From contig NZ_CP021059.1 of assembly GCF_002119805.1 (NCBI RefSeq), positions 744,001 to 808,000 of the forward strand: a stretch of DNA of 64,000 nucleotides, given 5' to 3'. The stretch's first letter is position 1. Each line of letters starts with the position of its first letter. The notes beneath the pieces are model-generated. The model made no database searches. It was not told the origin of the DNA and worked only from the letters and a program-made list of their open reading frames with translations. Shown one piece after another: positions 1 to 64,000 of this stretch. Source of the stretch: Macrococcoides canis (GTDB taxonomy: Bacteria > Bacillota > Bacilli > Staphylococcales > Staphylococcaceae). The translations under genes and the position numbers were made by a program.

Positions 1-1
1 G

Positions 2-175
2 AAATATTTATGGGCAGTTATATTCGGTAAAGCGATTATGCTGTTTACTTTAAGCTTTATCGGCAACGATATATATTCCTTTGTGAAAGCACCTGAAAAG
101 AGTATAATTGTTATTATAGTGCTTGTAATTCTGTGGTGGATCGGTAAAAGAATTGAACAGCATCTAGATAGATAA
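2..175 (+). CDS. C-terminal fragment of a TVP38/TMEM64-type membrane protein (5' end outside window)
   Basis: The reading frame is open from base 2 to a TAA at 173-175 and gives the last 57 residues of a protein whose start lies upstream of the window. Two hydrophobic stretches are visible (around WAVIFGKAIMLFTLSFIG and IIVIIVLVILWWIG), followed by a short basic tail. A DedA/TVP38-type membrane protein sits just upstream of the signal peptidase genes in staphylococci, so that family is likely. The fragment is too short to prove it. It ends 33 bases before the spsB start codon and may share its transcript. Confidence 0.55.
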   Translation, partial: KYLWAVIFGKAIMLFTLSFIGNDIYSFVKAPEKSIIVIIVLVILWWIGKRIEQHLDR

Positions 176-208
176 GTGATAAATATAAAATAAGTTGAGG
201 TGCTCCTT

Positions 209-757
209 TTGAAGCAGGAATTTATTGAATGGCTGATTGCGATTGTCATTGCCACAGTATTATATTTTGTTGTAAAGACATTCTTCTTTATTTCCTATTC
301 TGTAAGCGGCGATTCAATGTATCCGACTTTCAAAGATGATGATAAGGTCATCGTTAATAAGATGAGTACACTACATAATGGCGATGTGATCGTCTTTCAC
401 GCAGGACAATCTCAAGATTATATTAAACGGATTATCGGAAAGCCGGGAGATAGCGTAGAATACAGAGATGATGTTTTATATATCAACGGTGAACGTATAG
501 AAGAACCTTATCTTCAGGAAAACAGAATTGCTAAGACAAATATTTTGCTTACAGAAAATTTCAAAGTAAGTGATATTTCTGGTACAGAAGGTAAATCAGT
601 CATTCCAAAAGGCAAGCTGCTAGTCCTTGGAGATAACAGAGAGACGAGTAATGATAGCAGACATTTCGGATTGATCAAAGAACAGCAAGTTGTAGGAGAA
701 GTACAGGTAAGATATTGGCCGCTAGATACACTCCATGTGAATTTTAATCCACAATAA
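209..757 (+). CDS. spsB: Type I signal peptidase SpsB
   Basis: Membrane-bound S26 peptidase (182 aa) that removes signal peptides from exported proteins on the outer face of the membrane. Residues about 9-29 form the single N-terminal membrane anchor. The catalytic serine lies in SGDSMYPT (Ser36) and the general-base lysine in DYIKRIIGKPGD (Lys73). The box GDNRETSNDSR near the C-terminus is also typical. I chose the TTG at 209 over the in-frame GTG at 200 because GAGGTG at 197-202 sits at normal spacing before TTG, and the resulting MKQEFIEW start matches known SpsB starts. No inactive paralogue (SpsA) lies directly upstream, unlike S. aureus. A strong terminator follows. Confidence 0.95.
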   Translation: MKQEFIEWLIAIVIATVLYFVVKTFFFISYSVSGDSMYPTFKDDDKVIVNKMSTLHNGDVIVFHAGQSQDYIKRIIGKPGDSVEYRDDVLYINGERIEEPYLQENRIAKTNILLTENFKVSDISGTEGKSVIPKGKLLVLGDNRETSNDSRHFGLIKEQQVVGEVQVRYWPLDTLHVNFNPQ

Positions 758-765
758 ATATAGAG

Positions 766-806
766 ACAACTTTACAAAATGTTCGCGTTTGTAAAGTTGT
801 TTTTTT
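766..806 (+). terminator. Rho-independent terminator after spsB
   Basis: ACAACTTTACAAA pairs with TTTGTAAAGTTGT and is followed by seven T residues. The T tract runs straight into the AGGAGG ribosome-binding site of addB, so addB translation signals begin where the terminator ends. Confidence 0.9.
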
Positions 807-818
807 AGGAGGAAACAG

Positions 819-3800
819 ATGACAGTTCAATTATTACTCGGTAGAAGAGGTACTGGAAAGACTCATGAAATTATCGAAAGAATAAAGGCACAGTTAAAAG
901 GACAGCCACTCGGCGATCCTATTATTATGATAGCGCCGAGGCAGAGCACCTTTCAGATTGAACAGGCGTTGAGTCATGATGAATTGATTAAAGGAAGTAT
1001 GCGTACAGCAATCTATTCATTTGATCGACTGTTCTGGAGGCTTGAAAGTGAAGAAGGAAGCACGGACTTGCAGCATATTTCAAACAGCGGCGTTGAAATG
1101 CTGACGTATCAAATATTGAATGAACATAAAGAGCGTTTAAAACGATTTCAGTCAACAAGTGCATACTTTGGTTTTAGTCAGAAGATGGCAGCGGTGATCT
1201 CAGAACTGAAAAAATATAATGTCACACCGACAGATGTTCAATCCCTTCTGGAAAAAGAAATTGATGTGCGTACGAAAGATAAGCTGCATGACATTCATGA
1301 AGTGTATCGCGCTTTGGAAGAGAAGATGAACGGACAGTATATGCAGACAGAAGATATGCTTGTTTCTTTATGCAAAATGATAGAAACATCAAAGACGATT
1401 CGCAATGCGGATATCTACATTGATGGCTTCTATAACTTTACGACTGTAGAATATATGGTCATCCAGTCGTTAGCACAGCATGCGAAATCACTGACAATCG
1501 CATTGACAATTGATCAGACGGACCCTGTACTGTTTAGAAAGACGACAGAAACGTTGAATCATATTAAAACGTATTTGCATGAACGCGCATTAACGTATCA
1601 TGTCGACAATATGCATGCTCCTTATCGTTTTAATGATGAACTGAGCACGCTTGAAAGTAGTTTCTCACGTGAAGTCTCAATCAGTCACCCGGAGCATATA
1701 CATTTATCACAGCATCCCTCTGTATCTGCTGAAGCTGCGCATATCACACATCAAATAATGGAGCTCGTCAGAAGTGGAGAGAGATTTAAGGATATTGCAG
1801 TACTCTATCGAGATGAAAGCTATGTCAAACAGCTGATCGATGTGTGCCGTAAACATCAGATTCCATATCATACAGACTATAAAGCGCTGATGATTCACCA
1901 TAAAGCAATTGAACTGATTCGTTCTTTACTGGATGCTTTTAAGACGAATATGCGCATTGAACATCTCTTTCGAGCACTGAAGACAGGTCTAATTACACAC
2001 GAATTTAAGAGAGAAGAAGATCTGCTTCTAATTGATATGCTGGAAAACGTTATGATAGAGCGCGGGATGTATTATGACGACTTAATTAATTCGCGTAAAT
2101 TATTTTATGATGAAAAGGATGTCTATGAACAAGACCAATGGGATGCATTATTGCAATATATCGAGTATATGCTGTCGGTGATTGAACCTTTTAGGGAAGA
2201 AATAATGAATGCGCAGTCTGGACGAGCATTTGCAAGTGCAATCTATCGTTTTATGCTGTCGATTTCACTTCCAGAATATTTGATGCAGCATAAAGATATG
2301 GCAAAGGACAACGGTGAACAATATATTGCGCTGACATTCGATCAGATATTAACTGGGCTGAATCAGGTGCTGGATGATTTCGTATTGATTATGGATGAAG
2401 TGGCTCTGGATTATCAAGTCATGTGCGATATTATCGATGTAGGATTTTTGGCACTTGAATTTAATGCCGCACCACAAGGACTGGACCAGATTCAAATATT
2501 AAATCTGGATCTTGCGAAGGTAGAGAATAAGAAGCATGTATTCGTTTGTGGCGTCAATGATGATATTCTGCCTAGACCAATGAAAGAAGACGCGCTGATT
2601 ACAGACCAGGAAAAGCGCGTAATGCAGGAATTAGGCGAAATTCAGCTTGCACCGACAACGGACGTATTGATACAGGATGAATGGTTTGTATTCTATAACG
2701 CTGTGACCCATGCACAAGCATCGGTATATTTGTCATATAGTCTGATGAATATGAATCAGGAAGCGATGCGTCCTTCAAGGTATCTGTCGCGTCTCGAGAG
2801 ACAGCTGAATCTTGAAGTTCAGGATATGACGCAGGATATGAATCCGAAAGACTGTATTACAACGTATCAGGCAGGTATTAAACATGCTGTGTCACATATT
2901 GAAGATGAAAGCTGGTCTCATATTGTGGCAGAGTATGCATCAGACCCGCGATTTCGTGATGTATTTAAATTAATACATTATCGAAATCAGTCAGAGACGT
3001 TAACAGCGGATGAAGTGTCCAGTCTTTATGGTGATACGATAAAGGCAAGTGTCTCTAGATTTGAAACATTTAATGAATGTGCATTCAAACATTTTGCAAA
3101 TCATGGCTTAAAATTAAAGGAACGTCTGCCTTATCAGTTCCAGTCATTCCAGCTCGGCAATATCTTTCATGATGCACTGCGACACTTAAGTGAGAAGTTT
3201 AAGGACCGAGTGCTGCAGGTGGATGCCGCTGTCATCGCTTCAGAAATCGACGACTATTTGAAGGCATCTCTGCCTTCTGTTCACTATGAAGTGCTGTATT
3301 CTAAACATTACTATCAATATATCGTTAAACAGATCCGAACAATCTTGATTACTACTTTCACAGCGATTCAGCGTCAGACGAAGTACAGCAACTTTAAGAT
3401 GGCTCGTTTTGAGACGAAATTCGGTAAAGGTGGCGCGCTGGACACACAAATTTATCATTTTGGAAATAACAAGAAGATTGAAATTACCGGACAGATTGAT
3501 AGAATCGATATTCTTCCATCACCTGATAAAGACTATGTACGCATCATCGATTATAAATCACGCGAGACTGACCTTGACTTAAAGCAAGTTTATTATGGTC
3601 TTCAGATGCAGATGTTAACTTATATGGAGGTTGTGCTGTCCAATACAGCACGCCTAGGACTCAAAAGTGATGTAGTACCAGCAGGGATGCTTTACTTTCA
3701 TGTGTACAATCCAAAACTATCATTCAAAATGAAGCAGGATGCTCAGCAACTCTTCGATGAACGATTTAACCAGTATAGTATGAAAGGATATATCCTTGAT

Positions 3801-4175
3801 GACACTGAAATTGCGAAAGATATGGATACGGCGCTTGAAGCGGGACAGAAATCGAAAATTGTTCCTGTGGGGCTGAATAATAACGGTTCGTTTAATAAGA
3901 AGAGTTCCAGTACGCTTGCATTAGAAGAAATGCATGCGCTTATTCAGCACAATAAACAGCAGTTTATGCATACAGCACAAAATATACTGCAAGGGGATAG
4001 CCGTATTAATCCTGTAAGATACGACAAGCTGAATCCTTGTCAGTACTGTGCATTTAAATCGGTATGTCATATCGACCCGATATTAAATCAAGAGGATATC
4101 AGAACGTTTGAAAAAGATATCGATCCATTAAATGAAATTATGAAGGCGGTGAATAAAGATGCAATGGACAGCTAG
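819..4175 (+). CDS. addB: ATP-dependent helicase/deoxyribonuclease subunit B, AddB (RexB)
   Basis: Subunit of the AddAB (RexAB) helicase-nuclease that resects double-strand DNA ends to a Chi-like site for RecA loading, the Gram-positive counterpart of RecBCD. The 1118-residue length fits AddB. A Walker A box GRRGTGKT lies at the N-terminus. The C-terminal RecB-type nuclease motif is seen in QIDRID and IIDYKS. The four iron-sulfur cysteines are present as Cys754 (NECAF) and Cys1074, Cys1077 and Cys1083 (CQYCAFKSVC). The last 17 bases overlap addA, so the two subunits are translationally coupled. Confidence 0.97.
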   Translation: MTVQLLLGRRGTGKTHEIIERIKAQLKGQPLGDPIIMIAPRQSTFQIEQALSHDELIKGSMRTAIYSFDRLFWRLESEEGSTDLQHISNSGVEMLTYQILNEHKERLKRFQSTSAYFGFSQKMAAVISELKKYNVTPTDVQSLLEKEIDVRTKDKLHDIHEVYRALEEKMNGQYMQTEDMLVSLCKMIETSKTIRNADIYIDGFYNFTTVEYMVIQSLAQHAKSLTIALTIDQTDPVLFRKTTETLNHIKTYLHERALTYHVDNMHAPYRFNDELSTLESSFSREVSISHPEHIHLSQHPSVSAEAAHITHQIMELVRSGERFKDIAVLYRDESYVKQLIDVCRKHQIPYHTDYKALMIHHKAIELIRSLLDAFKTNMRIEHLFRALKTGLITHEFKREEDLLLIDMLENVMIERGMYYDDLINSRKLFYDEKDVYEQDQWDALLQYIEYMLSVIEPFREEIMNAQSGRAFASAIYRFMLSISLPEYLMQHKDMAKDNGEQYIALTFDQILTGLNQVLDDFVLIMDEVALDYQVMCDIIDVGFLALEFNAAPQGLDQIQILNLDLAKVENKKHVFVCGVNDDILPRPMKEDALITDQEKRVMQELGEIQLAPTTDVLIQDEWFVFYNAVTHAQASVYLSYSLMNMNQEAMRPSRYLSRLERQLNLEVQDMTQDMNPKDCITTYQAGIKHAVSHIEDESWSHIVAEYASDPRFRDVFKLIHYRNQSETLTADEVSSLYGDTIKASVSRFETFNECAFKHFANHGLKLKERLPYQFQSFQLGNIFHDALRHLSEKFKDRVLQVDAAVIASEIDDYLKASLPSVHYEVLYSKHYYQYIVKQIRTILITTFTAIQRQTKYSNFKMARFETKFGKGGALDTQIYHFGNNKKIEITGQIDRIDILPSPDKDYVRIIDYKSRETDLDLKQVYYGLQMQMLTYMEVVLSNTARLGLKSDVVPAGMLYFHVYNPKLSFKMKQDAQQLFDERFNQYSMKGYILDDTEIAKDMDTALEAGQKSKIVPVGLNNNGSFNKKSSSTLALEEMHALIQHNKQQFMHTAQNILQGDSRINPVRYDKLNPCQYCAFKSVCHIDPILNQEDIRTFEKDIDPLNEIMKAVNKDAMDS

Positions 4176-7100
4176 TCAGCAAGAAGCGATAGTAACAACA
4201 GGTCAGGATACTCTCGTTGCAGCAGCAGCGGGTAGTGGTAAGACAGCAGTACTTGTAGAGCGTATTATCAGAAAGATTATCGAGCAGTCGGTCAATGTCG
4301 ATGAACTGCTCGTTGTAACATTTACAAATGCAAGCGCCAAAGAAATGAAGCACCGTATTTATAATCGATTACAAGAAGCATTAGATGATAATCCTGATAA
4401 TGAACATCTAAAAGCGCAGCTCATTAAACTGCATCAGGCAGATATATCGACATTGCACCGCTTCTGTCTTAATTTAATTGAGCGTTTCTATTATACGATT
4501 GAACTGGATCCAACGTTCAGAACAGCAGCTGATGAAGAACGTGCACTGTTATTGATGCAGGCGATTGATGATGTATTAGAGACAATTTATGAAGCTGCAC
4601 ATCCGGACGATATGAAATTACTTTTGCACCTTTCATCGGACCGTAAAGATGATTATGTCAGAAAGACAGTTGCGAAGATGTATCATTTCGCGATTGCCAA
4701 CAGTCATCCTTCGAGATGGCTCGACTCGATTGCAGCATCATATCGTGATATTTCGGTAGACAGCAGTCATTTCGTATCGATAAATCATCAGATTAATGAT
4801 GAACTGCTGCAGGCAATCCAGTTAATTAAGCGTGCAGAAGATCTATGTATCAGTGCAGCATTAGATACAAATCTGGAATATTTACAGAATCTGCGTCAGC
4901 AGCTGGAACAGTTTCCTGAACCGCTGGAGGATAAGTTCTCATTTATACAAAACTTTCACATAGGCACTAAACCGAGAGTGAAAAAGAGTGATGATCCTTA
5001 CGATAAAGTATTAAATGAAGGTATAAAAGAATATTTAGGACAGATTAAGAAGCTTATTTCTAATATTAAGGAAAACTATCTTTATGCACCAGTAGCAGAA
5101 CTGGCTGACGATATTCGCGCGATGTCGGTTGAAGTAGAGCGATTAACACGTATAACACAGATGGTCATCGATAGATTCAGTCAGCTTAAACGTGAACGTA
5201 AACTGATAGATTTTAGCGATTATGAGCACTTCGCTCTACAAATATTGATCCATAATGATAAGCCTACTGAAATTGCACAGATGTTAAAGCATCAATATAA
5301 AGAAATTCTCGTCGATGAATATCAGGATACGAACCGTGTACAGGAAAGTATCATACAGGCGATTAAACGTGACGATAATTTGTTCATGGTAGGAGATGTG
5401 AAACAATCAATCTATAAATTCCGTCAGGCTGAGCCGGAACTGTTTATGGAGAAATATAGCAGTTATAAGTCAGGTGGCCCGGGTAAAGTAATCGATCTCT
5501 CACAAAATTTCCGTTCACGTCGTTCGGTCATCGACAATACGAATGAAATCTTCTCTAAAATAATGGATGAGAAGCTGGGTGATATTGTGTATGATGATGC
5601 TCAGATGCTGTATTATGGTGCACCATATGACGACACATCACAGCACACTGAACTGCATCTTTTGAATAAAGACGAATTGAACGATATTGAACATTATGCT
5701 TCTCATCATATTGCCGATGTCATTGAACAGATTGTTGCACAGGAAAAAGTCTATGATGTGAAGACTGGTGAATACCGTGCAGCTCAGTATAAAGATATCG
5801 CAATTTTAGAACGTGGATTCAGCAATGCTGCAGAGCATATGAAAGTGTTGAAAGACCGCAATATTCCTTTTCATGTAAATAGTAAGGAAGGTTATTTTCA
5901 GACAGATGAAATTAATACGATCCTAAGCTTATTAAGAGTCGTAGATAATCCATTACAGGATATTCCTTTAGCCGGGCTCATGCGCAGTATCATCTATCAG
6001 TTTACTGCACACGAACTTACCGCATTAAGGTCGGACCGCACAGTTCATCTTTATCACAACCTTCTTGAGTATAGTATTAACGGAGAAGAAGCATATCTTA
6101 TGCAGAAGGTGAAGAAAGTGCTCGCTGATATTTCAGATTATCGTGAACAAAGTAGAAAGATGAGCGTAAAAGACTTGATCGATTACATTTATAACGACAC
6201 ACTGCTTGTTGAAAAGTTTACATTGCTGGCAGGGGGTAATCAGCGACAGGCCAATCTGGAAGGGTTACTACAGAAAGCAGAACAGTTCGAACAGAGTAGC
6301 TACCGAGGTATCTATCAGTTTCTGCGTTTCGTAGACAATATATTAGAGGCAGGTAAAGACTTTGGTGAAATGAATATCGTGTCAGATGAAGCGGATGTAG
6401 TCAGAATGATGACGGTGCACGCCTCTAAAGGATTAGAGTTCCCTTTTGTTATCTATAACAATATAGACCGTCAGTTCAACTTGATGGAAACAAAGGAACA
6501 GCTGCTATTGAATCAACGTCTTGGTCTGTCTATTAATTTCTATGATATGGAAGCCCATACGACGTATCCGTTAGCAATCAACCAGCTGTTTAAGACAAAG
6601 ATTCGTAATGAACAAGTATCTGAAGAGTTGAGGCTGATGTATGTTGCACTTACGCGTGCCCGTGAAAAGCTGGTACTTATAGGAAATGTTAAGGACGATA
6701 AGGTGATAGAGAAGTTTCAGAATGTAGAAGTCGATAAAAAGATGGATGATTACTATAGACTCAGTGCGCTTAGTCCATTACAGTTTATCGCTCCGATTGC
6801 ATTGCATGATGAATCTATAGACGTGCGAATTATTCGTACGCTGAACGTGATTGAAAATAACACTACGGATACAGACGAATCTACCGAAGCTGAAGATGTG
6901 TCATGGCTGCATGAACTCAAAAATTACCGCTATCCATATCTAGATGAGAATTTGCTGCCGACAAAAGAAAGTGTATCAGAAATAAAGAAAGCGCAGGAAA
7001 CAGATGATGAAGCTACTGCCTGGACGTATATCAACCAGTATCGACTTGGTAAAGCAACCTATGATCGTCCAAAGTTCATGTCTGATAAGAAGAAGACAGC

Positions 7101-7608
7101 AAGTGAATATGGAACGCTTATGCATAGAGTAATGCAGCATCTGCCGCGCTTACACAATACAGAACGAGAGGATATTACGCGTTTTCTTGATGATCTAGTT
7201 GAGCGTCGTATCATTTCACATGAAGAACGACAGCTTGTCAATGACAAACATATTTATCAGTTTACGAAGAATGCGCTCTATGAAAAGTTAGTTCATGCAG
7301 ACGAAGTGTATTTTGAGCTGCCATTTGTCATCGGTAAACAGTATATTACTGACAGTCATCCAGATCAGCTTGTGCAGGGGATGATTGACTGTGTATTCAA
7401 GTTTGAAGGGCATTACTATTTCATCGACTATAAGACAGATAAGGTTATTTCAAGGCTCGGTCGAACGACAGAGGAAACATTAGCGGAACTGAAGCTGCGT
7501 TATGAAGTTCAGATGAATTACTATAAGAAGACGCTGGAAGTGATACTTGGGGAGTCTGTCACAGGATATCTCTATTTCTTTGAAGCGGGGACGGTTGAGG
7601 TATCATGA
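4159..7608 (+). CDS. addA: ATP-dependent helicase/nuclease subunit A, AddA (RexA)
   Basis: UvrD/Rep-type superfamily 1 helicase subunit of AddAB with a C-terminal nuclease domain (1149 aa). The Walker A motif AAAGSGKT includes Lys28. Motif II is DEYQDTN, followed by GDVKQSIYKFR (motif III) and later VALTRAREKL (motif VI). The nuclease signature GMIDCVF...FIDYKTDK lies near residue 1090. The start at 4159 overlaps the end of addB by 17 bases. The stop overlaps the start of the next gene as ATGA, indicating a three-gene unit. Confidence 0.97.
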   Translation: MQWTASQQEAIVTTGQDTLVAAAAGSGKTAVLVERIIRKIIEQSVNVDELLVVTFTNASAKEMKHRIYNRLQEALDDNPDNEHLKAQLIKLHQADISTLHRFCLNLIERFYYTIELDPTFRTAADEERALLLMQAIDDVLETIYEAAHPDDMKLLLHLSSDRKDDYVRKTVAKMYHFAIANSHPSRWLDSIAASYRDISVDSSHFVSINHQINDELLQAIQLIKRAEDLCISAALDTNLEYLQNLRQQLEQFPEPLEDKFSFIQNFHIGTKPRVKKSDDPYDKVLNEGIKEYLGQIKKLISNIKENYLYAPVAELADDIRAMSVEVERLTRITQMVIDRFSQLKRERKLIDFSDYEHFALQILIHNDKPTEIAQMLKHQYKEILVDEYQDTNRVQESIIQAIKRDDNLFMVGDVKQSIYKFRQAEPELFMEKYSSYKSGGPGKVIDLSQNFRSRRSVIDNTNEIFSKIMDEKLGDIVYDDAQMLYYGAPYDDTSQHTELHLLNKDELNDIEHYASHHIADVIEQIVAQEKVYDVKTGEYRAAQYKDIAILERGFSNAAEHMKVLKDRNIPFHVNSKEGYFQTDEINTILSLLRVVDNPLQDIPLAGLMRSIIYQFTAHELTALRSDRTVHLYHNLLEYSINGEEAYLMQKVKKVLADISDYREQSRKMSVKDLIDYIYNDTLLVEKFTLLAGGNQRQANLEGLLQKAEQFEQSSYRGIYQFLRFVDNILEAGKDFGEMNIVSDEADVVRMMTVHASKGLEFPFVIYNNIDRQFNLMETKEQLLLNQRLGLSINFYDMEAHTTYPLAINQLFKTKIRNEQVSEELRLMYVALTRAREKLVLIGNVKDDKVIEKFQNVEVDKKMDDYYRLSALSPLQFIAPIALHDESIDVRIIRTLNVIENNTTDTDESTEAEDVSWLHELKNYRYPYLDENLLPTKESVSEIKKAQETDDEATAWTYINQYRLGKATYDRPKFMSDKKKTASEYGTLMHRVMQHLPRLHNTEREDITRFLDDLVERRIISHEERQLVNDKHIYQFTKNALYEKLVHADEVYFELPFVIGKQYITDSHPDQLVQGMIDCVFKFEGHYYFIDYKTDKVISRLGRTTEETLAELKLRYEVQMNYYKKTLEVILGESVTGYLYFFEAGTVEVS

Positions 7609-8597
7609 TAAAATTATTGTTTAAATACGTGTTGATGGGCATTGTTCTATTGCTCTACGGGCTGCACTTTATATATTTAAGTGCACAGCCTGTAGAATTT
7701 ATCAATCCATTCGATTATTATGCACAAGAAGAACTGCCAGTACTTGAAAGTTATTTATTTTTAATACTGTTTACAATGATTCCGGTCATCGCCTATTTTA
7801 TGGCGCGTGCACAGCTTACGCGCAGAGCGATGGCAATTCTCATTATTGCCGGGCTGATAATGCTGGTGCATTCAAGAATGAGTATCTTATTTATGATGAT
7901 GCTCGGATTGATGATTACAAATATCATTTATAAGTATATCGGGGCACATGCGCGCTCCCTTAATATCAGTATTGCGACATTATTGATCAGTGTGCTGATC
8001 ATCGCGATATTAATCCCATCTTTGTTACTCTATGGTGGCGAGGAGACATTCCTTAATGTCAATGCATTCCAGGAATTCATCGGAGTTTACAATGCTTCTC
8101 ATTACGGAGAAATCTTACAGCTGAACAGAGAACTGTTCAGATCTCATCTATGGCATTATATAATCGTGCTATGCTGTGTAATCGTACCGTCGATGCTTAT
8201 AGGACGTGCGCGAATCACACGATTCAAGCTCCCTGCAGCACTGATATTATTAACGTTAGGCACAGCGATTAAGTTAATGCTGTTTGGCACGAGCTTTGAC
8301 TGGACACAGTTCATCATTACTTTATCTGGATCACTATTACAAGGATTGGCCATCGCACTATTGCTGGACCGCAATACGCATGTGACATCAAGTGAGGGTA
8401 TTACTTTCATGACTTTCATCGCAATTGTTGAAATCAGTGCAACGCTGCTCTTTACAGGATGGTTCCGTTCCTTTCCGCCAGAGAACTTAAATGTAATGAT
8501 GACAGAAAGCTTGATGCTCACTGCAATTATAAGTGTAATATTTATCGTTTTAATGACAATTCTCCATGCTAAGCACACTAAATTCAAAAAAATCTGA
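7605..8597 (+). CDS. Uncharacterised polytopic membrane protein coupled to addAB
   Basis: A 330-residue protein I do not recognise. It is very hydrophobic with roughly eight to ten predicted membrane segments spread over its length (for example LMGIVLLLYGLHFIYL, TLLISVLIIAILIPSLLLYG and the final IISVIFIVLMTILH), and it ends in a short basic tail. No enzyme or transporter motif stands out. Its ATG overlaps the addA stop as ATGA, so it is translated from the addBA message. In S. aureus, as I recall, the yisK homologue directly follows rexA, which would make this a lineage-specific insertion. A function in DNA repair is not supported by sequence; only the linkage is. Confidence 0.8.
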   Translation: MIKLLFKYVLMGIVLLLYGLHFIYLSAQPVEFINPFDYYAQEELPVLESYLFLILFTMIPVIAYFMARAQLTRRAMAILIIAGLIMLVHSRMSILFMMMLGLMITNIIYKYIGAHARSLNISIATLLISVLIIAILIPSLLLYGGEETFLNVNAFQEFIGVYNASHYGEILQLNRELFRSHLWHYIIVLCCVIVPSMLIGRARITRFKLPAALILLTLGTAIKLMLFGTSFDWTQFIITLSGSLLQGLAIALLLDRNTHVTSSEGITFMTFIAIVEISATLLFTGWFRSFPPENLNVMMTESLMLTAIISVIFIVLMTILHAKHTKFKKI

Positions 8598-8672
8598 AAA
8601 ATAGCTCTAAAACAATGAAACATCATCTTATTTTCTGTATAATGAAACAAAGTATAAGAAGGAGTGGAATTC

Positions 8673-9572
8673 ATGAAATTTTTGTCATTTGAGTATAAAG
8701 GTAAGCAGTCTTTCGGTGTGAAGGTGAAAAGAGAGGATGCCGCATGGGATCTTGTCCGTGTATTTGAAGCAGCACATACACCAAACTACCCAAAGACGTT
8801 ATTAGAAGCGTTACAGCAAAATAATACGCTCGACTTTCAGGAGCTTGTACGTAAAACAATCGCACAGATAGAACAAGAGAAAGATGCAGCAGATTATAAA
8901 GTTGCATATACAGATATGACATTCTTACCGCCTGTTGTACCTACAAATAACGTTATCGCGATAGGACGAAATTATACGGACCATGCGAAAGAACTGAACA
9001 ATGATGTAGACGATCTCTATGTATTTACGAAAGCACCTTCAAGTTTAATTGGAGATGGTGCTGAAGTACCTTCACATAGCGACGTTACAGAAGCATTAGA
9101 CTATGAAGGAGAATTAGGTGTAGTCATCGGTAAATATGGACATAAGATTCCTAAAGCTTTAGCACTGGACTATGTCTATGGCTATACGATTATCAATGAC
9201 ATTACTGCACGTGACCTGCAGAAGGCACACGCTCAGGCGTTCTTATCTAAAAGTTTGTTAGGTGCATGTCCGATGGGTCCGTATATCGTAACGAAGGATG
9301 AACTACCAGCTCCAGAAAATGCGAATATCGTAACGAAAGTGAACGGTGAAATTCGTCAGGACGGCAATACGAAAGATATGGTCAAGAAAATTGATGATCT
9401 GATTGCAGAAATCTCTCAATATGTTGCACTACACCCAGGGGATATTATTGCGACAGGGACACCTAGCGGCGTAGGTGCAGGCATGAATCCACCTGTATAC
9501 TTAAAGCGTGGGGATGAAATTAAAGTAACGATTGACGGTATCGGTACTTTACAGAATACAATCGGAGAATAG
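8673..9572 (+). CDS. yisK: Fumarylacetoacetate hydrolase family protein (YisK-like)
   Basis: A 299-residue FAH-superfamily enzyme. The metal-binding carboxylates of the family are visible in [11 protein letters not shown] (E-x-E) and in NDITARDLQ, and the typical [13 protein letters not shown] box follows. Relatives hydrolyse or decarboxylate 2-oxo acids; Bacillus YisK is reported as an oxaloacetate decarboxylase, so a role in clearing oxo acids in the cytoplasm is likely but not proven. AAGGAG at 8658-8664 sets the start at the ATG at 8673 rather than the in-frame GTG at 8664. The yisK-yisL pairing with the next gene is also found in Bacillus. Confidence 0.88.
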
Positions 9573-9659
9573 TATCCTTTTATTCATACAGTTATATAGG
9601 TACAAGTCCATCAATCTATGTTAAACTAATAACAGTATGAATATAAAGGAGTGAATTAC

Positions 9660-10046
9660 ATGGAAACAGGTATGTTTCATCTGCATATTTTAAGCTGGGT
9701 TGTTTTAATCATCGTTTTCTTTGCGGCATATTCTAATTTCTCTGATCGTTTAGGTCCTAGCAAATATTTCAAACCATTATTAATGGTTCAGCGATTGTTT
9801 GCATTACTTGTGATTATTAGCGGAATTATGATTTTTATGCAGTATATGAAAGTAGATTCAGCATTGTACGGTATTAAATTCCTATTAGGTTTAATTACTA
9901 TCGGTTTAATGGAGATGACAATTGCGAAGAAGAAAAAGAAGAAACCTTCAAGAACATTCTTCTATCTCGTAGTATTATTCATCATCTTAACAATCGGTTT
10001 AGGTATCCATTTACCGATGGGACCAATTACAACAATGTTTAAGTAA
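9660..10046 (+). CDS. yisL: YisL family membrane protein (UPF0344)
   Basis: Small integral membrane protein of 128 residues with four hydrophobic helices and a basic KKKKKK patch in the loop before the last helix. The sequence pattern and position after yisK identify the UPF0344/YisL family, whose function is unknown. The start is the ATG at 9660, placed by AAGGAG at 9646-9651; the in-frame GTG at 9651 overlaps that site. Confidence 0.85.
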   Translation: METGMFHLHILSWVVLIIVFFAAYSNFSDRLGPSKYFKPLLMVQRLFALLVIISGIMIFMQYMKVDSALYGIKFLLGLITIGLMEMTIAKKKKKKPSRTFFYLVVLFIILTIGLGIHLPMGPITTMFK

Positions 10047-10050
10047 TGGT

Positions 10051-10130
10051 GGACGTGACTTGAGTGGTCACACACGCGTTATCTAACAGAAGACGGCAGG
10101 AAACATTTTATGTTTCTCGCCGTCTTTTAT
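10051..10130 (+). repeat. Half copy of a dispersed palindromic repeat, with terminator for yisL
   Basis: The hairpin at 10091-10130 (GACGGC and GGAAACA pairing with TGTTTC and GCCGTC, then T residues) acts as the yisL terminator. The 26 bases at 10051-10076 match the start of the 121-bp repeat at 14704 in about 21 positions (GGACGTGAC...TCA.ACACG). The hairpin shares the AGGAAA...TTTC..GCC layout of that repeat. The right flank of the 121-bp unit is missing, so this is a diverged half copy. Confidence 0.6.
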
Positions 10131-10211
10131 ATTTGAATATTTTATGAACTCTTACATAAATGATAGTGAATTTAGTATAATCAATATAATAACTTAAGTG
10201 AGGGTATTCAA

Positions 10212-11600
10212 ATGAAAAGAATTTCAATTTTATTGATGATAGTACTGCTATCATTCAGCGCACATCCTGCACAAGCAGCAAGTCAGGACGAAATGCGTAT
10301 CTATAGTATTCTTACAGACAGATTTATGAATGGTGATGAAAATAATAATAAAGACATTCATAATGACGAAGACAATAACCTGCCATATGGCGGAGACTTT
10401 AAAGGTATCATCAATAAAGTAGACTATATTAAGAAGATGGGCTTTAATACGATTCATGTATCTCCGGTGTTTGACCATGAGAAGAATGACTATCTAGGGT
10501 ATAAGATTAACAATTATAATCAAATCTCTAAAACGTTCGGTGGAGAGAAGGACTTCAAACAGCTCGTTTATCTCGCACATAAAAATGATATGAAGGTCAT
10601 CGTGGACATGCCTGTTACAGCAACAGATGCATTTATTGCAGCAAAAGACACGAAGATGAATGCAATAGAGAAGTCGTATTACAAAGATACACCAATTATT
10701 GATTTAACGAATGAAGCAAATATTAAACGCTATAAGCAGCTGATGACGGACTTTGTAAATAAAACGAAAGTTGACGGATTATCCATGTACATGCTTCAGG
10801 ATAATATCGATATATCAAAAGTATTCCCGGATAATGTTACGAAGATAGCTATTACGAATAGTGACGTGAAAGTAACTGGTTATGATTATATTCAGACAGG
10901 AAAGACATCTGAGCAGATCGCACAGTCATTCAAGAATGTCGATCAGAATATCCCAGAAGCATACAATAAAAAAGAGCTACTCGCAGCAGATAACTTCTTT
11001 ACACCGCGTTTCACAAGCTATGCAGTAGCTGAAAATATGTTCCCGGGAACACGTATAAAACAGATGATGGGCTATCTGTTTGTGCAAAAGCAGCCCGTCA
11101 GCATGACTTACGGAACTGAGATTGCAATGAACGGGGAAAAACTTCCGGATACGCACCAGCTACTCGATTTTAGAACAGATAAAGAAGTGGTTGAATATTT
11201 AGAGCAGACGAGTGAAGTTTATCATAAGTATAAAGAAATGTTTGATGGTACTTCTAAAGTAATCTACAACGAAAAAGGTGAACAGCTTATCTATTTCGAT
11301 ACGGATAAAGTAGATTTCATCTATAATATTAACGATACAAGTAAATCTACGAACGTTAAACTGACGGACAAAGACATACCAGGCGATAAAATGCTGAGTG
11401 GATTACTTATCGGTGACAGAATCCATGTGAAAGACGGCAAGTTTAATTTGATAACGAACCGTGAAGAAACTGAGCTTTATGCGCTCATCCCACCACGTGG
11501 ATTGAACTTAGGATATGTGATCGCATCACTATTAACCATTGTACTATTTACAGCATTTATCATCGGTGCAGCAAGAAACAGAAAGAAACACGTACGATAA
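10212..11600 (+). CDS. Membrane-anchored GH13 (alpha-amylase family) protein, probably catalytically inactive
   Basis: A 462-residue exported protein with an N-terminal signal peptide (cleavage likely after AQA near residue 22), a GH13 barrel, and a C-terminal membrane helix (about residues 432-452) followed by a basic RNRKKH tail. GH13 opening motifs are clear: YSILTDRFMNGD (31-42), GGDFKGIINKVDYIKKMGF (60-78) and HVSPVF. The catalytic regions are not conserved. Region I reads VDMPVT instead of D.V.NH, region II reads VDGLSMYML with Tyr where the nucleophile Asp belongs, and region IV reads NFFTPRF instead of NHD. I infer a surface-exposed binding or scaffold protein rather than an amylase. 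It starts its own unit after the yisL terminator. Confidence 0.82.
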   Translation: MKRISILLMIVLLSFSAHPAQAASQDEMRIYSILTDRFMNGDENNNKDIHNDEDNNLPYGGDFKGIINKVDYIKKMGFNTIHVSPVFDHEKNDYLGYKINNYNQISKTFGGEKDFKQLVYLAHKNDMKVIVDMPVTATDAFIAAKDTKMNAIEKSYYKDTPIIDLTNEANIKRYKQLMTDFVNKTKVDGLSMYMLQDNIDISKVFPDNVTKIAITNSDVKVTGYDYIQTGKTSEQIAQSFKNVDQNIPEAYNKKELLAADNFFTPRFTSYAVAENMFPGTRIKQMMGYLFVQKQPVSMTYGTEIAMNGEKLPDTHQLLDFRTDKEVVEYLEQTSEVYHKYKEMFDGTSKVIYNEKGEQLIYFDTDKVDFIYNINDTSKSTNVKLTDKDIPGDKMLSGLLIGDRIHVKDGKFNLITNREETELYALIPPRGLNLGYVIASLLTIVLFTAFIIGAARNRKKHVR

Positions 11601-11627
11601 AATAATCTTATAGATAGAGTGATACGA

Positions 11628-11659
11628 AGACAATCAGTGGATGCTGGTTGTCTTTTTTT
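11628..11659 (+). terminator. Terminator after the GH13 gene
   Basis: AGACAATCAG pairs with CTGGTTGTCT around a six-base loop and is followed by a run of seven T residues. It lies just before the 40-bp repeat array, so the array is outside the main upstream transcript. Confidence 0.85.
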
Positions 11660-11680
11660 ATGGAAAGTGGCGCATAGAGT

Positions 11681-12120
11681 GGTGCGGGAAATAGGAACGG
11701 GAAGTAGGTACGGGTGCCCAAACAGAGCGCGGTATGTGCAGAAAGTGGCGTGGGCGCCCAAACGAAGCGCGGTACGTGCAAAAAGTGGTGTGGGCGCCCA
11801 AATGGAGCACGGTACGTGCAAAAAGTGGCGTGGGCGCCCAAAAAAAGCGCGGTAAGTGCAGAAATAGGCGTGAGCGCCCAAAAAAAGCGCGGTAAGTGCA
11901 GAAATAGGCGTGGGCGCCCAAATGGAGCGCGGTACGTGCAAAAAGTGGTGTGGGCGCCCAAACGGAGCGCGGTACGTGCAAAAAGTGGCGCGGGCGCCCA
12001 AACGGAGCGTGGTATGTGCAGAAAGTGGCGTGGGCGCCCAAACGGAGCGCGGTATGTGCAAAAAGTGGCGTGGGCGCCCAAACGAAGCGCGGTACGTGCA
12101 GAATAATATTAAAACGCCCA
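11681..12120. repeat. Tandem array A: 40-bp units, about nine full copies plus degenerate ends
   Basis: From 11721 to 12080 nine 40-bp units run head to tail without spacers. A diverged unit precedes them (11681-11720) and a half unit follows (12081-12120). Each unit carries the palindrome TGGGCGCCCA (or a one-base variant), then a variable part with AGCGCGGTA, then TGTGC or CGTGC and a short A-run with GTGG. Unit G+C is about 26 of 40 bases, far above the neighbouring genes. The array lies between convergent genes (GH13 protein and cdr) and stops at the cdr terminator, whose ACGCCCAAA arm resembles the repeat core. Several long reading frames cross it on both strands only because the unit lacks stop codons. 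Confidence 0.93.
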
Positions 12121-12141
12121 AACTGACAACAGTTCGGGCGT
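12111..12141 (-). terminator. Terminator of cdr
   Basis: ACGCCCAAACTG pairs with CAGTTCGGGCGT with one mismatched pair. On the minus strand the stem is followed by TTTT and AT-rich sequence. The terminator at 30337-30372 after array B has a closely similar stem. Confidence 0.75.
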
Positions 12142-12177
12142 CTTCATTTTTCATACTTCATCTTTTATCATAAACTA

Positions 12178-13494
12178 CTATTTCGCTTTATACCCGAGCA
12201 TATTAATAATATCTTTCGGGCTGGAGTAATCTGGATGATAAGCAACTTCGATATCTTTAAAATCATAGATTGTTAATCCACCGATTATTGCAGTTGAGAC
12301 AACATCGATTCTTTTATCAACACCGCTTTTTCCTGCTGCACTTGCTGATAATATTTTGCCTGTTGATTGTTCATAATAGACAGTCATAGTTAGAGGTGTA
12401 CTGTATGGCATATATCCAGCCTTATATTTCTGGGTCTGAGAGACTTTTGCAATATTATCCATTTCTAGAACTAGTGTTTCTGGCAAACCTACTGATGCAT
12501 ATGTATGATCGAATAGTCGAAGAATATTGCTGCCAAGTAATCCTTTAAATGCTTCTTTATCTTTATGGAATAAGTTATGAGCAATAATCGAAGCCGCACG
12601 ATGTGTTCCCCATGCAAGTGCAATTGTTGCTTTCTGATCTACGTGACGATAGAACGTTTCAATTGCATCACCAAGTGCAAAGATAGATGAGTTGCTCGTT
12701 TCAAAATATGGATTGACCTTTATATAACCTTTATTGTTGAGCTCGAGTGTATCACCGATAAACTTCGTGTTTGGCTTCAGTCCGAGTGCTGTAATGATGA
12801 TATCAAATGTTTCGGTATCACCTGATTTAAAAGTGACAGTGCGCTCGTTAATACTGACAACCTCATCTTCTAGTTTCAGATTAATACCGTTATCTTCAAG
12901 TACTTGTGGAATCGTATCTGTAATATCCCGACTCATCTGTTTTAAGAAGTGACTGCTACGATGTACGAGGGTCACATCCAGCCCACGATGCTTTAAATTT
13001 TCTGCCATCTCGAGACTAATATATCCGCCACCTACTACTAGTGCGCGCTTCGCATTCATACGTCCGATATACTGGTCAATCTTATCCGTATCTTCTAGGT
13101 TGCGCAGCTGAAATACATGATCGTGTCTGTATAGATCTGGTACGACCTGACTTGCTCCAGGTGATAGAATCAAGTAATCATATGTATCGGTCTGTGTTTC
13201 ATCAGTACGATGATTATAAATTTCGATTTTCTTTTCTTCTGGAAATAAACGTGTCACCTCATGATATGTGTGCACTTGAATATTACGGTTATCATTGAAG
13301 GTATCTGGTGTTGCCATAACGATATTATCACGGGAACCTACTGTTTCTCCGATATAATAAGGTAAACCACAGTTTGCATAGCTCATATCACGATCTTTTT
13401 CGTAAATAACGATCTCAGTATCTGCATCGAGTCTTCTAATTTGAGAGGCAACTGTTGCACCACCTGCAACAGCGCCCACTATAATAATCTTCAT
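12178..13494 (-). CDS. cdr: CoA-disulfide reductase
   Basis: FAD-dependent pyridine nucleotide-disulfide oxidoreductase of 438 residues that reduces CoA disulfide with NADPH, maintaining CoA as the main low-molecular-weight thiol in staphylococci. The N-terminal FAD-binding GAVAGGATVA motif is followed by the single active-site cysteine in SYANCGLPYY (Cys42). The NAD(P)-binding motif appears as VVGGGYISLEMAE, and the second FAD motif as FALGDAIE. The start codon overlaps the last base of the upstream HAD gene, so the two are co-transcribed on the minus strand. Confidence 0.93.
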   Translation of the reverse strand: MKIIIVGAVAGGATVASQIRRLDADTEIVIYEKDRDMSYANCGLPYYIGETVGSRDNIVMATPDTFNDNRNIQVHTYHEVTRLFPEEKKIEIYNHRTDETQTDTYDYLILSPGASQVVPDLYRHDHVFQLRNLEDTDKIDQYIGRMNAKRALVVGGGYISLEMAENLKHRGLDVTLVHRSSHFLKQMSRDITDTIPQVLEDNGINLKLEDEVVSINERTVTFKSGDTETFDIIITALGLKPNTKFIGDTLELNNKGYIKVNPYFETSNSSIFALGDAIETFYRHVDQKATIALAWGTHRAASIIAHNLFHKDKEAFKGLLGSNILRLFDHTYASVGLPETLVLEMDNIAKVSQTQKYKAGYMPYSTPLTMTVYYEQSTGKILSASAAGKSGVDKRIDVVSTAIIGGLTIYDFKDIEVAYHPDYSSPKDIINMLGYKAK

Positions 13495-14309
13495 TACGAC
13501 ACCTCCAGATTAAAGTATTGAATAAGAAACTTCGCTATCCCATCTTCATTGTTTGAGGCAGTAATTTCATCTGCAATAGATTTAAGTTCATCGATTGCAT
13601 TACCCATAGCAACGCCAGTCCCGGCATATTTGATCATTTCATTGTCATTATCCTCGTCACCAAAAGCAATAATATGCTCACGTTTAATATTTAAATATTC
13701 ATGACAGATTTTTACTCCGACAGCTTTGCTGATCCCTTTCTTAACAATTTCAATAACTGGAAAAGGTGCTCCCCAGCGGCGATGTTCTAATCTGTCAGCA
13801 TAGATTTCATCAAAATGCTTATAAATATTTGGAATCTCGGATTCTTCTGCCTGGATAAGAATCGTTGTCGGAGGTTCTGTAATATTTTCCAGCAGATCCC
13901 CAATCTTGATGACAGGGTTACCCATACTGAATCCTTCAAATAAATATTCATCGTGATAATGTAAAAAAACATTATCTTTAATTTCAGCGACGATATTCTT
14001 AATATTAAGGTGCGGTATTTTAGAGAAGATTTCTCTTGCTACTTCAAAGTCTAAAGTTTCATGAAATGTCTCAAAGTTCATATCGCACGGATGATGCACG
14101 AACGCACCATTGAAATTAACAATCGGTGTATCCAGATCAAGCTCGTTATAATAAATTTGACTGGCACGGTATGGACGTCCTGTCGAAATAATAAATTTAT
14201 GGCCTTGAGCCTGCAGCATACGGATGACCTTCTTCGTTAACGGTGTGATCTCCTGCTTGCTATTAAGTAACGTTCCATCTAGATCCAGACAGATTAAATG
14301 CTGTTCCAT
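13494..14309 (-). CDS. Cof-type HAD superfamily phosphatase
   Basis: Cytoplasmic HAD-IIB hydrolase of 271 residues. Motif I DLDGTLLNS carries the nucleophile and acid Asp residues, motif II is the ISTGRP threonine/serine region, Lys lies in IVKKGISKAVG, and motif III/IV is FGDEDNDNEM. The family dephosphorylates sugar phosphates, nucleotides or FMN; the substrate cannot be read from the sequence. AAGGAGT lies before the ATG. It is the first gene of a two-gene unit with cdr and diverges from sufT across about 85 bp. Confidence 0.88.
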   Translation of the reverse strand: MEQHLICLDLDGTLLNSKQEITPLTKKVIRMLQAQGHKFIISTGRPYRASQIYYNELDLDTPIVNFNGAFVHHPCDMNFETFHETLDFEVAREIFSKIPHLNIKNIVAEIKDNVFLHYHDEYLFEGFSMGNPVIKIGDLLENITEPPTTILIQAEESEIPNIYKHFDEIYADRLEHRRWGAPFPVIEIVKKGISKAVGVKICHEYLNIKREHIIAFGDEDNDNEMIKYAGTGVAMGNAIDELKSIADEITASNNEDGIAKFLIQYFNLEVS

Positions 14310-14394
14310 AAAATAACTCCTTTAGTTGTATTTCGTTTATATGTTTATTAATTTCTGATATAGTAAGTGTATAATAAACTTTGAGGTGATACAA

Positions 14395-14703
14395 ATGGAA
14401 GAAGCTATGAAAGACAGTATAATGGGCGCACTTGAAAACGTTATCGACCCTGAGCTGGGTATTGATATCGTTAACTTAGGATTAGTCTACCATGTGGATA
14501 TGGATGAAGATGGACTATGTACAGTTGAAATGACTTTAACATCAATGGGCTGCCCGATGGGACCCCAAATTATTGATCAGGTGAAGACAGCATTAGGTGA
14601 ATTGCCTGAGATTAAAGAGACGGAAGTCAACATCGTATGGAATCCAGTATGGAATAAAGATATGATGAGCCGCTATGCGAAAATTGCATTAGGTGTAAGC
14701 TAA
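14395..14703 (+). CDS. sufT: MIP18/DUF59 family iron-sulfur assembly protein (SufT/YitW-like)
   Basis: A 102-residue protein of the MIP18 (DUF59, PaaD-like) family. The signature DPELGIDIVNLGLVY and the cysteine loop TSMGCPMGPQI are both intact. In S. aureus SufT helps mature iron-sulfur proteins under high demand. The start is the ATG at 14395 after GAGGTG at 14383-14388; the upstream in-frame GTG at 14386 overlaps the ribosome-binding site. A likely -10 box (TATAAT) lies near 14371. The gene stands alone and is followed by a tandem palindromic repeat. Confidence 0.87.
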   Translation: MEEAMKDSIMGALENVIDPELGIDIVNLGLVYHVDMDEDGLCTVEMTLTSMGCPMGPQIIDQVKTALGELPEIKETEVNIVWNPVWNKDMMSRYAKIALGVS

Positions 14704-14970
14704 GGACGTGACACGAGCGTTCAGACACGAATAAAATCATGAAAATCTGGCAGGAAATGTTTTTTGTTTCCAGCCAGATTTTTGATTTTTGGAAGTGTCT
14801 GCTCGTGGAACGCCGTAAATAAAAGGACGGGACACGAGCGTTCAGACACGAATAAAATCATGAAAATCTGGCAGGAAATGTTCTTTGTTTCCAGCCAGAT
14901 TTTTGATTTTTGGAAGTGTCTGCTCGTGGAACGCCGTAAATAAAAGGACGTGACACGAGCGTTCAGACAA
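14704..14970. repeat. Tandem 121-bp nested palindromes (two full units and a partial third)
   Basis: Units start at 14704 and 14825 and a truncated one at 14946, each opening with GGACG.GACACGAGCG. Inside each unit a long hairpin is formed by AAAATCTGGC and AGGAAA pairing with TTTCC and AGCCAGATTTT. The flanks CACGAGCGTTCAGACAC and GTGTCTGCTCGTGGAACGCC are imperfect inverted repeats enclosing it. The two complete units differ at very few positions. The block fills the convergent spacer between sufT and fnr and is the only content there apart from the terminator that follows. Confidence 0.92.
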
Positions 14971-14974
14971 CATT

Positions 14975-15018
14975 AAGCAAAGCCTCCGATTCTAAAGAGA
15001 ATCAGAGGCTTTGCTTAT
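14975..15018. terminator. Bidirectional terminator overlapping the fnr stop codon
   Basis: AAGCAAAGCCTC and GATTCT pair with AGAATC and GAGGCTTTGCTT around an AAAG loop. The right arm includes the fnr stop codon at 15015-15017. T residues exist in the sense direction and A residues on the other side, so it can serve both convergent genes. Confidence 0.85.
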
Positions 15019-15710
15019 TCTATCCTGCATATATTTATCGGACAGTTTTCACAGTTAATCTCATCCTTTAAATAGTCGATATCTTTTATGGTGATTTTCT
15101 TGCCATTTGTTTCGATAACATCCTTCTGCTTAAGTTCACTGATGATACGATTGACACCTTCACGTGTTGTACCTCCGAAGTTCGCCAGTTCATTATTTGT
15201 CAGATCGATATTGAGCTTGATGCCTTCGTCTGTTTCAACGCCGTATGTATTTGTGAGACGTATCAAAGTAGAATATACAGCACCTTTTTTACCTAATGTA
15301 TAAAGGTCACGTAACTTATATTCTTGTTTCTCATTTTCATTTTGAATAAATAAGAGCCACTCATAGTTCAGTACTTCATCGTTAAGTATCGCAGACTCAA
15401 ATGTCGCTAAGTCCATCTTATATATTGTTGTCTTCGTCTTCGTCTTTGCAAAAAGTGCATGTTTCTTATTGCCACAGAACAAAGTGTTCACACCGAATAG
15501 GTTACGTCTGCCAAGCAATTTTAAATTAAATTCCTTGCCATCTTCTAGTACACGATGTATTACGACATTTCCAGTCTTTATAACATAGATTGAATCAATT
15601 GGATCTTCTGCCTGAAAGATATATTGATTTGCATCGAAGGTTTCTATCTTTCCTTCTTCCATGATGTAGTTGACGATGCTTGTAGCTTCGTGAAATGCAG
15701 ATTGAACCAT
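15015..15710 (-). CDS. fnr: Fnr-type oxygen-sensing transcriptional regulator (Bacillus type)
   Basis: Crp/Fnr family regulator of 231 residues with a cyclic-nucleotide-type beta-barrel, a dimer helix and a helix-turn-helix ([21 protein letters not shown]). The C-terminus reads CENCPINIC (Cys220, Cys223, Cys228), the C-x2-C-x4-C arrangement that binds a [4Fe-4S] cluster in Bacillus subtilis Fnr. The fourth ligand there is an Asp in IRDL, and Asp135 is present here in [13 protein letters not shown]. Such proteins activate anaerobic respiration genes when oxygen is low. I chose the ATG at 15710 because AAGGTG precedes it, although the frame is open further upstream. It diverges from clpB. Confidence 0.92.
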
Positions 15711-15795
15711 TGTTTTCACCTTCTTACTGAACTTTTTCAAATTTGTATTTATTATAACATAACAAATTTCAACTTTTGTATACGAACCGTAATAT

Positions 15796-15824
15796 TTGTA
15801 TTCTGCTATAAAACATTTTATAAT
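15796..15824 (+). promoter_or_regulatory. Sigma-A promoter of clpB
   Basis: TTGTAT (15796-15801) and TATAAT (15819-15824) are separated by 17 bases. This places the transcription start near 15831, directly before the CtsR operator. Confidence 0.7.
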
Positions 15825-15832
15825 ATTATTAT

Positions 15833-15849
15833 AGTCAAAGAAGGTCAAA
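15833..15849 (+). promoter_or_regulatory. CtsR operator upstream of clpB
   Basis: AGTCAAA, a three-base spacer GAA, then GGTCAAA. This is the direct heptad repeat bound by the class III heat-shock repressor CtsR. It overlaps the predicted start of transcription, where binding would block clpB expression. Confidence 0.9.
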
Positions 15850-15863
15850 CAGGGGTGAATGAA

Positions 15864-18446
15864 TTGAATATAGAACAGATGACATTTAATGTGCAGAGTG
15901 CGTTAGAGCAAGCTCAGCATAAAGCGAGAGAAGATAAGTTACAGGCGATTGAAAGTGAACATGTTCTTAAGTACTTTGCTAAAACAGCTGATAGTATGCT
16001 CGTGACTGTGTTCGAACGTGCGAATCTGGATATTTCTGAATATAAATCGTTATTACAAGATGCACTGGACAAGTTGCCTCGTGTAGAAGGTAATGTGCAG
16101 TATGGACAGTATATTGCAAGTAATCTTAGCGAAATGATCAGTCGGGCTGAAGCGCTCATGACAGAAATGGATGATCAGTATGTATCCGCAGAACATATCA
16201 TTTTAGCTGCAGTTGAAGTACACGAGGTTACACGTAATTTCGTAGGGAATAAGAAGGAAGTTATCAAAGAAATCATTATGAACATAAGAGGGGGAAATCA
16301 TGTGACAACACAAAACCCAGAAGTACAGTATGAAGTATTGAAGAAATATGGTCGAGATCTCGTAGAAGAAGTACGTAACGGTAAGATGGATCCGGTCATC
16401 GGCCGTGATGATGAAATTCGTAATACGATTCGTATATTAAGCCGTAAGACAAAGAACAATCCGATATTAATCGGTGAACCAGGTGTCGGTAAGACAGCGA
16501 TTGTTGAAGGGCTTGCACAGCGTATCGTGAAGCGAGATGTGCCTGATAGTCTATTAGATAAGACAATCTTTGAGCTTGATTTGTCAGCACTTGTTGCAGG
16601 TGCAAAGTTCCGTGGGGAATTTGAGGAACGTTTAAAAGCAGTTCTTAAAGAAGTTAAGGAGTCTGACGGTAAAATTTTATTATTCATCGATGAGATTCAT
16701 ATGCTTGTCGGTGCCGGTAAGACAGATGGTGCGATGGATGCAGGAAATATGTTAAAGCCGATGCTTGCACGTGGTGAACTGCATTGTATCGGTGCCACGA
16801 CATTAAATGAGTATCGTGAATATATCGAGAAAGATTCTGCGCTTGAACGCCGATTCCAGAAGGTCAACGTGAAGGAACCGGACCTTGAGGATACGATCTC
16901 GATATTACGTGGTCTGAAAGAACGTTACGAAGTGCATCATGGTGTCCGTATACAGGATAATGCACTTGTGGCAGCTGCAGAATTATCAGATCGATATATT
17001 ACAGATCGCTTCCTGCCAGATAAGGCGATTGACCTAGTCGATCAGGCATGTGCAACAATTCGTACGGAGATGGGCTCAAATCCGACAGAACTTGATGCGG
17101 TCAATCGTCGTGTATTACAGTTAGAAATTGAAGAGAATGCATTGAAGCATGAAAGCGATGCGAAGTCAGAAGCAAGACTGCATGAACTTCAAAGAGAGCT
17201 CGCAGATGAGAAAGAGCGCCAGCAGATGTTAAGTGCAAAAGTTGAGAAAGAGAAAGAACAAATCAGCGTTGTACAAAAGAAACGCGCTGAACTTGACGAT
17301 TATCGTAAGCAGCTTGAAGAAGCACAGAGTAACTATAATCTTGAGAAAGCGTCTGAACTGCAATATGCTAAGATACCAGCTGTAGAAAAAGAACTTGCAC
17401 AGCTTGAATCTGAGCTGCATGAAGAAACGAAAGGTACAGACCGACTGATTCGTGAAGTAGTGACGGAAGAAGAAATCGGCTATATCGTGTCTCAATGGAC
17501 AGGTATTCCGGTGAACAAGCTTGTAGAATCAGAGAAAGATAAACTATTACGTCTTTCTGATATTCTGCATGAGCGTGTCGTTGGTCAAGATGAAGCGGTC
17601 GACTTAGTATCTGATGCGGTCATCCGTGCGCGTGCAGGCATAAAGGATCCGAACCGTCCGATCGGTAGCTTCCTTTTCTTAGGGCCAACGGGTGTCGGGA
17701 AGACAGAACTTGCAAAAGCATTAGCAAGTACATTGTTTGATTCAGAGAAACATATGGTAAGAATCGATATGAGTGAATATATGGAGAAACATTCTGTGAG
17801 CAGATTAATCGGTGCGCCTCCTGGTTATGTAGGACATGAAGAAGGTGGTCAGCTGACTGAAGCGGTGCGCAGAAATCCGTATACAGTACTGTTACTCGAT
17901 GAGATTGAAAAGGCCCATAGCGATGTATTTAACGTGCTGCTTCAATTGCTTGATGAAGGACGATTAACAGATTCTCGCGGACGTAACGTCGACTTTAAGA
18001 ATACGATCGTTATCATGACAAGCAATATCGGGTCTCAATACTTATTAGAGGGTATCGACAATGGTGAAATTACAGAGGAAGCGAGAAACAATGTTACAGC
18101 TGCACTGCATCAGTACTTTAAACCTGAAATACTGAACCGTATGGATGATATCATTATGTTTAAACCATTATCTAGAAATGATATGACATTTATCGTTGAT
18201 AAGATCGTTAACCAGCTTAACGTGAGATTGATCGGTAACGGTGTACGTGTTCATCTAACAGATACAGTGAAAACATGGATCGCTGATGCTGCGTATGAAC
18301 CACAGTTCGGTGCACGACCACTGAAACGTTTCGTGCAGAAGGAAATCGAGACGCCGCTTGCAAAATTACTGATAAAAGAAGATTATGCTGAAGGCACTGA
18401 AATTACGATCGATAGAGTAGATGGTGAAGTTGTATTTAAAGCATGA
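15864..18446 (+). CDS. clpB: ATP-dependent disaggregase ClpB
   Basis: Hexameric AAA+ chaperone (860 aa) that works with DnaK to rescue heat-aggregated proteins. An N-terminal Clp repeat domain is followed by the first nucleotide-binding domain with [10 protein letters not shown], a long coiled-coil middle domain ([19 protein letters not shown] onward), and the second domain with [10 protein letters not shown] and the DEIEKAH Walker B. The TTG at 15864 is the preferred start because [14 protein letters not shown] then aligns with the usual ClpB N-terminus and AGGGGTG lies at proper spacing; the GTG at 15855 is an alternative. The CtsR box upstream predicts heat induction. Confidence 0.96.
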
Positions 18447-18457
18447 TGATGTAAATA

Positions 18458-18497
18458 AAGAAAGAGCTAAAGACTTATGTCTCTAGCTCTTTCTTCT
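18458..18497. terminator. Bidirectional terminator between clpB and yjzD
   Basis: AGAAAGAGCT with AAGAC pairs with GTCT and AGCTCTTTCT. It is flanked by A- and T-rich bases on both sides and lies between convergent genes. Confidence 0.8.
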
Positions 18498-18508
18498 GTT
18501 CATACATA

Positions 18509-18703
18509 TTAATGTTCTTCGTGATGTGGTACTGGTTCGTTCGGAATAATGTGTGCAATAATAATTGCAAGAATACCGACGATAACGCCCATAATCGATG
18601 CAAATGGTAAGTTCAGATCTTGTCCGCCACCTAGACTCATTAAAACGAAGTTAATCATTTGAACAAGAATGAAAGCCCACACAAATGTGAAAATATAATT
18701 CAT
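18509..18703 (-). CDS. yjzD: YjzD family small membrane protein (DUF2929)
   Basis: A 64-residue protein with two membrane helices (FTFVWAFILVQMINFVLM and FASIMGVIVGILAIIIAHII) and a histidine-rich C-terminus. Length, pattern and position next to the fabH region match Bacillus YjzD of the DUF2929 family; the function is unknown. GGGGGA lies before the ATG. Confidence 0.8.
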   Translation of the reverse strand: MNYIFTFVWAFILVQMINFVLMSLGGGQDLNLPFASIMGVIVGILAIIIAHIIPNEPVPHHEEH

Positions 18704-18790
18704 AATATTTATCCCCCAACTTTATTCTATATAGTTTATTATAAAAGAGTAGCATAAAAAAGTATACCTTATTTTAGAAAGGAAGGTATT

Positions 18791-19792
18791 ATGAATTATA
18801 AAGTTATCTCCTTAGTTACTGTCTCCTTACTTATTGTCCTATGTATCTATTCTTTTATTCCGAAACATCAGGAGATCAGTAGTGTCGGATATTTATCGAA
18901 AGAATCCATTCATGACCAGACATGGGGAACAGAAGGCTATAAGGGTATATTAAATATTATCCAGACACACGATGCGAACTTCTTTATTCAGGAGAATTTG
19001 AAAACGGATAAAGCGGTTATGGACACGATTCGTCAATTTGCTGAACGTGATGTCAATATCATATACGGGCAAGGCTCTGAATTTGAAGCAGTGTTTAATC
19101 AGGCAGCTGTAAAGTATCCGAAGATGCATTTTGTCTTTTTGAATGGTGAGAGTCGTGCTAAAAACGTATCTTCATTAAATATAGAAGGATACGCGATGGG
19201 ATTCTTCGGAGGAATGCTCGCTGCACATGAATCAAAGACGAAGGTGCTTGGTATTGTCGGAGCATTTAAAGGACAGCCGGAGATAGATGGCTTTATAGAT
19301 GGTGCATATTATGAAGACAAATCAATTAAAGTTAAATCTAAATATGTGAACACATGGGGATATAACCGGGATGCCCAAGCTTATACGATAGAGCTGATCG
19401 ATAAGGAGCATGCAGACGTAATCTATCCGGCAGCAGATGGGACAAATCGTGACGTGATGGAAGTTGTTAAAGCGCGCAACAAGAAAGCTATCGGTTATAT
19501 TTCTGACCAAAGTTATTTAGGAGACTTTGTAATCGGTAGTACTACGCAGAATATCTCGAAATTATATTCAGATATTGCAGATGATTATTATGAACAGAGA
19601 CTTAAAGGCGGAAACAAGAAATACGGTATGAATAACAATATTACCAATCTTGAAATATCGAAAGCTGTAGATGAAGTGTACGCAAAAGCACTCGAATCAG
19701 ATATTCAGAGATTTAAGGTGACAGGTATTCTACCGAATAAGAAAGTCCCACCGAAGTATCAGGACGGTGCCTATTTAATTAAAGAATCTTAA
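18791..19792 (+). CDS. med: Med-like BMP/PBP1 family protein
   Basis: A 333-residue protein with one N-terminal membrane segment (VSLLIVLCIYSFI) and an extracytoplasmic domain of the basic membrane protein (PnrA-like) solute-binding family; SLNIEGYAMGFFGGMLAA is typical. No lipobox is evident. Bacillus Med, a positive regulator of comK encoded just upstream of fabH, has the same design and position, so I call it Med-like. Whether it binds a ligand or acts in competence here is unproven. It has its own terminator before fabH. Confidence 0.75.
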   Translation: MNYKVISLVTVSLLIVLCIYSFIPKHQEISSVGYLSKESIHDQTWGTEGYKGILNIIQTHDANFFIQENLKTDKAVMDTIRQFAERDVNIIYGQGSEFEAVFNQAAVKYPKMHFVFLNGESRAKNVSSLNIEGYAMGFFGGMLAAHESKTKVLGIVGAFKGQPEIDGFIDGAYYEDKSIKVKSKYVNTWGYNRDAQAYTIELIDKEHADVIYPAADGTNRDVMEVVKARNKKAIGYISDQSYLGDFVIGSTTQNISKLYSDIADDYYEQRLKGGNKKYGMNNNITNLEISKAVDEVYAKALESDIQRFKVTGILPNKKVPPKYQDGAYLIKES

Positions 19793-19794
19793 AT

Positions 19795-19824
19795 AACACT
19801 TCTTTATATTGAAGTGTTTTTTAT
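19795..19824 (+). terminator. Terminator after the med-like gene
   Basis: AACACTTC pairs with GAAGTGTT and is followed by T residues. Confidence 0.8.
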
Positions 19825-19834
19825 TATGTGATAA

Positions 19835-19853
19835 ATTAGTACCAGATATTAAA
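19835..19853 (+). promoter_or_regulatory. FapR operator upstream of fabH
   Basis: ATTAGTACCAGATATTAAA fits the FapR consensus (TTAGTACC followed by an inverted half ending in TAA). FapR represses fatty-acid genes and is released by malonyl-CoA. The site is 24 bases before the fabH start codon. Confidence 0.85.
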
Positions 19854-19876
19854 AGTTGATATAAGTAGGTGCTGTC

Positions 19877-20824
19877 ATGAACGCAGGAATCATAGGAATC
19901 GGGACATATGTGCCCGAAACGATTATTGATAATCAATATTTTGAAAATTATCTTGAAACGACAGATGAATGGATCTCGTCGCGCACAGGCATCAAAGAGA
20001 GAAGATTTGCTGATACAGATATCGATGTCAGTGATATGGCATATTATGCTGCTTTACAGGCGATTGAAGATGCAGCGATTAAACAGGAGGACATTGACCT
20101 CATTCTAGTAGCAACTTCAACAGGTGATCATCAATTTCCATCAGTAGCCTGTCAGCTGCAGCATCGGTTAAAATTAAATAAAGTCCCTGCAATGGATCAG
20201 CTTGCAGCATGTACTGGATTTATCTATTCACTCATAACGGCACAGCAGTTCATCTTATCAGGCAACTACCGCAATATACTAGTCGTAGGTGCAGATAAAC
20301 TCACGAAGATCACCGATATGGATGACCGTAATACAGCAGTACTCTTCGGCGATGGTGCAGGTGCAATAATTGTCAGTCAAGTGAGTGAAGATTACGGTAT
20401 CCAGGCATATAGCTGGGGAAGTGACGGGAGTGGTGGACCACATCTCTACGATGACAAAGAATCTGGATATTTAAAGATGAATGGACGAGAAGTCTTTAAA
20501 TTTGCTGTGCGAATTCTGGAGGAACAATCTCAAATCGTCATTGATAAGGCCGGGCTTAATGCAAAGGACATTGATATGCTCATTCCGCATCAGGCGAATA
20601 CAAGAATCATCGAAGCAGCGAGAGAACGCCTTGGACTTACAGCTTTACAAGTCAGTACAACCCTTGATAAATACGGCAATACTTCAGCAGCAAGTATTCC
20701 GTTATCTATTGCATATGAATGTCAAAAAGGTAAAATAAAGAATGGAGATCAACTCATATTAACCGGATTTGGTGGCGGTCTTACTTTCGGCGCAATCGCA
20801 TTGATATGGGGACAGGAGGAATAA
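19877..20824 (+). CDS. fabH: Beta-ketoacyl-ACP synthase III, FabH
   Basis: Initiating condensing enzyme of type II fatty-acid synthesis (315 aa), joining an acyl-CoA primer to malonyl-ACP. The catalytic triad is seen as Cys112 in AACTGF, His in IPHQANTRI and Asn in YGNTSAAS. In Gram-positive relatives the primer is often a branched-chain acyl-CoA. fabF follows two bases after the stop codon. The FapR box upstream indicates control by lipid demand. Confidence 0.97.
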
Positions 20825-20826
20825 AG

Positions 20827-22074
20827 ATGAGAAGAGTCGTAATAACAGGTATGGGTGCTTTGACACCAATCGGTAATGATGTTCAGTCAACATTTAACAA
20901 TGCATTGAACGGTGTGAATGGAATCGATACGATTACACGAATTGACACAAGCGATATGAATGTGAAAGTCGCAGGAGAACTGAAAGACTTCAATGTTGAA
21001 GACTATATAGATAAGAAAGAAGCACGTAGAATGGATCGCTTTACACAATATGCGGTTGTTGCTGCAAATGAAGCGCTTAAAGATTCAAAGCTGCAGATTA
21101 ATGAGGATAACAGCGCACGTGTAGGTGTCTGGATTGGGTCTGGAATTGGCGGTATGGAAACATTTGAACTTGCACATACAGCGATGACAGAAAAGGGACC
21201 AAGACGTGTAAGTCCGTTCTTCGTACCGATGCTGATACCTGACATGGCAGCAGGACAAGTATCGATTGCACTCGGTGCTAAAGGGCCGAATGGCTGTACA
21301 GTAACAGCATGTGCTACAGGAACGAACTCAATCGGTGACGCCATGCGTATTATTCAGTATGGAGATGCGGATGTTATGTTTGCTGGAGGAGCTGAAGCAC
21401 CGATTACGCGTATGAGCTTAGCAGGTTTCAGTGCGAATAAAGCATTAAGTACGAATGACGATCCCAATACAGCATGCAGACCATTCCAGGAAGGACGCGA
21501 TGGCTTCATCATGGGTGAAGGCGCAGGTGTCGTTGTGCTGGAAGAACTCGAACATGCATTAGCACGTGGTGCACACATTTATGCAGAAGTCGTTGGATAC
21601 GGAAATAACGGAGATGCGTATCATATTACAGCGCCAGCGCCAAACGGTGAAGGAGGCGCCCGTACGATGAATATGGCATTGAAAGATGCAGGCATAGAGG
21701 CAAGTGAAGTAGGATACTTGAACGCACACGGTACGAGTACGCCAATCGGTGATTTATATGAAACGATGGCCATCAAGACGACATTCGGGGAATCAGCGAA
21801 AGATCTGCTTGTGTCATCAACGAAATCAATGACAGGCCATTTACTCGGAGCAACAGGGGCTGTTGAAACGATTATTACAGCACTCGCAGTACAGACAGGA
21901 CAAATCCCGCCGACGATACATCAGGATACCCCTGACGCGGAACTTGATCTCAATTATGTTCCAGAAAAAGCAGTGACAAAAGATATCGAATACGCGATGA
22001 CAAACAGTCTGGGATTCGGCGGACATAATGCAGTTTTGATTTTAAAGAAATATAATGATATAACTTCATCATAG
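20827..22074 (+). CDS. fabF: Beta-ketoacyl-ACP synthase II, FabF
   Basis: Elongating condensing enzyme of fatty-acid synthesis (415 aa). The active site is Cys162 in [11 protein letters not shown], with the two histidines in [11 protein letters not shown] and [15 protein letters not shown] at 20815-20820 sets the ATG at 20827; an in-frame upstream start would overlap fabH but lacks a ribosome-binding site. It is the second gene of the fabHF operon and ends before a perfect-palindrome terminator. Confidence 0.97.
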
Positions 22075-22101
22075 TAGTGGAATATTCCACTACTATTTTT
22101 T
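22072..22101 (+). terminator. Terminator of the fabHF operon
   Basis: AGTAGTGGAAT and ATTCCACTACT form a perfect palindrome followed by a T tract. The left arm overlaps the fabF stop codon. Confidence 0.9.
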
Positions 22102-22151
22102 GATAATATTTAAGAAATACAAATGTTCAAATTAAATGGACAAAAAGTTAA

Positions 22152-22192
22152 AAAAATCTGAAAAATTACGTTGACAGAATTGTCTGAAATCA
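22152..22192 (+). promoter_or_regulatory. Two candidate CodY boxes around the opp promoter
   Basis: AAAAATCTGAAAAAT (22152-22166) and AATTGTCTGAAATCA (22178-22192) each match the 15-base CodY motif AATTTTCWGAAAATT in 11 positions. They flank the -35 box. Peptide uptake operons are classic CodY targets, so nutrient repression is plausible, but the match quality alone does not prove it. Confidence 0.4.
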
Positions 22193-22199
22193 ATATAAT
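22171..22199 (+). promoter_or_regulatory. Strong sigma-A promoter of the opp operon
   Basis: TTGACA (22171-22176) and TATAAT (22194-22199) are both consensus with the ideal 17-base spacer. Transcription should start near 22206, giving a leader of about 138 bases before oppA. Confidence 0.88.
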
Positions 22200-22247
22200 T
22201 TATTTAAGTTAATAATTTATATCGGAATTCGTACATTATTCATTGGG

Positions 22248-22290
22248 TTTTCCATTATATGAATATAATATTTATTCATATAATGGAAAA
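22248..22290 (+). promoter_or_regulatory. Perfect 17-bp inverted repeat in the oppA leader
   Basis: TTTTCCATTATATGAAT and its exact complement ATTCATATAATGGAAAA enclose a nine-base loop within the 5' untranslated leader. No T tract follows, so it is not a typical terminator. It could stabilise the mRNA or bind a protein. Confidence 0.7.
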
Positions 22291-22343
22291 TCTAACACGA
22301 TAAGTATAGATTCCAACTTTAATTCAAATATGGGGGGTATAAC

Positions 22344-24077
22344 ATGAAGAGAAAGTTTAAGTTTTTCAGTATTTTAATGCTTGCATTAGTTTTAGTACTT
22401 GCTGCATGTGGAGGCGGTAAGAAAACTGAAGACACAGGTAAGACAGGTGCTAAAAGTGGTAAAACAGAAAAAAGTGACGCTAAAGGCGGAACTTTAAATG
22501 TTGCTTTAAGTTCACCACCAGAAGGTAACTTCCAGTCTATCTTTGCAGGAAGCGCAGAAGATTCAGGGGTTATCAGTTATTTCAATGATGCATTAGTAGA
22601 TTTCGATGATAAGTTAGAGATGAAACCTTACCTTCTTTCTTGGAAAGATAAAGGGGACGGAAAAACTTACGAGTTCAAACTTAAAAAAGGTGTTAAATGG
22701 CAAGATGGTAATGAACTTACTATCAATGACTGGATCTTCACTTTAGAAACTTTAGCAGATCCTGATTATGATGGACCTCGCTACACTGGTGTACAAGATG
22801 TTAAAGGTGCAGAAGATAAGCGTAGTGGTAAAGCAGATAAAGTTGCAGGTATCAAGAAAATTGATGACTATACAGCTGAAATCACTTTTGAGAAAAAGAA
22901 ATTAAATAATTTATTAAATTTATGGACAGGAGCTCCTATCAGCGAGAAAGTATTTAAAGACATCCCGGTTAAAGATATGGCGAAATCTCCAGAAGTACGT
23001 AAGAATCCAATCGGTATCGGACCTTTCAAAGTTAAGAAAATTGTTGACGGTGAATCTGTTGAATTAGAGAAATTCAAAGACTACTGGCAAGGTGAACCAA
23101 AATTAGATAAAATTAACTTACGTGTCGTAGAGCAAACGTCACTTGTTCAAGCATTAGAAAGTGGAGATGTAGATATGGCTTCAGTTTCTCCACCGATCGC
23201 AAAAGAAGTTAAAGATACAGGTAATGAAAAACTTAAAGTTTTAGAATCTCCTTCTGTAAGCTATATGATTATCGGATTCGTATTAAACGATTATGATAAG
23301 AAGGCGATGAAAATCGGTAAAGAACGTCCGAAGTACCAAGATTTAAAATTACGTAAAGCGATGGCTCACGCAATTAACCGTGAAGAATGGATTAAAGCAT
23401 TCTTGTATGGTTATGGTGAGAAAATCAATGGTTTAATTCCTTCAGAACACTGGGTAGCAGCGGATAAAGATCAATTAGATGATTACAAATATGATCCAAA
23501 AGAAGCTGAAAAGTTACTTGATGAAGCTGGATACAAAGATAAAGATGGCGACGGATTCCGTGAAGATCCTCAAGGTAAGCCGTTTGAAGTGAACTTGAAA
23601 CACTATGCAGGTTCTAACCCGACATTTGAACCACGTACTGCAGCATTAAAAGGATACTGGGAAAAAGTTGGTTTAAAAACTAAAGTACAAATGGTAGAGT
23701 TTGGTAAATTTGGAACTGATTTGGAGAATGCCGATAAAGGCATGGAAGTTTACTTCCGTAACTGGTCTCAAGGTGCAGACCCAGATCCATCAGGATTATA
23801 TCGTTCAGATGCACTTTGGAATGAATCTCGTTACAACAATCCAGAAGCTGACAAATTATTAGATGATGCGTTAGACTTCGATAAAGTTGGAAATGACAAA
23901 GAAAAACGTAAAGATCTATACGTGAAATGGCAGCAATTAATGAACAAAGAATTACCGGTAATTCCAGTAGCTGAATTAGTAGATACTACTGTAGTAAATG
24001 ATCGAGTTAAAAACTACGAAGTATCACTTAAAGGTACTAACCCAATTTACGAATGGGCTGTTGAAGACAAAAAATAA
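22344..24077 (+). CDS. oppA: Oligopeptide ABC transporter, substrate-binding lipoprotein
   Basis: Extracytoplasmic solute-binding protein of the SBP_bac_5 (OppA/AppA) family, 577 aa. The N-terminal signal ends in the lipobox VLAACGGG, so Cys is lipid-anchored to the outer face of the membrane. Conserved family segments include the DGNELTINDWIFTL region and LRKAMAHAINREEW. It captures peptides for import by the permease and ATPases encoded downstream. Unlike Bacillus appDFABC and, as I recall, S. aureus opp3BCDFA, the binding protein is here the first gene. A terminator directly behind it probably gives oppA more transcript than the rest. Confidence 0.93.
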   Translation: MKRKFKFFSILMLALVLVLAACGGGKKTEDTGKTGAKSGKTEKSDAKGGTLNVALSSPPEGNFQSIFAGSAEDSGVISYFNDALVDFDDKLEMKPYLLSWKDKGDGKTYEFKLKKGVKWQDGNELTINDWIFTLETLADPDYDGPRYTGVQDVKGAEDKRSGKADKVAGIKKIDDYTAEITFEKKKLNNLLNLWTGAPISEKVFKDIPVKDMAKSPEVRKNPIGIGPFKVKKIVDGESVELEKFKDYWQGEPKLDKINLRVVEQTSLVQALESGDVDMASVSPPIAKEVKDTGNEKLKVLESPSVSYMIIGFVLNDYDKKAMKIGKERPKYQDLKLRKAMAHAINREEWIKAFLYGYGEKINGLIPSEHWVAADKDQLDDYKYDPKEAEKLLDEAGYKDKDGDGFREDPQGKPFEVNLKHYAGSNPTFEPRTAALKGYWEKVGLKTKVQMVEFGKFGTDLENADKGMEVYFRNWSQGADPDPSGLYRSDALWNESRYNNPEADKLLDDALDFDKVGNDKEKRKDLYVKWQQLMNKELPVIPVAELVDTTVVNDRVKNYEVSLKGTNPIYEWAVEDKK

Positions 24078-24083
24078 ATGATT

Positions 24084-24111
24084 AAAACCTCGATCATATC
24101 GAGGTTTTTTT
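24084..24111 (+). terminator. Partial terminator between oppA and oppD
   Basis: AAAACCTCGAT pairs with ATCGAGGTTTT around a CAT loop, followed by further T residues. Position within the operon suggests attenuation that keeps the binding protein in excess over the translocator. Confidence 0.85.
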
Positions 24112-24136
24112 CAAGAAAGAATGAAGGTGGGAGCAT

Positions 24137-25135
24137 ATGAGTGAAAGAAGAATTATAGAAGTTAATGATCTAAAAGTTGGATTCGATATCAAAGGTAAAT
24201 TCTATAATGCGGTAGATGGTGTATCATTTAATATTGACCGCGGTGAAGTTATGGGTATCGTAGGTGAATCTGGTTGTGGGAAGTCCGTTCTTAGTATGTC
24301 ACTAATGAAATTACTCCCAGAGAAGATTTCAAGAATTTCTGGTGGAGAAATTATCTATAAAGGCGAACGAATTGACGAGAAATCAGAACAGGAGATCAAT
24401 AAGTTTCGTGGTAAAGAGATTTCAATGATCTTCCAGGAACCGATGACTTCTTTAAATCCTGTATTTACGATTGGAAATCAGCTGATTGAAATGATTCAGC
24501 TTCATCTGAAATTGGATAAACAGCAGGCACGTGAACGCGCGATTGAATTATTAAGGCAAGTTGGAATCCCTCGTGCGGACAAGATAGTTGATGAATACCC
24601 CCATCAACTATCTGGCGGTATGCGTCAGCGTGTGATGATTGCACTCGCAATTTCTTGTATGCCGAGTTTATTGATTGCAGATGAACCGACAACCGCTTTA
24701 GACGTAACGGTTCAAGCTCAAATACTAGAATTGCTGAAAGACGTACAGACAAAGACAGAAATGTCGATTATCTTTATTTCCCATGACTTAGGTGTAATTT
24801 CAGAAGTATGTGATACAGTGGCAGTAATGTATGCAGGTCGTATTATAGAAAAAGCGAAAGTTTCTGAAGTATTTAAGAATCCGAAACATCCATATACGCA
24901 GTTGCTGCTTAAATCTATTCCGAAATTAGATGAAGAAGTGGAACGTCTTGAAACAATCAAAGGTATCGTGCCTTCCATCACAGAATTAAGAACTGAAGGA
25001 TGTCGTTTTGCAGAAAGATGTCCATTTGCTATGGATCATTGCTATACAACTACCCCTAAAGCGTCTGAATTTGAAGAAGGACATATTGCGTATTGTCACC
25101 TTTATAATGACGTAAAAGAGGAGGTTGTGAAGTAA
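24137..25135 (+). CDS. oppD: Oligopeptide ABC transporter ATP-binding protein OppD
   Basis: Cytoplasmic ATPase of the peptide importer (332 aa). Walker A is GESGCGKSVLS, the signature is LSGGMRQR and Walker B is LLIADEPTTALD. The C-terminal oligopeptide/dipeptide extension with CRFAERCPFAMDHC carries the cysteines that bind an iron-sulfur cluster in some homologues. It pairs with OppF, whose ATG overlaps this stop codon (TAATG). Confidence 0.95.
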   Translation: MSERRIIEVNDLKVGFDIKGKFYNAVDGVSFNIDRGEVMGIVGESGCGKSVLSMSLMKLLPEKISRISGGEIIYKGERIDEKSEQEINKFRGKEISMIFQEPMTSLNPVFTIGNQLIEMIQLHLKLDKQQARERAIELLRQVGIPRADKIVDEYPHQLSGGMRQRVMIALAISCMPSLLIADEPTTALDVTVQAQILELLKDVQTKTEMSIIFISHDLGVISEVCDTVAVMYAGRIIEKAKVSEVFKNPKHPYTQLLLKSIPKLDEEVERLETIKGIVPSITELRTEGCRFAERCPFAMDHCYTTTPKASEFEEGHIAYCHLYNDVKEEVVK

Positions 25136-26139
25136 TGGAAAAGAAGACGATATTAGAAGTAAAAGATCTAAAACAGCATTATCCAATTAAAGGTGGATTC
25201 TTCAAACGTACAATTGGTCATGTTAAAGCAGTAGATGGTATTTCATTCAAGATTCTAGAAGGTGAGACGATGGGTCTCGTTGGAGAATCTGGATGTGGAA
25301 AGTCTACAGCAGGTCGTACAATATTACGACTGCATGATGCGACAGACGGAACAATCAATTTTCTTGGACAGGATATTACAAACTTAAAAGGAAAAGAGCT
25401 GCGAGAAGCACGTAAAGGATTTCAGATGGTCTTCCAGGATCCTTATGCGTCACTTAATCCGATGCAGATGGTCGGGGATATCGTAGGTGAACCGATTCGT
25501 AACTATTATGGTAAGAAGATGAGTGAAATTGAAGACGAAGTTAAAGACTTACTTAACCGCGTTGGATTAAATGAAGATGCATATTACCGTTATGCGCATG
25601 AATTCTCAGGAGGTCAGCGTCAAAGGATAGGGATTGCACGTGCACTTGCGTTGAAGCCGAAGCTAATTATTGCCGATGAACCGGTCAGTGCATTAGACGT
25701 ATCTGTACAGTCTCAAGTATTAAATATCATGGACGATCTTCAGAAGGAATTCAACTTAAGCTACTTATTCATCGCGCATGACTTAAGCGTTGTTAAACAC
25801 GTAAGTGATTACATCGGTGTTATGTATTTAGGTCATATCGTAGAACAAGGACCAGCGGATGAAGTATATAACAACCCGCAGCATCCTTATACGAAAGCTT
25901 TAATTTCAGCAATTCCTGAAATTGATCCTGAAAAACGTAAAGAACGTATCATCTTAAAAGGTGATCTCCCTTCACCAGCAGATCCGCCGTCAGGGTGCCC
26001 GTTCCATACGAGATGCCCTGTAGCAAAGGCTGAATGTAAGACGATCAAACCGAGAAGTGTACAAGTGAGCGAACGCCACTTTGCATCTTGTATCTTACTT
26101 GAAGAAGGGAGTGTTGTAGATGATTCAGTTAATCATTAG
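25135..26139 (+). CDS. oppF: Oligopeptide ABC transporter ATP-binding protein OppF
   Basis: Second ATPase of the importer (334 aa). Walker A is GESGCGKSTAG, the signature is FSGGQRQRI and Walker B is LIIADEPVSALD. The C-terminal oligopeptide extension contains GCPFHTRCPVAKAEC. The start overlaps the oppD stop by one base and the end overlaps oppB by 20 bases, so translation is coupled through the operon. Confidence 0.95.
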   Translation: MEKKTILEVKDLKQHYPIKGGFFKRTIGHVKAVDGISFKILEGETMGLVGESGCGKSTAGRTILRLHDATDGTINFLGQDITNLKGKELREARKGFQMVFQDPYASLNPMQMVGDIVGEPIRNYYGKKMSEIEDEVKDLLNRVGLNEDAYYRYAHEFSGGQRQRIGIARALALKPKLIIADEPVSALDVSVQSQVLNIMDDLQKEFNLSYLFIAHDLSVVKHVSDYIGVMYLGHIVEQGPADEVYNNPQHPYTKALISAIPEIDPEKRKERIILKGDLPSPADPPSGCPFHTRCPVAKAECKTIKPRSVQVSERHFASCILLEEGSVVDDSVNH

Positions 26140-27085
26140 ACGTTTATTATTAATGATTCCGTTACTATTCTTAACATCTATTGTCATCTTTGGAATCTCG
26201 AAACTTCAACCGGGTGATGCATTCACAGGAATGATGGATCCGAAAAATGCGAAGTCAGGTTATATTGAAGAACAACGTGAGAAATTAGGACTCAATGATC
26301 CAATTCATGTTCAATATATGAAGTGGGGATCAAATGTCATTAAAGGAGATTTAGGGGATTCTATCCGCTATAAACGACCTGTTATGGATTTAATCAAAGA
26401 AAGAATGCCGAATACAATACTTTTAGGTGTAGTGACACTTATTATTACGTATTTAGTTGCATTCCCACTTGGAATTATTTCCGGGCGCAAGCCATATACA
26501 TTTATCGATTATGCAGTTCAGTTCTTTAACTATTTAATGCTTGCAGTACCATCATTCGTAGCAGGGGTATTCGCAATTTATATCTTTGCGTTCCAGCTTG
26601 GATGGTTCCCGTTCTCAGGATCAGTATCTATCGGACTTGAAGAAGGCTCGATGCAGTATTACTTAAGCAAGTTATATCATGCGATTTTACTAGGTACAAT
26701 TTTAGGTATTTTATCGACAGCAAGCTATGTTCAGTTCTTACGTAACGACATCATCGAAAACTCAAGAAAAGACTATACGAGAACAGCTCGTGCTAAAGGT
26801 TTATCAAAATCTAAGATCTATAATAAGCACATTTTAAGAAACTCGATTATTCCAATCGTAACGTTCTTCGGAGCAGACGTATTATCGATCTTTGGTGGCG
26901 CAGTAATTACAGAGACGATCTTCTCTTACCCGGGTATCGGTAAATTATTAGTTGATTCAATCAGTGGTAAAGATTATCCTCTGATGATGGCGTTATTACT
27001 ATTCTTCTCTTTCTTAGGGTTACTTGCGAATTTAATCTCAGATATCGCATACAGTATTGTTGACCCAAGAATTAAGAGTAACTAG
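26120..27085 (+). CDS. oppB: Oligopeptide ABC transporter permease OppB
   Basis: Integral membrane permease of the importer (321 aa) with about six helices and the BPD_transp_1 domain. The cytoplasmic coupling loop reads YTRTARAKGLSKSKIYNKH, matching the EAA motif that contacts the ATPases. The first membrane segment begins at residue 9. Its ATG lies within the end of oppF. Confidence 0.94.
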   Translation: MIQLIIRRLLLMIPLLFLTSIVIFGISKLQPGDAFTGMMDPKNAKSGYIEEQREKLGLNDPIHVQYMKWGSNVIKGDLGDSIRYKRPVMDLIKERMPNTILLGVVTLIITYLVAFPLGIISGRKPYTFIDYAVQFFNYLMLAVPSFVAGVFAIYIFAFQLGWFPFSGSVSIGLEEGSMQYYLSKLYHAILLGTILGILSTASYVQFLRNDIIENSRKDYTRTARAKGLSKSKIYNKHILRNSIIPIVTFFGADVLSIFGGAVITETIFSYPGIGKLLVDSISGKDYPLMMALLLFFSFLGLLANLISDIAYSIVDPRIKSN

Positions 27086-27095
27086 GAGGATGACT

Positions 27096-28013
27096 ATGAA
27101 TACAGTAAAAACTGAAACAGTAAACGTAAAACCTAAAAAAGTAGCCAAGTCACCTCTGCAAATTGCACGTGCAAAATTTATGAAAAATAAGCTTGCGATG
27201 GGCGCATTGATAACATTACTATCAATCTTTATTATTTCATTGTTATCGCCACTTATCGCACCATATGACCCGAATCTTCAGAACTTAGTACTCATTAAAG
27301 GTGATATGAGTCCGGAGCACTGGTTAGGAACAGATGCCGGTGGACGTGATATATTAAGCCGATTATTATACTCAGGACGCGTGTCATTAATCTTTGGACT
27401 TGTAACAACAGTAGGATTACTCATTATTGGTGTTCTAATCGGAATGATCTCAGGATACTACGGTGGATGGGTAGATACATTATTAATGCGTTTCACTGAG
27501 TTCGTAATGTTATTCCCATTCTTACCATTCGCTATCGTATTAAACGCAACATTCAGCGATAAGATTAAAAACCCATACGGTTCAGCAATGATCTTAGCTG
27601 CAGTATTAATCGCGCTGTCGTGGGTCGGAATTGCAAGGCTCGTACGTGGTAAAGTAATGCAGGAGAAAGAAAATGAATATTTCTTAGCCGCAAAATCAAT
27701 CGGAACACCGACATATAAGATTTTATTCAAACATTTATTCCCGAACATCTTAAGCGTTATTATCGTACAGGCAACATTATTATTCGCAGTACAGATCGTA
27801 GCAGAAGCAGGATTAAGTTTCTTAGGATTCGGTATCGATAAATCTACACCGACATGGGGGAATATGTTATCTGACGCGCAAGAAGGAGATATCCTGCGTG
27901 GGAAACCATGGATCTGGATGCCACCAGCGATTGCGATTACAGTAACAATCCTTTGCATTAACTTCATCGGTGAAGGTATTAAAGATGCAATGAACCCTAA
28001 ATCAAATCGATAG
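27096..28013 (+). CDS. oppC: Oligopeptide ABC transporter permease OppC
   Basis: Second membrane permease (305 aa) with a basic, lysine-rich N-terminal tail before the first helix and about six membrane segments. GTDAGGRDILSRLLYSGRVS is typical of OppC/DppC, and the EAA loop is seen in NEYFLAAKSIGTPTYKILF. The ATG at 27096 follows AGGAGG at 27084-27089, so the earlier in-frame start is rejected. It completes the A-D-F-B-C operon. Confidence 0.94.
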   Translation: MNTVKTETVNVKPKKVAKSPLQIARAKFMKNKLAMGALITLLSIFIISLLSPLIAPYDPNLQNLVLIKGDMSPEHWLGTDAGGRDILSRLLYSGRVSLIFGLVTTVGLLIIGVLIGMISGYYGGWVDTLLMRFTEFVMLFPFLPFAIVLNATFSDKIKNPYGSAMILAAVLIALSWVGIARLVRGKVMQEKENEYFLAAKSIGTPTYKILFKHLFPNILSVIIVQATLLFAVQIVAEAGLSFLGFGIDKSTPTWGNMLSDAQEGDILRGKPWIWMPPAIAITVTILCINFIGEGIKDAMNPKSNR

Positions 28014-28023
28014 AGGTGATAAT

Positions 28024-28167
28024 ATGACAGAACATCACGATGACAGAGAAATTCGTTACGATGAAGACGAACTGATTACAGAACAGGAAGTATCTGAAGA
28101 AGAAATTACAGAACGAAAGATTGAAATTGAAGAAGAAATCATTGAACATGATCGTAAGTTGATTTAG
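28024..28167 (+). CDS. Small acidic protein behind oppC, unknown
   Basis: A 47-codon frame from ATG 28024 to TAG 28165-28167, preceded by GAGGTGATA at good spacing and starting 10 bases after oppC. The product is highly charged, rich in Glu and Asp with an EEEI-type helical C-terminal half, and has no membrane segment. No family recognised. The operon terminator lies just behind it, so it is transcribed as the last opp gene. It may be a real micro-protein, though short acidic ORFs can arise by chance. Confidence 0.6.
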   Translation: MTEHHDDREIRYDEDELITEQEVSEEEITERKIEIEEEIIEHDRKLI

Positions 28168-28174
28168 AACTTTG

Positions 28175-28213
28175 AAAACAAGCGGCTGATAATATAATCA
28201 GTCGCTTGTTTTT
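28175..28213 (+). terminator. Terminator of the opp operon
   Basis: AAACAAGCG and CTGAT pair with ATCAG and CGCTTGTTT with one mismatch, followed by T residues. The ribosome-binding site of the next gene follows directly. Confidence 0.88.
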
Positions 28214-28227
28214 GCATGGAGGTATAT

Positions 28228-28479
28228 ATGGAAGATTTAAAATTAAGATTTTTCAAGAATAATAAACTGGTACAAATTCCAAAGAAAGAAAAAGATAAAA
28301 TATTATTGTTCGATTGGTTTGTTACGCTGTTTAATCATACTAAAACGTATTCAGAAAAAGAAATCAATGAAGTAATCAAAGCATACTACGATGATTATGC
28401 AATAATCAGAAGGTACATGGTAGATTATGGATATTTGAAACGAACAGATGACGGGAAGCGCTATGAAAGGGTGAAGTGA
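28228..28479 (+). CDS. DUF2087 domain protein
   Basis: An 83-residue cytoplasmic protein matching DUF2087 in full: IPKKEKDKILLFDWFV, then YSEKEINEVIKAYYDDYAIIRRYMVDYGYL and a terminal RYE. Some family members are fused to helix-turn-helix domains, so a regulatory role is possible. The ATG at 28228 follows GGAGG at 28218-28222; the ATG at 28216 overlaps that site. The next gene starts one base after its stop, so it is probably made together with the exporter. Confidence 0.82.
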   Translation: MEDLKLRFFKNNKLVQIPKKEKDKILLFDWFVTLFNHTKTYSEKEINEVIKAYYDDYAIIRRYMVDYGYLKRTDDGKRYERVK

Positions 28480-28480
28480 A

Positions 28481-30046
28481 GTGGACGGTCTTTTTAAAGA
28501 AAATAAGAAGTTTTTAATCATTACTTTTATTTTTACTTTAATAACTGCACTGCTGACAGTATCTGTACCATTACTGCTTACAACTGTATTTGGTGAGAAT
28601 TATAATATCAATAAAAGCACGCTTTGGTTAGTCATCATTTTCATGTTCATAACATACGTCATTCAAATTGTCATGGTGTATATTCGAGAGCATTTTGCCT
28701 ATGAGTTTAATGTAAGCCATACGCATAAATTATATCGACTGATGCATAAAATGAACTATGATGATCTACTTCAAAAAGAACCGACATACCTTATTGACCG
28801 ATTTGCTATGATTGTAAACAGTTTCTATATGATCATCGCAAATAGCATTACCAGTTTAATGAGCAATATTATTATTTTGCTTGTATGCCTTGCAATTGTA
28901 CTGAAAATAAATTTATGGCTTGCAGTCATATTGTTTATACTGATTCCTATCAACTACTTTGGATATAAACTGATCAATAAAAATTTGATGGAAAAAAGCA
29001 AGGTTATGCAGCAGCAGACCTCTACAGGTTATAAAGAAATCATCGGTGTATTTAATAATGTTGATATGGTTAAACAAGCGTCATATGAACGTATAGAAAA
29101 TTTAATCAGACCTTCTGTACATCGCATATTTCATTCGATGAAAGAAGTAAATAAATTCGCACAAAGCACGAGTTTAATGATTAAGTTATTAAATAGCTTT
29201 ATTCAGAATATGATGTATTTTGTACTCGCTTATTTTATCTATACAGGACAGACTGAAGTAAGTGCGCTTGTTATTGTGAGTATCGTGTTACCGATATACT
29301 TTGTGTCATTACAAGCATTTACAAGTATCAATTTAGAATATCGTGAAATGCAGGTGTCCAATGAATTTATTACAGATGAAATTTTGCCTGTAGTTGAAAA
29401 AGAAGGACATAAAAGCATTGATGAAATTGATAAAATAACAATTAAAGATGCAACTGTTAAAATTGGCGATCGTATCTTTCAATATGATGTGGACGAGACA
29501 TTTAACAAAGGTGATATCGTCTTTGTTACAGGCACGTCAGGAAGTGGGAAGAGTACATTGATGAAGAGCTTATTAAAGTATAGAACAAGTTCAGGCGTAA
29601 TGATCAATGAACAAAGTGTCAATGAGCTTAATAATCAAAATTTACGTGAACATATTTATTATCTTTCTCAGGATAGTTCCATATTACCGATGTCAATTAA
29701 GGATAATATCGCATTCGGGAAAGATGAAAGTGCGATTGACTGGGATATGATGAGCGGTCTGGATGTATTACAGTCAGTATTAACACATCATAATTTAGAT
29801 GAAGTTATCTATGAAAAAGGCACGAACTTCTCAGGTGGAGAAAAGCAGCGTATTATGATTTCACGACTATTCCATGAACAGGTAGACTGTGTCATTTTAG
29901 ATGAGGTGACGAGTAACATTGATAAAGCCTCACAGCAGATGATTCTGGAATCAGTGTTAAAATATTGTAATGACAAAATTGTATTTATAATCTCTCATGA
30001 TCCGGAGGTCGAACGATTTACAAATAGAACGTTAAAGGTGGGGTGA
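28481..30046 (+). CDS. ABC transporter, fused permease and ATPase (exporter type), unknown substrate
   Basis: A 521-residue half transporter with about six N-terminal membrane helices (to residue 280) and a C-terminal ATPase. The ATPase shows Walker A TGTSGSGKSTLM, the signature FSGGEKQRI and Walker B VDCVILDEVTS. The topology is that of homodimeric exporters of lipids, peptides or drugs. The GTG start at 28481 follows directly after the DUF2087 stop codon. The substrate is unknown, and the gene does not occur at this place in the staphylococcal order I know. Array B follows. Confidence 0.88.
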   Translation: MDGLFKENKKFLIITFIFTLITALLTVSVPLLLTTVFGENYNINKSTLWLVIIFMFITYVIQIVMVYIREHFAYEFNVSHTHKLYRLMHKMNYDDLLQKEPTYLIDRFAMIVNSFYMIIANSITSLMSNIIILLVCLAIVLKINLWLAVILFILIPINYFGYKLINKNLMEKSKVMQQQTSTGYKEIIGVFNNVDMVKQASYERIENLIRPSVHRIFHSMKEVNKFAQSTSLMIKLLNSFIQNMMYFVLAYFIYTGQTEVSALVIVSIVLPIYFVSLQAFTSINLEYREMQVSNEFITDEILPVVEKEGHKSIDEIDKITIKDATVKIGDRIFQYDVDETFNKGDIVFVTGTSGSGKSTLMKSLLKYRTSSGVMINEQSVNELNNQNLREHIYYLSQDSSILPMSIKDNIAFGKDESAIDWDMMSGLDVLQSVLTHHNLDEVIYEKGTNFSGGEKQRIMISRLFHEQVDCVILDEVTSNIDKASQQMILESVLKYCNDKIVFIISHDPEVERFTNRTLKVG

Positions 30047-30080
30047 CGAAGTGTTCTTTAGTGCATTTACCGGAAAGAGT

Positions 30081-30320
30081 TTGTGCGTAAAAGGATCAAA
30101 ATGCCCAAATACTCATCTGTATGTGCGTAACAGGGTCAAAATGCCCAAATATTCAACTGTATGTGCGTAACAGGATCAAAATGCCCAAATAATCATCTAT
30201 ATGTGCGTAACAGGGCCAAAATGCCCAAATATTCAACTGTATGTGCGTAACAGGGTCAAAACGCCCAAATACTCATCTGTATGTGCGTAACTGGGTCAAA
30301 ATGTCCAAACACTAAGCTAT
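30081..30320. repeat. Tandem array B: six 40-bp units
   Basis: Six contiguous 40-bp units without spacers. A typical unit has ATGTGCGTAACAGGGTCAAA, then ATGCCCAAAT, then a variable ACTCATCTGT-like decamer. Unit G+C is about 17 of 40. Array A at 11.7 kb has the same 40-bp period and keeps ATGTGC-N16-GCCCAAA in the same register although most other positions differ. The array lies between convergent genes (the exporter and trpS) and ends at a GC-rich terminator. The stretch 30047-30080 shows nothing recognisable. Confidence 0.93.
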
Positions 30321-30336
30321 TTGGGCACCACATCAC

Positions 30337-30372
30337 GAAAACGCCCGAACCATCACCGGTTCGGGCGTTTTC
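30337..30372. terminator. Bidirectional terminator between array B and trpS
   Basis: GAAAACGCCCGAACC pairs perfectly with GGTTCGGGCGTTTTC. Terminal T or A runs exist on both sides. The stem closely resembles the cdr terminator at 12111-12141. Confidence 0.88.
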
Positions 30373-30391
30373 TATCTCAATTCATCTTAAC

Positions 30392-31803
<1,412 letters not shown>

Positions 31804-32199
31804 ATGGTAACATTATTTACTTCACCAAGTTGCACATCTTGCCGTAAAGCGAAAGCATGGTTACAAGAACATGACATTCCGTATACGGAGCGTAATATTT
31901 TTTCAGAGAACTTATCGATTGATGAGATTAAAGCGATTTTAAGAATGACAGAAGATGGTACAGATGAAATTATCTCTACACGTTCTAAGACATTCCAGAA
32001 ATTAAATGTAGATATCGATTCATTACCATTACAAGATTTATATGATATTATTCAGAAGAATCCTGGATTACTACGTCGTCCGATTATTTTAGATGAGAAA
32101 CGTCTTCAAGTTGGATATAACGAAGATGAGATCAGAAGATTCTTACCGCGTAAAGTTCGTACATTCCAATTATTAGAAGCACAACGCATGGTAGATTAA
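31804..32199 (+). CDS. spxA: Global stress regulator Spx
   Basis: ArsC-like protein of 131 residues that binds the RNA polymerase alpha subunit and redirects transcription during disulfide stress. The redox CxxC switch is [11 protein letters not shown] (Cys10, Cys13), and the [20 protein letters not shown] block is near-identical to S. aureus Spx. The ATG at 31804 after AGGAGA is the start; the GTG at 31795 is too close to that site. Spx is degraded by ClpXP with the YjbH adaptor, also encoded in this window. Confidence 0.97.
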
Positions 32200-32214
32200 T
32201 GTGGATATAAATAG

Positions 32215-32242
32215 AGGTACCTGCATTTGCAGGTACCTTTTT
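32215..32242 (+). terminator. Terminator of spxA
   Basis: AGGTACCTGCA and TGCAGGTACCT form a perfect stem with a TT spacer at the tip, then five T residues. Confidence 0.92.
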
Positions 32243-32324
32243 GTATAAACAGTTTAATTGTAGGAAATCTTTTCTTCGTGTACAATGGTAATACCATTCA
32301 TACATAGGATTGGAGGAATGACTC

Positions 32325-32987
32325 ATGAGAATAGAGCGAGTGAACGAATCAACTTTAAAATTTTATTTGACATATACAGATATTGAAGCGCGTGGTTTCA
32401 AACGTGATGATCTGTGGACGAGCCGTAAGAAAGGTGAGGAATTCTTCTGGTCTGTGATGGAAGAGATTAATCAGGAAGAGGATTTCTTTATTGATGGTCC
32501 GCTATGGATTCAAGTCCATGCCTTTGATAAAGGTATTGAGATTGTCGTTACAAAATCTAAGAATGATGATCTGCAGTTACCAGAAGATGATAGTGATTTA
32601 AATATAGATGAGAAAGTGAATGATTTTATCAATAATTCAATGCACAGCGATTCTGAGTTACGTGATTTACTAATGCGTGCTTCAGAAGAACCGACAGAAC
32701 AGTTCTTTATTGTACACTTTGATGATCTGGAAGATGTGATACAGTTTAGTTATCATAACTATGAAGATGTAGACATCGAAGATTTATTGTATATGTATGA
32801 AGGTAAGTATTATTACTATGTAGAGTTTGATGACCATATGTCTGAAGATGCGATCCATAGCTATATTGCACATATGCTGGAATATGCAGATGAGACACAA
32901 ATTTCCCATGAACAGCTTGATGAATACGGTAAGATTGTGATGAGTCATAATGTGAAGCGTCAAGTGAAGCAGTACTTTAAACAGTAA
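32325..32987 (+). CDS. mecA: Clp adaptor protein MecA
   Basis: Adaptor of 220 residues that delivers substrates such as ComK to ClpC/ClpP. It has the acidic N-terminal substrate-binding part (MRIERVNESTLKFYLTYTDI), an acidic linker, and the C-terminal domain (FDDLEDVIQF, YYYVEFDDH) that binds ClpC. This is unrelated to the methicillin-resistance gene of the same name. GGAGGA precedes the ATG. It is followed by coiA, as in related genomes. Confidence 0.94.
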   Translation: MRIERVNESTLKFYLTYTDIEARGFKRDDLWTSRKKGEEFFWSVMEEINQEEDFFIDGPLWIQVHAFDKGIEIVVTKSKNDDLQLPEDDSDLNIDEKVNDFINNSMHSDSELRDLLMRASEEPTEQFFIVHFDDLEDVIQFSYHNYEDVDIEDLLYMYEGKYYYYVEFDDHMSEDAIHSYIAHMLEYADETQISHEQLDEYGKIVMSHNVKRQVKQYFKQ

Positions 32988-33010
32988 TCTTTACAAAATC
33001 TTATAAAATC

Positions 33011-33055
33011 AAAACAGCATTTTCTGATATATATCATCAGGAGGTGCTGTTTTTT
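33011..33055 (+). promoter_or_regulatory. Terminator-like hairpin enclosing the coiA ribosome-binding site
   Basis: AAAACAGCA (33011-33019), TTTT and CTGAT (33024-33028) can pair with ATCAG (33036-33040), GAGG and TGCTGTTTT (33045-33053). The central TTTT/GAGG pairing uses mostly U-G wobbles. The paired right arm contains the Shine-Dalgarno AGGAGGTG, and a T tract runs into the TTG start at 33054. The structure could terminate mecA transcription and also hide the coiA start. Confidence 0.75.
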
Positions 33056-34049
33056 GATTCAGGCAATGAATAGCAATGGAGAATTAGTACAAGCACAGTT
33101 TGCAGCGCGTAATCAACATTATTATTGCCCGGTATGTCAGCAGAAGGTAGTGCTGAGAAGAGGGGATATGAAGATTCCTCATTTCTCGCATATTTCGACA
33201 CACGATTGTTTCAGCAACGTCTACCGTAAAGAGTCGCTCAGACATCTGCAAGGAAAGTATATGCTTTACCGTATGTTCGGAGCGCATCAAGCATCTCTTG
33301 AATACTTTATCAGCGAGATTGAGCAGATTCCTGACATTCTGCTGAACGAAGGGGTTGCATTAGAACTTCAGCTGCCTGTAATTCCTGCACGGATAGTTGC
33401 AAGCAGGACAGCAGGCTATCAGTCGCTCGGTATGAAAGTGTGCTGGATTACCGATTATACGTCGCTTAAGTTAGAGGAAGATATACTCACATTGAATTAT
33501 TTTCAGCAGTCATTGATCTATTATCCGTCACATACTTTGTTTGTCACAGATATTGCAAGGGAGACACTTTATGCACTGAAGATTCAGCAGGTGCTGGGCC
33601 GCTTTAAATATAAGGTAGTGCAGTTTACAGTGCATTCAAAGGGAGAGCTCTTTCATCATATGACGTATTCAGTTCTGAACTTGTCACATATGGTGATGAA
33701 CGACAGAGACGTGCAGCAGCATATTAGAAACTGTATCGCGAAACGCTCTGTGTTAGAACCGACCTTAAGTGCACTTTACCAGCTGAATATTTGTAAGGAC
33801 CATATCCCTTTGCATTATCGTATCATTCTGCCGGAGCAGATGCTGATGAATGCACATCCGATCTACTGGCAGCTGGAACTGGAACGTATGGTTCATCGTG
33901 ATTTGTTTTCATTAGAAGCATTCAATTCGATACTGAATTTTCATCCTGTTGTGAAGTGTTATAGTCATGAACTTTCTTTATGCACCCACATTCTACAAAA
34001 ATATTATCGGATATCGAAGCAAATACGTGCAAATTCTGCGGAAAAATGA
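33054..34049 (+). CDS. coiA: Competence protein CoiA
   Basis: A 331-residue protein of the CoiA family, needed for recombination of incoming DNA during transformation. The N-terminal zinc-finger-like region has CPVCQQKVVLRRG and IPHFSH...DCFSN. The nuclease-like domain shows RIVASRTAGYQSLGMKVCWI, where typical CoiA proteins have a RPD core; here the catalytic Asp is replaced by Arg-Ile-Val-Ala-Ser context and may be lost. The TTG at 33054 is the start because AGGAGGTG lies seven bases upstream, while the next ATG at 33066 is too far. An upstream hairpin covers that site. Confidence 0.85.
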   Translation: MIQAMNSNGELVQAQFAARNQHYYCPVCQQKVVLRRGDMKIPHFSHISTHDCFSNVYRKESLRHLQGKYMLYRMFGAHQASLEYFISEIEQIPDILLNEGVALELQLPVIPARIVASRTAGYQSLGMKVCWITDYTSLKLEEDILTLNYFQQSLIYYPSHTLFVTDIARETLYALKIQQVLGRFKYKVVQFTVHSKGELFHHMTYSVLNLSHMVMNDRDVQQHIRNCIAKRSVLEPTLSALYQLNICKDHIPLHYRIILPEQMLMNAHPIYWQLELERMVHRDLFSLEAFNSILNFHPVVKCYSHELSLCTHILQKYYRISKQIRANSAEK

Positions 34050-34084
34050 GAAAATTAAGATAAATTTATTTTAGGAGGATATAT

Positions 34085-35893
34085 ATGTCAGAATTGATAA
34101 CAAGAGATGAACAGAAACTAGAGAATACATGGGACTTAACTACAATCTTTGAAAGTGATGACGCATGGGAAAGTGCATTCAAGAAGCTTGAAGGATATCT
34201 TGGTAGAGAAGAAGAAATAAAAGGGAAAATCGGTGATAGTGCAGAAAACTTATTAGAAGCATTGCTGCTAGATACTGAAATCGATGAGCAGCTTGGCAAA
34301 GTGTATGTATATGCGCACTTAAAGCATGACCAGGATACATCAAATTCGAAGTATACAGCGCTGGAACAACGTGCCGCAAACTTAGCGAGTCAGTTCAGTG
34401 CACGCTGGAGCTTTATGCTGCCTGAACTGATGTCGATTGACGAAGCAACTTTAAAATCATATGTCGCTGAACTGGATGGCTTGAAACGCTTCGCATTCGA
34501 TTTAGAGCGCATCAATAAGAAACGTCCGCACGTATTAAGTGAAAGCGAAGAGAAGATTCTTGCAGAAGCGTCTGAAGCATTATCTGCATCTACAAACACA
34601 TTCGGTATGTTCAATAATGCCGACTTGAAATTTGATAACGTTAAGGATAAAGACGGGAACAGCTTACCATTATCTCATGGAAACTACATTACATATTTAG
34701 AATCAAACGACCGTGTGTTAAGAGAAAATGCATATAAAGAAGTGTATTCAAAGTATGGTCAGTTCAACAATACGTTAGCACAGACGTTAGCAGGTAAAGT
34801 GAAGGCAAGTGTATTTTCTAGTAAAGTACGAAACTACGAAAGCGCACGTGACCAGGCATTATCTAACAATGATATTCCAGAGTCCGTATATGATAATCTC
34901 GTACAGACAGTAAATGATAATCTGCACTTATTACATCGCTATACGAAGCTGCGTAAAGAATTGCTCGGATTAGATGAAATGCATATGTATGATATGTATA
35001 CGCCAGTAATCCAGGATGAGAAGTTTGAAGTAACTTATGAAGAAGCGAAAGAATGGATGCTGAAAAGTTTAGAACCGATGGGATCTGAATATACAGATGT
35101 CATTAAAGAAGGTTTAACGAATCGCTGGGTTGACGTCTATGAGAATAAAGGTAAGAGAAGCGGTGCATATTCTTCAGGAACGTTCGGTACGAATCCGTTT
35201 ATATTAATGAACTGGACTGATAGTGTGAACAACACATTCACACTGACACATGAATTCGGACATAGCGCTCATAGTTATTTCTCAAGAAATAATCAGCCAT
35301 CAAATATGTCGGGCTATTCTATCTTCGTGGCAGAAGTGGCATCAACATGTAACGAAGCATTGCTTGCTGACTATATGTACAAAAATCTTGATGATGATAA
35401 GAAGAAACTGTACTTACTGAACTACCAGTTAGATGGATTCCGCGGTACAGTGTTCAGACAGACGATGTTTGCAGAGTTTGAATATTTAATTCATACACTT
35501 GCTGAGCAGAACGAGCCACTGACAGCAGAGCGACTAAACGCAGAGTATCGTAAGTTAAATGAGAAATATTATGGAGATGCTGTCATTACAGATGACTACA
35601 TTCAATACGAATGGAGCCGTATCCCGCACTTCTACTATAATTACTACGTCTATCAATATGCGACTGGATACAGTGCAGCGTATGCATTAAGTAAGAAGAT
35701 ATTAGAAGAAGGGCAGCCAGCAGTTGATAAGTATATCAATGAATTCTTGAAAGCCGGAAGCTCTGATTATCCGATCGAAGTGCTGAAAAAAGCAGGTGTC
35801 GATATGAATGAAAAAACACCGATTGAAAATGCATGTAAAGTATTCGAAGAACGTCTCGATGCATTCGAAGCACTAATTAAAGCAAGGTCTTAA
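34085..35893 (+). CDS. pepF: Oligoendopeptidase F
   Basis: Cytoplasmic M3B zinc metallopeptidase of 602 residues that cleaves short peptides. The zinc site HEFGHSAH (His-Glu-x-x-His) is followed by the downstream glutamate in the EVASTCNEALLADY block. AGGAGG precedes the ATG. PepF works naturally together with the Opp importer, supplying amino acids from imported peptides. In staphylococci pepF lies next to rsaE and yjbH, as here. Confidence 0.96.
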   Translation: MSELITRDEQKLENTWDLTTIFESDDAWESAFKKLEGYLGREEEIKGKIGDSAENLLEALLLDTEIDEQLGKVYVYAHLKHDQDTSNSKYTALEQRAANLASQFSARWSFMLPELMSIDEATLKSYVAELDGLKRFAFDLERINKKRPHVLSESEEKILAEASEALSASTNTFGMFNNADLKFDNVKDKDGNSLPLSHGNYITYLESNDRVLRENAYKEVYSKYGQFNNTLAQTLAGKVKASVFSSKVRNYESARDQALSNNDIPESVYDNLVQTVNDNLHLLHRYTKLRKELLGLDEMHMYDMYTPVIQDEKFEVTYEEAKEWMLKSLEPMGSEYTDVIKEGLTNRWVDVYENKGKRSGAYSSGTFGTNPFILMNWTDSVNNTFTLTHEFGHSAHSYFSRNNQPSNMSGYSIFVAEVASTCNEALLADYMYKNLDDDKKKLYLLNYQLDGFRGTVFRQTMFAEFEYLIHTLAEQNEPLTAERLNAEYRKLNEKYYGDAVITDDYIQYEWSRIPHFYYNYYVYQYATGYSAAYALSKKILEEGQPAVDKYINEFLKAGSSDYPIEVLKKAGVDMNEKTPIENACKVFEERLDAFEALIKARS

Positions 35894-35907
35894 CACTCGC
35901 GCTTACA

Positions 35908-35925
35908 TTGTGAAATCGTTTACAA
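35908..35925. promoter_or_regulatory. Rex-type operator upstream of rsaE (also fits cre and FNR motifs)
   Basis: TTGTGAAATCGTTTACAA matches the Rex palindrome TTGTGAA-N4-TTCACAA with one mismatch. The inner 14 bases also fit the CcpA cre consensus exactly (TGWAANCGNTNWCA), and TGTGA-N6-TTACA is one base off the Bacillus FNR box. It lies about 33 bases before the -35 box of rsaE. In Bacillus the orthologous RNA RoxS is repressed by Rex, which favours Rex. Confidence 0.75.
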
Positions 35926-35957
35926 TATGTCTATTTTGTGAACGATATGCGAAATCG

Positions 35958-35986
35958 TTGAAATAAATAATCGTGCATGTTATATT
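35958..35986 (+). promoter_or_regulatory. Promoter of the small RNA rsaE
   Basis: TTGAAA (35958-35963) and TATATT (35981-35986) with an exact 17-base spacer. A further TTGTGAA at 35936-35942, close to the -35 box, resembles a SrrA/ResD half site. Confidence 0.8.
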
Positions 35987-35994
35987 TTATACAT

Positions 35995-36091
35995 GAAATT
36001 GATCACATACCAAACATACCCCTTTGTTTGAGTGAAAGATTTCTCCCATCCCCTTTGTTTAATACCGTGTATAGAGACACGGTATTTTTTT
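35995..36091 (+). ncRNA. rsaE: Small regulatory RNA RsaE (RoxS)
   Basis: A roughly 97-nt RNA predicted from the promoter to the terminator (ATACCGTGT and ACACGGTAT, then T residues). It contains two C-rich seeds CCCCTTTG at 36019-36026 and 36050-36057, plus the block TTTCTCCCATCCCCTTTG known from staphylococcal RsaE. The location between pepF and yjbH is the same as in S. aureus. RsaE/RoxS pairs with ribosome-binding sites of TCA-cycle and folate or redox genes to lower their expression when respiration is impaired. The Rex-like operator upstream fits that role. Confidence 0.93.
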
Positions 36092-36124
36092 ATGTCTTTT
36101 TTCTTATTTTTATAATTAGTAAAT

Positions 36125-36172
36125 AAAATCACCCGAACAATACTAATTACGCGTATTGTTCGGGTGATTTAT
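36125..36172 (-). terminator. Terminator of yjbH
   Basis: AAATCACCCGAACAATAC pairs with GTATTGTTCGGGTGATTT, one of the longest perfect stems in the window. On the minus strand T-rich sequence follows. Confidence 0.88.
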
Positions 36173-36187
36173 TTTGAAATATAATTT

Positions 36188-36970
36188 CTAAATACTCGTC
36201 TTTCTCCAGAAGAGATCATGGTCATAATGAACATCTTCAATTAATCGCTGCATCTTCAATTTACGCAGTTCATTGATAAGCAGTGGTTTCGGCCATTCAT
36301 AGATGACTTCAAGCTCTGATTCACTGACGAGTTCCTGTTCGTTTATATAGTCGATGAGTTTCGGTGGTAGTTCCTTTTCTATCGGTATATCCATCAGTTC
36401 ACTGATAATATATGTATAGATAGAATAGTTCTGAATGCCTTCTACCTTCAATCCTTCATCTTCAAAGTTTTCGTTGAAGAATACGAGTGTCGGTGTATAG
36501 TTAACATCCATTTCATTTGAAATATGCTGATCGCATTTTAGTGATGTTGTCACATGATTACTTTTAATATCCTCTAAGAATACGTCAACATCAATTCCTG
36601 CTTTATGCGCTGAATGCAGTATCAGTTCTTTAGTGATGATATCCTGTTTCGGCATAATGGCATTCTGGATGTAGTTTAGAAAGTGTGCAGCCTTCTTTCG
36701 GCCTTGCAGTTCAGCAGCTTTAAATGCAAGTGCGATATTATCATCGTTTGTCGTACTCTGTGCCTGACATTTCGTCAGTACTTTCAAGCTTGGCAGCAGA
36801 ATCTGCTTAATGTCGACAAACTGATTATATTCTATTTGTAGCTTACGAAGTAATGATTTCATCTGCCAGGAGTCCTTACAGAAAGGATCGAAGAAAGAAT
36901 AGATTTCGATTCTTTTCTTAGGCATCAATGGTTCATATTGTTTTTCGCGTACAAGCTGTAAATGATTCAT
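36188..36970 (-). CDS. yjbH: Spx adaptor protein YjbH
   Basis: A 260-residue DsbA/FrnE-like protein that binds Spx and presents it to ClpXP. The segments EIYSFFDPFC, PSLKVLTKCQAQST and NIALAFKAAELQGR are near-identical to S. aureus YjbH. The FDPFCKDSW region replaces the CxxC oxidoreductase site with only one Cys. The start at 36970 (MNHLQLV) is favoured by CAGGTG upstream; a TTG at 36985 is the alternative. It directly follows yjbI on the minus strand. Spx, its target, is encoded 4 kb away. Confidence 0.94.
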   Translation of the reverse strand: MNHLQLVREKQYEPLMPKKRIEIYSFFDPFCKDSWQMKSLLRKLQIEYNQFVDIKQILLPSLKVLTKCQAQSTTNDDNIALAFKAAELQGRKKAAHFLNYIQNAIMPKQDIITKELILHSAHKAGIDVDVFLEDIKSNHVTTSLKCDQHISNEMDVNYTPTLVFFNENFEDEGLKVEGIQNYSIYTYIISELMDIPIEKELPPKLIDYINEQELVSESELEVIYEWPKPLLINELRKLKMQRLIEDVHYDHDLFWRKTSI

Positions 36971-36985
36971 TGTATTCACCTGCAA

Positions 36986-37354
36986 TTAATATTCAGCATT
37001 CACCATATGTTCTGCTGTTAATGTCAGCCTTTGTAACAGATACGTTCTGACACTTTCATCCATATCTACTTCATGTGCGGCTCTGTACATGTTTTCAAGC
37101 CATGCGTCCTTTTCCTGTGGACCGATAGTAAACGGCATATGTCTGGCACGTAGCATCGGATGTCCGTGTTCATCGGAATAGAGGGTTGGCCCTCCGAGAA
37201 ACTGTGTTAAGAACTGCTTCTGTTTACGGCTCGTCTCTTCGAAGTCGCCAGGAAATAGATGATTGATACGCGTATCATGTGCAACATAGCGATAGAAGAT
37301 ATCGATCATCTCATAGAGCGTTTCCTGCCCGATTTGTTCAAATGGCGTGTTCAA
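36986..37354 (-). CDS. yjbI: Truncated haemoglobin (group II, YjbI)
   Basis: A 122-residue globin. The family marks are the YEMIDIFYRYVAHD start, FLGGPTLYSDEHGHPMLRARHMPF around the haem-binding histidine, and the W in DAWLENMYRA. The TTG start follows AAGGAG. It lies directly upstream of yjbH, a pairing kept in Bacillus and Staphylococcus. The family is linked to oxygen, NO or peroxide handling; a specific reaction cannot be assigned. Confidence 0.9.
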   Translation of the reverse strand: MNTPFEQIGQETLYEMIDIFYRYVAHDTRINHLFPGDFEETSRKQKQFLTQFLGGPTLYSDEHGHPMLRARHMPFTIGPQEKDAWLENMYRAAHEVDMDESVRTYLLQRLTLTAEHMVNAEY

Positions 37355-37398
37355 TATGCCAGCTCCTTTTTAACTAAATATATCATGTATATTACTTT

Positions 37399-37983
37399 TT
37401 AAAAGTTTTTTGCTTGTAACTGCTTCAGATGGTCATAGAATCGCTGTACTTTATTTTTACTTTCAGAAACAGGGATATTGTGCTGTTTCAGTAAGTTATC
37501 GAAGATTTGTTTACCGCCTTCATAATCTGAAACTTCATATTCAAGTTCGAAGTCTTCTGTATCGAGATAAGCACTTGCATCAAGTACGAGTAGGCCGGAT
37601 TCATATTCAGTCTCCATACGTTCAGTTGATAATGCACCGAACACTTTCAGCGGTGCGTGAATATTACGCGTGATGAGTTCACTACGGATCGGTTCTGGCA
37701 GATCTTCAACTTCATAATATTCGTTTGTTAGATCGATATCATTAAGTGGAATATTATATTCCATGATGCCAACTTCCTGAGGAATCTTCAAAGTCATCTC
37801 TTTAAGCTTCCCAGCGTCTCTTATGCGCAGCGCAATACGCTTATCTCTTAATTTGAAGTCTTTTGTGTCCATATAGAAGTTTGTCTGTGTAAAGGGCGAT
37901 GCATCTTTAAAGTAAAGTGATTTAAGCAATACATAGCTTTCATAGTTCAGCATATTCTTAAATTCGATTTCAAGGTGTTTCAT
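37399..37983 (-). CDS. CYTH domain protein (YjbK-like)
   Basis: A 194-residue CYTH (adenylate cyclase/thiamine triphosphatase tunnel) protein. The hallmark ExExK appears as EIEFKNML at the N-terminus, with alternating charged strands such as ALRIRDAGKLKEMTLKIP and ELEYEV. Members hydrolyse triphosphates using the acidic tunnel with a divalent metal. The gene lies between yjbI and relQ as in Bacillus (yjbK). Its substrate is not known. Confidence 0.88.
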   Translation of the reverse strand: MKHLEIEFKNMLNYESYVLLKSLYFKDASPFTQTNFYMDTKDFKLRDKRIALRIRDAGKLKEMTLKIPQEVGIMEYNIPLNDIDLTNEYYEVEDLPEPIRSELITRNIHAPLKVFGALSTERMETEYESGLLVLDASAYLDTEDFELEYEVSDYEGGKQIFDNLLKQHNIPVSESKNKVQRFYDHLKQLQAKNF

Positions 37984-38131
37984 CGTGTGCCTCCAATAAT
38001 AATTGTTAACTTTATTATGCGAAAACTGTACTTTTAAGTAAAGAAATTAACATATTTTATATAGAAATTATCAATCCGTTAAAGTTATGTGTTGTTTTGT
38101 GTTAAAATATTGATGTTAAGGAGTGAACATT

Positions 38132-38473
38132 ATGAATTTACATGTCAATGAAATTAAACTGGAAGATAACAAAGTTAAGATATATACAGAAGAACCTCAA
38201 ATAGAAGTTGCAGCGACAGGAACGATGGTCGTAGATAGCGATCATATGCAGTTTGTCTATCTGCTGGATGACGGGGAATTCCATCATTTACGATTTGTAC
38301 AGGAAACATGGCCGATGTTAAAGCAGTATCAGGATAAAGACTGGTATCTTTATGGCACATTGCAGTTAGATAACTTTAAGGAAGAGCTTGCGTTTTTGCT
38401 TGAGAATATTGAAGGTAACTATAACTATGGGAAAGAATTTACAGAAAGTGTCGAGCGTGCATTTGAATTGTAG
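38132..38473 (+). CDS. UPF0738 family protein (YjbL-like)
   Basis: A 113-residue cytoplasmic protein of the UPF0738 family, recognised by VDSDHMQFVYLLDDGE, RFVQETWPMLK and the C-terminal GNYNYGKEF. The function is unknown. The ATG at 38132 follows AAGGAG at 38118-38123; the GTG at 38123 overlaps that site. It begins the relQ operon, with 14 bases to the next start. Confidence 0.82.
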   Translation: MNLHVNEIKLEDNKVKIYTEEPQIEVAATGTMVVDSDHMQFVYLLDDGEFHHLRFVQETWPMLKQYQDKDWYLYGTLQLDNFKEELAFLLENIEGNYNYGKEFTESVERAFEL

Positions 38474-38487
38474 GACGGAGTGAGCGT

Positions 38488-39114
38488 ATGAATCAATGGG
38501 ATTTATTCTTGTCGCCGTATCATCAGGCGATTGATGAACTTAAAGTGAAGCTTAAAGGCATAAGAAAGCAGTTTATTAATGAAGGTAAATCATCACCAAT
38601 TGAATTTGTGACCGGACGTGTAAAGCCGGTACCGAGCATCATCGAAAAGGCGAATACGAGAGGTATCGCATTTGATAAGCTCAGTGAAGAGATGTATGAT
38701 ATTGCAGGTTTAAGATTGATGTGTCAGTTCGTTGATGATATTGATGTCGTCGTTAATATGCTTAAAGCAAGACGCGACTTTGAAGTGGTGGAAGAACGAG
38801 ATTATATTAAGGATACGAAGGAAAGTGGATATCGCTCGTATCATGTCATCATCAAGTATCCGATTGAAACGTTATCGGGTCAGAAGTTTATACTTGCAGA
38901 AATTCAGATTCGAACGCTTGCGATGAATTTCTGGGCAACGATTGAACATACGCTGCGCTATAAGTATAGTGGCGATTATCCACCGGAAATCAGAACGAGA
39001 TTAGAACGTGCGGCTGAAGCAGCATTTCTGCTCGATGAAGAGATGTCTGAAATTCGTGAAGAAATACAGGAAGCACAAAAATATTATACCGAACAACGCA
39101 GCGAAAAACGCTAA
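38488..39114 (+). CDS. relQ: Small alarmone synthetase RelQ (GTP pyrophosphokinase)
   Basis: A 208-residue, synthetase-only member of the RelA/SpoT family that makes (p)ppGpp from ATP and GDP/GTP. It lacks HD hydrolase and regulatory domains. Seen motifs are [30 protein letters not shown] (the G-loop Tyr) and [17 protein letters not shown] with the catalytic Glu. In Firmicutes these tetramers respond to cell-envelope stress. It is followed by nadK, as in Bacillus (yjbM-nadF). Confidence 0.95.
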
Positions 39115-39125
39115 GAGGTGAAGCG

Positions 39126-39923
39126 ATGAGATATGCAATATTGACTAAAGGCGACTCTAAAAGTAATGCTTTAAAGCAGAAGATGGTCGGTTATATGAAC
39201 GACTTCAATATGATAGAAGATACTGTGGCTCCAGAAATTGTTATCTCTGTCGGAGGAGATGGCACATTGCTGCAGGCATTTCATACATATAGTCATCGAC
39301 TGGAGGAAACGAGTTTTGTCGGTATACATACGGGACATCTCGGTTTCTATGCAGACTGGCTACCGCATGAAGTTGAAAAACTGATCATTGCGATCAATAA
39401 TGATTCATTTCAAGTGATCGAATATCCACTTGTTGAAGTTGTTGTCAGGTACGATGAAGGGAAGGCGAGCCGATATCTTGCACTGAACGAAGCTACGGTG
39501 AAGACACATAACGGTGCAACACTCGTCGCTGATATCAGCTTAAGAGGTGAACTCTTTGAACGCTTCAGAGGGGATGGATTATGCATCTCAACGCCGAGTG
39601 GTTCTACAGCATATAATAAAGCGCTTGGCGGTGCACTGATACATCCTTCATTAGATGCGATTCAAGTGACCGAAATTGCTTCGATTAACAATCGCGTGTT
39701 CCGTACTGTCGGCTCTCCACTCGTACTGCCGAAGCATCATAACTGTCAGGTAAAGCCTGCAAATCCGATCACGTTACAGCTTACCTTTGATCATATCACT
39801 GCGGATCATAAAGGGGTTGCGTCGATTCAGTATCGCGTTGCAGATGAGAAAGTGAGATTTGCACGATTCAGACCATTTCCTTTCTGGAAACGTGTGCATG
39901 ATTCATTTATCGCAAGCGAATGA
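39126..39923 (+). CDS. nadK: NAD kinase
   Basis: Phosphorylates NAD+ to NADP+ (265 aa, cytoplasmic). The GGDGT motif is [12 protein letters not shown], followed by the NE motif in [11 protein letters not shown] and the conserved [20 protein letters not shown] block. The stop overlaps the ATG of the next gene (ATGA), so translation is coupled. Confidence 0.96.
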
Positions 39924-40816
39924 AACACATTACTTACGCAGTGACAGAACAAATAACCGTTAAGGATTTTCTTGTAAATCATCAATATAGCAGAAAGAGT
40001 ATAAGCGCCATTAAACAAAATGGTGCTTTACTTGTTAATGGGTATCATGTTACCGTGCGCTATGAGATGCACAAGAACGATACTTTTATCGTTCAGCTCC
40101 CGGTTGAGTCAAGAAGTCCGACGCTGATATCAAGTCATATTCCAATAAACGTATACTATAATGATGATTATCTGATCATTGTATCGAATCCTCCATCTAT
40201 GAATACAATACCTTCCAGACAGCATCCTCATGACAGTCTGATAGAAGCAGTATATGGCTATCTGGAAAGTCATGCTGATTCAAGCGTACTGCATCCCGTC
40301 AGCAGGTTAGACCGTGATACGAGCGGACTCGTCGTATTCAGTAAGCATCAGCTGACCCATCATCTGTTAACAGGAAAGATTGAAAAATATTATCATCTGC
40401 TCGCTTCAGGACGTGTGAAAGACAGTGGCAACTATGTGTATCCGATCGGCAGAGCGTCTGATTCCATCATTACACGTACGGTTGATATTAACGGACAGCA
40501 TGCACGTACAGAATATCGACGATTACACTATAATGCTGAATATGATATCAGTTTTGTACGCGTCAAGCTGCATACCGGCAGAACCCATCAAATTCGAGTG
40601 CATTTCAGCTGTGCATCTTATCCTTTGATTGGGGATTCGCTGTATGGCGGGAAGCCGCTCCTCGACAGACAGGCACTGCATGCAGCTGAAGTCCGTCTGA
40701 ATCATCCGATCACAGGGGAAGCGCTGCATATTAGAGATGATCATCCACAGGACTTTGAAACTTTATTAGAAGATACGGAGGTGCATCATGGCAGAACAAG
40801 ATTTTATGAACGATGA
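39920..40816 (+). CDS. RluA/RluD-family pseudouridine synthase
   Basis: A 298-residue RNA pseudouridine synthase with an N-terminal S4 domain ([14 protein letters not shown]) and the catalytic core [16 protein letters not shown] containing the active Asp. [12 protein letters not shown] is the second conserved box. The target uridine in rRNA or tRNA cannot be read from sequence. This is the yjbO position of Bacillus. Its 3' end overlaps mgtE by 29 bases. Confidence 0.93.
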
Positions 40817-42164
40817 AGCAATGTATGATAAAGCATTGCTGGATACACTATTACTGAATAATGAAATAGATGCATTTCGTGAAGAATTTCTGGAGCTACA
40901 CACATATGACCAAGGTGAATACTTTTCTGACGCAGATGATAACATAAGAAATCAGATGTATCAGCTGCTATCTCCAAAAGAAGTAGCAGAATTTCTTGAG
41001 ACGACAGAGATGGAAGATGAAGACTACGATCATATCTTTGAAATGATGGATACGCGTTATGCGAGTGATATGCTCTCTGAGATGTCATTTGATAATGCGG
41101 TCGATCTACTGAAGATTCTGCCGAGAACAAAGGTTGCGAGTTTACTGCTCTTGATGGATAAGGACGCCTCTGAAGAAATCAAGGCATTACTGCACTACGA
41201 AGAAGATACAGCCGGAAGCCTGATGACTACGGAATACATTTCAATATCAGAGATGATGTCCGTGCGTGAAGCGATGTTCCACGTTAAAGAACAGGCGCCA
41301 GAAGCGGAAACCATCTACGTCATCTTCGTTCAGAACGATAAGAAGAAGCTCGTCGGTGTTATTTCACTCAGAGATTTAATTGTCGCAGAAAATGATGCAT
41401 ACGTAGAAGAAGTGATGAATGAACGTGTAATCAGTGTTAACGTTGCGGATGACCAGGAAGATGTTGCGATGATCATGCGTGACTATGATTTTCTGGCAGT
41501 ACCTGTTGTGGACTATCAGAATCATCTGCTCGGGATCATTACAATTGATGATATCCTTGACGTTATCGACGAAGAGGCAAGTGAGGACTATTCTCGACTT
41601 GCCGGGGTCAGCGATATCGATTCGACGAAGGATACAATCTTTACAACTGCACGTAAACGACTGCCCTGGCTGATGATACTTACAGTCTTAGGGATGATCA
41701 CAGCGACAATTCTCGGTAACTTCGAGGAGACGCTGGAACAGGTGGCGCTGCTCGCAGCATTTATCCCGATTATCGGAGGGATGGCGGGGAATTCTGGCAC
41801 ACAGAGTCTTGCCGTTGCTGTTCGCGGTATATCAACAGGAGAGATTGATGAACAGAGTAAATTGAAACTGGCACTTAGAGAAGCGGGTTCAGGATTACTT
41901 TCAGGATTGTGTTGTGCGGTATTATTGTTTATTATTATTGTATTGATTTATCAAACACCGATTCTCGCACTCATCGTTTCCTTTAGTCTGACGATTGCGA
42001 TGACGGTGGCAACATTATCTGGTGCATTAGTCCCGTTACTTATGCACAGAATGAAGATTGATCCTGCAGTTGCAAGCGGACCATTTATTTCGACAATCAA
42101 TGATATTATCAGTATGTTGATCTATTTCGGCCTTGCAACGACATTTATGAACTATTTAATCTAG
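40788..42164 (+). CDS. mgtE: Magnesium transporter MgtE
   Basis: A 458-residue Mg2+ channel/transporter. An acidic MgtE N domain is followed by two CBS domains (about residues 140-255) and five C-terminal membrane helices; the pore helix region GGMAGNSGTQSLAVAVRG is clear. The cytoplasmic part senses Mg2+ and closes the channel. GGAGGTG lies before the ATG, inside the preceding coding region. No M-box riboswitch was seen, consistent with its position inside an operon. Confidence 0.95.
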   Translation: MAEQDFMNDEAMYDKALLDTLLLNNEIDAFREEFLELHTYDQGEYFSDADDNIRNQMYQLLSPKEVAEFLETTEMEDEDYDHIFEMMDTRYASDMLSEMSFDNAVDLLKILPRTKVASLLLLMDKDASEEIKALLHYEEDTAGSLMTTEYISISEMMSVREAMFHVKEQAPEAETIYVIFVQNDKKKLVGVISLRDLIVAENDAYVEEVMNERVISVNVADDQEDVAMIMRDYDFLAVPVVDYQNHLLGIITIDDILDVIDEEASEDYSRLAGVSDIDSTKDTIFTTARKRLPWLMILTVLGMITATILGNFEETLEQVALLAAFIPIIGGMAGNSGTQSLAVAVRGISTGEIDEQSKLKLALREAGSGLLSGLCCAVLLFIIIVLIYQTPILALIVSFSLTIAMTVATLSGALVPLLMHRMKIDPAVASGPFISTINDIISMLIYFGLATTFMNYLI

Positions 42165-42173
42165 GAGGGTTCT

Positions 42174-44003
42174 ATGGAAAATCATGGCCAGTTAATTTCA
42201 CTTGTAGTCGTTGTGGTGTGTGCCTTTTTGACACCGATACTACTTAATAGAATGCGTATCACGTTCCTGCCGGTTGTTGTTGCGGAGATTCTGATGGGGA
42301 TTATCGTCGGAAAATCATTGCTGCACTGGGTAGAAAGAACAGAGATGCTGAATATCTTATCGACGCTCGGCTTTATTTTCCTCATGTTCTTAAGTGGTCT
42401 GGAAATAGACTTTAAGACATTTAAATCAAAGCCTGGCGCTAAAAAAGGAAAGGAACCGAATCCTTTAATTTTAACGCTTTCGATATTTCTCGGAATTCTG
42501 CTGTTAAGTATTGGTGCTGCCTATATCTTTAAATGGGCAGGTCTCGTTGATGATGTGCTGCTGATGGTTATCATCATCTCAACAATTTCACTTGGTGTCG
42601 TTGTACCGACATTAAAGGAGATGAATCTGATGCAGACAAGTATCGGACAGATTATCTTGCTCGTAGCGGTAATCGCCGATCTTGCGACAATCATATTATT
42701 GACATTATATGGTACATTGCACGCAGAAGGGGATTCACCGGTCTGGCTGATCGGAATACTTGTCGTATTCACTGCTCTCTTCTATGTGATGGGGAACCGT
42801 CTGAAGAAGCTGGAATTTCTGCATAAGTTGATGGCAGGAACGACGCAGATTGGCATACGTGCAGTATTCGCACTGATTCTGTTACTTGTGGCGCTTGCTG
42901 AAAGTGTCGGTGCGGAGAATATCCTTGGTGCATTCTTAGCAGGATGTGTCGTGAGTTTACTTGGCCCTGATAAGGATATGGTAGATAAACTTGATTCATT
43001 CGGATATGGTTTCTTCATCCCGATATTCTTTATTATGGTAGGGGTAGATCTCGATATCCCGTCATTGTTCAAGGATCCATCGAAGCTGATCTTAATCCCG
43101 ATCTTATTCATCGTATTCTACTTGACGAAAGCGATACCACTTGCAGTATTGCTCAAGTGGTATGATAAGCAGACGGTGCTGGCATCAACTTTCCTGCTGA
43201 CTGCGACACTATCACTCGTTATCGCCAGTGCGAAGATCGCTGAAAGATTAGGTACGATCGATGCAGCAACATCAGGTACATTGATTCTTGCAGCTGTTAT
43301 TACTTGTGTCATCGTGCCAATCTTCTTTAAGAAGCTCTTCCCAGTACAGCTCAGCGAAGAGAAGGTGATTCGCATCGCATTCATAGGGAATAATCAGCTC
43401 TCGATACCTGTAGCACAAAGCTTTAAATCAGATCTATATATACCGACGATCATCTACAGAAAGAATAACGACGCGCGTCAAATCAGTGATATCGATGTCA
43501 TTGAAATCGATGAATATACGTACGATGAATTGAAATCAATCGGATTATTCGACTTTGATATCGTCGTATGTTCTGCTAATGATGAATCGATTAACCGCAG
43601 TGTAGCACTGATGGCAAAAGAAGAAGGCGTTGAGCGTGTCATCTGTCGTGTTGAATCTAAGAAAGAAGATGACGAACTGCTGGATGCTGATATTGAGATC
43701 TTCAGTGAATTCCAGAGTACGAAGACATTGCTTAAAGGTCTGATCGAATCACCGAACATGCTGAACTTATTATCTAACGTCGAGACATCACTCTATGAAA
43801 TAGAGATGCTGAATACACGTTATCACGAAATGCGTCTGCGTGAATTTCCATTCAGCGGCGATATTATCTTCGTCCGTATATTACGCGGCAAAGATTCGAT
43901 CGTCCCGCATGGAGAAACGGAATTACACTTTAAGGACCGTTTGATTGTAACAGGTTCAAGACAGTATGTTGATGAAATTAAACGAGAACTCGAATTATTT
44001 TAA
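42174..44003 (+). CDS. CPA2-family cation/proton antiporter with TrkA domains
   Basis: A 609-residue protein with about 12 membrane helices of the Na+/H+ exchanger (KefB-like) type, followed by a RCK/TrkA-N domain (IRIAFIGNNQLSIPVAQSF) and a TrkA-C domain at the end (GDIIFVRILRG...DRLIVTGSRQ). The family exports K+ or Na+ in exchange for protons. Bacillus YjbQ holds the same position. It is the last gene of the relQ operon and ends at a terminator. Confidence 0.92.
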   Translation: MENHGQLISLVVVVVCAFLTPILLNRMRITFLPVVVAEILMGIIVGKSLLHWVERTEMLNILSTLGFIFLMFLSGLEIDFKTFKSKPGAKKGKEPNPLILTLSIFLGILLLSIGAAYIFKWAGLVDDVLLMVIIISTISLGVVVPTLKEMNLMQTSIGQIILLVAVIADLATIILLTLYGTLHAEGDSPVWLIGILVVFTALFYVMGNRLKKLEFLHKLMAGTTQIGIRAVFALILLLVALAESVGAENILGAFLAGCVVSLLGPDKDMVDKLDSFGYGFFIPIFFIMVGVDLDIPSLFKDPSKLILIPILFIVFYLTKAIPLAVLLKWYDKQTVLASTFLLTATLSLVIASAKIAERLGTIDAATSGTLILAAVITCVIVPIFFKKLFPVQLSEEKVIRIAFIGNNQLSIPVAQSFKSDLYIPTIIYRKNNDARQISDIDVIEIDEYTYDELKSIGLFDFDIVVCSANDESINRSVALMAKEEGVERVICRVESKKEDDELLDADIEIFSEFQSTKTLLKGLIESPNMLNLLSNVETSLYEIEMLNTRYHEMRLREFPFSGDIIFVRILRGKDSIVPHGETELHFKDRLIVTGSRQYVDEIKRELELF

Positions 44004-44011
44004 ATTTACAG

Positions 44012-44044
44012 TACGCCTGAAGGAAACTTCATGGCGTATTTTTT
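44012..44044 (+). terminator. Terminator of the relQ operon
   Basis: TACGCC and TGAAG pair with CTTCA and GGCGTA with one bulged base, followed by six T residues. Confidence 0.88.
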
Positions 44045-44117
44045 AATGGTGTAATCAACAACAAATTAATAAAATATATGATTTTTTTACTGAAATACAG
44101 TGGAACTTCTGATATAT

Positions 44118-44136
44118 TTAGTAGTAGGTACTAGAA
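44118..44136 (+). promoter_or_regulatory. FapR operator upstream of fabI
   Basis: TTAGTAGTAGGTACTAGAA; read on the minus strand it contains TAGTACCTACTACTAA, a close match to the FapR palindrome. It lies about 26 bases before the fabI ATG. Together with the fabH site it puts both loci under the same lipid-sensing repressor. Confidence 0.85.
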
Positions 44137-44161
44137 CTTACTTTTATAAAAGGAGACTTAT

Positions 44162-44935
44162 ATGTTAAATTTTCAGGATAAAGTGTATGTCATAATGGGT
44201 GTAGCGAATAAACGCAGTATCGGATACGGTGTCGCACAAGTATTGGATGAGGTCGGTGCTAAGCTGATATTTACATATCGCAAAGAGCGCAGCATGAAAG
44301 AGCTGGAGCGTCTGCTTCCGAACTTAAAGAACAATCAGGATGCACTGATGATCCAATGTGATGTACAGGAAGACGCGGATGTCGTACGTGCGTTTGAACA
44401 GATTAAAGCTGAAGTCGGTCATATTGATGGAGTATTCCATTCGATCGCATTTGCCAATATGGAAGATCTGCGCGGCCGTTTTATCGATACGAGCCGTGAA
44501 GGCTTCCTGCTTGCACACGATATCAGCTCATACTCATTAACGATTGTAGCGAGAGAAGCGAGTAAGTTAATGTCTGAAGGAGGATCGATCGTGACGACGA
44601 CGTATCTTGGAGGAGAATTCGCGATTCCGAACTATAACGTGATGGGTGTTGCAAAAGCAAGTCTTGAAGCGAATGTTAAATATTTAGCGTTAGACTTAGG
44701 TCAGGACGGTATCCGTGTTAATGCGGTCTCACCTGGACCGATTCGTACGTTAAGCGCAAAAGGTATCGGTGACTTTAATACGATATTAAAGCGTATCGAA
44801 AATGAAGCGCCGCTAAAACGTAACGTAGATGCACTTGAAGTCGGTAAGACCGCATTATATCTATTAAGTGACTTATCAAGCGGCGTTACCGGTGAAAATA
44901 TTCATGTGGATAGCGGCTATCATATTGTAGGATAA
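44162..44935 (+). CDS. fabI: Enoyl-ACP reductase FabI
   Basis: NAD(P)H-dependent enoyl-ACP reductase (257 aa) that completes each elongation cycle and is the target of triclosan. SDR fold with GVANKRSIGYGVA at the cofactor site; catalytic Tyr148 and Tyr158 and Lys165 lie in TYLGGEFAIPNYNVMGVAK. AGGAGA precedes the ATG. It is a single-gene unit controlled by the FapR box. Confidence 0.97.
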   Translation: MLNFQDKVYVIMGVANKRSIGYGVAQVLDEVGAKLIFTYRKERSMKELERLLPNLKNNQDALMIQCDVQEDADVVRAFEQIKAEVGHIDGVFHSIAFANMEDLRGRFIDTSREGFLLAHDISSYSLTIVAREASKLMSEGGSIVTTTYLGGEFAIPNYNVMGVAKASLEANVKYLALDLGQDGIRVNAVSPGPIRTLSAKGIGDFNTILKRIENEAPLKRNVDALEVGKTALYLLSDLSSGVTGENIHVDSGYHIVG

Positions 44936-44943
44936 AATCAAAA

Positions 44944-45105
44944 ATGAGCGTGAGACATAAGTCTCAGCCCTCTTCTGTTTACAGCTTAAACGGCGAAACA
45001 GAAGTTGCCCCTACGACAAAAACCGAACAAAAACTATAAATCAAAGAACGATTTATTAGTTTTGTTCGGTTTTTGCTTGTGGCAGAACACTTCTGTCCCA
45101 GCCTC
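44944..45105. repeat. Multi-hairpin intergenic element, copy 1
   Basis: About 162 bp between convergent fabI and yjcG. It contains three stems: TGAGAC/GTCTCA near 44950, CTTCTGTTT/AAACAGAAG (44972-45004), and a long one in which AAAACCGAACAAAAACT pairs with AGTTTTGTTCGGTTTTT. It closes with GGCAGAACACTTCTGTCCC and AGCCTC. The last 95 bp (45011-45105) are identical to copy 2 at 48638-48732. It can terminate transcription from both sides. Confidence 0.9.
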
Positions 45106-45112
45106 GATATCA

Positions 45113-45622
45113 TTAATCTCCAAGTTTAAACGTTTCAAGGACGTTCCATGTCTCATTTTCTAGTTGATAGCATAGACAGATTTTATCGATGACTTCGTGA
45201 TGTGTTTCATCTTTCATCTGTAGCTGACCATAGATGTCTTCAAATTCCTGTGATGACAATCCTTGTCCAATTGTGAAGTGCGGCACGAATGGATGTGCAT
45301 TCTGACCATGGAAATCACCATTATTGAAAGCTTCATAGAGCTTCGTCAAGCCTTCATTTGGCGTAACTTTCAGATAGATGACATTCTTTGTCGGAGCAAA
45401 GCTTGATACTTTCTCGACGTTGACATCGACAGGTGCACTCGACTTTGCAACGTCAGCGATTCTTTCAGTAACAGCTTTCACTTCATCTTCTGCTACTTCA
45501 AATGCATCCTTAAGTGTAATATGTGGTGCGATCACCGCATAATGACTGTCATAACGCTTTCTGTAGTTATTGATGTAATCCTGATAAGCCTTTGATGGAT
45601 ATAGTACGATACCAAGTTTCAT
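45113..45622 (-). CDS. yjcG: 2H phosphoesterase (2'-5' RNA ligase family, YjcG)
   Basis: A 169-residue cytoplasmic protein with two H-x-T/S-x motifs, PHITLKDAF and PHFTIGQGL, that mark the 2H phosphoesterase fold. Position before yjcH matches Bacillus. The substrate is probably a cyclic nucleotide or RNA end, unknown. The ATG at 45622 is preferred over the GTG at 45631 because AGAGGTG lies in between. Confidence 0.88.
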   Translation of the reverse strand: MKLGIVLYPSKAYQDYINNYRKRYDSHYAVIAPHITLKDAFEVAEDEVKAVTERIADVAKSSAPVDVNVEKVSSFAPTKNVIYLKVTPNEGLTKLYEAFNNGDFHGQNAHPFVPHFTIGQGLSSQEFEDIYGQLQMKDETHHEVIDKICLCYQLENETWNVLETFKLGD

Positions 45623-45668
45623 GTTGATCACCTCTAAATTGTTTGATAATTCAATTATATCAGATAGT

Positions 45669-46346
45669 TTATAGGAAGTAATAGTTTAATACATTTTCTA
45701 TTTCAGGTTTCCATGTCTTCCAGTTATGTGAGCCTGGAAGTTCTTTATAGTAATGTGGCTTTCCATTCTGGTTAAGCGCATCATGCAGCTTCTGGATCGG
45801 TGTCAGAAAGTCAGCAGATGTGCCGTCTTTCAGTGTGAAGTCATATTCTTCGTCACCGACAGCGATATAATAATCAGCGTCTGTCTGAACGGCAGCTGCA
45901 ATTAATTCATCCGTCAGCATTGGGCTGAACAGCGCTGCTTTATTGAAGGCTGAATACTGTATCGTAAGCATCAGTGCGATGCTTGCAGCGAGACTGTCAC
46001 CGATGAACAGAATATCATCTGAGTTAATATTATAGTGCGTCTGCAGATAGTCCAGCAGTTCATCATGGATGAAGGTCATCATTTGATTTCGTTTATCACC
46101 ATGCGGGTGATATTCTTCAGCACGCACTTTAACGTTCGGATAATGTACGAAGACGATGATATGCTGATGCATGTTCAGTGCTTCGTACTGTTTGTGCAGC
46201 TGTGCCATCTGAGCAAGGTCTTGACCGTCAAATGCGATGATGACCTTCGGCGATTCGATATCATCCGGTTGATAGATACCAAGCTTAACGCTGCGGTCAA
46301 GAACTGCGCTATGTATTTCAACGGGTTGAACTAGTACGGGTTTCAT
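45669..46346 (-). CDS. yjcH: Esterase-like alpha/beta hydrolase (YjcH)
   Basis: A 225-residue alpha/beta hydrolase of the enterochelin-esterase-like (esterase D) family. The nucleophile elbow is FIGDSLAASIAL (GDSLA), acid and His residues follow in the C-terminal third (GDEEYD, GSHNWKTW). No signal peptide is seen. Encoded upstream of yjcG on the minus strand with about 45 bases between. The natural ester is unknown. Confidence 0.85.
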   Translation of the reverse strand: MKPVLVQPVEIHSAVLDRSVKLGIYQPDDIESPKVIIAFDGQDLAQMAQLHKQYEALNMHQHIIVFVHYPNVKVRAEEYHPHGDKRNQMMTFIHDELLDYLQTHYNINSDDILFIGDSLAASIALMLTIQYSAFNKAALFSPMLTDELIAAAVQTDADYYIAVGDEEYDFTLKDGTSADFLTPIQKLHDALNQNGKPHYYKELPGSHNWKTWKPEIENVLNYYFL

Positions 46347-46475
46347 ATAATCACTCCTTTAGATTAAATATATCATACTATTTTATATAAATTTTTATAA
46401 AAAGGATTTTTCAATTTGTGATAAACAGAAGAAATCTGGGGTATAATGAGTTATAAATATATTTTGGAGGAATTT

Positions 46476-47576
46476 ATGACAAATAAAGTTTGGTTTAGAT
46501 TCGGTGTGGGGCTTCTGCTTACATTTTTAATCATTAAGTATTTCTTAGAGATTAATCATATCTTCTACCCGATCATTATCATTGTAAAATCTATTATTCT
46601 GCCGTTATTACTCGGTGGATTCCTGTACTATATTGTAGTACCGTTCCAGGATAAGCTGGAAGAGAAGCGTCATTTAAAACGCTGGCAAAGTGTTACGGTA
46701 ATTATGGTTGCACTGTGCCTTATTATAGGACTGTTATTCTCGTTTGTAGGACCTGTTGTATCAAAGCAGGCGAACAATTTTATTGATAACTATCCGGCAA
46801 TACAGAAGGAATTTGAATCGTATGTCAGCCTGGCATTAGATCAGCGCGATAAGTTGCCTGACAATGTGAAAGACGGCATTAATAACGGGATCGAGAAGAT
46901 GAACGAATATTCAGGGAAGATTGTTTCGAATGCATTTTCTTTTATTACGCAGTTCATCTCTACGTTATTCCTGTTAATTCTTGTTCCGTTCTTCCTCATC
47001 TATATGCTGAAGGATCATGACCGCTTCGTACCATTTGTATCTGCGCCGTTTACAGGGAAGCGTAAGATGTTCGTCGTCAATCTATTTAAAGATCTTGATA
47101 AGACATTACGCTCATATATTCAAGGACAGGTGACGGTCAGCGTCATTCTAGGGCTATTGCTTCTTGTTGGATACTTAGTTATTGGATTAGATTATGCAGT
47201 AATCCTCGCGATGTGGGGGATGGTTACGAACTTAATTCCGTTTCTTGGACCTTATATGGCAGTAATTCCTGCTATTATTATCGCTCTGATCCAGGACCCG
47301 GTGATGGCCATCTATGTCATTATCATCATGTTTATTGCACAGCAGCTTGAAGGGAATGTCATTACGCCGAATATTATGGGTAAGACATTGAATATGCATC
47401 CGTTGACGATTATTACGGTCATCCTTGCAGCGGGTAATCTTGGTGGATTCCTAGCCATCTTAGTTGCAGTACCGACTTATGCGGTGTTAAAGACGATCGT
47501 AAGAAACATCTACATGCATCGTCAGGATATTACATCCGAAGCGAATAAGGTGATAAGAGAAAGAAAGATAAGATAA
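46476..47576 (+). CDS. AI-2E family transporter
   Basis: A 366-residue membrane protein of the AI-2E (PF01594) family with about seven to eight helices. The ordered C-terminal motif GQVTVSVILGLLLLVGYLV and GMVTNLIPFLGPYMAVIP is typical. Members export autoinducer-2 or cations; which applies here is open. TGGAGG at 46464-46469 sets the ATG at 46476. Confidence 0.87.
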   Translation: MTNKVWFRFGVGLLLTFLIIKYFLEINHIFYPIIIIVKSIILPLLLGGFLYYIVVPFQDKLEEKRHLKRWQSVTVIMVALCLIIGLLFSFVGPVVSKQANNFIDNYPAIQKEFESYVSLALDQRDKLPDNVKDGINNGIEKMNEYSGKIVSNAFSFITQFISTLFLLILVPFFLIYMLKDHDRFVPFVSAPFTGKRKMFVVNLFKDLDKTLRSYIQGQVTVSVILGLLLLVGYLVIGLDYAVILAMWGMVTNLIPFLGPYMAVIPAIIIALIQDPVMAIYVIIIMFIAQQLEGNVITPNIMGKTLNMHPLTIITVILAAGNLGGFLAILVAVPTYAVLKTIVRNIYMHRQDITSEANKVIRERKIR

Positions 47577-47583
47577 ACAACGT

Positions 47584-47633
47584 AGCACACAGTTAGAAGT
47601 AGATTTTTTAACTTCTAACTGTGTGCTTTTTTT
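47584..47633 (+). terminator. Terminator after the AI-2E transporter gene
   Basis: AGCACACAGTTAGAAGT pairs perfectly with ACTTCTAACTGTGTGCT, followed by a T tract. Confidence 0.92.
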
Positions 47634-47685
47634 ATTTTTAATAAATATGTTAAAATAAATGTAACATCTATAAAGGAGAACGCAC

Positions 47686-48564
47686 ATGAAAAAGGTTAGA
47701 AAAGCGGTGATACCTGCAGCGGGGATAGGTTCCAGGTTTCTGCCTGCGACAAAGGCGATGCCAAAGGAAATGTTACCGATACTAGACACGCCGACGATTC
47801 AATACATCGTTGAAGAAGCGGTAGCAGCAGGAATCGAAGACATTATTATCGTAACAGGAAAACATAAACGTGCGATTGAAGATCACTTCGATGCACAGAT
47901 GGAGCTCGAACATCATCTTGCTTCTAAAGAAAAATTTGAATTACTTAAAAAAGTTCAGCATTCAACACAGCTGGCGAATATCTTCTATGTCAGACAGAAA
48001 TCACCGCAAGGATTAGGACATGCGATCTGGACTGCAAAGCAATTTATCGGGGATGAGCCATTTGCTGTTCTGTTAGGAGACGATATTGTTGAATCACATA
48101 CACCTGCAATTAAGCAGCTGATGGAGCAGTACGAGAGGAAAGGGAAGTCAGTGATCGGTGCTAAGACTGTGCCATATGAAGATACACAGCGTTACGGCAT
48201 TATCGAAAGTAAAGCGCAGCATGACCGTCTGTATGAGATCAGCAATCTTATTGAAAAGCCGAAGCTCGGCACAACAGACTCACGTTTAGCCATTATGGGC
48301 CGTTACATACTGACACCTGATATCTTCAAGTATCTTGAGGAACAGAATATCGGTGCAGGTGGAGAGATTCAGCTGACAGATGCGATTGCACGTGTTAACG
48401 AGACGGATGAAGTCTATGCGTATGACTTTGTCGGTAACCGCTATGATGTGGGTGACAAGATTGGCTTCGTGAAGACAACGATGGAATATGCGATACGTTC
48501 AGAGATGAAAGAAGAGCTGATTCCATTTTTAGAAGCTTTGTTAGAAGAACATAAGGAAAACTAA
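47686..48564 (+). CDS. gtaB: UTP-glucose-1-phosphate uridylyltransferase (GalU/GtaB)
   Basis: Makes UDP-glucose from UTP and glucose-1-phosphate (292 aa). N-terminal nucleotide-binding motif [22 protein letters not shown] is split by the conserved GxG, and LLGDDIV carries the metal-binding Asp. UDP-glucose feeds the glycolipid anchor made by UgtP, encoded 1.3 kb downstream on the other strand. AAAGGAGAA precedes the ATG. Confidence 0.95.
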
Positions 48565-48567
48565 AGA

Positions 48568-48735
48568 ATGAGAGGGTAAGACATAAGTCTTATCCCTCTT
48601 CTGTTTAACAGCATAAACGGCGGAACAGAAGTTGCCACTACGACAAAAACCGAACAAAAACTATAAATCAAAGAACGATTTATTAGTTTTGTTCGGTTTT
48701 TGCTTGTGGCAGAACACTTCTGTCCCAGCCTCTCC
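48568..48735. repeat. Multi-hairpin intergenic element, copy 2
   Basis: Same architecture as copy 1, between convergent gtaB and ltaA. Its first stem AGAGGGTAAGAC/GTCTTATCCCTCT differs from copy 1 in sequence but keeps pairing by compensating changes. The 95 bp from 48638 to 48732 are identical to copy 1. The outer arm GAGGG also recurs at its end near 48732-48740. Confidence 0.9.
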
Positions 48736-48744
48736 CTCTTTAGT

Positions 48745-49923
48745 TTATACACGTTTCGTTCTATAGAAATAGAACAGATAGAATAAAGCGAGGCCGATAA
48801 ATACGATTGCTGAAGTGAACAGCGTATAATCCGTATCACGAAACAGCTCTGTAATAAGCCCGCCGATAATTGGACCGAGCATCGTCCCGATACCTTGCAG
48901 ACTGTTGAATACACCCCATGACTCTTCTTTCAGAGCGGCATCGACCTGACTTGCCATAAATGCATTCCAGCCTGGCAGCAGTAATCCATAGAATAGGCCG
49001 ATCACAAGTGCTGCACCGAGAACGATCATATAGTTCGTGACCTGGGTCATCAGCATAATACTGATACCAAAGACGAAGAATCCTGCAAGGATGACGATAT
49101 GTGAATAAATATCAGACACATCATCCATAATCTTTGAGATAAAGAGCATCGATATTGTGCATCCGACACCCCCGGCAATCAGGAGATATGTATATTCCAG
49201 CGTGCTTACGTTCAGACTATGAACGGCGTATGACGGCAATATCGGCACAAGCATACCGATCGCGATGCCTTGGAACAGAATACCGGGAAACAGTACGAGA
49301 TGGCGTGACATGACATGTTTAATATGCTGGTACTGTGTTTTCAGTGATTTCTTCTCGATGAATGAGACCTCTACCTGGACGAATAAATAAAGGATCCATG
49401 CACTAAGCACAAATAACGGCATGAGGAAGAGATACTGTGTCGGATGCATTTTAATGAGCAGGTTCATGCCGATCATCCCGCTCATCATTCCGACAAGCCA
49501 TGCAAAATAGACATAGCCCATATGTTTTGAACGCTTACTATCTTCGACGGATGACAGCATGATGACCCAGATTGGACTGACAGCAATACCAAGCAGTATA
49601 GCAGCTGCCACGAGCGTCACAGGGTTACGATCGAAGATGATAAGTGAAAGTCCCGCTGCAGCGATAAAGAAACCTGCATTCAGCACTTTCTTAGTTCCGT
49701 AGCGTTTAAGTAAAAAACCGATCCCGAAATTCGTCAGCGCATCACTGACGAAGTGCAGGGTAATACATGCAGAGATAATACCGACAGTTACATTTGACAA
49801 GGTAGGTAATACCGGCAGAAAGCTGAGTATATACATACCGCGTGCAAACTCCATCAGAAACAATATGACAATCATTAACCAGAAATTCTTACCTTTAAAC
49901 TTACTTTGCGAAGAGGCGGGCAT
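48745..49923 (-). CDS. ltaA: MFS transporter LtaA (glycolipid flippase)
   Basis: A 392-residue major facilitator protein with 12 predicted helices. Its place directly behind ugtP, overlapping it by 23 bases, matches the ypfP-ltaA operon of S. aureus, where LtaA flips the diglucosyl-diacylglycerol anchor of lipoteichoic acid to the outer leaflet. RFG-type loops typical of MFS are seen in LLKRYGTKKVL. The assignment relies mainly on context plus family. Confidence 0.85.
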   Translation of the reverse strand: MPASSQSKFKGKNFWLMIVILFLMEFARGMYILSFLPVLPTLSNVTVGIISACITLHFVSDALTNFGIGFLLKRYGTKKVLNAGFFIAAAGLSLIIFDRNPVTLVAAAILLGIAVSPIWVIMLSSVEDSKRSKHMGYVYFAWLVGMMSGMIGMNLLIKMHPTQYLFLMPLFVLSAWILYLFVQVEVSFIEKKSLKTQYQHIKHVMSRHLVLFPGILFQGIAIGMLVPILPSYAVHSLNVSTLEYTYLLIAGGVGCTISMLFISKIMDDVSDIYSHIVILAGFFVFGISIMLMTQVTNYMIVLGAALVIGLFYGLLLPGWNAFMASQVDAALKEESWGVFNSLQGIGTMLGPIIGGLITELFRDTDYTLFTSAIVFIGLALFYLFYFYRTKRV

Positions 49924-51070
49924 AGAGTCCTGCCTTTGTAGTCATCATTGCATCTGATGATGTATGTTCTAACATCTCTAGCAATGTGCGTGAAATATTA
50001 AGGGAAGCATCTGGTATATAATGTTGCTGCATATTGTATTTGTATTGACCAAGTACCGCCTCATCTGAAAGTAATTCAAGTACCGTTGCGGTTGTTTCCT
50101 CATACGTATGAGTGATACGTGAGAAGCCTTGTTTCGTGAAATAGACTGCATTCTCACCTTCTTGGCCGGGTGCCGGGTTAAAGAACACGAGTGGAATACT
50201 CTTGCATAAGCTTTCTGAAATGGTGATGCCGCCTGGCTTTGTAAGCATCAGGTCACAGCTTGACATCCACTCTGCCATGTCTTGTGTATAGCCGATGATG
50301 CGCACGTTTTGATTGTCTTTATACTGGGTCTTTAGCTGCTGCATGAGCTGCGCATTATTACCGCAGACAACGACAAATTGATGTGTGCTCATAACAGTTA
50401 AGTCTGACAGCATCTCATTAAAGCCGCCGACGACACCAAATGCACCTGCGACCATCAGCAATGTCTTCTTGTGTGGTGACAGTCCGTGTGTGAGTAACCA
50501 CGACTCGCGATCTACCGCTTCGTCAAAGCGTTCATGAATCGGTATCCCTGTCACATCGATGATTGATGGGGATACACCGAGCGCGATAAGTTCAGAATTC
50601 AGCGCTTCTGTAGCAACAAAGTAACGATTGCTGTTTGGCGTCAGCCAGTTTTTATGCATCGTGTAATCGGTAATTACAGTTGCCACCGGAATATCGATGT
50701 TAAGATCCTTTTTGATGATCGACATGACTGGTGTCGGAAAAGTTAATAGAATTAAATCTGGCTTCTCCTTCAGGATAAGATTAATGAGACGATTTAATCC
50801 GTAATAACGATAGAAGCAGCTTTCCGGCTTATCTTGATTTGCATAGTAAAAATAGCGATAAGACTTTCTGAAGTACTTATAGCTGTTAATATAATATTTC
50901 TTGGCAATGCTATTGATGATAGGATGTGCCTCCTGAAATAAATCATGTTCAATCACTGTTAAATTGGGTAACTGCATGCGATTCAACTGATTAACAATTG
51001 CATTTGTCACCGAGATATGACCATTACCATATGAACCTGTGATGATCAGAATCTTCTTATTGTTTGACAT
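49901..51070 (-). CDS. ugtP: Processive diacylglycerol glucosyltransferase UgtP (YpfP)
   Basis: GT28-family enzyme (389 aa) that adds two glucoses from UDP-glucose to diacylglycerol at the membrane, giving the lipoteichoic acid anchor. The N-terminal ITGSYGNGHISVTNAI and the C-terminal sugar-nucleotide site KPGGITISESL with PGQEGENA are characteristic. The ATG at 51070 follows GGAGTG; the longer frame upstream is rejected. It is co-transcribed with ltaA. Confidence 0.95.
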   Translation of the reverse strand: MSNNKKILIITGSYGNGHISVTNAIVNQLNRMQLPNLTVIEHDLFQEAHPIINSIAKKYYINSYKYFRKSYRYFYYANQDKPESCFYRYYGLNRLINLILKEKPDLILLTFPTPVMSIIKKDLNIDIPVATVITDYTMHKNWLTPNSNRYFVATEALNSELIALGVSPSIIDVTGIPIHERFDEAVDRESWLLTHGLSPHKKTLLMVAGAFGVVGGFNEMLSDLTVMSTHQFVVVCGNNAQLMQQLKTQYKDNQNVRIIGYTQDMAEWMSSCDLMLTKPGGITISESLCKSIPLVFFNPAPGQEGENAVYFTKQGFSRITHTYEETTATVLELLSDEAVLGQYKYNMQQHYIPDASLNISRTLLEMLEHTSSDAMMTTKAGLYARLFAK

Positions 51071-51122
51071 AGTGCACACTCCGATTCTAAAAGTTAAACG
51101 TTCTATAATCATTATTAATGAA

Positions 51123-51150
51123 ATTATACAACTTGTCATCTTAAATACAA
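51123..51150 (-). promoter_or_regulatory. Candidate promoter of ugtP-ltaA
   Basis: On the minus strand TTGTAT (51150-51145) and TATAAT (51128-51123) are separated by 16 bases, about 53 bases before the ugtP start. Confidence 0.5.
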
Positions 51151-51235
51151 AAAAATTACAATATTTATAAAAAGTTAAATATTCATTAACTATTTTTTAT
51201 TTAACTGAATTTATGGTCTAGCCATAATATAGAGA

Positions 51236-52399
51236 TTATATATTACGATGTTTCTTTAATAATATGATATTCATCACGGTAAATACTACTAAAAACATAA
51301 ATAGTACGAAAATATTCATATAAAGAAATTCGATCCCCTGGCCTTTGAACATAATGCGGCTTAAATTATCAGCGCCGTACTTAAGCGGCATCGCGTAGCT
51401 GATGATGCGTAATACAGGATGCATCGATGCGATTGGGATGATTCCGCTGAACAGTATTTGCGGGACGATGATAAGCGGGATAAATTGTATCATCTGAAAT
51501 TCATCTGAAGCAAATGTCGATATAAATAACCCGAGTCCCAATGCGGTGAAGCTGAGCAGTATATTCATCAGCACGAGAAGTATGACGCTGCCTTCAACAT
51601 GAATACCGAGCACATAGACGGAATAGAGCACGATAAGAATTGTCTGTACAACGGCAAATGGGCTGAATCCCACAAGGTAGCCGAGCACGATTTCATAGCG
51701 GCGTACAGGTGTCGATAATAATTTTTTCAGCGTTCCATGCGTTCTTTCTTTAAGTAATGTAATCCCGGAGATGAGAAATGTAAAGAAGAATACGAAGAAA
51801 GCGATAAGAATTGGGTTAATTCGATCGAAATAATCTGTATTTTCATCTCCATAGATGTAATGTACCTTGACCTTGTCCTGCTTGAGTGCTTCCTTTTCTT
51901 TTAGCTGCTTGTCTTCTATACCGATACGTTCTAGCAGAGGACCGAATTTACTCCTCAGACTTTCCATCTGTGCTTTCAATGTTTCATACTGTGATTCGAT
52001 ATTTTTGATCACCGCTTCAGTCGCCTGCATCTCTTCTTGCAGTTCATAACTTTTGATTACCTGCTTGATTTTCATCGTATGAGCAGGTGTATCGTTCGTA
52101 TAATATACATCGAGCGATTGTTTGTCAGTGATCAGTGCATCGAGGTCATGGCGTTCAATGGTTGTCAAAATATCGTCATCCGCTACTTTAACGATCTCGA
52201 TATCTTCTTCTTTCAGACGTTCAGTCAGCGCATTCGGAATGTGATGTACCCCGACCTTTATTTGACTTGTATCAGATGACTGGAAGATAAAGAAGAGCAG
52301 CGTCATGATAAATAGCGGTGCAAGAAAGAGCAGCATAAGCGTACGTCTATCTCTTAGGAGCTGTAATATGAGCCTTTTACTGATCGCTGTTATTCTCAT
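51236..52399 (-). CDS. ABC-2 type transporter permease
   Basis: A 387-residue permease with one N-terminal helix (TLMLLFLAPLFIMTLLFFIF), a large extracytoplasmic domain containing a coiled segment (ESQYETLKAQMESLRSKF), and five C-terminal helices. LLKERTHGTLKKLLSTPVRR is the conserved ABC-2 cytoplasmic motif. Such YhgE/DrrB-like proteins export drugs or lipids. The ATG at 52399 follows GGAGG. It overlaps the ATPase gene by 23 bases. Confidence 0.87.
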   Translation of the reverse strand: MRITAISKRLILQLLRDRRTLMLLFLAPLFIMTLLFFIFQSSDTSQIKVGVHHIPNALTERLKEEDIEIVKVADDDILTTIERHDLDALITDKQSLDVYYTNDTPAHTMKIKQVIKSYELQEEMQATEAVIKNIESQYETLKAQMESLRSKFGPLLERIGIEDKQLKEKEALKQDKVKVHYIYGDENTDYFDRINPILIAFFVFFFTFLISGITLLKERTHGTLKKLLSTPVRRYEIVLGYLVGFSPFAVVQTILIVLYSVYVLGIHVEGSVILLVLMNILLSFTALGLGLFISTFASDEFQMIQFIPLIIVPQILFSGIIPIASMHPVLRIISYAMPLKYGADNLSRIMFKGQGIEFLYMNIFVLFMFLVVFTVMNIILLKKHRNI

Positions 52400-53096
52400 T
52401 GCGTGCCTCCTTAATAAAGATATCTTGAATAGAATTAACCCCGTAATGCTGATATAACGTCTGCTTCGTACCATATGCAAGCATCTCATGGTCAAACAGC
52501 AGGAGCAGCTTATCAGCGCGATCTGCTTCTGCCATATTATGTGTTGTAATCAGTAATGTAGTCCCGCTGGATTGTAGCGTGTGGAACGTATGCCAAATTT
52601 GCTCGATTAACAAAGGATCCAGACCTGTTGTAGGCTCATCTAATATCAGGATGTCCGGCTGATGCAGCAGACAGATGGCTAAGGACAGTCTGCGCTTCAT
52701 CCCTCCTGAAAATTTCTCGACACGTTTGTCAAGATGAGCTGTGAGCAGAGTGATGCTGCTGACTTCTTCTATACGCTTTGAAGTCACCTTACCATACATG
52801 CTGCCGAAGAACCTCAAGTTTTCTCGCGCGGTTAATGAATCATACAGCGCATCACTTTGAGCCATATAGCCGATGTCTGACAGTGCAGCGATATTCGGCA
52901 TCAGCTGACCTTTTATGCTGACGTTGCCACTATCACCTGTTGTGATCCCGAGCATGCATTCGATCAAAGTCGTCTTACCGGATCCGCTGGCACCGATAAT
53001 AGCGACCATCTCACCTTTTTCAACTGCAAAGCTCAGTGGCTTAAACACGGGATGTTCATAAGATTTACTCAGATTTGTTACAACAATTTCATCCAT
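52377..53096 (-). CDS. ABC transporter ATP-binding protein (partner of the ABC-2 permease)
   Basis: A 239-residue ATPase. Walker A is GASGSGKTTLI, the signature is FSGGMKRRLSLA and Walker B is ILILDEPTTGLD with the H-loop in TTHNMAE. The DrrA-type GGMKRR signature supports an exporter of drugs or antimicrobials. The pair sits between ugtP and murE, which are adjacent in S. aureus as I recall it, so it appears to be a local insertion. Substrate unknown. Confidence 0.9.
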   Translation of the reverse strand: MDEIVVTNLSKSYEHPVFKPLSFAVEKGEMVAIIGASGSGKTTLIECMLGITTGDSGNVSIKGQLMPNIAALSDIGYMAQSDALYDSLTARENLRFFGSMYGKVTSKRIEEVSSITLLTAHLDKRVEKFSGGMKRRLSLAICLLHQPDILILDEPTTGLDPLLIEQIWHTFHTLQSSGTTLLITTHNMAEADRADKLLLLFDHEMLAYGTKQTLYQHYGVNSIQDIFIKEARNENNSDQ

Positions 53097-53211
53097 AAGA
53101 TGCCTCCTTTTTGTCTATTATATACAAATTATTTGAGTAAACCTATCTTCAATGATTCATAATCATATAAAAAAGGTGTATAATTAAGAATTGACTAAAG
53201 GAGGCTTATCA

Positions 53212-54687
53212 GTGAAAACGTCTGAATTACTTTCTAAAATAAAAGCCAAGAAACTATATGGAACATTTCCTGAACATATCAATAAAGTGGTTGTGGATTC
53301 AAGAGCAGCAGATAGCGAGAGTGTATTTGTGGCCAGTCACGGGTATACGGTAGACAGCCATAGATTTATTCCGAATGTAGTAAGCCAGGGCTGCCGCATG
53401 GTCGTCGTCGATCACTATATCGAAGGGCTGGATATAGGACAGGTTGTCGTGCGTGATACATTGCAGGCAGCACGAATACTGGCGCAGCACGTAATGGATT
53501 TCCCGTCCCAGAAGCTTACGACTTATGGTGTGACCGGCACGAATGGTAAGACGAGTGTAGCTACGATGATTCATCATCTGCATCGTGCAATGGCTATCAA
53601 TAGTGCATATCTCGGCACGAACGGCTTTCAGTATAACGAAGAAGTGGCTAAAGGTTCAAATTCAACCCCTGAAACGATAACGTTGAACACGCATATTCAA
53701 AGTGCGGTGGAAAGTGGTGCACAGGCGATGGCGATGGAGATGTCCAGTCACGGACTCGCACTCGGCAGGACGGATGGTGTAGATATCGACGTCGCAATAT
53801 TTACGAACTTGACGCAGGATCATCTGGACTTTCACGGGACGATGGAACGTTATGGCTTTCATAAGGCGCTGCTCTTTGCACAGCTCGGCAATGATTTCAG
53901 CGTGCAGAAATATGCCGTCGTTAATGGAGACGATACATATTGTAAGGAGCTGCAGATTGCCTCACCACGTGAAGTGATCACTTATGGCATCGATGGAGAT
54001 GTCGATGTTAAAGCGACGGATATTATAGAGACGATCCATGGCATACAGTTTATATTACAGACGCCAGATGAAAGTATTGAGATTCGTTGTCCGTATATCG
54101 GACGCTTTAATGTCTATAATATGCTCGCGGCGCTTACTGCACTTTGGACACAAGGTCATGCACTGAAGGACCTAGCAAATGCCGCAAGCAACTTACCACC
54201 GGTTGAAGGCCGACTTGAAGTGCTGGATCGTAATCTGCCGATTGATCTTGTCATCGATTACGCCCATACACCAGATGGTATGAATAAGCTGATTGATGCA
54301 CTGGAACCTTTCAAGCGCGGGAAGATGATCTTTCTTGTCGGTATGGCAGGGGAACGCGATCTGACGAAGACGCCTGACATGGGCGCGATTGCATGCCGTG
54401 CCGACTATGTCATCTTTACACCGGACAATCCAGCCAATGATGATCCACAAAAGCTGACACAGGCGCTTGAAAGTGGCGCGACACATGACCAATACGTGTC
54501 ATTTTTAGATCGCGCACAAGGGATACGTCATGCCATCGAAGTAAGCGAACCAGGAGATATGGTCGTCCTTGCATCGAAAGGCCGTGAACCTTATCAGATC
54601 ATGCAGAACTACGTGAAAGTACCGCATCGTGATGATTTAATTGGATTAGAAGCAGCATATGAAAAATATGGGAGAGAACACGAATGA
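53212..54687 (+). CDS. murE: UDP-N-acetylmuramoyl-L-alanyl-D-glutamate-L-lysine ligase MurE
   Basis: Adds the third stem-peptide residue to the cytoplasmic peptidoglycan precursor (491 aa). ATP site TGTNGKTSVATM; later NLTQDHLDFHG and GRFNVYNMLAA. The DNPANDDP motif is the L-lysine-selecting loop of staphylococcal MurE, where meso-diaminopimelate enzymes carry DNPR. The GTG at 53212 follows AAGGAGG. The stop overlaps the yueH start. Confidence 0.95.
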   Translation: MKTSELLSKIKAKKLYGTFPEHINKVVVDSRAADSESVFVASHGYTVDSHRFIPNVVSQGCRMVVVDHYIEGLDIGQVVVRDTLQAARILAQHVMDFPSQKLTTYGVTGTNGKTSVATMIHHLHRAMAINSAYLGTNGFQYNEEVAKGSNSTPETITLNTHIQSAVESGAQAMAMEMSSHGLALGRTDGVDIDVAIFTNLTQDHLDFHGTMERYGFHKALLFAQLGNDFSVQKYAVVNGDDTYCKELQIASPREVITYGIDGDVDVKATDIIETIHGIQFILQTPDESIEIRCPYIGRFNVYNMLAALTALWTQGHALKDLANAASNLPPVEGRLEVLDRNLPIDLVIDYAHTPDGMNKLIDALEPFKRGKMIFLVGMAGERDLTKTPDMGAIACRADYVIFTPDNPANDDPQKLTQALESGATHDQYVSFLDRAQGIRHAIEVSEPGDMVVLASKGREPYQIMQNYVKVPHRDDLIGLEAAYEKYGREHE

Positions 54688-54923
54688 AAATAAGAAATAG
54701 TATAGGAGAAAATCTGCAATGTAAAGTATACATTCATGAAAATAAGAAAGAAGAGACATTTCTAGTAAGTATTCCGGAGATCTTCTTCTCGATTCAGTTC
54801 GATTATGAGCTGTATGGTGAAGCATTAGAAGAATACCTATACTTACACTTATTCAATCTATTAGACGAAAAAGACGCATCGGAACTTGCACTGCGTATTG
54901 TGCAATGGACGAGCGAAACTTAA
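54684..54923 (+). CDS. yueH: YueH-like small protein
   Basis: A 79-residue protein beginning MKIRNS and containing [17 protein letters not shown], a pattern I associate with the YueH family of unknown function. It has no membrane segment. It overlaps murE (ATGA) and is followed by prfC within 12 bases, so it is translated in the same operon. Confidence 0.65.
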
Positions 54924-54934
54924 GGAGCGCATTT

Positions 54935-56497
54935 ATGACATTAAGAGAAGAAGTAGAGATAAGAAAGACATTTGCCATCATCTCTCACCCGGATGCTGGT
55001 AAGACGACGTTAACTGAGAAATTATTATTATTTGGTGGCGCCATTCGTGAAGCAGGTACGGTCAAGGGAAAGAAGACCGGAAAGTTTGCGACGAGTGACT
55101 GGATGGAAGTAGAAAAGCAGCGTGGAATCTCTGTTACGAGTTCTGTGATGCAGTTTGATTATGATCACTTCAAGATCAACATTCTCGATACGCCAGGACA
55201 TGAAGATTTCTCTGAAGATACTTACAGAACATTGATGGCCGTCGACAGCGCGGTCATGGTCATCGACTGCGCGAAAGGTATCGAGCCCCAGACTTTAAAG
55301 CTGTTTAAAGTCTGTAAGATGCGCGGTATTCCGATATTTACATTTATCAATAAGCTTGACCGTGTCGGTAAAGAGCCGTTCGAACTGTTAGAAGAGATAG
55401 AGAAGACGCTTGAAATCGAAACGTATCCGATGAACTGGCCGATTGGTATGGGACAGTCATTCTTCGGTATTATCGACCGTAAGACGAAGACGATTGAACC
55501 GTTCCGTGATGAAGACAATGTACTGCATCTGAATGAAGACTATGAATTGCAGGAAGAGCATGCCATTACATCAGACAGTGCATACTTGCAGGCGATCGAT
55601 GAATTGATGCTCGTTGAAGAAGCGGGAGAATCATTTGATACAGAGAAGTTAATGTCAGGAGATCTGACACCGGTATTCTTCGGTTCAGCACTTGCAAACT
55701 TCGGCGTACAGAACTTCCTGAATGCTTACGTCGATCATGCACCGATGCCTTCAGGCCGTAAGACGGAAACTGGTGAAGAAGTATCACCTTTTGATAATGA
55801 CTTTGCCGGATTTATCTTCAAGATCCAGGCGAATATGAATCCGCAGCACCGTGATAGAATCGCCTTCATGCGAATCGTGAGCGGCGCATTTGAGCGTGGA
55901 ATGGACGTTAAGATGACGCGTACAGATAAGAAGATGAAGATCTCCCGTTCAACATCCTTTATGGCAGATGATACTCAGACAGTCAATCATGCTGTAAGTG
56001 GAGATATTATCGGTCTGTATGATTCTGGGAATTTCCAGATTGGAGATACACTTGTCGGTGGTAATCAGAAATTCCAGTTTGAGAAGCTGCCGCAGTTTAC
56101 ACCTGAAATCTTCATGAAAGTGTCACCGAAGAACGTGATGAAGCAGAAACACTTTCATAAAGGGATTGAACAGCTCGTTCAAGAAGGTGCGATTCAGCTC
56201 TACCGTACGCTGCATACGAACCAGATTATTCTAGGTGCAGTAGGACAGCTTCAGTTTGAAGTGTTTGAACATCGTATGAATAATGAATATAATGTAGACG
56301 TTATTATGGAGCCGGTTGGTAAGAAGATCGCCCGCTGGATCGAGAATGAAGAAGATATTCGAGATGTTATGAACTCAAGCCGTTCGATTCTAGTGGAAGA
56401 TCGTTTCGGTAATAAAGTATTCTTGTTCGAAAATGAATTTGCAACGCGCTGGTTCCTGGATAAATTCCCGGAAATTAAGCTCTACAGCTTACTGTAA
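54935..56497 (+). CDS. prfC: Peptide chain release factor 3
   Basis: Translational GTPase (520 aa) that recycles RF1/RF2 from the ribosome. G1 is [14 protein letters not shown]2 around RGISVTSS, G3 is [14 protein letters not shown] and G4 is NKLD. The C-terminal domain ends in [14 protein letters not shown]. The ATG at 54935 after AAGGAG is used; the longer frame upstream overlaps yueH. Confidence 0.96.
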
Positions 56498-56512
56498 GAA
56501 GGAGGAATTATA

Positions 56513-57283
56513 GTGGATCCGTCAATTATCATTACCTATCTATGGGTAGTACTTGTACTCGTTGTATTAGAAGGGCTGCTTGCTGCGGATAATGCCATCG
56601 TTATGGCGGTTATGGTTAAGCATCTGCCAGAAGAACAGCGTAAGAAAGCTTTATTCTATGGTCTCGTCGGTGCATTTATCTTCAGATTCGGTGCGCTGTT
56701 TGCGATTAGTTTCTTAGCAAACTACTGGCAGATTCAGGCACTTGGTGCGGCATATCTGCTGTATATGTCAATCAAGAACTTAATTGATTACTTTAGAACA
56801 GGGGATACAACCACTGATGAAGAAGAAGCCGATCTTGAGAAATACGGGAGTGGCAAAGGCAGCGGTTTCTGGATGACTGTTGCCAAAGTTGAATTCGCAG
56901 ATATCGCATTCGCCATCGATTCGATGCTTGCAGCGATCGCTATCGCACTGACATTACCTGAAGTAGGACCACAGTTCGGTGGTATGAACTTAGGTCAGTT
57001 CCTGGTGATGTTTACCGGAGGAATGCTTGGTGTAATCATCATGCGATTTGCAGCAACATGGTTCGTTAAACTGCTGCATGATAATCCATCACTTGAAGCC
57101 GCAGCATTTGCAGTTGTCGGATGGGTCGGTGTGAAACTTGTCGTGATGGTCCTTGCACATGAAAAAGTGGGCATTCTGCCACATGAATTTCCGCATAGTC
57201 CTATCTGGCAGATTATATTCTGGACAGTGCTGCTCGGTATTCTCGCAGTCGGATGGTTCAGCGGCAAAAAGAAAAAAGCATAA
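56513..57283 (+). CDS. TerC family integral membrane protein
   Basis: A 256-residue protein with seven membrane segments of the TerC family. The acidic residues within helices (LEGLLAADNAIVMAV, EFADIAFAIDSMLAAI) are family signatures that probably bind metal. Recent work links TerC proteins to Mn2+ export and metallation of secreted enzymes. A GTG start follows AAGGAGG. The gene follows prfC as in S. aureus. Confidence 0.9.
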   Translation: MDPSIIITYLWVVLVLVVLEGLLAADNAIVMAVMVKHLPEEQRKKALFYGLVGAFIFRFGALFAISFLANYWQIQALGAAYLLYMSIKNLIDYFRTGDTTTDEEEADLEKYGSGKGSGFWMTVAKVEFADIAFAIDSMLAAIAIALTLPEVGPQFGGMNLGQFLVMFTGGMLGVIIMRFAATWFVKLLHDNPSLEAAAFAVVGWVGVKLVVMVLAHEKVGILPHEFPHSPIWQIIFWTVLLGILAVGWFSGKKKKA

Positions 57284-57294
57284 TACAATACTCA

Positions 57295-57336
57295 ACTTAA
57301 TGTATCTATATTATAATAGATACATTAAGTTTTTTT
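57295..57336 (+). terminator. Terminator of the murE-terC operon
   Basis: AACTTAATGTATCTAT pairs perfectly with ATAGATACATTAAGTT and is followed by a T tract. Confidence 0.9.
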
Positions 57337-57349
57337 AGTGGAGGCAGCG

Positions 57350-58855
57350 ATGAAGAAGATTACGATAAAAAGAAGAGATTACAGAAGACCGAAACGTCTG
57401 TTCTATGAAGAACAAAATAAGCGTCATATATTTCCGTATCTGCATAAGAAAGATGAAGAGAAACTGATCATTGAACCTGACGTCAAGGAGACAGTGGAAG
57501 AAAGTGCTGTCGTTCCGCCGGGAATCGAACCCAGTGCACCGCTAAAAAGGACACAGGACGCAACAAGGTCAAGTGATACGGAGCACGTCGCACAAGAAGA
57601 GACAGTAGCGCAGGATGCTGAAGAGACGCAGGATGCTGAAGAGACGCAGGATGCTGAAACTACTGAAGTGTCTGAAACAGCACAAGAACAAGAAGATATA
57701 GAAACACATGAAGTGACCGAAGAATATGCAGAAGAACCGGTTGAAGAAACGCCGATTGAAGAAGAACCGGAAGAATCTGCAGGCAGCTTTAAATGGTTAC
57801 TGCTGCTACTTGCGGGTATTCTAATAGGGATTATGCTTGCTGCACTGTTATTGCCAAAGGTGTTCCAGCAAAAAGATAAACCACAGGAAAAAGCGGCGCT
57901 TTCTCAGACAGAACTTATTGCAAAGAATAAGGATACGGTCGTGACGGTTACAAATCTGCAGAAAGCATCAACAGATGAACCGATTGATGAACAGGCTTCT
58001 GAAAAAGCACCTGAGGAAACAGGTATCGGTAGTGGTGTTATCTATAAGCTTGATGAAAAATATGCATATATCGTAACGAACTATCATGTTGTAGGAAAAG
58101 CACCTGAAATAGAAGTGACACAAGATAAGCTGAAAGAGAAGGCGACGCTTATCGGCAAGGATATATGGACCGATATCGCAGTGATCAGAATACCGAAGGG
58201 TAATCTGAAATCTACTGTTACGTTCGGTGACAGCAGTAAGCTTGAAGCAGGAGAACCTGTGCTGGCACTCGGTAGTCCGCTCGGTAAAATCTTTGCAGGG
58301 AGTGTGACAAGCGGCATCGTCTCAGGACTGGATAGAACGGTACCTGTAGATATTGATGGCGATAATCAGTATGACTGGTCGATGGATGTCATCCAGACGG
58401 ACGCTGCAATCAATCCAGGTAATTCAGGCGGTGCGCTGTTCAATGATAAGGGTGAGATGGTTGGACTGAATTCGCTTAAGATTACGATGAACGGTGTAGA
58501 AGGTATTGCGTTCTCGATTCCTGCAAACGAAGTCAGAAAAGATATTAAAGCATTAGAAGAAACAGGTTCAATCAAGCGTCCGAAACTGGGTGTCAGCGTT
58601 GAAGATCTAGCGACAGCTGGATATATCGGAAACTTGACACAAGGTGTGCAGATCATGGAAGTAGAGGCATCATCTGTCGCACAGCAGGCAGGTCTTATAC
58701 AGGGTGACGTTATTACGCATCTAGATGATAAGAAGATCGAAGATAAGATTCACTTTAGAAAAGTTCTGTTTAATGATGTGAAGATCGGTGAAACGATAAC
58801 GGTTAAGATTGAAAGACAAGGTGTCAAAAAGACGATTAAACTTAAACTAAAGTAA
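57350..58855 (+). CDS. htrA: HtrA-like membrane-anchored serine protease
   Basis: A 501-residue quality-control protease. A long acidic cytoplasmic N-terminus (about 1-145) is followed by one helix (WLLLLLAGILIGIMLAALLL), an external trypsin-like domain and a PDZ domain (from about residue 400). The triad is His in TNYHVVG, Asp in TDIAVIR and Ser in NPGNSGGALF. The N-terminus holds an 18-bp tandem repeat (57610-57662) encoding AQDAEE-type hexads. S. aureus has a similar HtrA with a long N-terminus at this locus. Confidence 0.92.
   Translation: MKKITIKRRDYRRPKRLFYEEQNKRHIFPYLHKKDEEKLIIEPDVKETVEESAVVPPGIEPSAPLKRTQDATRSSDTEHVAQEETVAQDAEETQDAEETQDAETTEVSETAQEQEDIETHEVTEEYAEEPVEETPIEEEPEESAGSFKWLLLLLAGILIGIMLAALLLPKVFQQKDKPQEKAALSQTELIAKNKDTVVTVTNLQKASTDEPIDEQASEKAPEETGIGSGVIYKLDEKYAYIVTNYHVVGKAPEIEVTQDKLKEKATLIGKDIWTDIAVIRIPKGNLKSTVTFGDSSKLEAGEPVLALGSPLGKIFAGSVTSGIVSGLDRTVPVDIDGDNQYDWSMDVIQTDAAINPGNSGGALFNDKGEMVGLNSLKITMNGVEGIAFSIPANEVRKDIKALEETGSIKRPKLGVSVEDLATAGYIGNLTQGVQIMEVEASSVAQQAGLIQGDVITHLDDKKIEDKIHFRKVLFNDVKIGETITVKIERQGVKKTIKLKLK
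57610..57662 (+). repeat. 18-bp tandem repeat in the htrA N-terminus
   Basis: GCAGGATGCTGAAGAGAC occurs twice in succession and a third time with changes at the end. Each unit is six codons, so copy-number change keeps the frame and alters the length of the acidic cytoplasmic segment. Confidence 0.85.
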
Positions 58856-58864
58856 GGAAGAACA

Positions 58865-60211
58865 ATGATGACGAAGCTATTAATGCGACTTACACCACAG
58901 CAAGGTATTGTACTCTATTACCTTGTTGCGATATTTATTTCATTCTTATTGCTGCGTATTCCGTATGTACATAAAGAAGGGATTACAATTTCATATATTG
59001 ATTCGCTGTTTGTCGCAGTGTCAGGCATCAGTGTGACAGGTTTGTCCCCTGTATCTATCGTGGATACATATTCGACATTCGGTCAGATGATGATTATTCT
59101 CATACTGAACCTGGGAGGTATCGGCGTTATGGCGATGGGTACGCTCTTATGGGTCATTCTCGGTAAGAAGATTGGAATGCGTGAACGTCAGCTTATCATG
59201 GTCGATCATAACCAGAACAAGATGAGTGGGGTCGTTACGTTGATACTCGAGATCGTTAAGACGATGCTCGCGATCGAACTGTTCGGAGCGTTACTGCTGG
59301 CCTTTTATTTCTACAAGGATATGGATAGTGTTACAACTGCACTGTTCCATGGCATGTTTGCAGCAGTATCCGCAACGACCAATGGGGGTCTCGACATTAC
59401 TGGTGACAGTTTAAATTCTTATGCGGATGATTACTTCGTACAGACGATAACGATGTTTCTCATCGTACTTGGAGCCATCGGGTTTCCTGTACTCATCGAA
59501 GTAAAGAGTTATTTGACGAACAAGATACCGAACTTTCGCTTCAGCCTCTTTGCTAAGCTGACGATCGTTACATATTTGCTGTTATTTATCGTCGGGACAC
59601 TGACGATTTACTTGTTTGAATATCATCATGCCTTTAAATCAATTTCTTGGCATAAAGCATTATTTTATGCGATGTTCCAGTCAGCGTCGACACGTAGTGC
59701 CGGATTAACGACCATCGACCTGACACAGCTGACAGATGCTACACAGTTCTTTATGTCCGGACTGATGTTCATCGGTTCGAGTCCAAGTTCGGTAGGTGGC
59801 GGTATCAGAACGACGACATTTGCGATACTGATATTATTTCTTATCAACTATAGTAACGGCAGAAATTCAATTAAAGTCTTCAACAAGGAGATCGATCCGA
59901 TTGATATTAATCGTTCATTTGCGGTTATGGTCCTTGCGACTTTAATTTGTTTTATCGGTCTGTTACTCATACTCTCATTTGAAAATGGGAAATATGGTCT
60001 GCTTGAAATTTTCTTTGAAGTGATGAGTGCGTTCGGAACGTGCGGACTGTCTCTCGGCATCACTGCGGATCTGTCTAACTTGAGTAAGGTGGTCATCATG
60101 ATCCTGATGTTTATCGGACGTGTCGGACTGATTTCCTTTATTATTATGCTCGGTGGGAAGGCTGAACCAGAGAAGTTCAGATATCCGAAAGAACGCATCA
60201 TGATCGGCTGA
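58865..60211 (+). CDS. ktrB: Ktr potassium uptake membrane subunit (KtrB/KtrD, TrkH family)
   Basis: Integral membrane component of a K+ uptake system (448 aa). Four repeated M1-P-M2 units of the TrkH/KtrB type; selectivity-filter-like sequences include AVSGISVTGLS, AVSATTNGGLD, SASTRSAGLTT and AFGTCGLSLG with the key glycines. The partner RCK subunit KtrA/KtrC is not in the window. It starts 10 bases after htrA, suggesting co-transcription, and in S. aureus a Ktr gene occupies this place. ATG at 58865 or 58868 are both possible. Confidence 0.9.
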   Translation: MMTKLLMRLTPQQGIVLYYLVAIFISFLLLRIPYVHKEGITISYIDSLFVAVSGISVTGLSPVSIVDTYSTFGQMMIILILNLGGIGVMAMGTLLWVILGKKIGMRERQLIMVDHNQNKMSGVVTLILEIVKTMLAIELFGALLLAFYFYKDMDSVTTALFHGMFAAVSATTNGGLDITGDSLNSYADDYFVQTITMFLIVLGAIGFPVLIEVKSYLTNKIPNFRFSLFAKLTIVTYLLLFIVGTLTIYLFEYHHAFKSISWHKALFYAMFQSASTRSAGLTTIDLTQLTDATQFFMSGLMFIGSSPSSVGGGIRTTTFAILILFLINYSNGRNSIKVFNKEIDPIDINRSFAVMVLATLICFIGLLLILSFENGKYGLLEIFFEVMSAFGTCGLSLGITADLSNLSKVVIMILMFIGRVGLISFIIMLGGKAEPEKFRYPKERIMIG

Positions 60212-60243
60212 TTGATAATGAAGCTGATAGAACATCATAAAAA

Positions 60244-60294
60244 GAACCCGCATGATATGAAGAAGATGTCTTTCTTCGCATCATGCGGGTTTTA
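60244..60294. terminator. Bidirectional terminator between ktrB and the histidine kinase gene
   Basis: AACCCGCATGAT pairs with ATCATGCGGGTT around a long loop that itself contains a small GAAGAAGA/TCTTTCTTC stem. The kinase stop codon is next to its right side. Confidence 0.8.
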
Positions 60295-61755
60295 TTGTAC
60301 TGTCGGGAATGAGATGATGAATGTCGTGCCTTTTTCTTTACTGGATATGACTTCGATCAAACCGTGATGTGCGTCAACGATACTTTTAGTAACAGGAAGA
60401 CCGAGCCCAGTGCCGTGCAGTTTTGTCGTAAAGAAAGGATTGAAGAGCTCCTGCTGCACGTCTGTATCCATGCCTTCACCATTATCGATAAAACGGATTT
60501 CAGTGAAACCATTTCTATTCTCGACGGTAATCTTGAGTATGGCGGGGTCTGAATGTGTCATCGCATCTTTGGCGTTCTGAATCAAGTTGATGAGGACCTG
60601 CTTGAACTGATCTTTAGAGACATTGATGAATGTCGGTTCATCTGTAAACTGTTTGACGACCATAATGTTGTGGATAGCCATGTCGTAATCCAGGAAATTC
60701 AGTATATCGCGTATTATTTCTCTGGCATCCACACGTTCCACATCGACTGTCGTCGGTTTACCAAGCAGAAGAAACTGACTGACGATTAAGTTGATTCGTT
60801 CGAGCTCGCTTTTAACGATATTGAACTTCTGATTTTTATGATCAGGATCGTACTGCATTTCAAGTAACTCTACGAATCCTTTTATTGAAGTTAGCGGGTT
60901 CTTGATTTCATGCGCTGTATTGGCTGCCAGTAAGCCGATAATTTCTTTACGCTGCGTGTTGATATCTTCAAGCACCTTTTCGTTGGCACGCTTATTTCTG
61001 TAGCTGATATATAATAGATGCAGCGTTGAGAAGATCAAAGATGCGATAAGCGTATAGATAAGGGAGGAGCTATAGACATCATAGTAGATATTCCTGTTTG
61101 AAGTCAGCGTAATCTCCCATGGCACCTTTAGAAATTTCTCGCTCGTAGAAATTGAATTTCTGCGTGGATTGATAGACTCGAAGATAGTCTGTCCATCGAA
61201 ATCTTTAATTGTGACGGTCGTATCCTTTTGCAGGGAATCGATCACCGCACCAATTGTATTCACATCAATTTCCATCGTGATGATATACTGCTTGTCTGAT
61301 TTATTTACGCTTCTTGAAATGTAGAAGACCTTCTTATTAAATTCATTTTTTGTGACACTACTGATTGAAGCGTGATTTGAGTTCGGCTGAATATTTTCCA
61401 TAAAGAATGCTCTCGTCTTTAGTTTACTGCCAACCAGCATCTCGGAAGTTGCATGCACAATCGTATTCTTATCGTCCAGTATATAGATGTTGATGACACG
61501 AGGGTCATTATCCTTGATCTCATGCATTCTCTTTTCGACAGCGGTTGTATACTGAAATGCTGTCGTAAGATTATCGGTGATTGACAGCGACTCATTGATA
61601 AATGAATCGACCTGATTAGAATGAATATTGATTGAGCGTCTGAACTCATCGATGATTCTTTCTTTCTCTATTTCTGCAAGTGAATAAGTTATCAGTATAT
61701 TCATCAGAATAAATAGTATAATATGATAAAGTACATTCTTTTTTATATTTTTCAT
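60292..61755 (-). CDS. Orphan sensor histidine kinase with extracellular sensor domain
   Basis: A 487-residue membrane sensor kinase. Helix 1 (about 8-28), an extracytoplasmic sensor of about 195 residues, helix 2 ([19 protein letters not shown]), then HisKA with [18 protein letters not shown] carrying the phospho-accepting His, and HATPase with [19 protein letters not shown] and [12 protein letters not shown]. The sensor resembles Cache-type small-molecule domains. The kinase core is like sporulation kinases of Bacillus, although no response regulator gene lies nearby and the organism is not expected to sporulate. It diverges from the degenerate metallophosphoesterase gene over 41 bases. Confidence 0.88.
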
Positions 61756-61796
61756 AGGCACTCCACAGTAATTATTTTATAAGGGCAGGGGATTTC

Positions 61797-62657
61797 ATGA
61801 AGAAAGGTATTATTAATATCCATATTATCATAACAAGCGATATATGCGGGAGAATGTTCAGCGAAAGAAATCATCCCGGACTGATAAAAGCAGCGACATT
61901 TGCGAGAATGCATCGAACAGGTGATGAGCTGTTGCTGTTGAATAATGGACAGACGTTAACGGGTTCATCTGCTGCAGAATACTTTGCAGATCATCGTTCC
62001 TTCAGACGCAATCCGCAGATTACGATAATGAATGCGATGCACTACGATGCGAGCAATATTAGTATCCATGACTTTAAGCTCGGCAGAATGTATTTCAACC
62101 GTTCACATAGTTTAAGCGATTTCCCGTTTCTTTCGGTGAATATCATCAATTCACGAACGAAGGAACCTTACTATAATAAACCTTATATTATCAAGACGAT
62201 TAAGGGCATCAAGATTGCGGTGATTGCCATGAGTGAAACTGGAGATGTCACTGATATTATTGAAGATATTGAAGTGGAGCATCCAGTCAATGCTGCACGC
62301 ACGTGGATACGATATCTGTATGACGAGGAGAATCCGGATTTTGTTATCGGCCTGCATAACGGGGATATTCATTCGATCGAAAAAGACGGCCATCTACGTA
62401 CGGAAGGGCTGGATCTAATTATTACGAACAGTAAAGAAAGGCTGCAGGAAACCAATAGAGAGATCATCTATACAGCAGATCAGGAACTTTTGACACAAGT
62501 CGATCTGGAATTTAAGGAACGTACGAATTCCTTTGAATATATTAGAAAGCATGTCGCGAATGTCAGTGTCGATCTGTATCCTAATGATCCGAACCTGATG
62601 GAGAAAGTCTATTATGATGAGAAAGAATATAGAAAGTACAGAAAGCAAGCAGAATAG
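61797..62657 (+). CDS. Degenerate 5'-nucleotidase/metallophosphoesterase-like protein
   Basis: A 286-residue protein without a signal peptide that follows the UshA/5'-nucleotidase metallophosphoesterase pattern: IIITSDICGRMF (12-21), LLLLNNGQTLTGSS (45-58), MNAMHYDASNISIHDF (78-93) and VIGLHNGDIH. The usual metal ligands are altered. D-x-H becomes D-I-C (Cys17), GD becomes GQ (Gln52), and GNHE becomes SIHD. The C-terminal nucleotide-binding domain of UshA is absent. I infer a non-catalytic or altered-specificity protein. The gene stands alone after a short divergent spacer with the kinase gene. Confidence 0.72.
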   Translation: MKKGIINIHIIITSDICGRMFSERNHPGLIKAATFARMHRTGDELLLLNNGQTLTGSSAAEYFADHRSFRRNPQITIMNAMHYDASNISIHDFKLGRMYFNRSHSLSDFPFLSVNIINSRTKEPYYNKPYIIKTIKGIKIAVIAMSETGDVTDIIEDIEVEHPVNAARTWIRYLYDEENPDFVIGLHNGDIHSIEKDGHLRTEGLDLIITNSKERLQETNREIIYTADQELLTQVDLEFKERTNSFEYIRKHVANVSVDLYPNDPNLMEKVYYDEKEYRKYRKQAE

Positions 62658-62664
62658 CGATAAA

Positions 62665-62738
62665 GAAAGAGGCTAGAGATAAGAATATCTAGCCTCTTTC
62701 GATTAATTGAATGAATGGCAGTACACTTTTGTCCTGCC
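62665..62738. repeat. Terminator and decayed third copy of the multi-hairpin element
   Basis: GAAAGAGGCTAGA pairs with TCTAGCCTCTTTC (62665-62700), serving as terminator after the metallophosphoesterase-like gene. The bases at about 62715-62738 read GGCAGTACACTTTTGTCC and GCCTC, matching the closing end of the elements at 44.9 and 48.6 kb with few changes. The central long stem is gone. It lies again between convergent genes. Confidence 0.65.
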
Positions 62739-62742
62739 TCTT

Positions 62743-63345
62743 CTACTGTCCATAGATAATAATAAGCGCAATAATAGCAATAACTGCTCCGAGCACGGGT
62801 GTTATCAGTCGTTTCGTATAAAGATAGCTGAATGATAATACGAGCTGTATGATTAACAGCATTGCGACAACGTTTATGTTGACGGCATAGCTAAACAGCA
62901 GCGCAGATAAGAGACTGCTGATAACAGCTGCAGCTACAGGATGCATATAACGCGACAGATTGTCCTGCAGTAGTGCACGCATAAATAGCTCATGTAATGG
63001 AACAGCAACAACCAAAGTGATAATGAGCTGCCATTTATAGTACACACCCATTGCTACAAGTTCACTGAGCAGCGCAGTAAATGATAGTGCGATATTCATC
63101 TGGAGCAGCACATGATAGATCAAGATGATGATAACGCTCGTTATCACTCCCACACCGATAGACGTCATCAGTCGTTTCGATGTGATATTACGCTCATAGA
63201 AGATATAGCCGAGCGATGAAAAGAGCAGCAGACCGGTATAGACGTACCAGAACACCTGTGTTTCATCGCGTAATAACAAGAGTACCACATGCATGAAAGC
63301 ATAGATCGCAAATAATACGATAAGCGCGCGGTCAACTTTTTTCAC
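62743..63345 (-). CDS. CPBP (CAAX protease-like) membrane protein with altered active site
   Basis: A 200-residue protein with about six to seven membrane helices. The segment VPLHELFMRALLQ corresponds to motif 1 (EExxxR) of the CPBP/Abi family, but the first Glu is His. The second motif histidine (FxxxH) is not visible in LLSALLFSYAV, so activity as a protease is doubtful. The GTG start at 63345 lies two bases after ykvS, whose GAGG near the stop serves as ribosome-binding site. Confidence 0.7.
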   Translation of the reverse strand: MKKVDRALIVLFAIYAFMHVVLLLLRDETQVFWYVYTGLLLFSSLGYIFYERNITSKRLMTSIGVGVITSVIIILIYHVLLQMNIALSFTALLSELVAMGVYYKWQLIITLVVAVPLHELFMRALLQDNLSRYMHPVAAAVISSLLSALLFSYAVNINVVAMLLIIQLVLSFSYLYTKRLITPVLGAVIAIIALIIIYGQ

Positions 63346-63347
63346 GG

Positions 63348-63530
63348 CTATGCCTCGTGAATGATCTTATAGCGTTTATGGTTGATTACAGTTCTTTCTG
63401 GTATTTCAAGCTTTTCAAAGTTTTCCATGTACGTACAGTCAACGATCACAGAATTTTCATTGATTTTCTCGACCACACCTTGCAGGCCGTCATGAAATTC
63501 AATGATATCTCCAATTTTAGCAACAGTCAT
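63348..63530 (-). CDS. ykvS: YkvS/DUF2187 family protein
   Basis: A 60-residue protein of the DUF2187 (YkvS) family, identified by VAKIGDIIEFHDGLQGVVEKINENSVIVD and the TVINHKRYKII end, an SH3-like barrel of unknown function. The ATG at 63530 follows AGGAGG with normal spacing; the next in-frame upstream codons overlap this site. Probably co-transcribed with the CPBP gene. Confidence 0.85.
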   Translation of the reverse strand: MTVAKIGDIIEFHDGLQGVVEKINENSVIVDCTYMENFEKLEIPERTVINHKRYKIIHEA

Positions 63531-63596
63531 AGTCATCCTCCTCAAAAAAAGTACTAATGCATATTATACTAGAAAAGCATGCTGATGAGTATCATT

Positions 63597-64000
63597 TTAT
63601 ATCAATTTCTGAAGTTTCTTCTGGCAGGACTTACGATAGGCTTTCAGTGAAGAAGTGCTCAAGTTCATCAGCTGTGCAATTTCTTTCTGCTTATAGCCTT
63701 CTAACGTCAGCATAAGCCATGTATATTCATTCGGTTTAAGTAACTCTATAAATGACTGATATTCTACGAGAGATTCATCCTGATACGTCATTGTTTCCAG
63801 TGCTTCCATCGGTGCATAACGATCCAGTTCACGCTTCAATCTGCGAATTTCATCGATAAAGCAGAAGTTCAGCTTCGTAAAGATGTACTGCTGCATATCT
63901 GGCGTCTTCGTAGGATCATACGTATGATAGATATCCCATAGTTTGATTGTGGCGAGCTGATACATATCATCATACATGTAATGCAGGCGATATTTATGGA
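63597..64000 (-). CDS. SigS-like alternative sigma factor, 5' end outside the window
   Basis: The frame is open to the window end, giving about 134 residues of a small sigma-70 family protein. Region 2 is partly visible (YMYDDMYQLATIKLWDIYHTYDP, TKLNFCFIDEIRRLKRELD) and region 4 is seen as YTWLMLTLEGYKQKEIAQLM followed by LSTSSLKAYRKSCQKKL. The spacing and pattern LNFCFID and LEGYKQKEIA resemble S. aureus SigS more than SigH or ECF sigma factors. In S. aureus SigS responds to stress and DNA damage. The start codon is not seen. Confidence 0.65.
   Translation of the reverse strand, partial: HKYRLHYMYDDMYQLATIKLWDIYHTYDPTKTPDMQQYIFTKLNFCFIDEIRRLKRELDRYAPMEALETMTYQDESLVEYQSFIELLKPNEYTWLMLTLEGYKQKEIAQLMNLSTSSLKAYRKSCQKKLQKLI

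Follow-up and report, generated by a model that had tools for sequence, protein, structure and literature searches.

Between the convergent genes for an ABC transporter and a tRNA synthetase, the Macrococcoides canis chromosome carries a tandem array of 40-bp units (array B). A second 40-bp array (array A) in the same window shares its core, ATGTGC-N16-GCCCAAA, in a common register. The window is the whole stretch of DNA analysed, 64,000 nucleotides (C1:744001-808000) of a one-contig genome of 2,363,414 bases. The locus raises the question of how two arrays that differ over most of their sequence come to share a period and a core. The features at array B are:

28481..30046, + strand: ABC transporter gene (PF00005), upstream of array B
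30081..30320, + strand: array B, about six 40-bp units, the last one diverged; core ATGTGC-N16-GCCCAAA
30303..30326, + strand: diverged final unit of array B, left arm GTCCAAAC, right arm TATTTGGGC
30341..30368, no strand assigned: terminator-like hairpin of array B, ACGCCCGAACC-N6-GGTTCGGGCGT
30392..31384, - strand: class I tRNA synthetase gene (PF00579, W and Y; trpS by reading), convergent with the ABC transporter gene

TRF reports array B at 30082-30313 with period 40, 5.8 copies, 89% matches and 0% indels. The left arm of the hairpin, GCCCGAAC, starts at 30343, 40 bp past the previous anchor at 30303. Folded as DNA, 30340-30370 reaches -14.9 kcal/mol (z -7.0), and the whole array region, this strong hairpin included, gives z -4.4 on the + strand and -2.0 on the - strand against shuffles. 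A consensus terminator scan over 29900-30500 reported no terminator, the end hairpin included; only four T follow the stem. A plasmid look-up with the upstream ABC transporter gene gave no match. The sole Rfam match on the window and four loci was the small RNA RsaE (RoxS; RF01820, 88 bits) at window positions 35993-36089, with nothing in any array. The features at array A are:

10212..11600, + strand: alpha-amylase-domain gene (PF00128), upstream of array A
11712..12100, + strand: array A, TRF period 40, 9.7 copies; same family as array B
12114..12141, no strand assigned: terminator-like hairpin of array A, left arm GCCCAAAC at 12116, in exact 40-bp register
12178..13494, - strand: pyridine nucleotide-disulphide oxidoreductase gene (PF07992), convergent with the amylase-domain gene

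An earlier note, made from the sequence alone, described these arrays accurately. ATGTGC and GCCCAAA keep a common register in both, the gene calls place each array between convergent genes, each ends in an ACGCCC-RAAC hairpin, and the consensus G+C is 17/40 in B against 26/40 in A. The two differ at more than half of their positions (21/40 differ and 19/40 agree, the register being counted by eye). The likeness of A and B is not by itself above chance: 19/40, the best over 80 registers and strands, has p=0.095 (1000 dinucleotide shuffles), and local alignment gives p=0.23 (500 shuffles). A-B similarity was therefore dropped as stand-alone evidence.

The genome as a whole supplies what the pair lacks. 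The genome search proposed in the earlier note, with the pattern ATGTGC-N16-GCCCAAA, returned 21 exact matches against 0 for the reversed control, and a two-unit pattern allowing at most 3 mismatches returned 40 against 0. Together these define a family of seven arrays (A-E, G and H), all of period 40, and the short copies F and I. Their loci were placed with a sequence profile of 29 units, and one further array was met in TRF samples:

377.2-377.6 kb, - strand: array H
521.5 kb, + strand: array C
691.3 kb, + strand: copy I, a single unit
702.8 kb, + strand: array E
755.7 kb of the contig, + strand: array A
774.1 kb of the contig, + strand: array B
1747.9 kb, - strand: array D
1958.7 kb, - strand: copy F, two units
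2082 kb, - strand: array G
C1:1903260-1903435: array J, period 40, from the TRF samples

Agreement within an array is 0.87-0.97, as against 17-34 of 40 positions between consensi. The whole 40-bp unit recurs, with that agreement holding over the full period, rather than identical repeats separated by unique spacers as in a CRISPR. None of 1000 shuffles reached the similarity of A-C (34/40), A-D (27/40), A-H (26/40), C-H (27/40), B-D (25/40), B-E (24/40) or B-G (25/40), each taken separately. By the same test B is weakly like C (p 0.030) and not significantly like F (0.185) or H (0.132). Local alignment of B (500 shuffles) ranks E first (0/500), followed by G (0.002), D (0.014), C (0.078), F (0.19) and H (0.75). 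Array J has its lowest p values with E (0.010) and H (0.012) and was kept apart from the family. Judged by these sequence comparisons, A and B are members of one family, joined via the other arrays, and the dispersed, diverging repeat family proposed in the earlier note is supported by the seven arrays and the copies F and I. That note had made its reading depend on the existence of further arrays with this core: they are present within the genome, and none was found across the other species searched. No description of these arrays was found in the titles and abstract openings covered by a literature search.

By eye, the unit consists of a 24-bp imperfect dyad, GCCCAAAC-N8-GTATGTGC, and a 16-bp spacer, and pairing of the dyad would leave the third and sixth positions mismatched. 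The right arm GTA-N-RTGC, mismatches included, is common to most internal units. Dyad pairs number 6.4-8.5 of 12 in A-E and H, where shuffles give 3.5-4.0, and 4.5 in F and 4.8 in G, barely more than the 3.8 of shuffles; this excess is partly built in, as the extraction pattern fixes some of the arm-end letters. Folded as RNA, 24-nt units from D and H do better on average than their shuffles, those from C slightly so, and those from A, B, E, F and G do not; an RNA-hairpin role of the units was rejected on this count, the excess being clear only in D and H. Nor is the conserved functional core suggested in the earlier note supported: five of the eight arrays fold no better than shuffles, and the two-unit pattern (at most 3 mismatches) occurs in none of 106 other genomes of the bacterial family, eight congeners among them.

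Where a next unit would stand at the 3' end of A, B and G there is instead a hairpin, its left arm GCCCRAAC lying exactly 40 bp past the previous anchor. By eye, this last unit resembles an intrinsic terminator, the left arm of which, GCCCRAAC, is also carried by the internal units. Unlike terminators, the internal units have mismatches and no T-run, fold like shuffles in five of eight arrays, and thus lack the stable hairpin and T-run of the class; the end hairpin of array B is stable yet went unreported by the scan. The end hairpins of A, B and G probably terminate transcription. A GCCC-type hairpin is missing from the 3' ends of C, D, E and H, and the first three of these arrays start directly after terminators of unrelated sequence (both by eye). 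Arrays J (L212 15226-15259) and E (L054 ~2698-2742) start directly after a near-identical terminator, AAGGTCGAGAC..GTGTCTCGACCTTTTAT, which is followed by TTTCTGCAC or TTCTGCAC, perhaps a start signature.

Under stricter filters, the profile at E<=0.01 matched 5 of 107 genomes of the bacterial family: that of M. canis (the host of the arrays), G001, G004, G008 and, at one site, G100 from another genus. At E<=1, 7 of the 9 genomes of the genus gave a match, G005, G006 and G007 with one weak match each. A degenerate two-unit pattern had no places in a named genome collection, which may omit the host and near genomes, and no congener was among the matches listed in the named-genome scan. Trp-tRNA synthetase identity is 98% in G008, G001 and G004 and 90-92% in the other five congeners.

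Array loci were compared with their counterparts in relatives, and at all five (A, B, E, G and H) the relatives read there lack 40-bp arrays. At locus B (trpS), read by eye in all eight congeners, G004 has the hairpin alone, G001 a solo 24-bp dyad 26 bp upstream of the hairpin, and G008 two units 31 bp apart followed by GGGC, 16 bp and the hairpin; the diverged final unit of array B also has a counterpart in G008 (by eye). G002, G003, G005, G006 and G007 have no unit there by eye, and other terminators or repeats instead. Locus G (pyrG side; G001, G004 and G008 read by eye) has the hairpin alone in G001, a half unit (ATGC, 16 bp, then the GCCCGAAC hairpin) in G004, and a single unit 11 bp ahead of the hairpin in G008. 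Locus A in G008 and G004 has GTGC-N16-GCCCAAA followed by a short hairpin and no array, and in G001, G003 and G005 neither element (by eye). At locus E no array is present in G001, G004 or G008; G003 has a different neighbour and G005 gave no orthologue. Locus H likewise lacks an array in G001, G004 and G008, which are also without both downstream genes, and has other neighbours in G003 and G005. Seven spacings could be read in relatives: four are 16 bp, two of these from sister species at one locus, and the rest are 7, 11 and 26 bp.

We propose that array B belongs to a young intergenic tandem family, specific to this species, that grew from transcription terminators, with some dispersal, a reading to which we give an even chance of being correct. 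The common seed in the terminator that the earlier note offered as an alternative is supported more strongly than its dispersed family, by the hairpin in exact register in A, B and G and, by eye, by the array-free GTGC-N16-GCCCAAA before the hairpin at locus A of G008 and G004. The seed would have been a terminator-like hairpin with left arm GCCCRAAC, preceded at a distance of 16 bp by the end of a second half-site that reads GTGC, ATGC or GGGC. Slippage or unequal exchange may then have duplicated the 40 bp between equivalent points, producing units of a 24-bp dyad and a 16-bp spacer; we infer both this duplication mechanism and the direction of change. The end hairpin would have been retained as the last unit, while internal units kept weak stems and diverged locus by locus; any role of theirs at gene 3' ends would be weak. 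The loci C, D, E, H and I, which lack an end hairpin of this kind, would also have received seeds by some route. Some copying between loci is needed, since independent decay of terminators would not yield the shared right arm with its mismatches. The half-sites and hairpins without arrays in relatives are possible pre-array states. These possible pre-array states and the array states of the same loci can be aligned between sister species, with the terminator-like hairpin as last unit, giving the family a concrete origin to test.

Several observations weigh against terminator seeding. A neutral version of seeding accounts only in part for the common right arm, for arrays that lack a GCCC hairpin and for the missing indels; the 16-bp spacing appears in only four of the seven readings from relatives; and the hairpin of array B escaped the terminator scan. 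Arrays A-E, G, H and J together contain 192 mismatches to consensus, representing at least 118 changes, and 0 phase shifts, a constancy beyond what simple neutral slippage would produce. Aligned non-coding DNA of the host and G008 shows 723 substitutions and 72 indels (some overlapping loci counted twice), and at this intergenic ratio the arrays should have about 12 indels. Other arrays have 11 shifts per at least 470 changes, two of them (G001 L222 and G003 L175) agreeing poorly without gaps.

This absence of phase shifts favours a second explanation, selected DNA architecture, in which phased dyads at near-whole helical turns would be bound side by side at gene 3' ends by a protein (nucleoid, gyrase-like or bridging, for example). 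We regard it as unlikely. Homogenisation among units could also remove indels, the imperfect dyad that stands above shuffles in six of eight arrays was extracted in a way that favours pairing arms, and the candidate protein is hypothetical. A further argument in its favour comes from the periods of arrays in the genus. TRF was run on 2.06 Mb in total, comprising 464 kb of the host (with the window), 400 kb each of G001, G008 and G006, and 395 kb of G003. Sampling was not fully blind, as G003 and G006 came from few contigs and one host stretch lay off the even grid. Non-coding arrays scoring at least 150 gave 28 rows, one of which (period 45, coding-like by eye) was dropped. The 27 kept periods are 40 (4 arrays), 41 (6), 50 (1), 61 (3), 62 (6), 84 (3) and 118, 121, 123 and 124 (1 each).

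Periods of 40-41 or 61-62 therefore account for 19 of 27 non-coding arrays in five congeners, with three more at 84. Setting aside the five arrays seen beforehand (A, B, the 121-bp array of the window, one 62-bp array of the host and the 40-bp array of G003), the count is 15 of 22. Periods 123 and 124 look like three-fold and two-fold forms of the 41-bp and 62-bp families, respectively; 50, 118 and 121 fit poorly. With the same script, none of 13 control arrays in 1.93 Mb fell in the 40-41 or 61-62 bins, 42 and 60 missing by 1 bp. The controls were 400 kb of a genome from another genus of the bacterial family (G029; periods 59, 60, 97 and 124) and 1.53 Mb around the same gene at 80 loci of other genera (27, 42, 52, 52, 52, 71, 104, 156 and 156). 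Six of these control loci (L261, L271, L278, L284, L267 and L275) carry non-coding repeats of 52, 52, 52, 104, 156 and 156 bp, all multiples of 52.

The congener arrays were sorted by eye, from cross-scores and with no fixed threshold, into 15 families, of which G008 L191 and G006 L252 may be one. Twelve of the 13 families with periods of 36-66 fall in two 2-bp bins; among 5000 random sets the highest count was 9. The periodogram is best at a step of 11.2 bp (R 0.87); values of 0.80-0.82 occur at 10.2-10.5 and at 20.5, and random sets reach no more than 0.82, so that the helical repeat is not singled out. Both tests are weakened by possible hidden common ancestry of the families, high cross-family scores linking the period-50 array with E (z 6.6) and, as a pair of one 41-bp and one 61-bp array, G001 L222 with G006 L246 (z 5.7). 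These periods suggest, without proving it, a spacing rule of about 21 bp.

Gene context is recorded for 34 loci (the 27 arrays and C-I of the host): by script, 18 are convergent, 15 same-direction, 0 divergent and 1 undetermined, which puts the loci next to gene 3' ends, in keeping with terminator seeding. The ORF lists make D and F same-direction, which lowers the convergent count to 16. Fourteen control arrays (score at least 140) are 1 convergent, 10 same-direction, 1 divergent and 2 undetermined. The start of the contig carries a dnaA-like protein (by recognition) and GC skew changes sign near 1.18 Mb. Units run with the replication fork at eight of nine loci, A, B, C, E and I on the + strand of the first half and D, F and G on the - strand of the second, with H running against it; the two-sided sign test gives about 0.04 (by hand) and is confounded with gene direction.

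A broader form of selected architecture would hold that the intergenic arrays of the genus, despite their different sequences, keep 40-41, 61-62 and 84 bp through a DNA-geometry reader that generates or selects them, for instance a protein that bridges DNA or binds it cooperatively where genes end. We think this decidedly unlikely. Were it true, the core of array B would be the form that a general phased-array system takes at a single locus. Clustering at 40-41 and 61-62 bp, if it held in whole genomes, would suggest that DNA geometry constrains bacterial minisatellites.

Three further repeats were seen during this survey. The window contains, at 14702-14969, an array of period 121 (2.2 copies) with a long inverted repeat; it scores as related to a 118-bp array of G003 (L158 18143-18526; z 7.8). 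A 62-bp family with an inverted repeat of the TGGCTCGT...ACGAGCCA type occurs with the same period in three species (host L202 6768-7108 and 8574-8863 and L213 1-394; G001 L230; G008 L193). In G003, repeated pieces like GGCAGTCGAATGGGCGTT lie at several loci (L117, L141 and array flanks in L163 and L175), some of them beside arrays.

STAR (Staphylococcus aureus repeat) elements are the nearest known kind. One account (PMC3532100) calls their function, origin and spread unknown and gives GTGGGACAGAAATGAT as their start signature. It describes intergenic direct repeats with a short motif and a locus-specific rest, species-specific sets and local expansion, all of which resemble the present arrays; by reading, these too have a short conserved core and a locus-specific remainder. 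Descent of the arrays from the STAR family is nonetheless highly improbable, and by motif and unit length they fall outside it. The STAR motif TDTGTTGKGGCCCM is absent from the M. canis genome; the 14-bp form T(G/A/T)TGTTG(G/T)GGCCC(C/A) occurs 0 times there and in 23 of 107 genomes of the bacterial family, once in the congener G005. A STAR unit measures about 54-58 bp (motif and 40-44 bp spacer; 56-58 bp as cut here), as against 40 in A-E, G and H, and a further difference is that A, B and G of M. canis close with the end hairpin as an in-register final unit. Sequence comparison of nine consensi with four STAR units gave p <=0.05 in 9 of 36 cases, uncorrected; A was best, beating all 200 shuffles in two of four comparisons (uncorrected), and B had none. 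Taken together, the motif search and the sequence comparisons leave STAR homology overall unsupported.

Independent local slippage at each locus, with the 40-bp period a coincidence, would account for the locus-specific units and for an A-B similarity that is not significant alone. It would not produce GTGC and GCCC in a shared register or 21 exact core matches against none reversed. The multi-array comparison largely refutes it, B-D, B-E and B-G each exceeding all 1000 shuffles, though B-D falls to p 0.014 by local alignment, and we consider it most improbable.

REP/BIME elements go with RAYT transposases. Mobile palindromes of that kind have next to no chance of explaining the arrays, even though imperfect palindromic units in tandem beside gene 3' ends resemble BIMEs: the genome has no match to the Y1 (RAYT) transposase family PF01797 at E<=0.01, whereas 6 of 14 control genomes are positive, and few solo copies, so RAYT mobility was dropped. 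Rather than being dispersed as many solo copies, the palindrome TGCAYNTA...TANRTGCA has 9 sites in the host, 7 in array H and the others confined to two places; outside array H and G001 trpS it is about as rare as its reversed control.

One observation on the array H locus stands apart from these. An identical 33-bp terminator stretch (L102 2691-2723 and 4750-4782; about C1:377.2-379.3 kb) lies at both ends of a segment of about 2 kb, which holds array H and two genes, one of them sigma-factor-like by eye, that are missing from G001, G004 and G008. From this arrangement, the segment looks like an insertion with a duplicated terminator.
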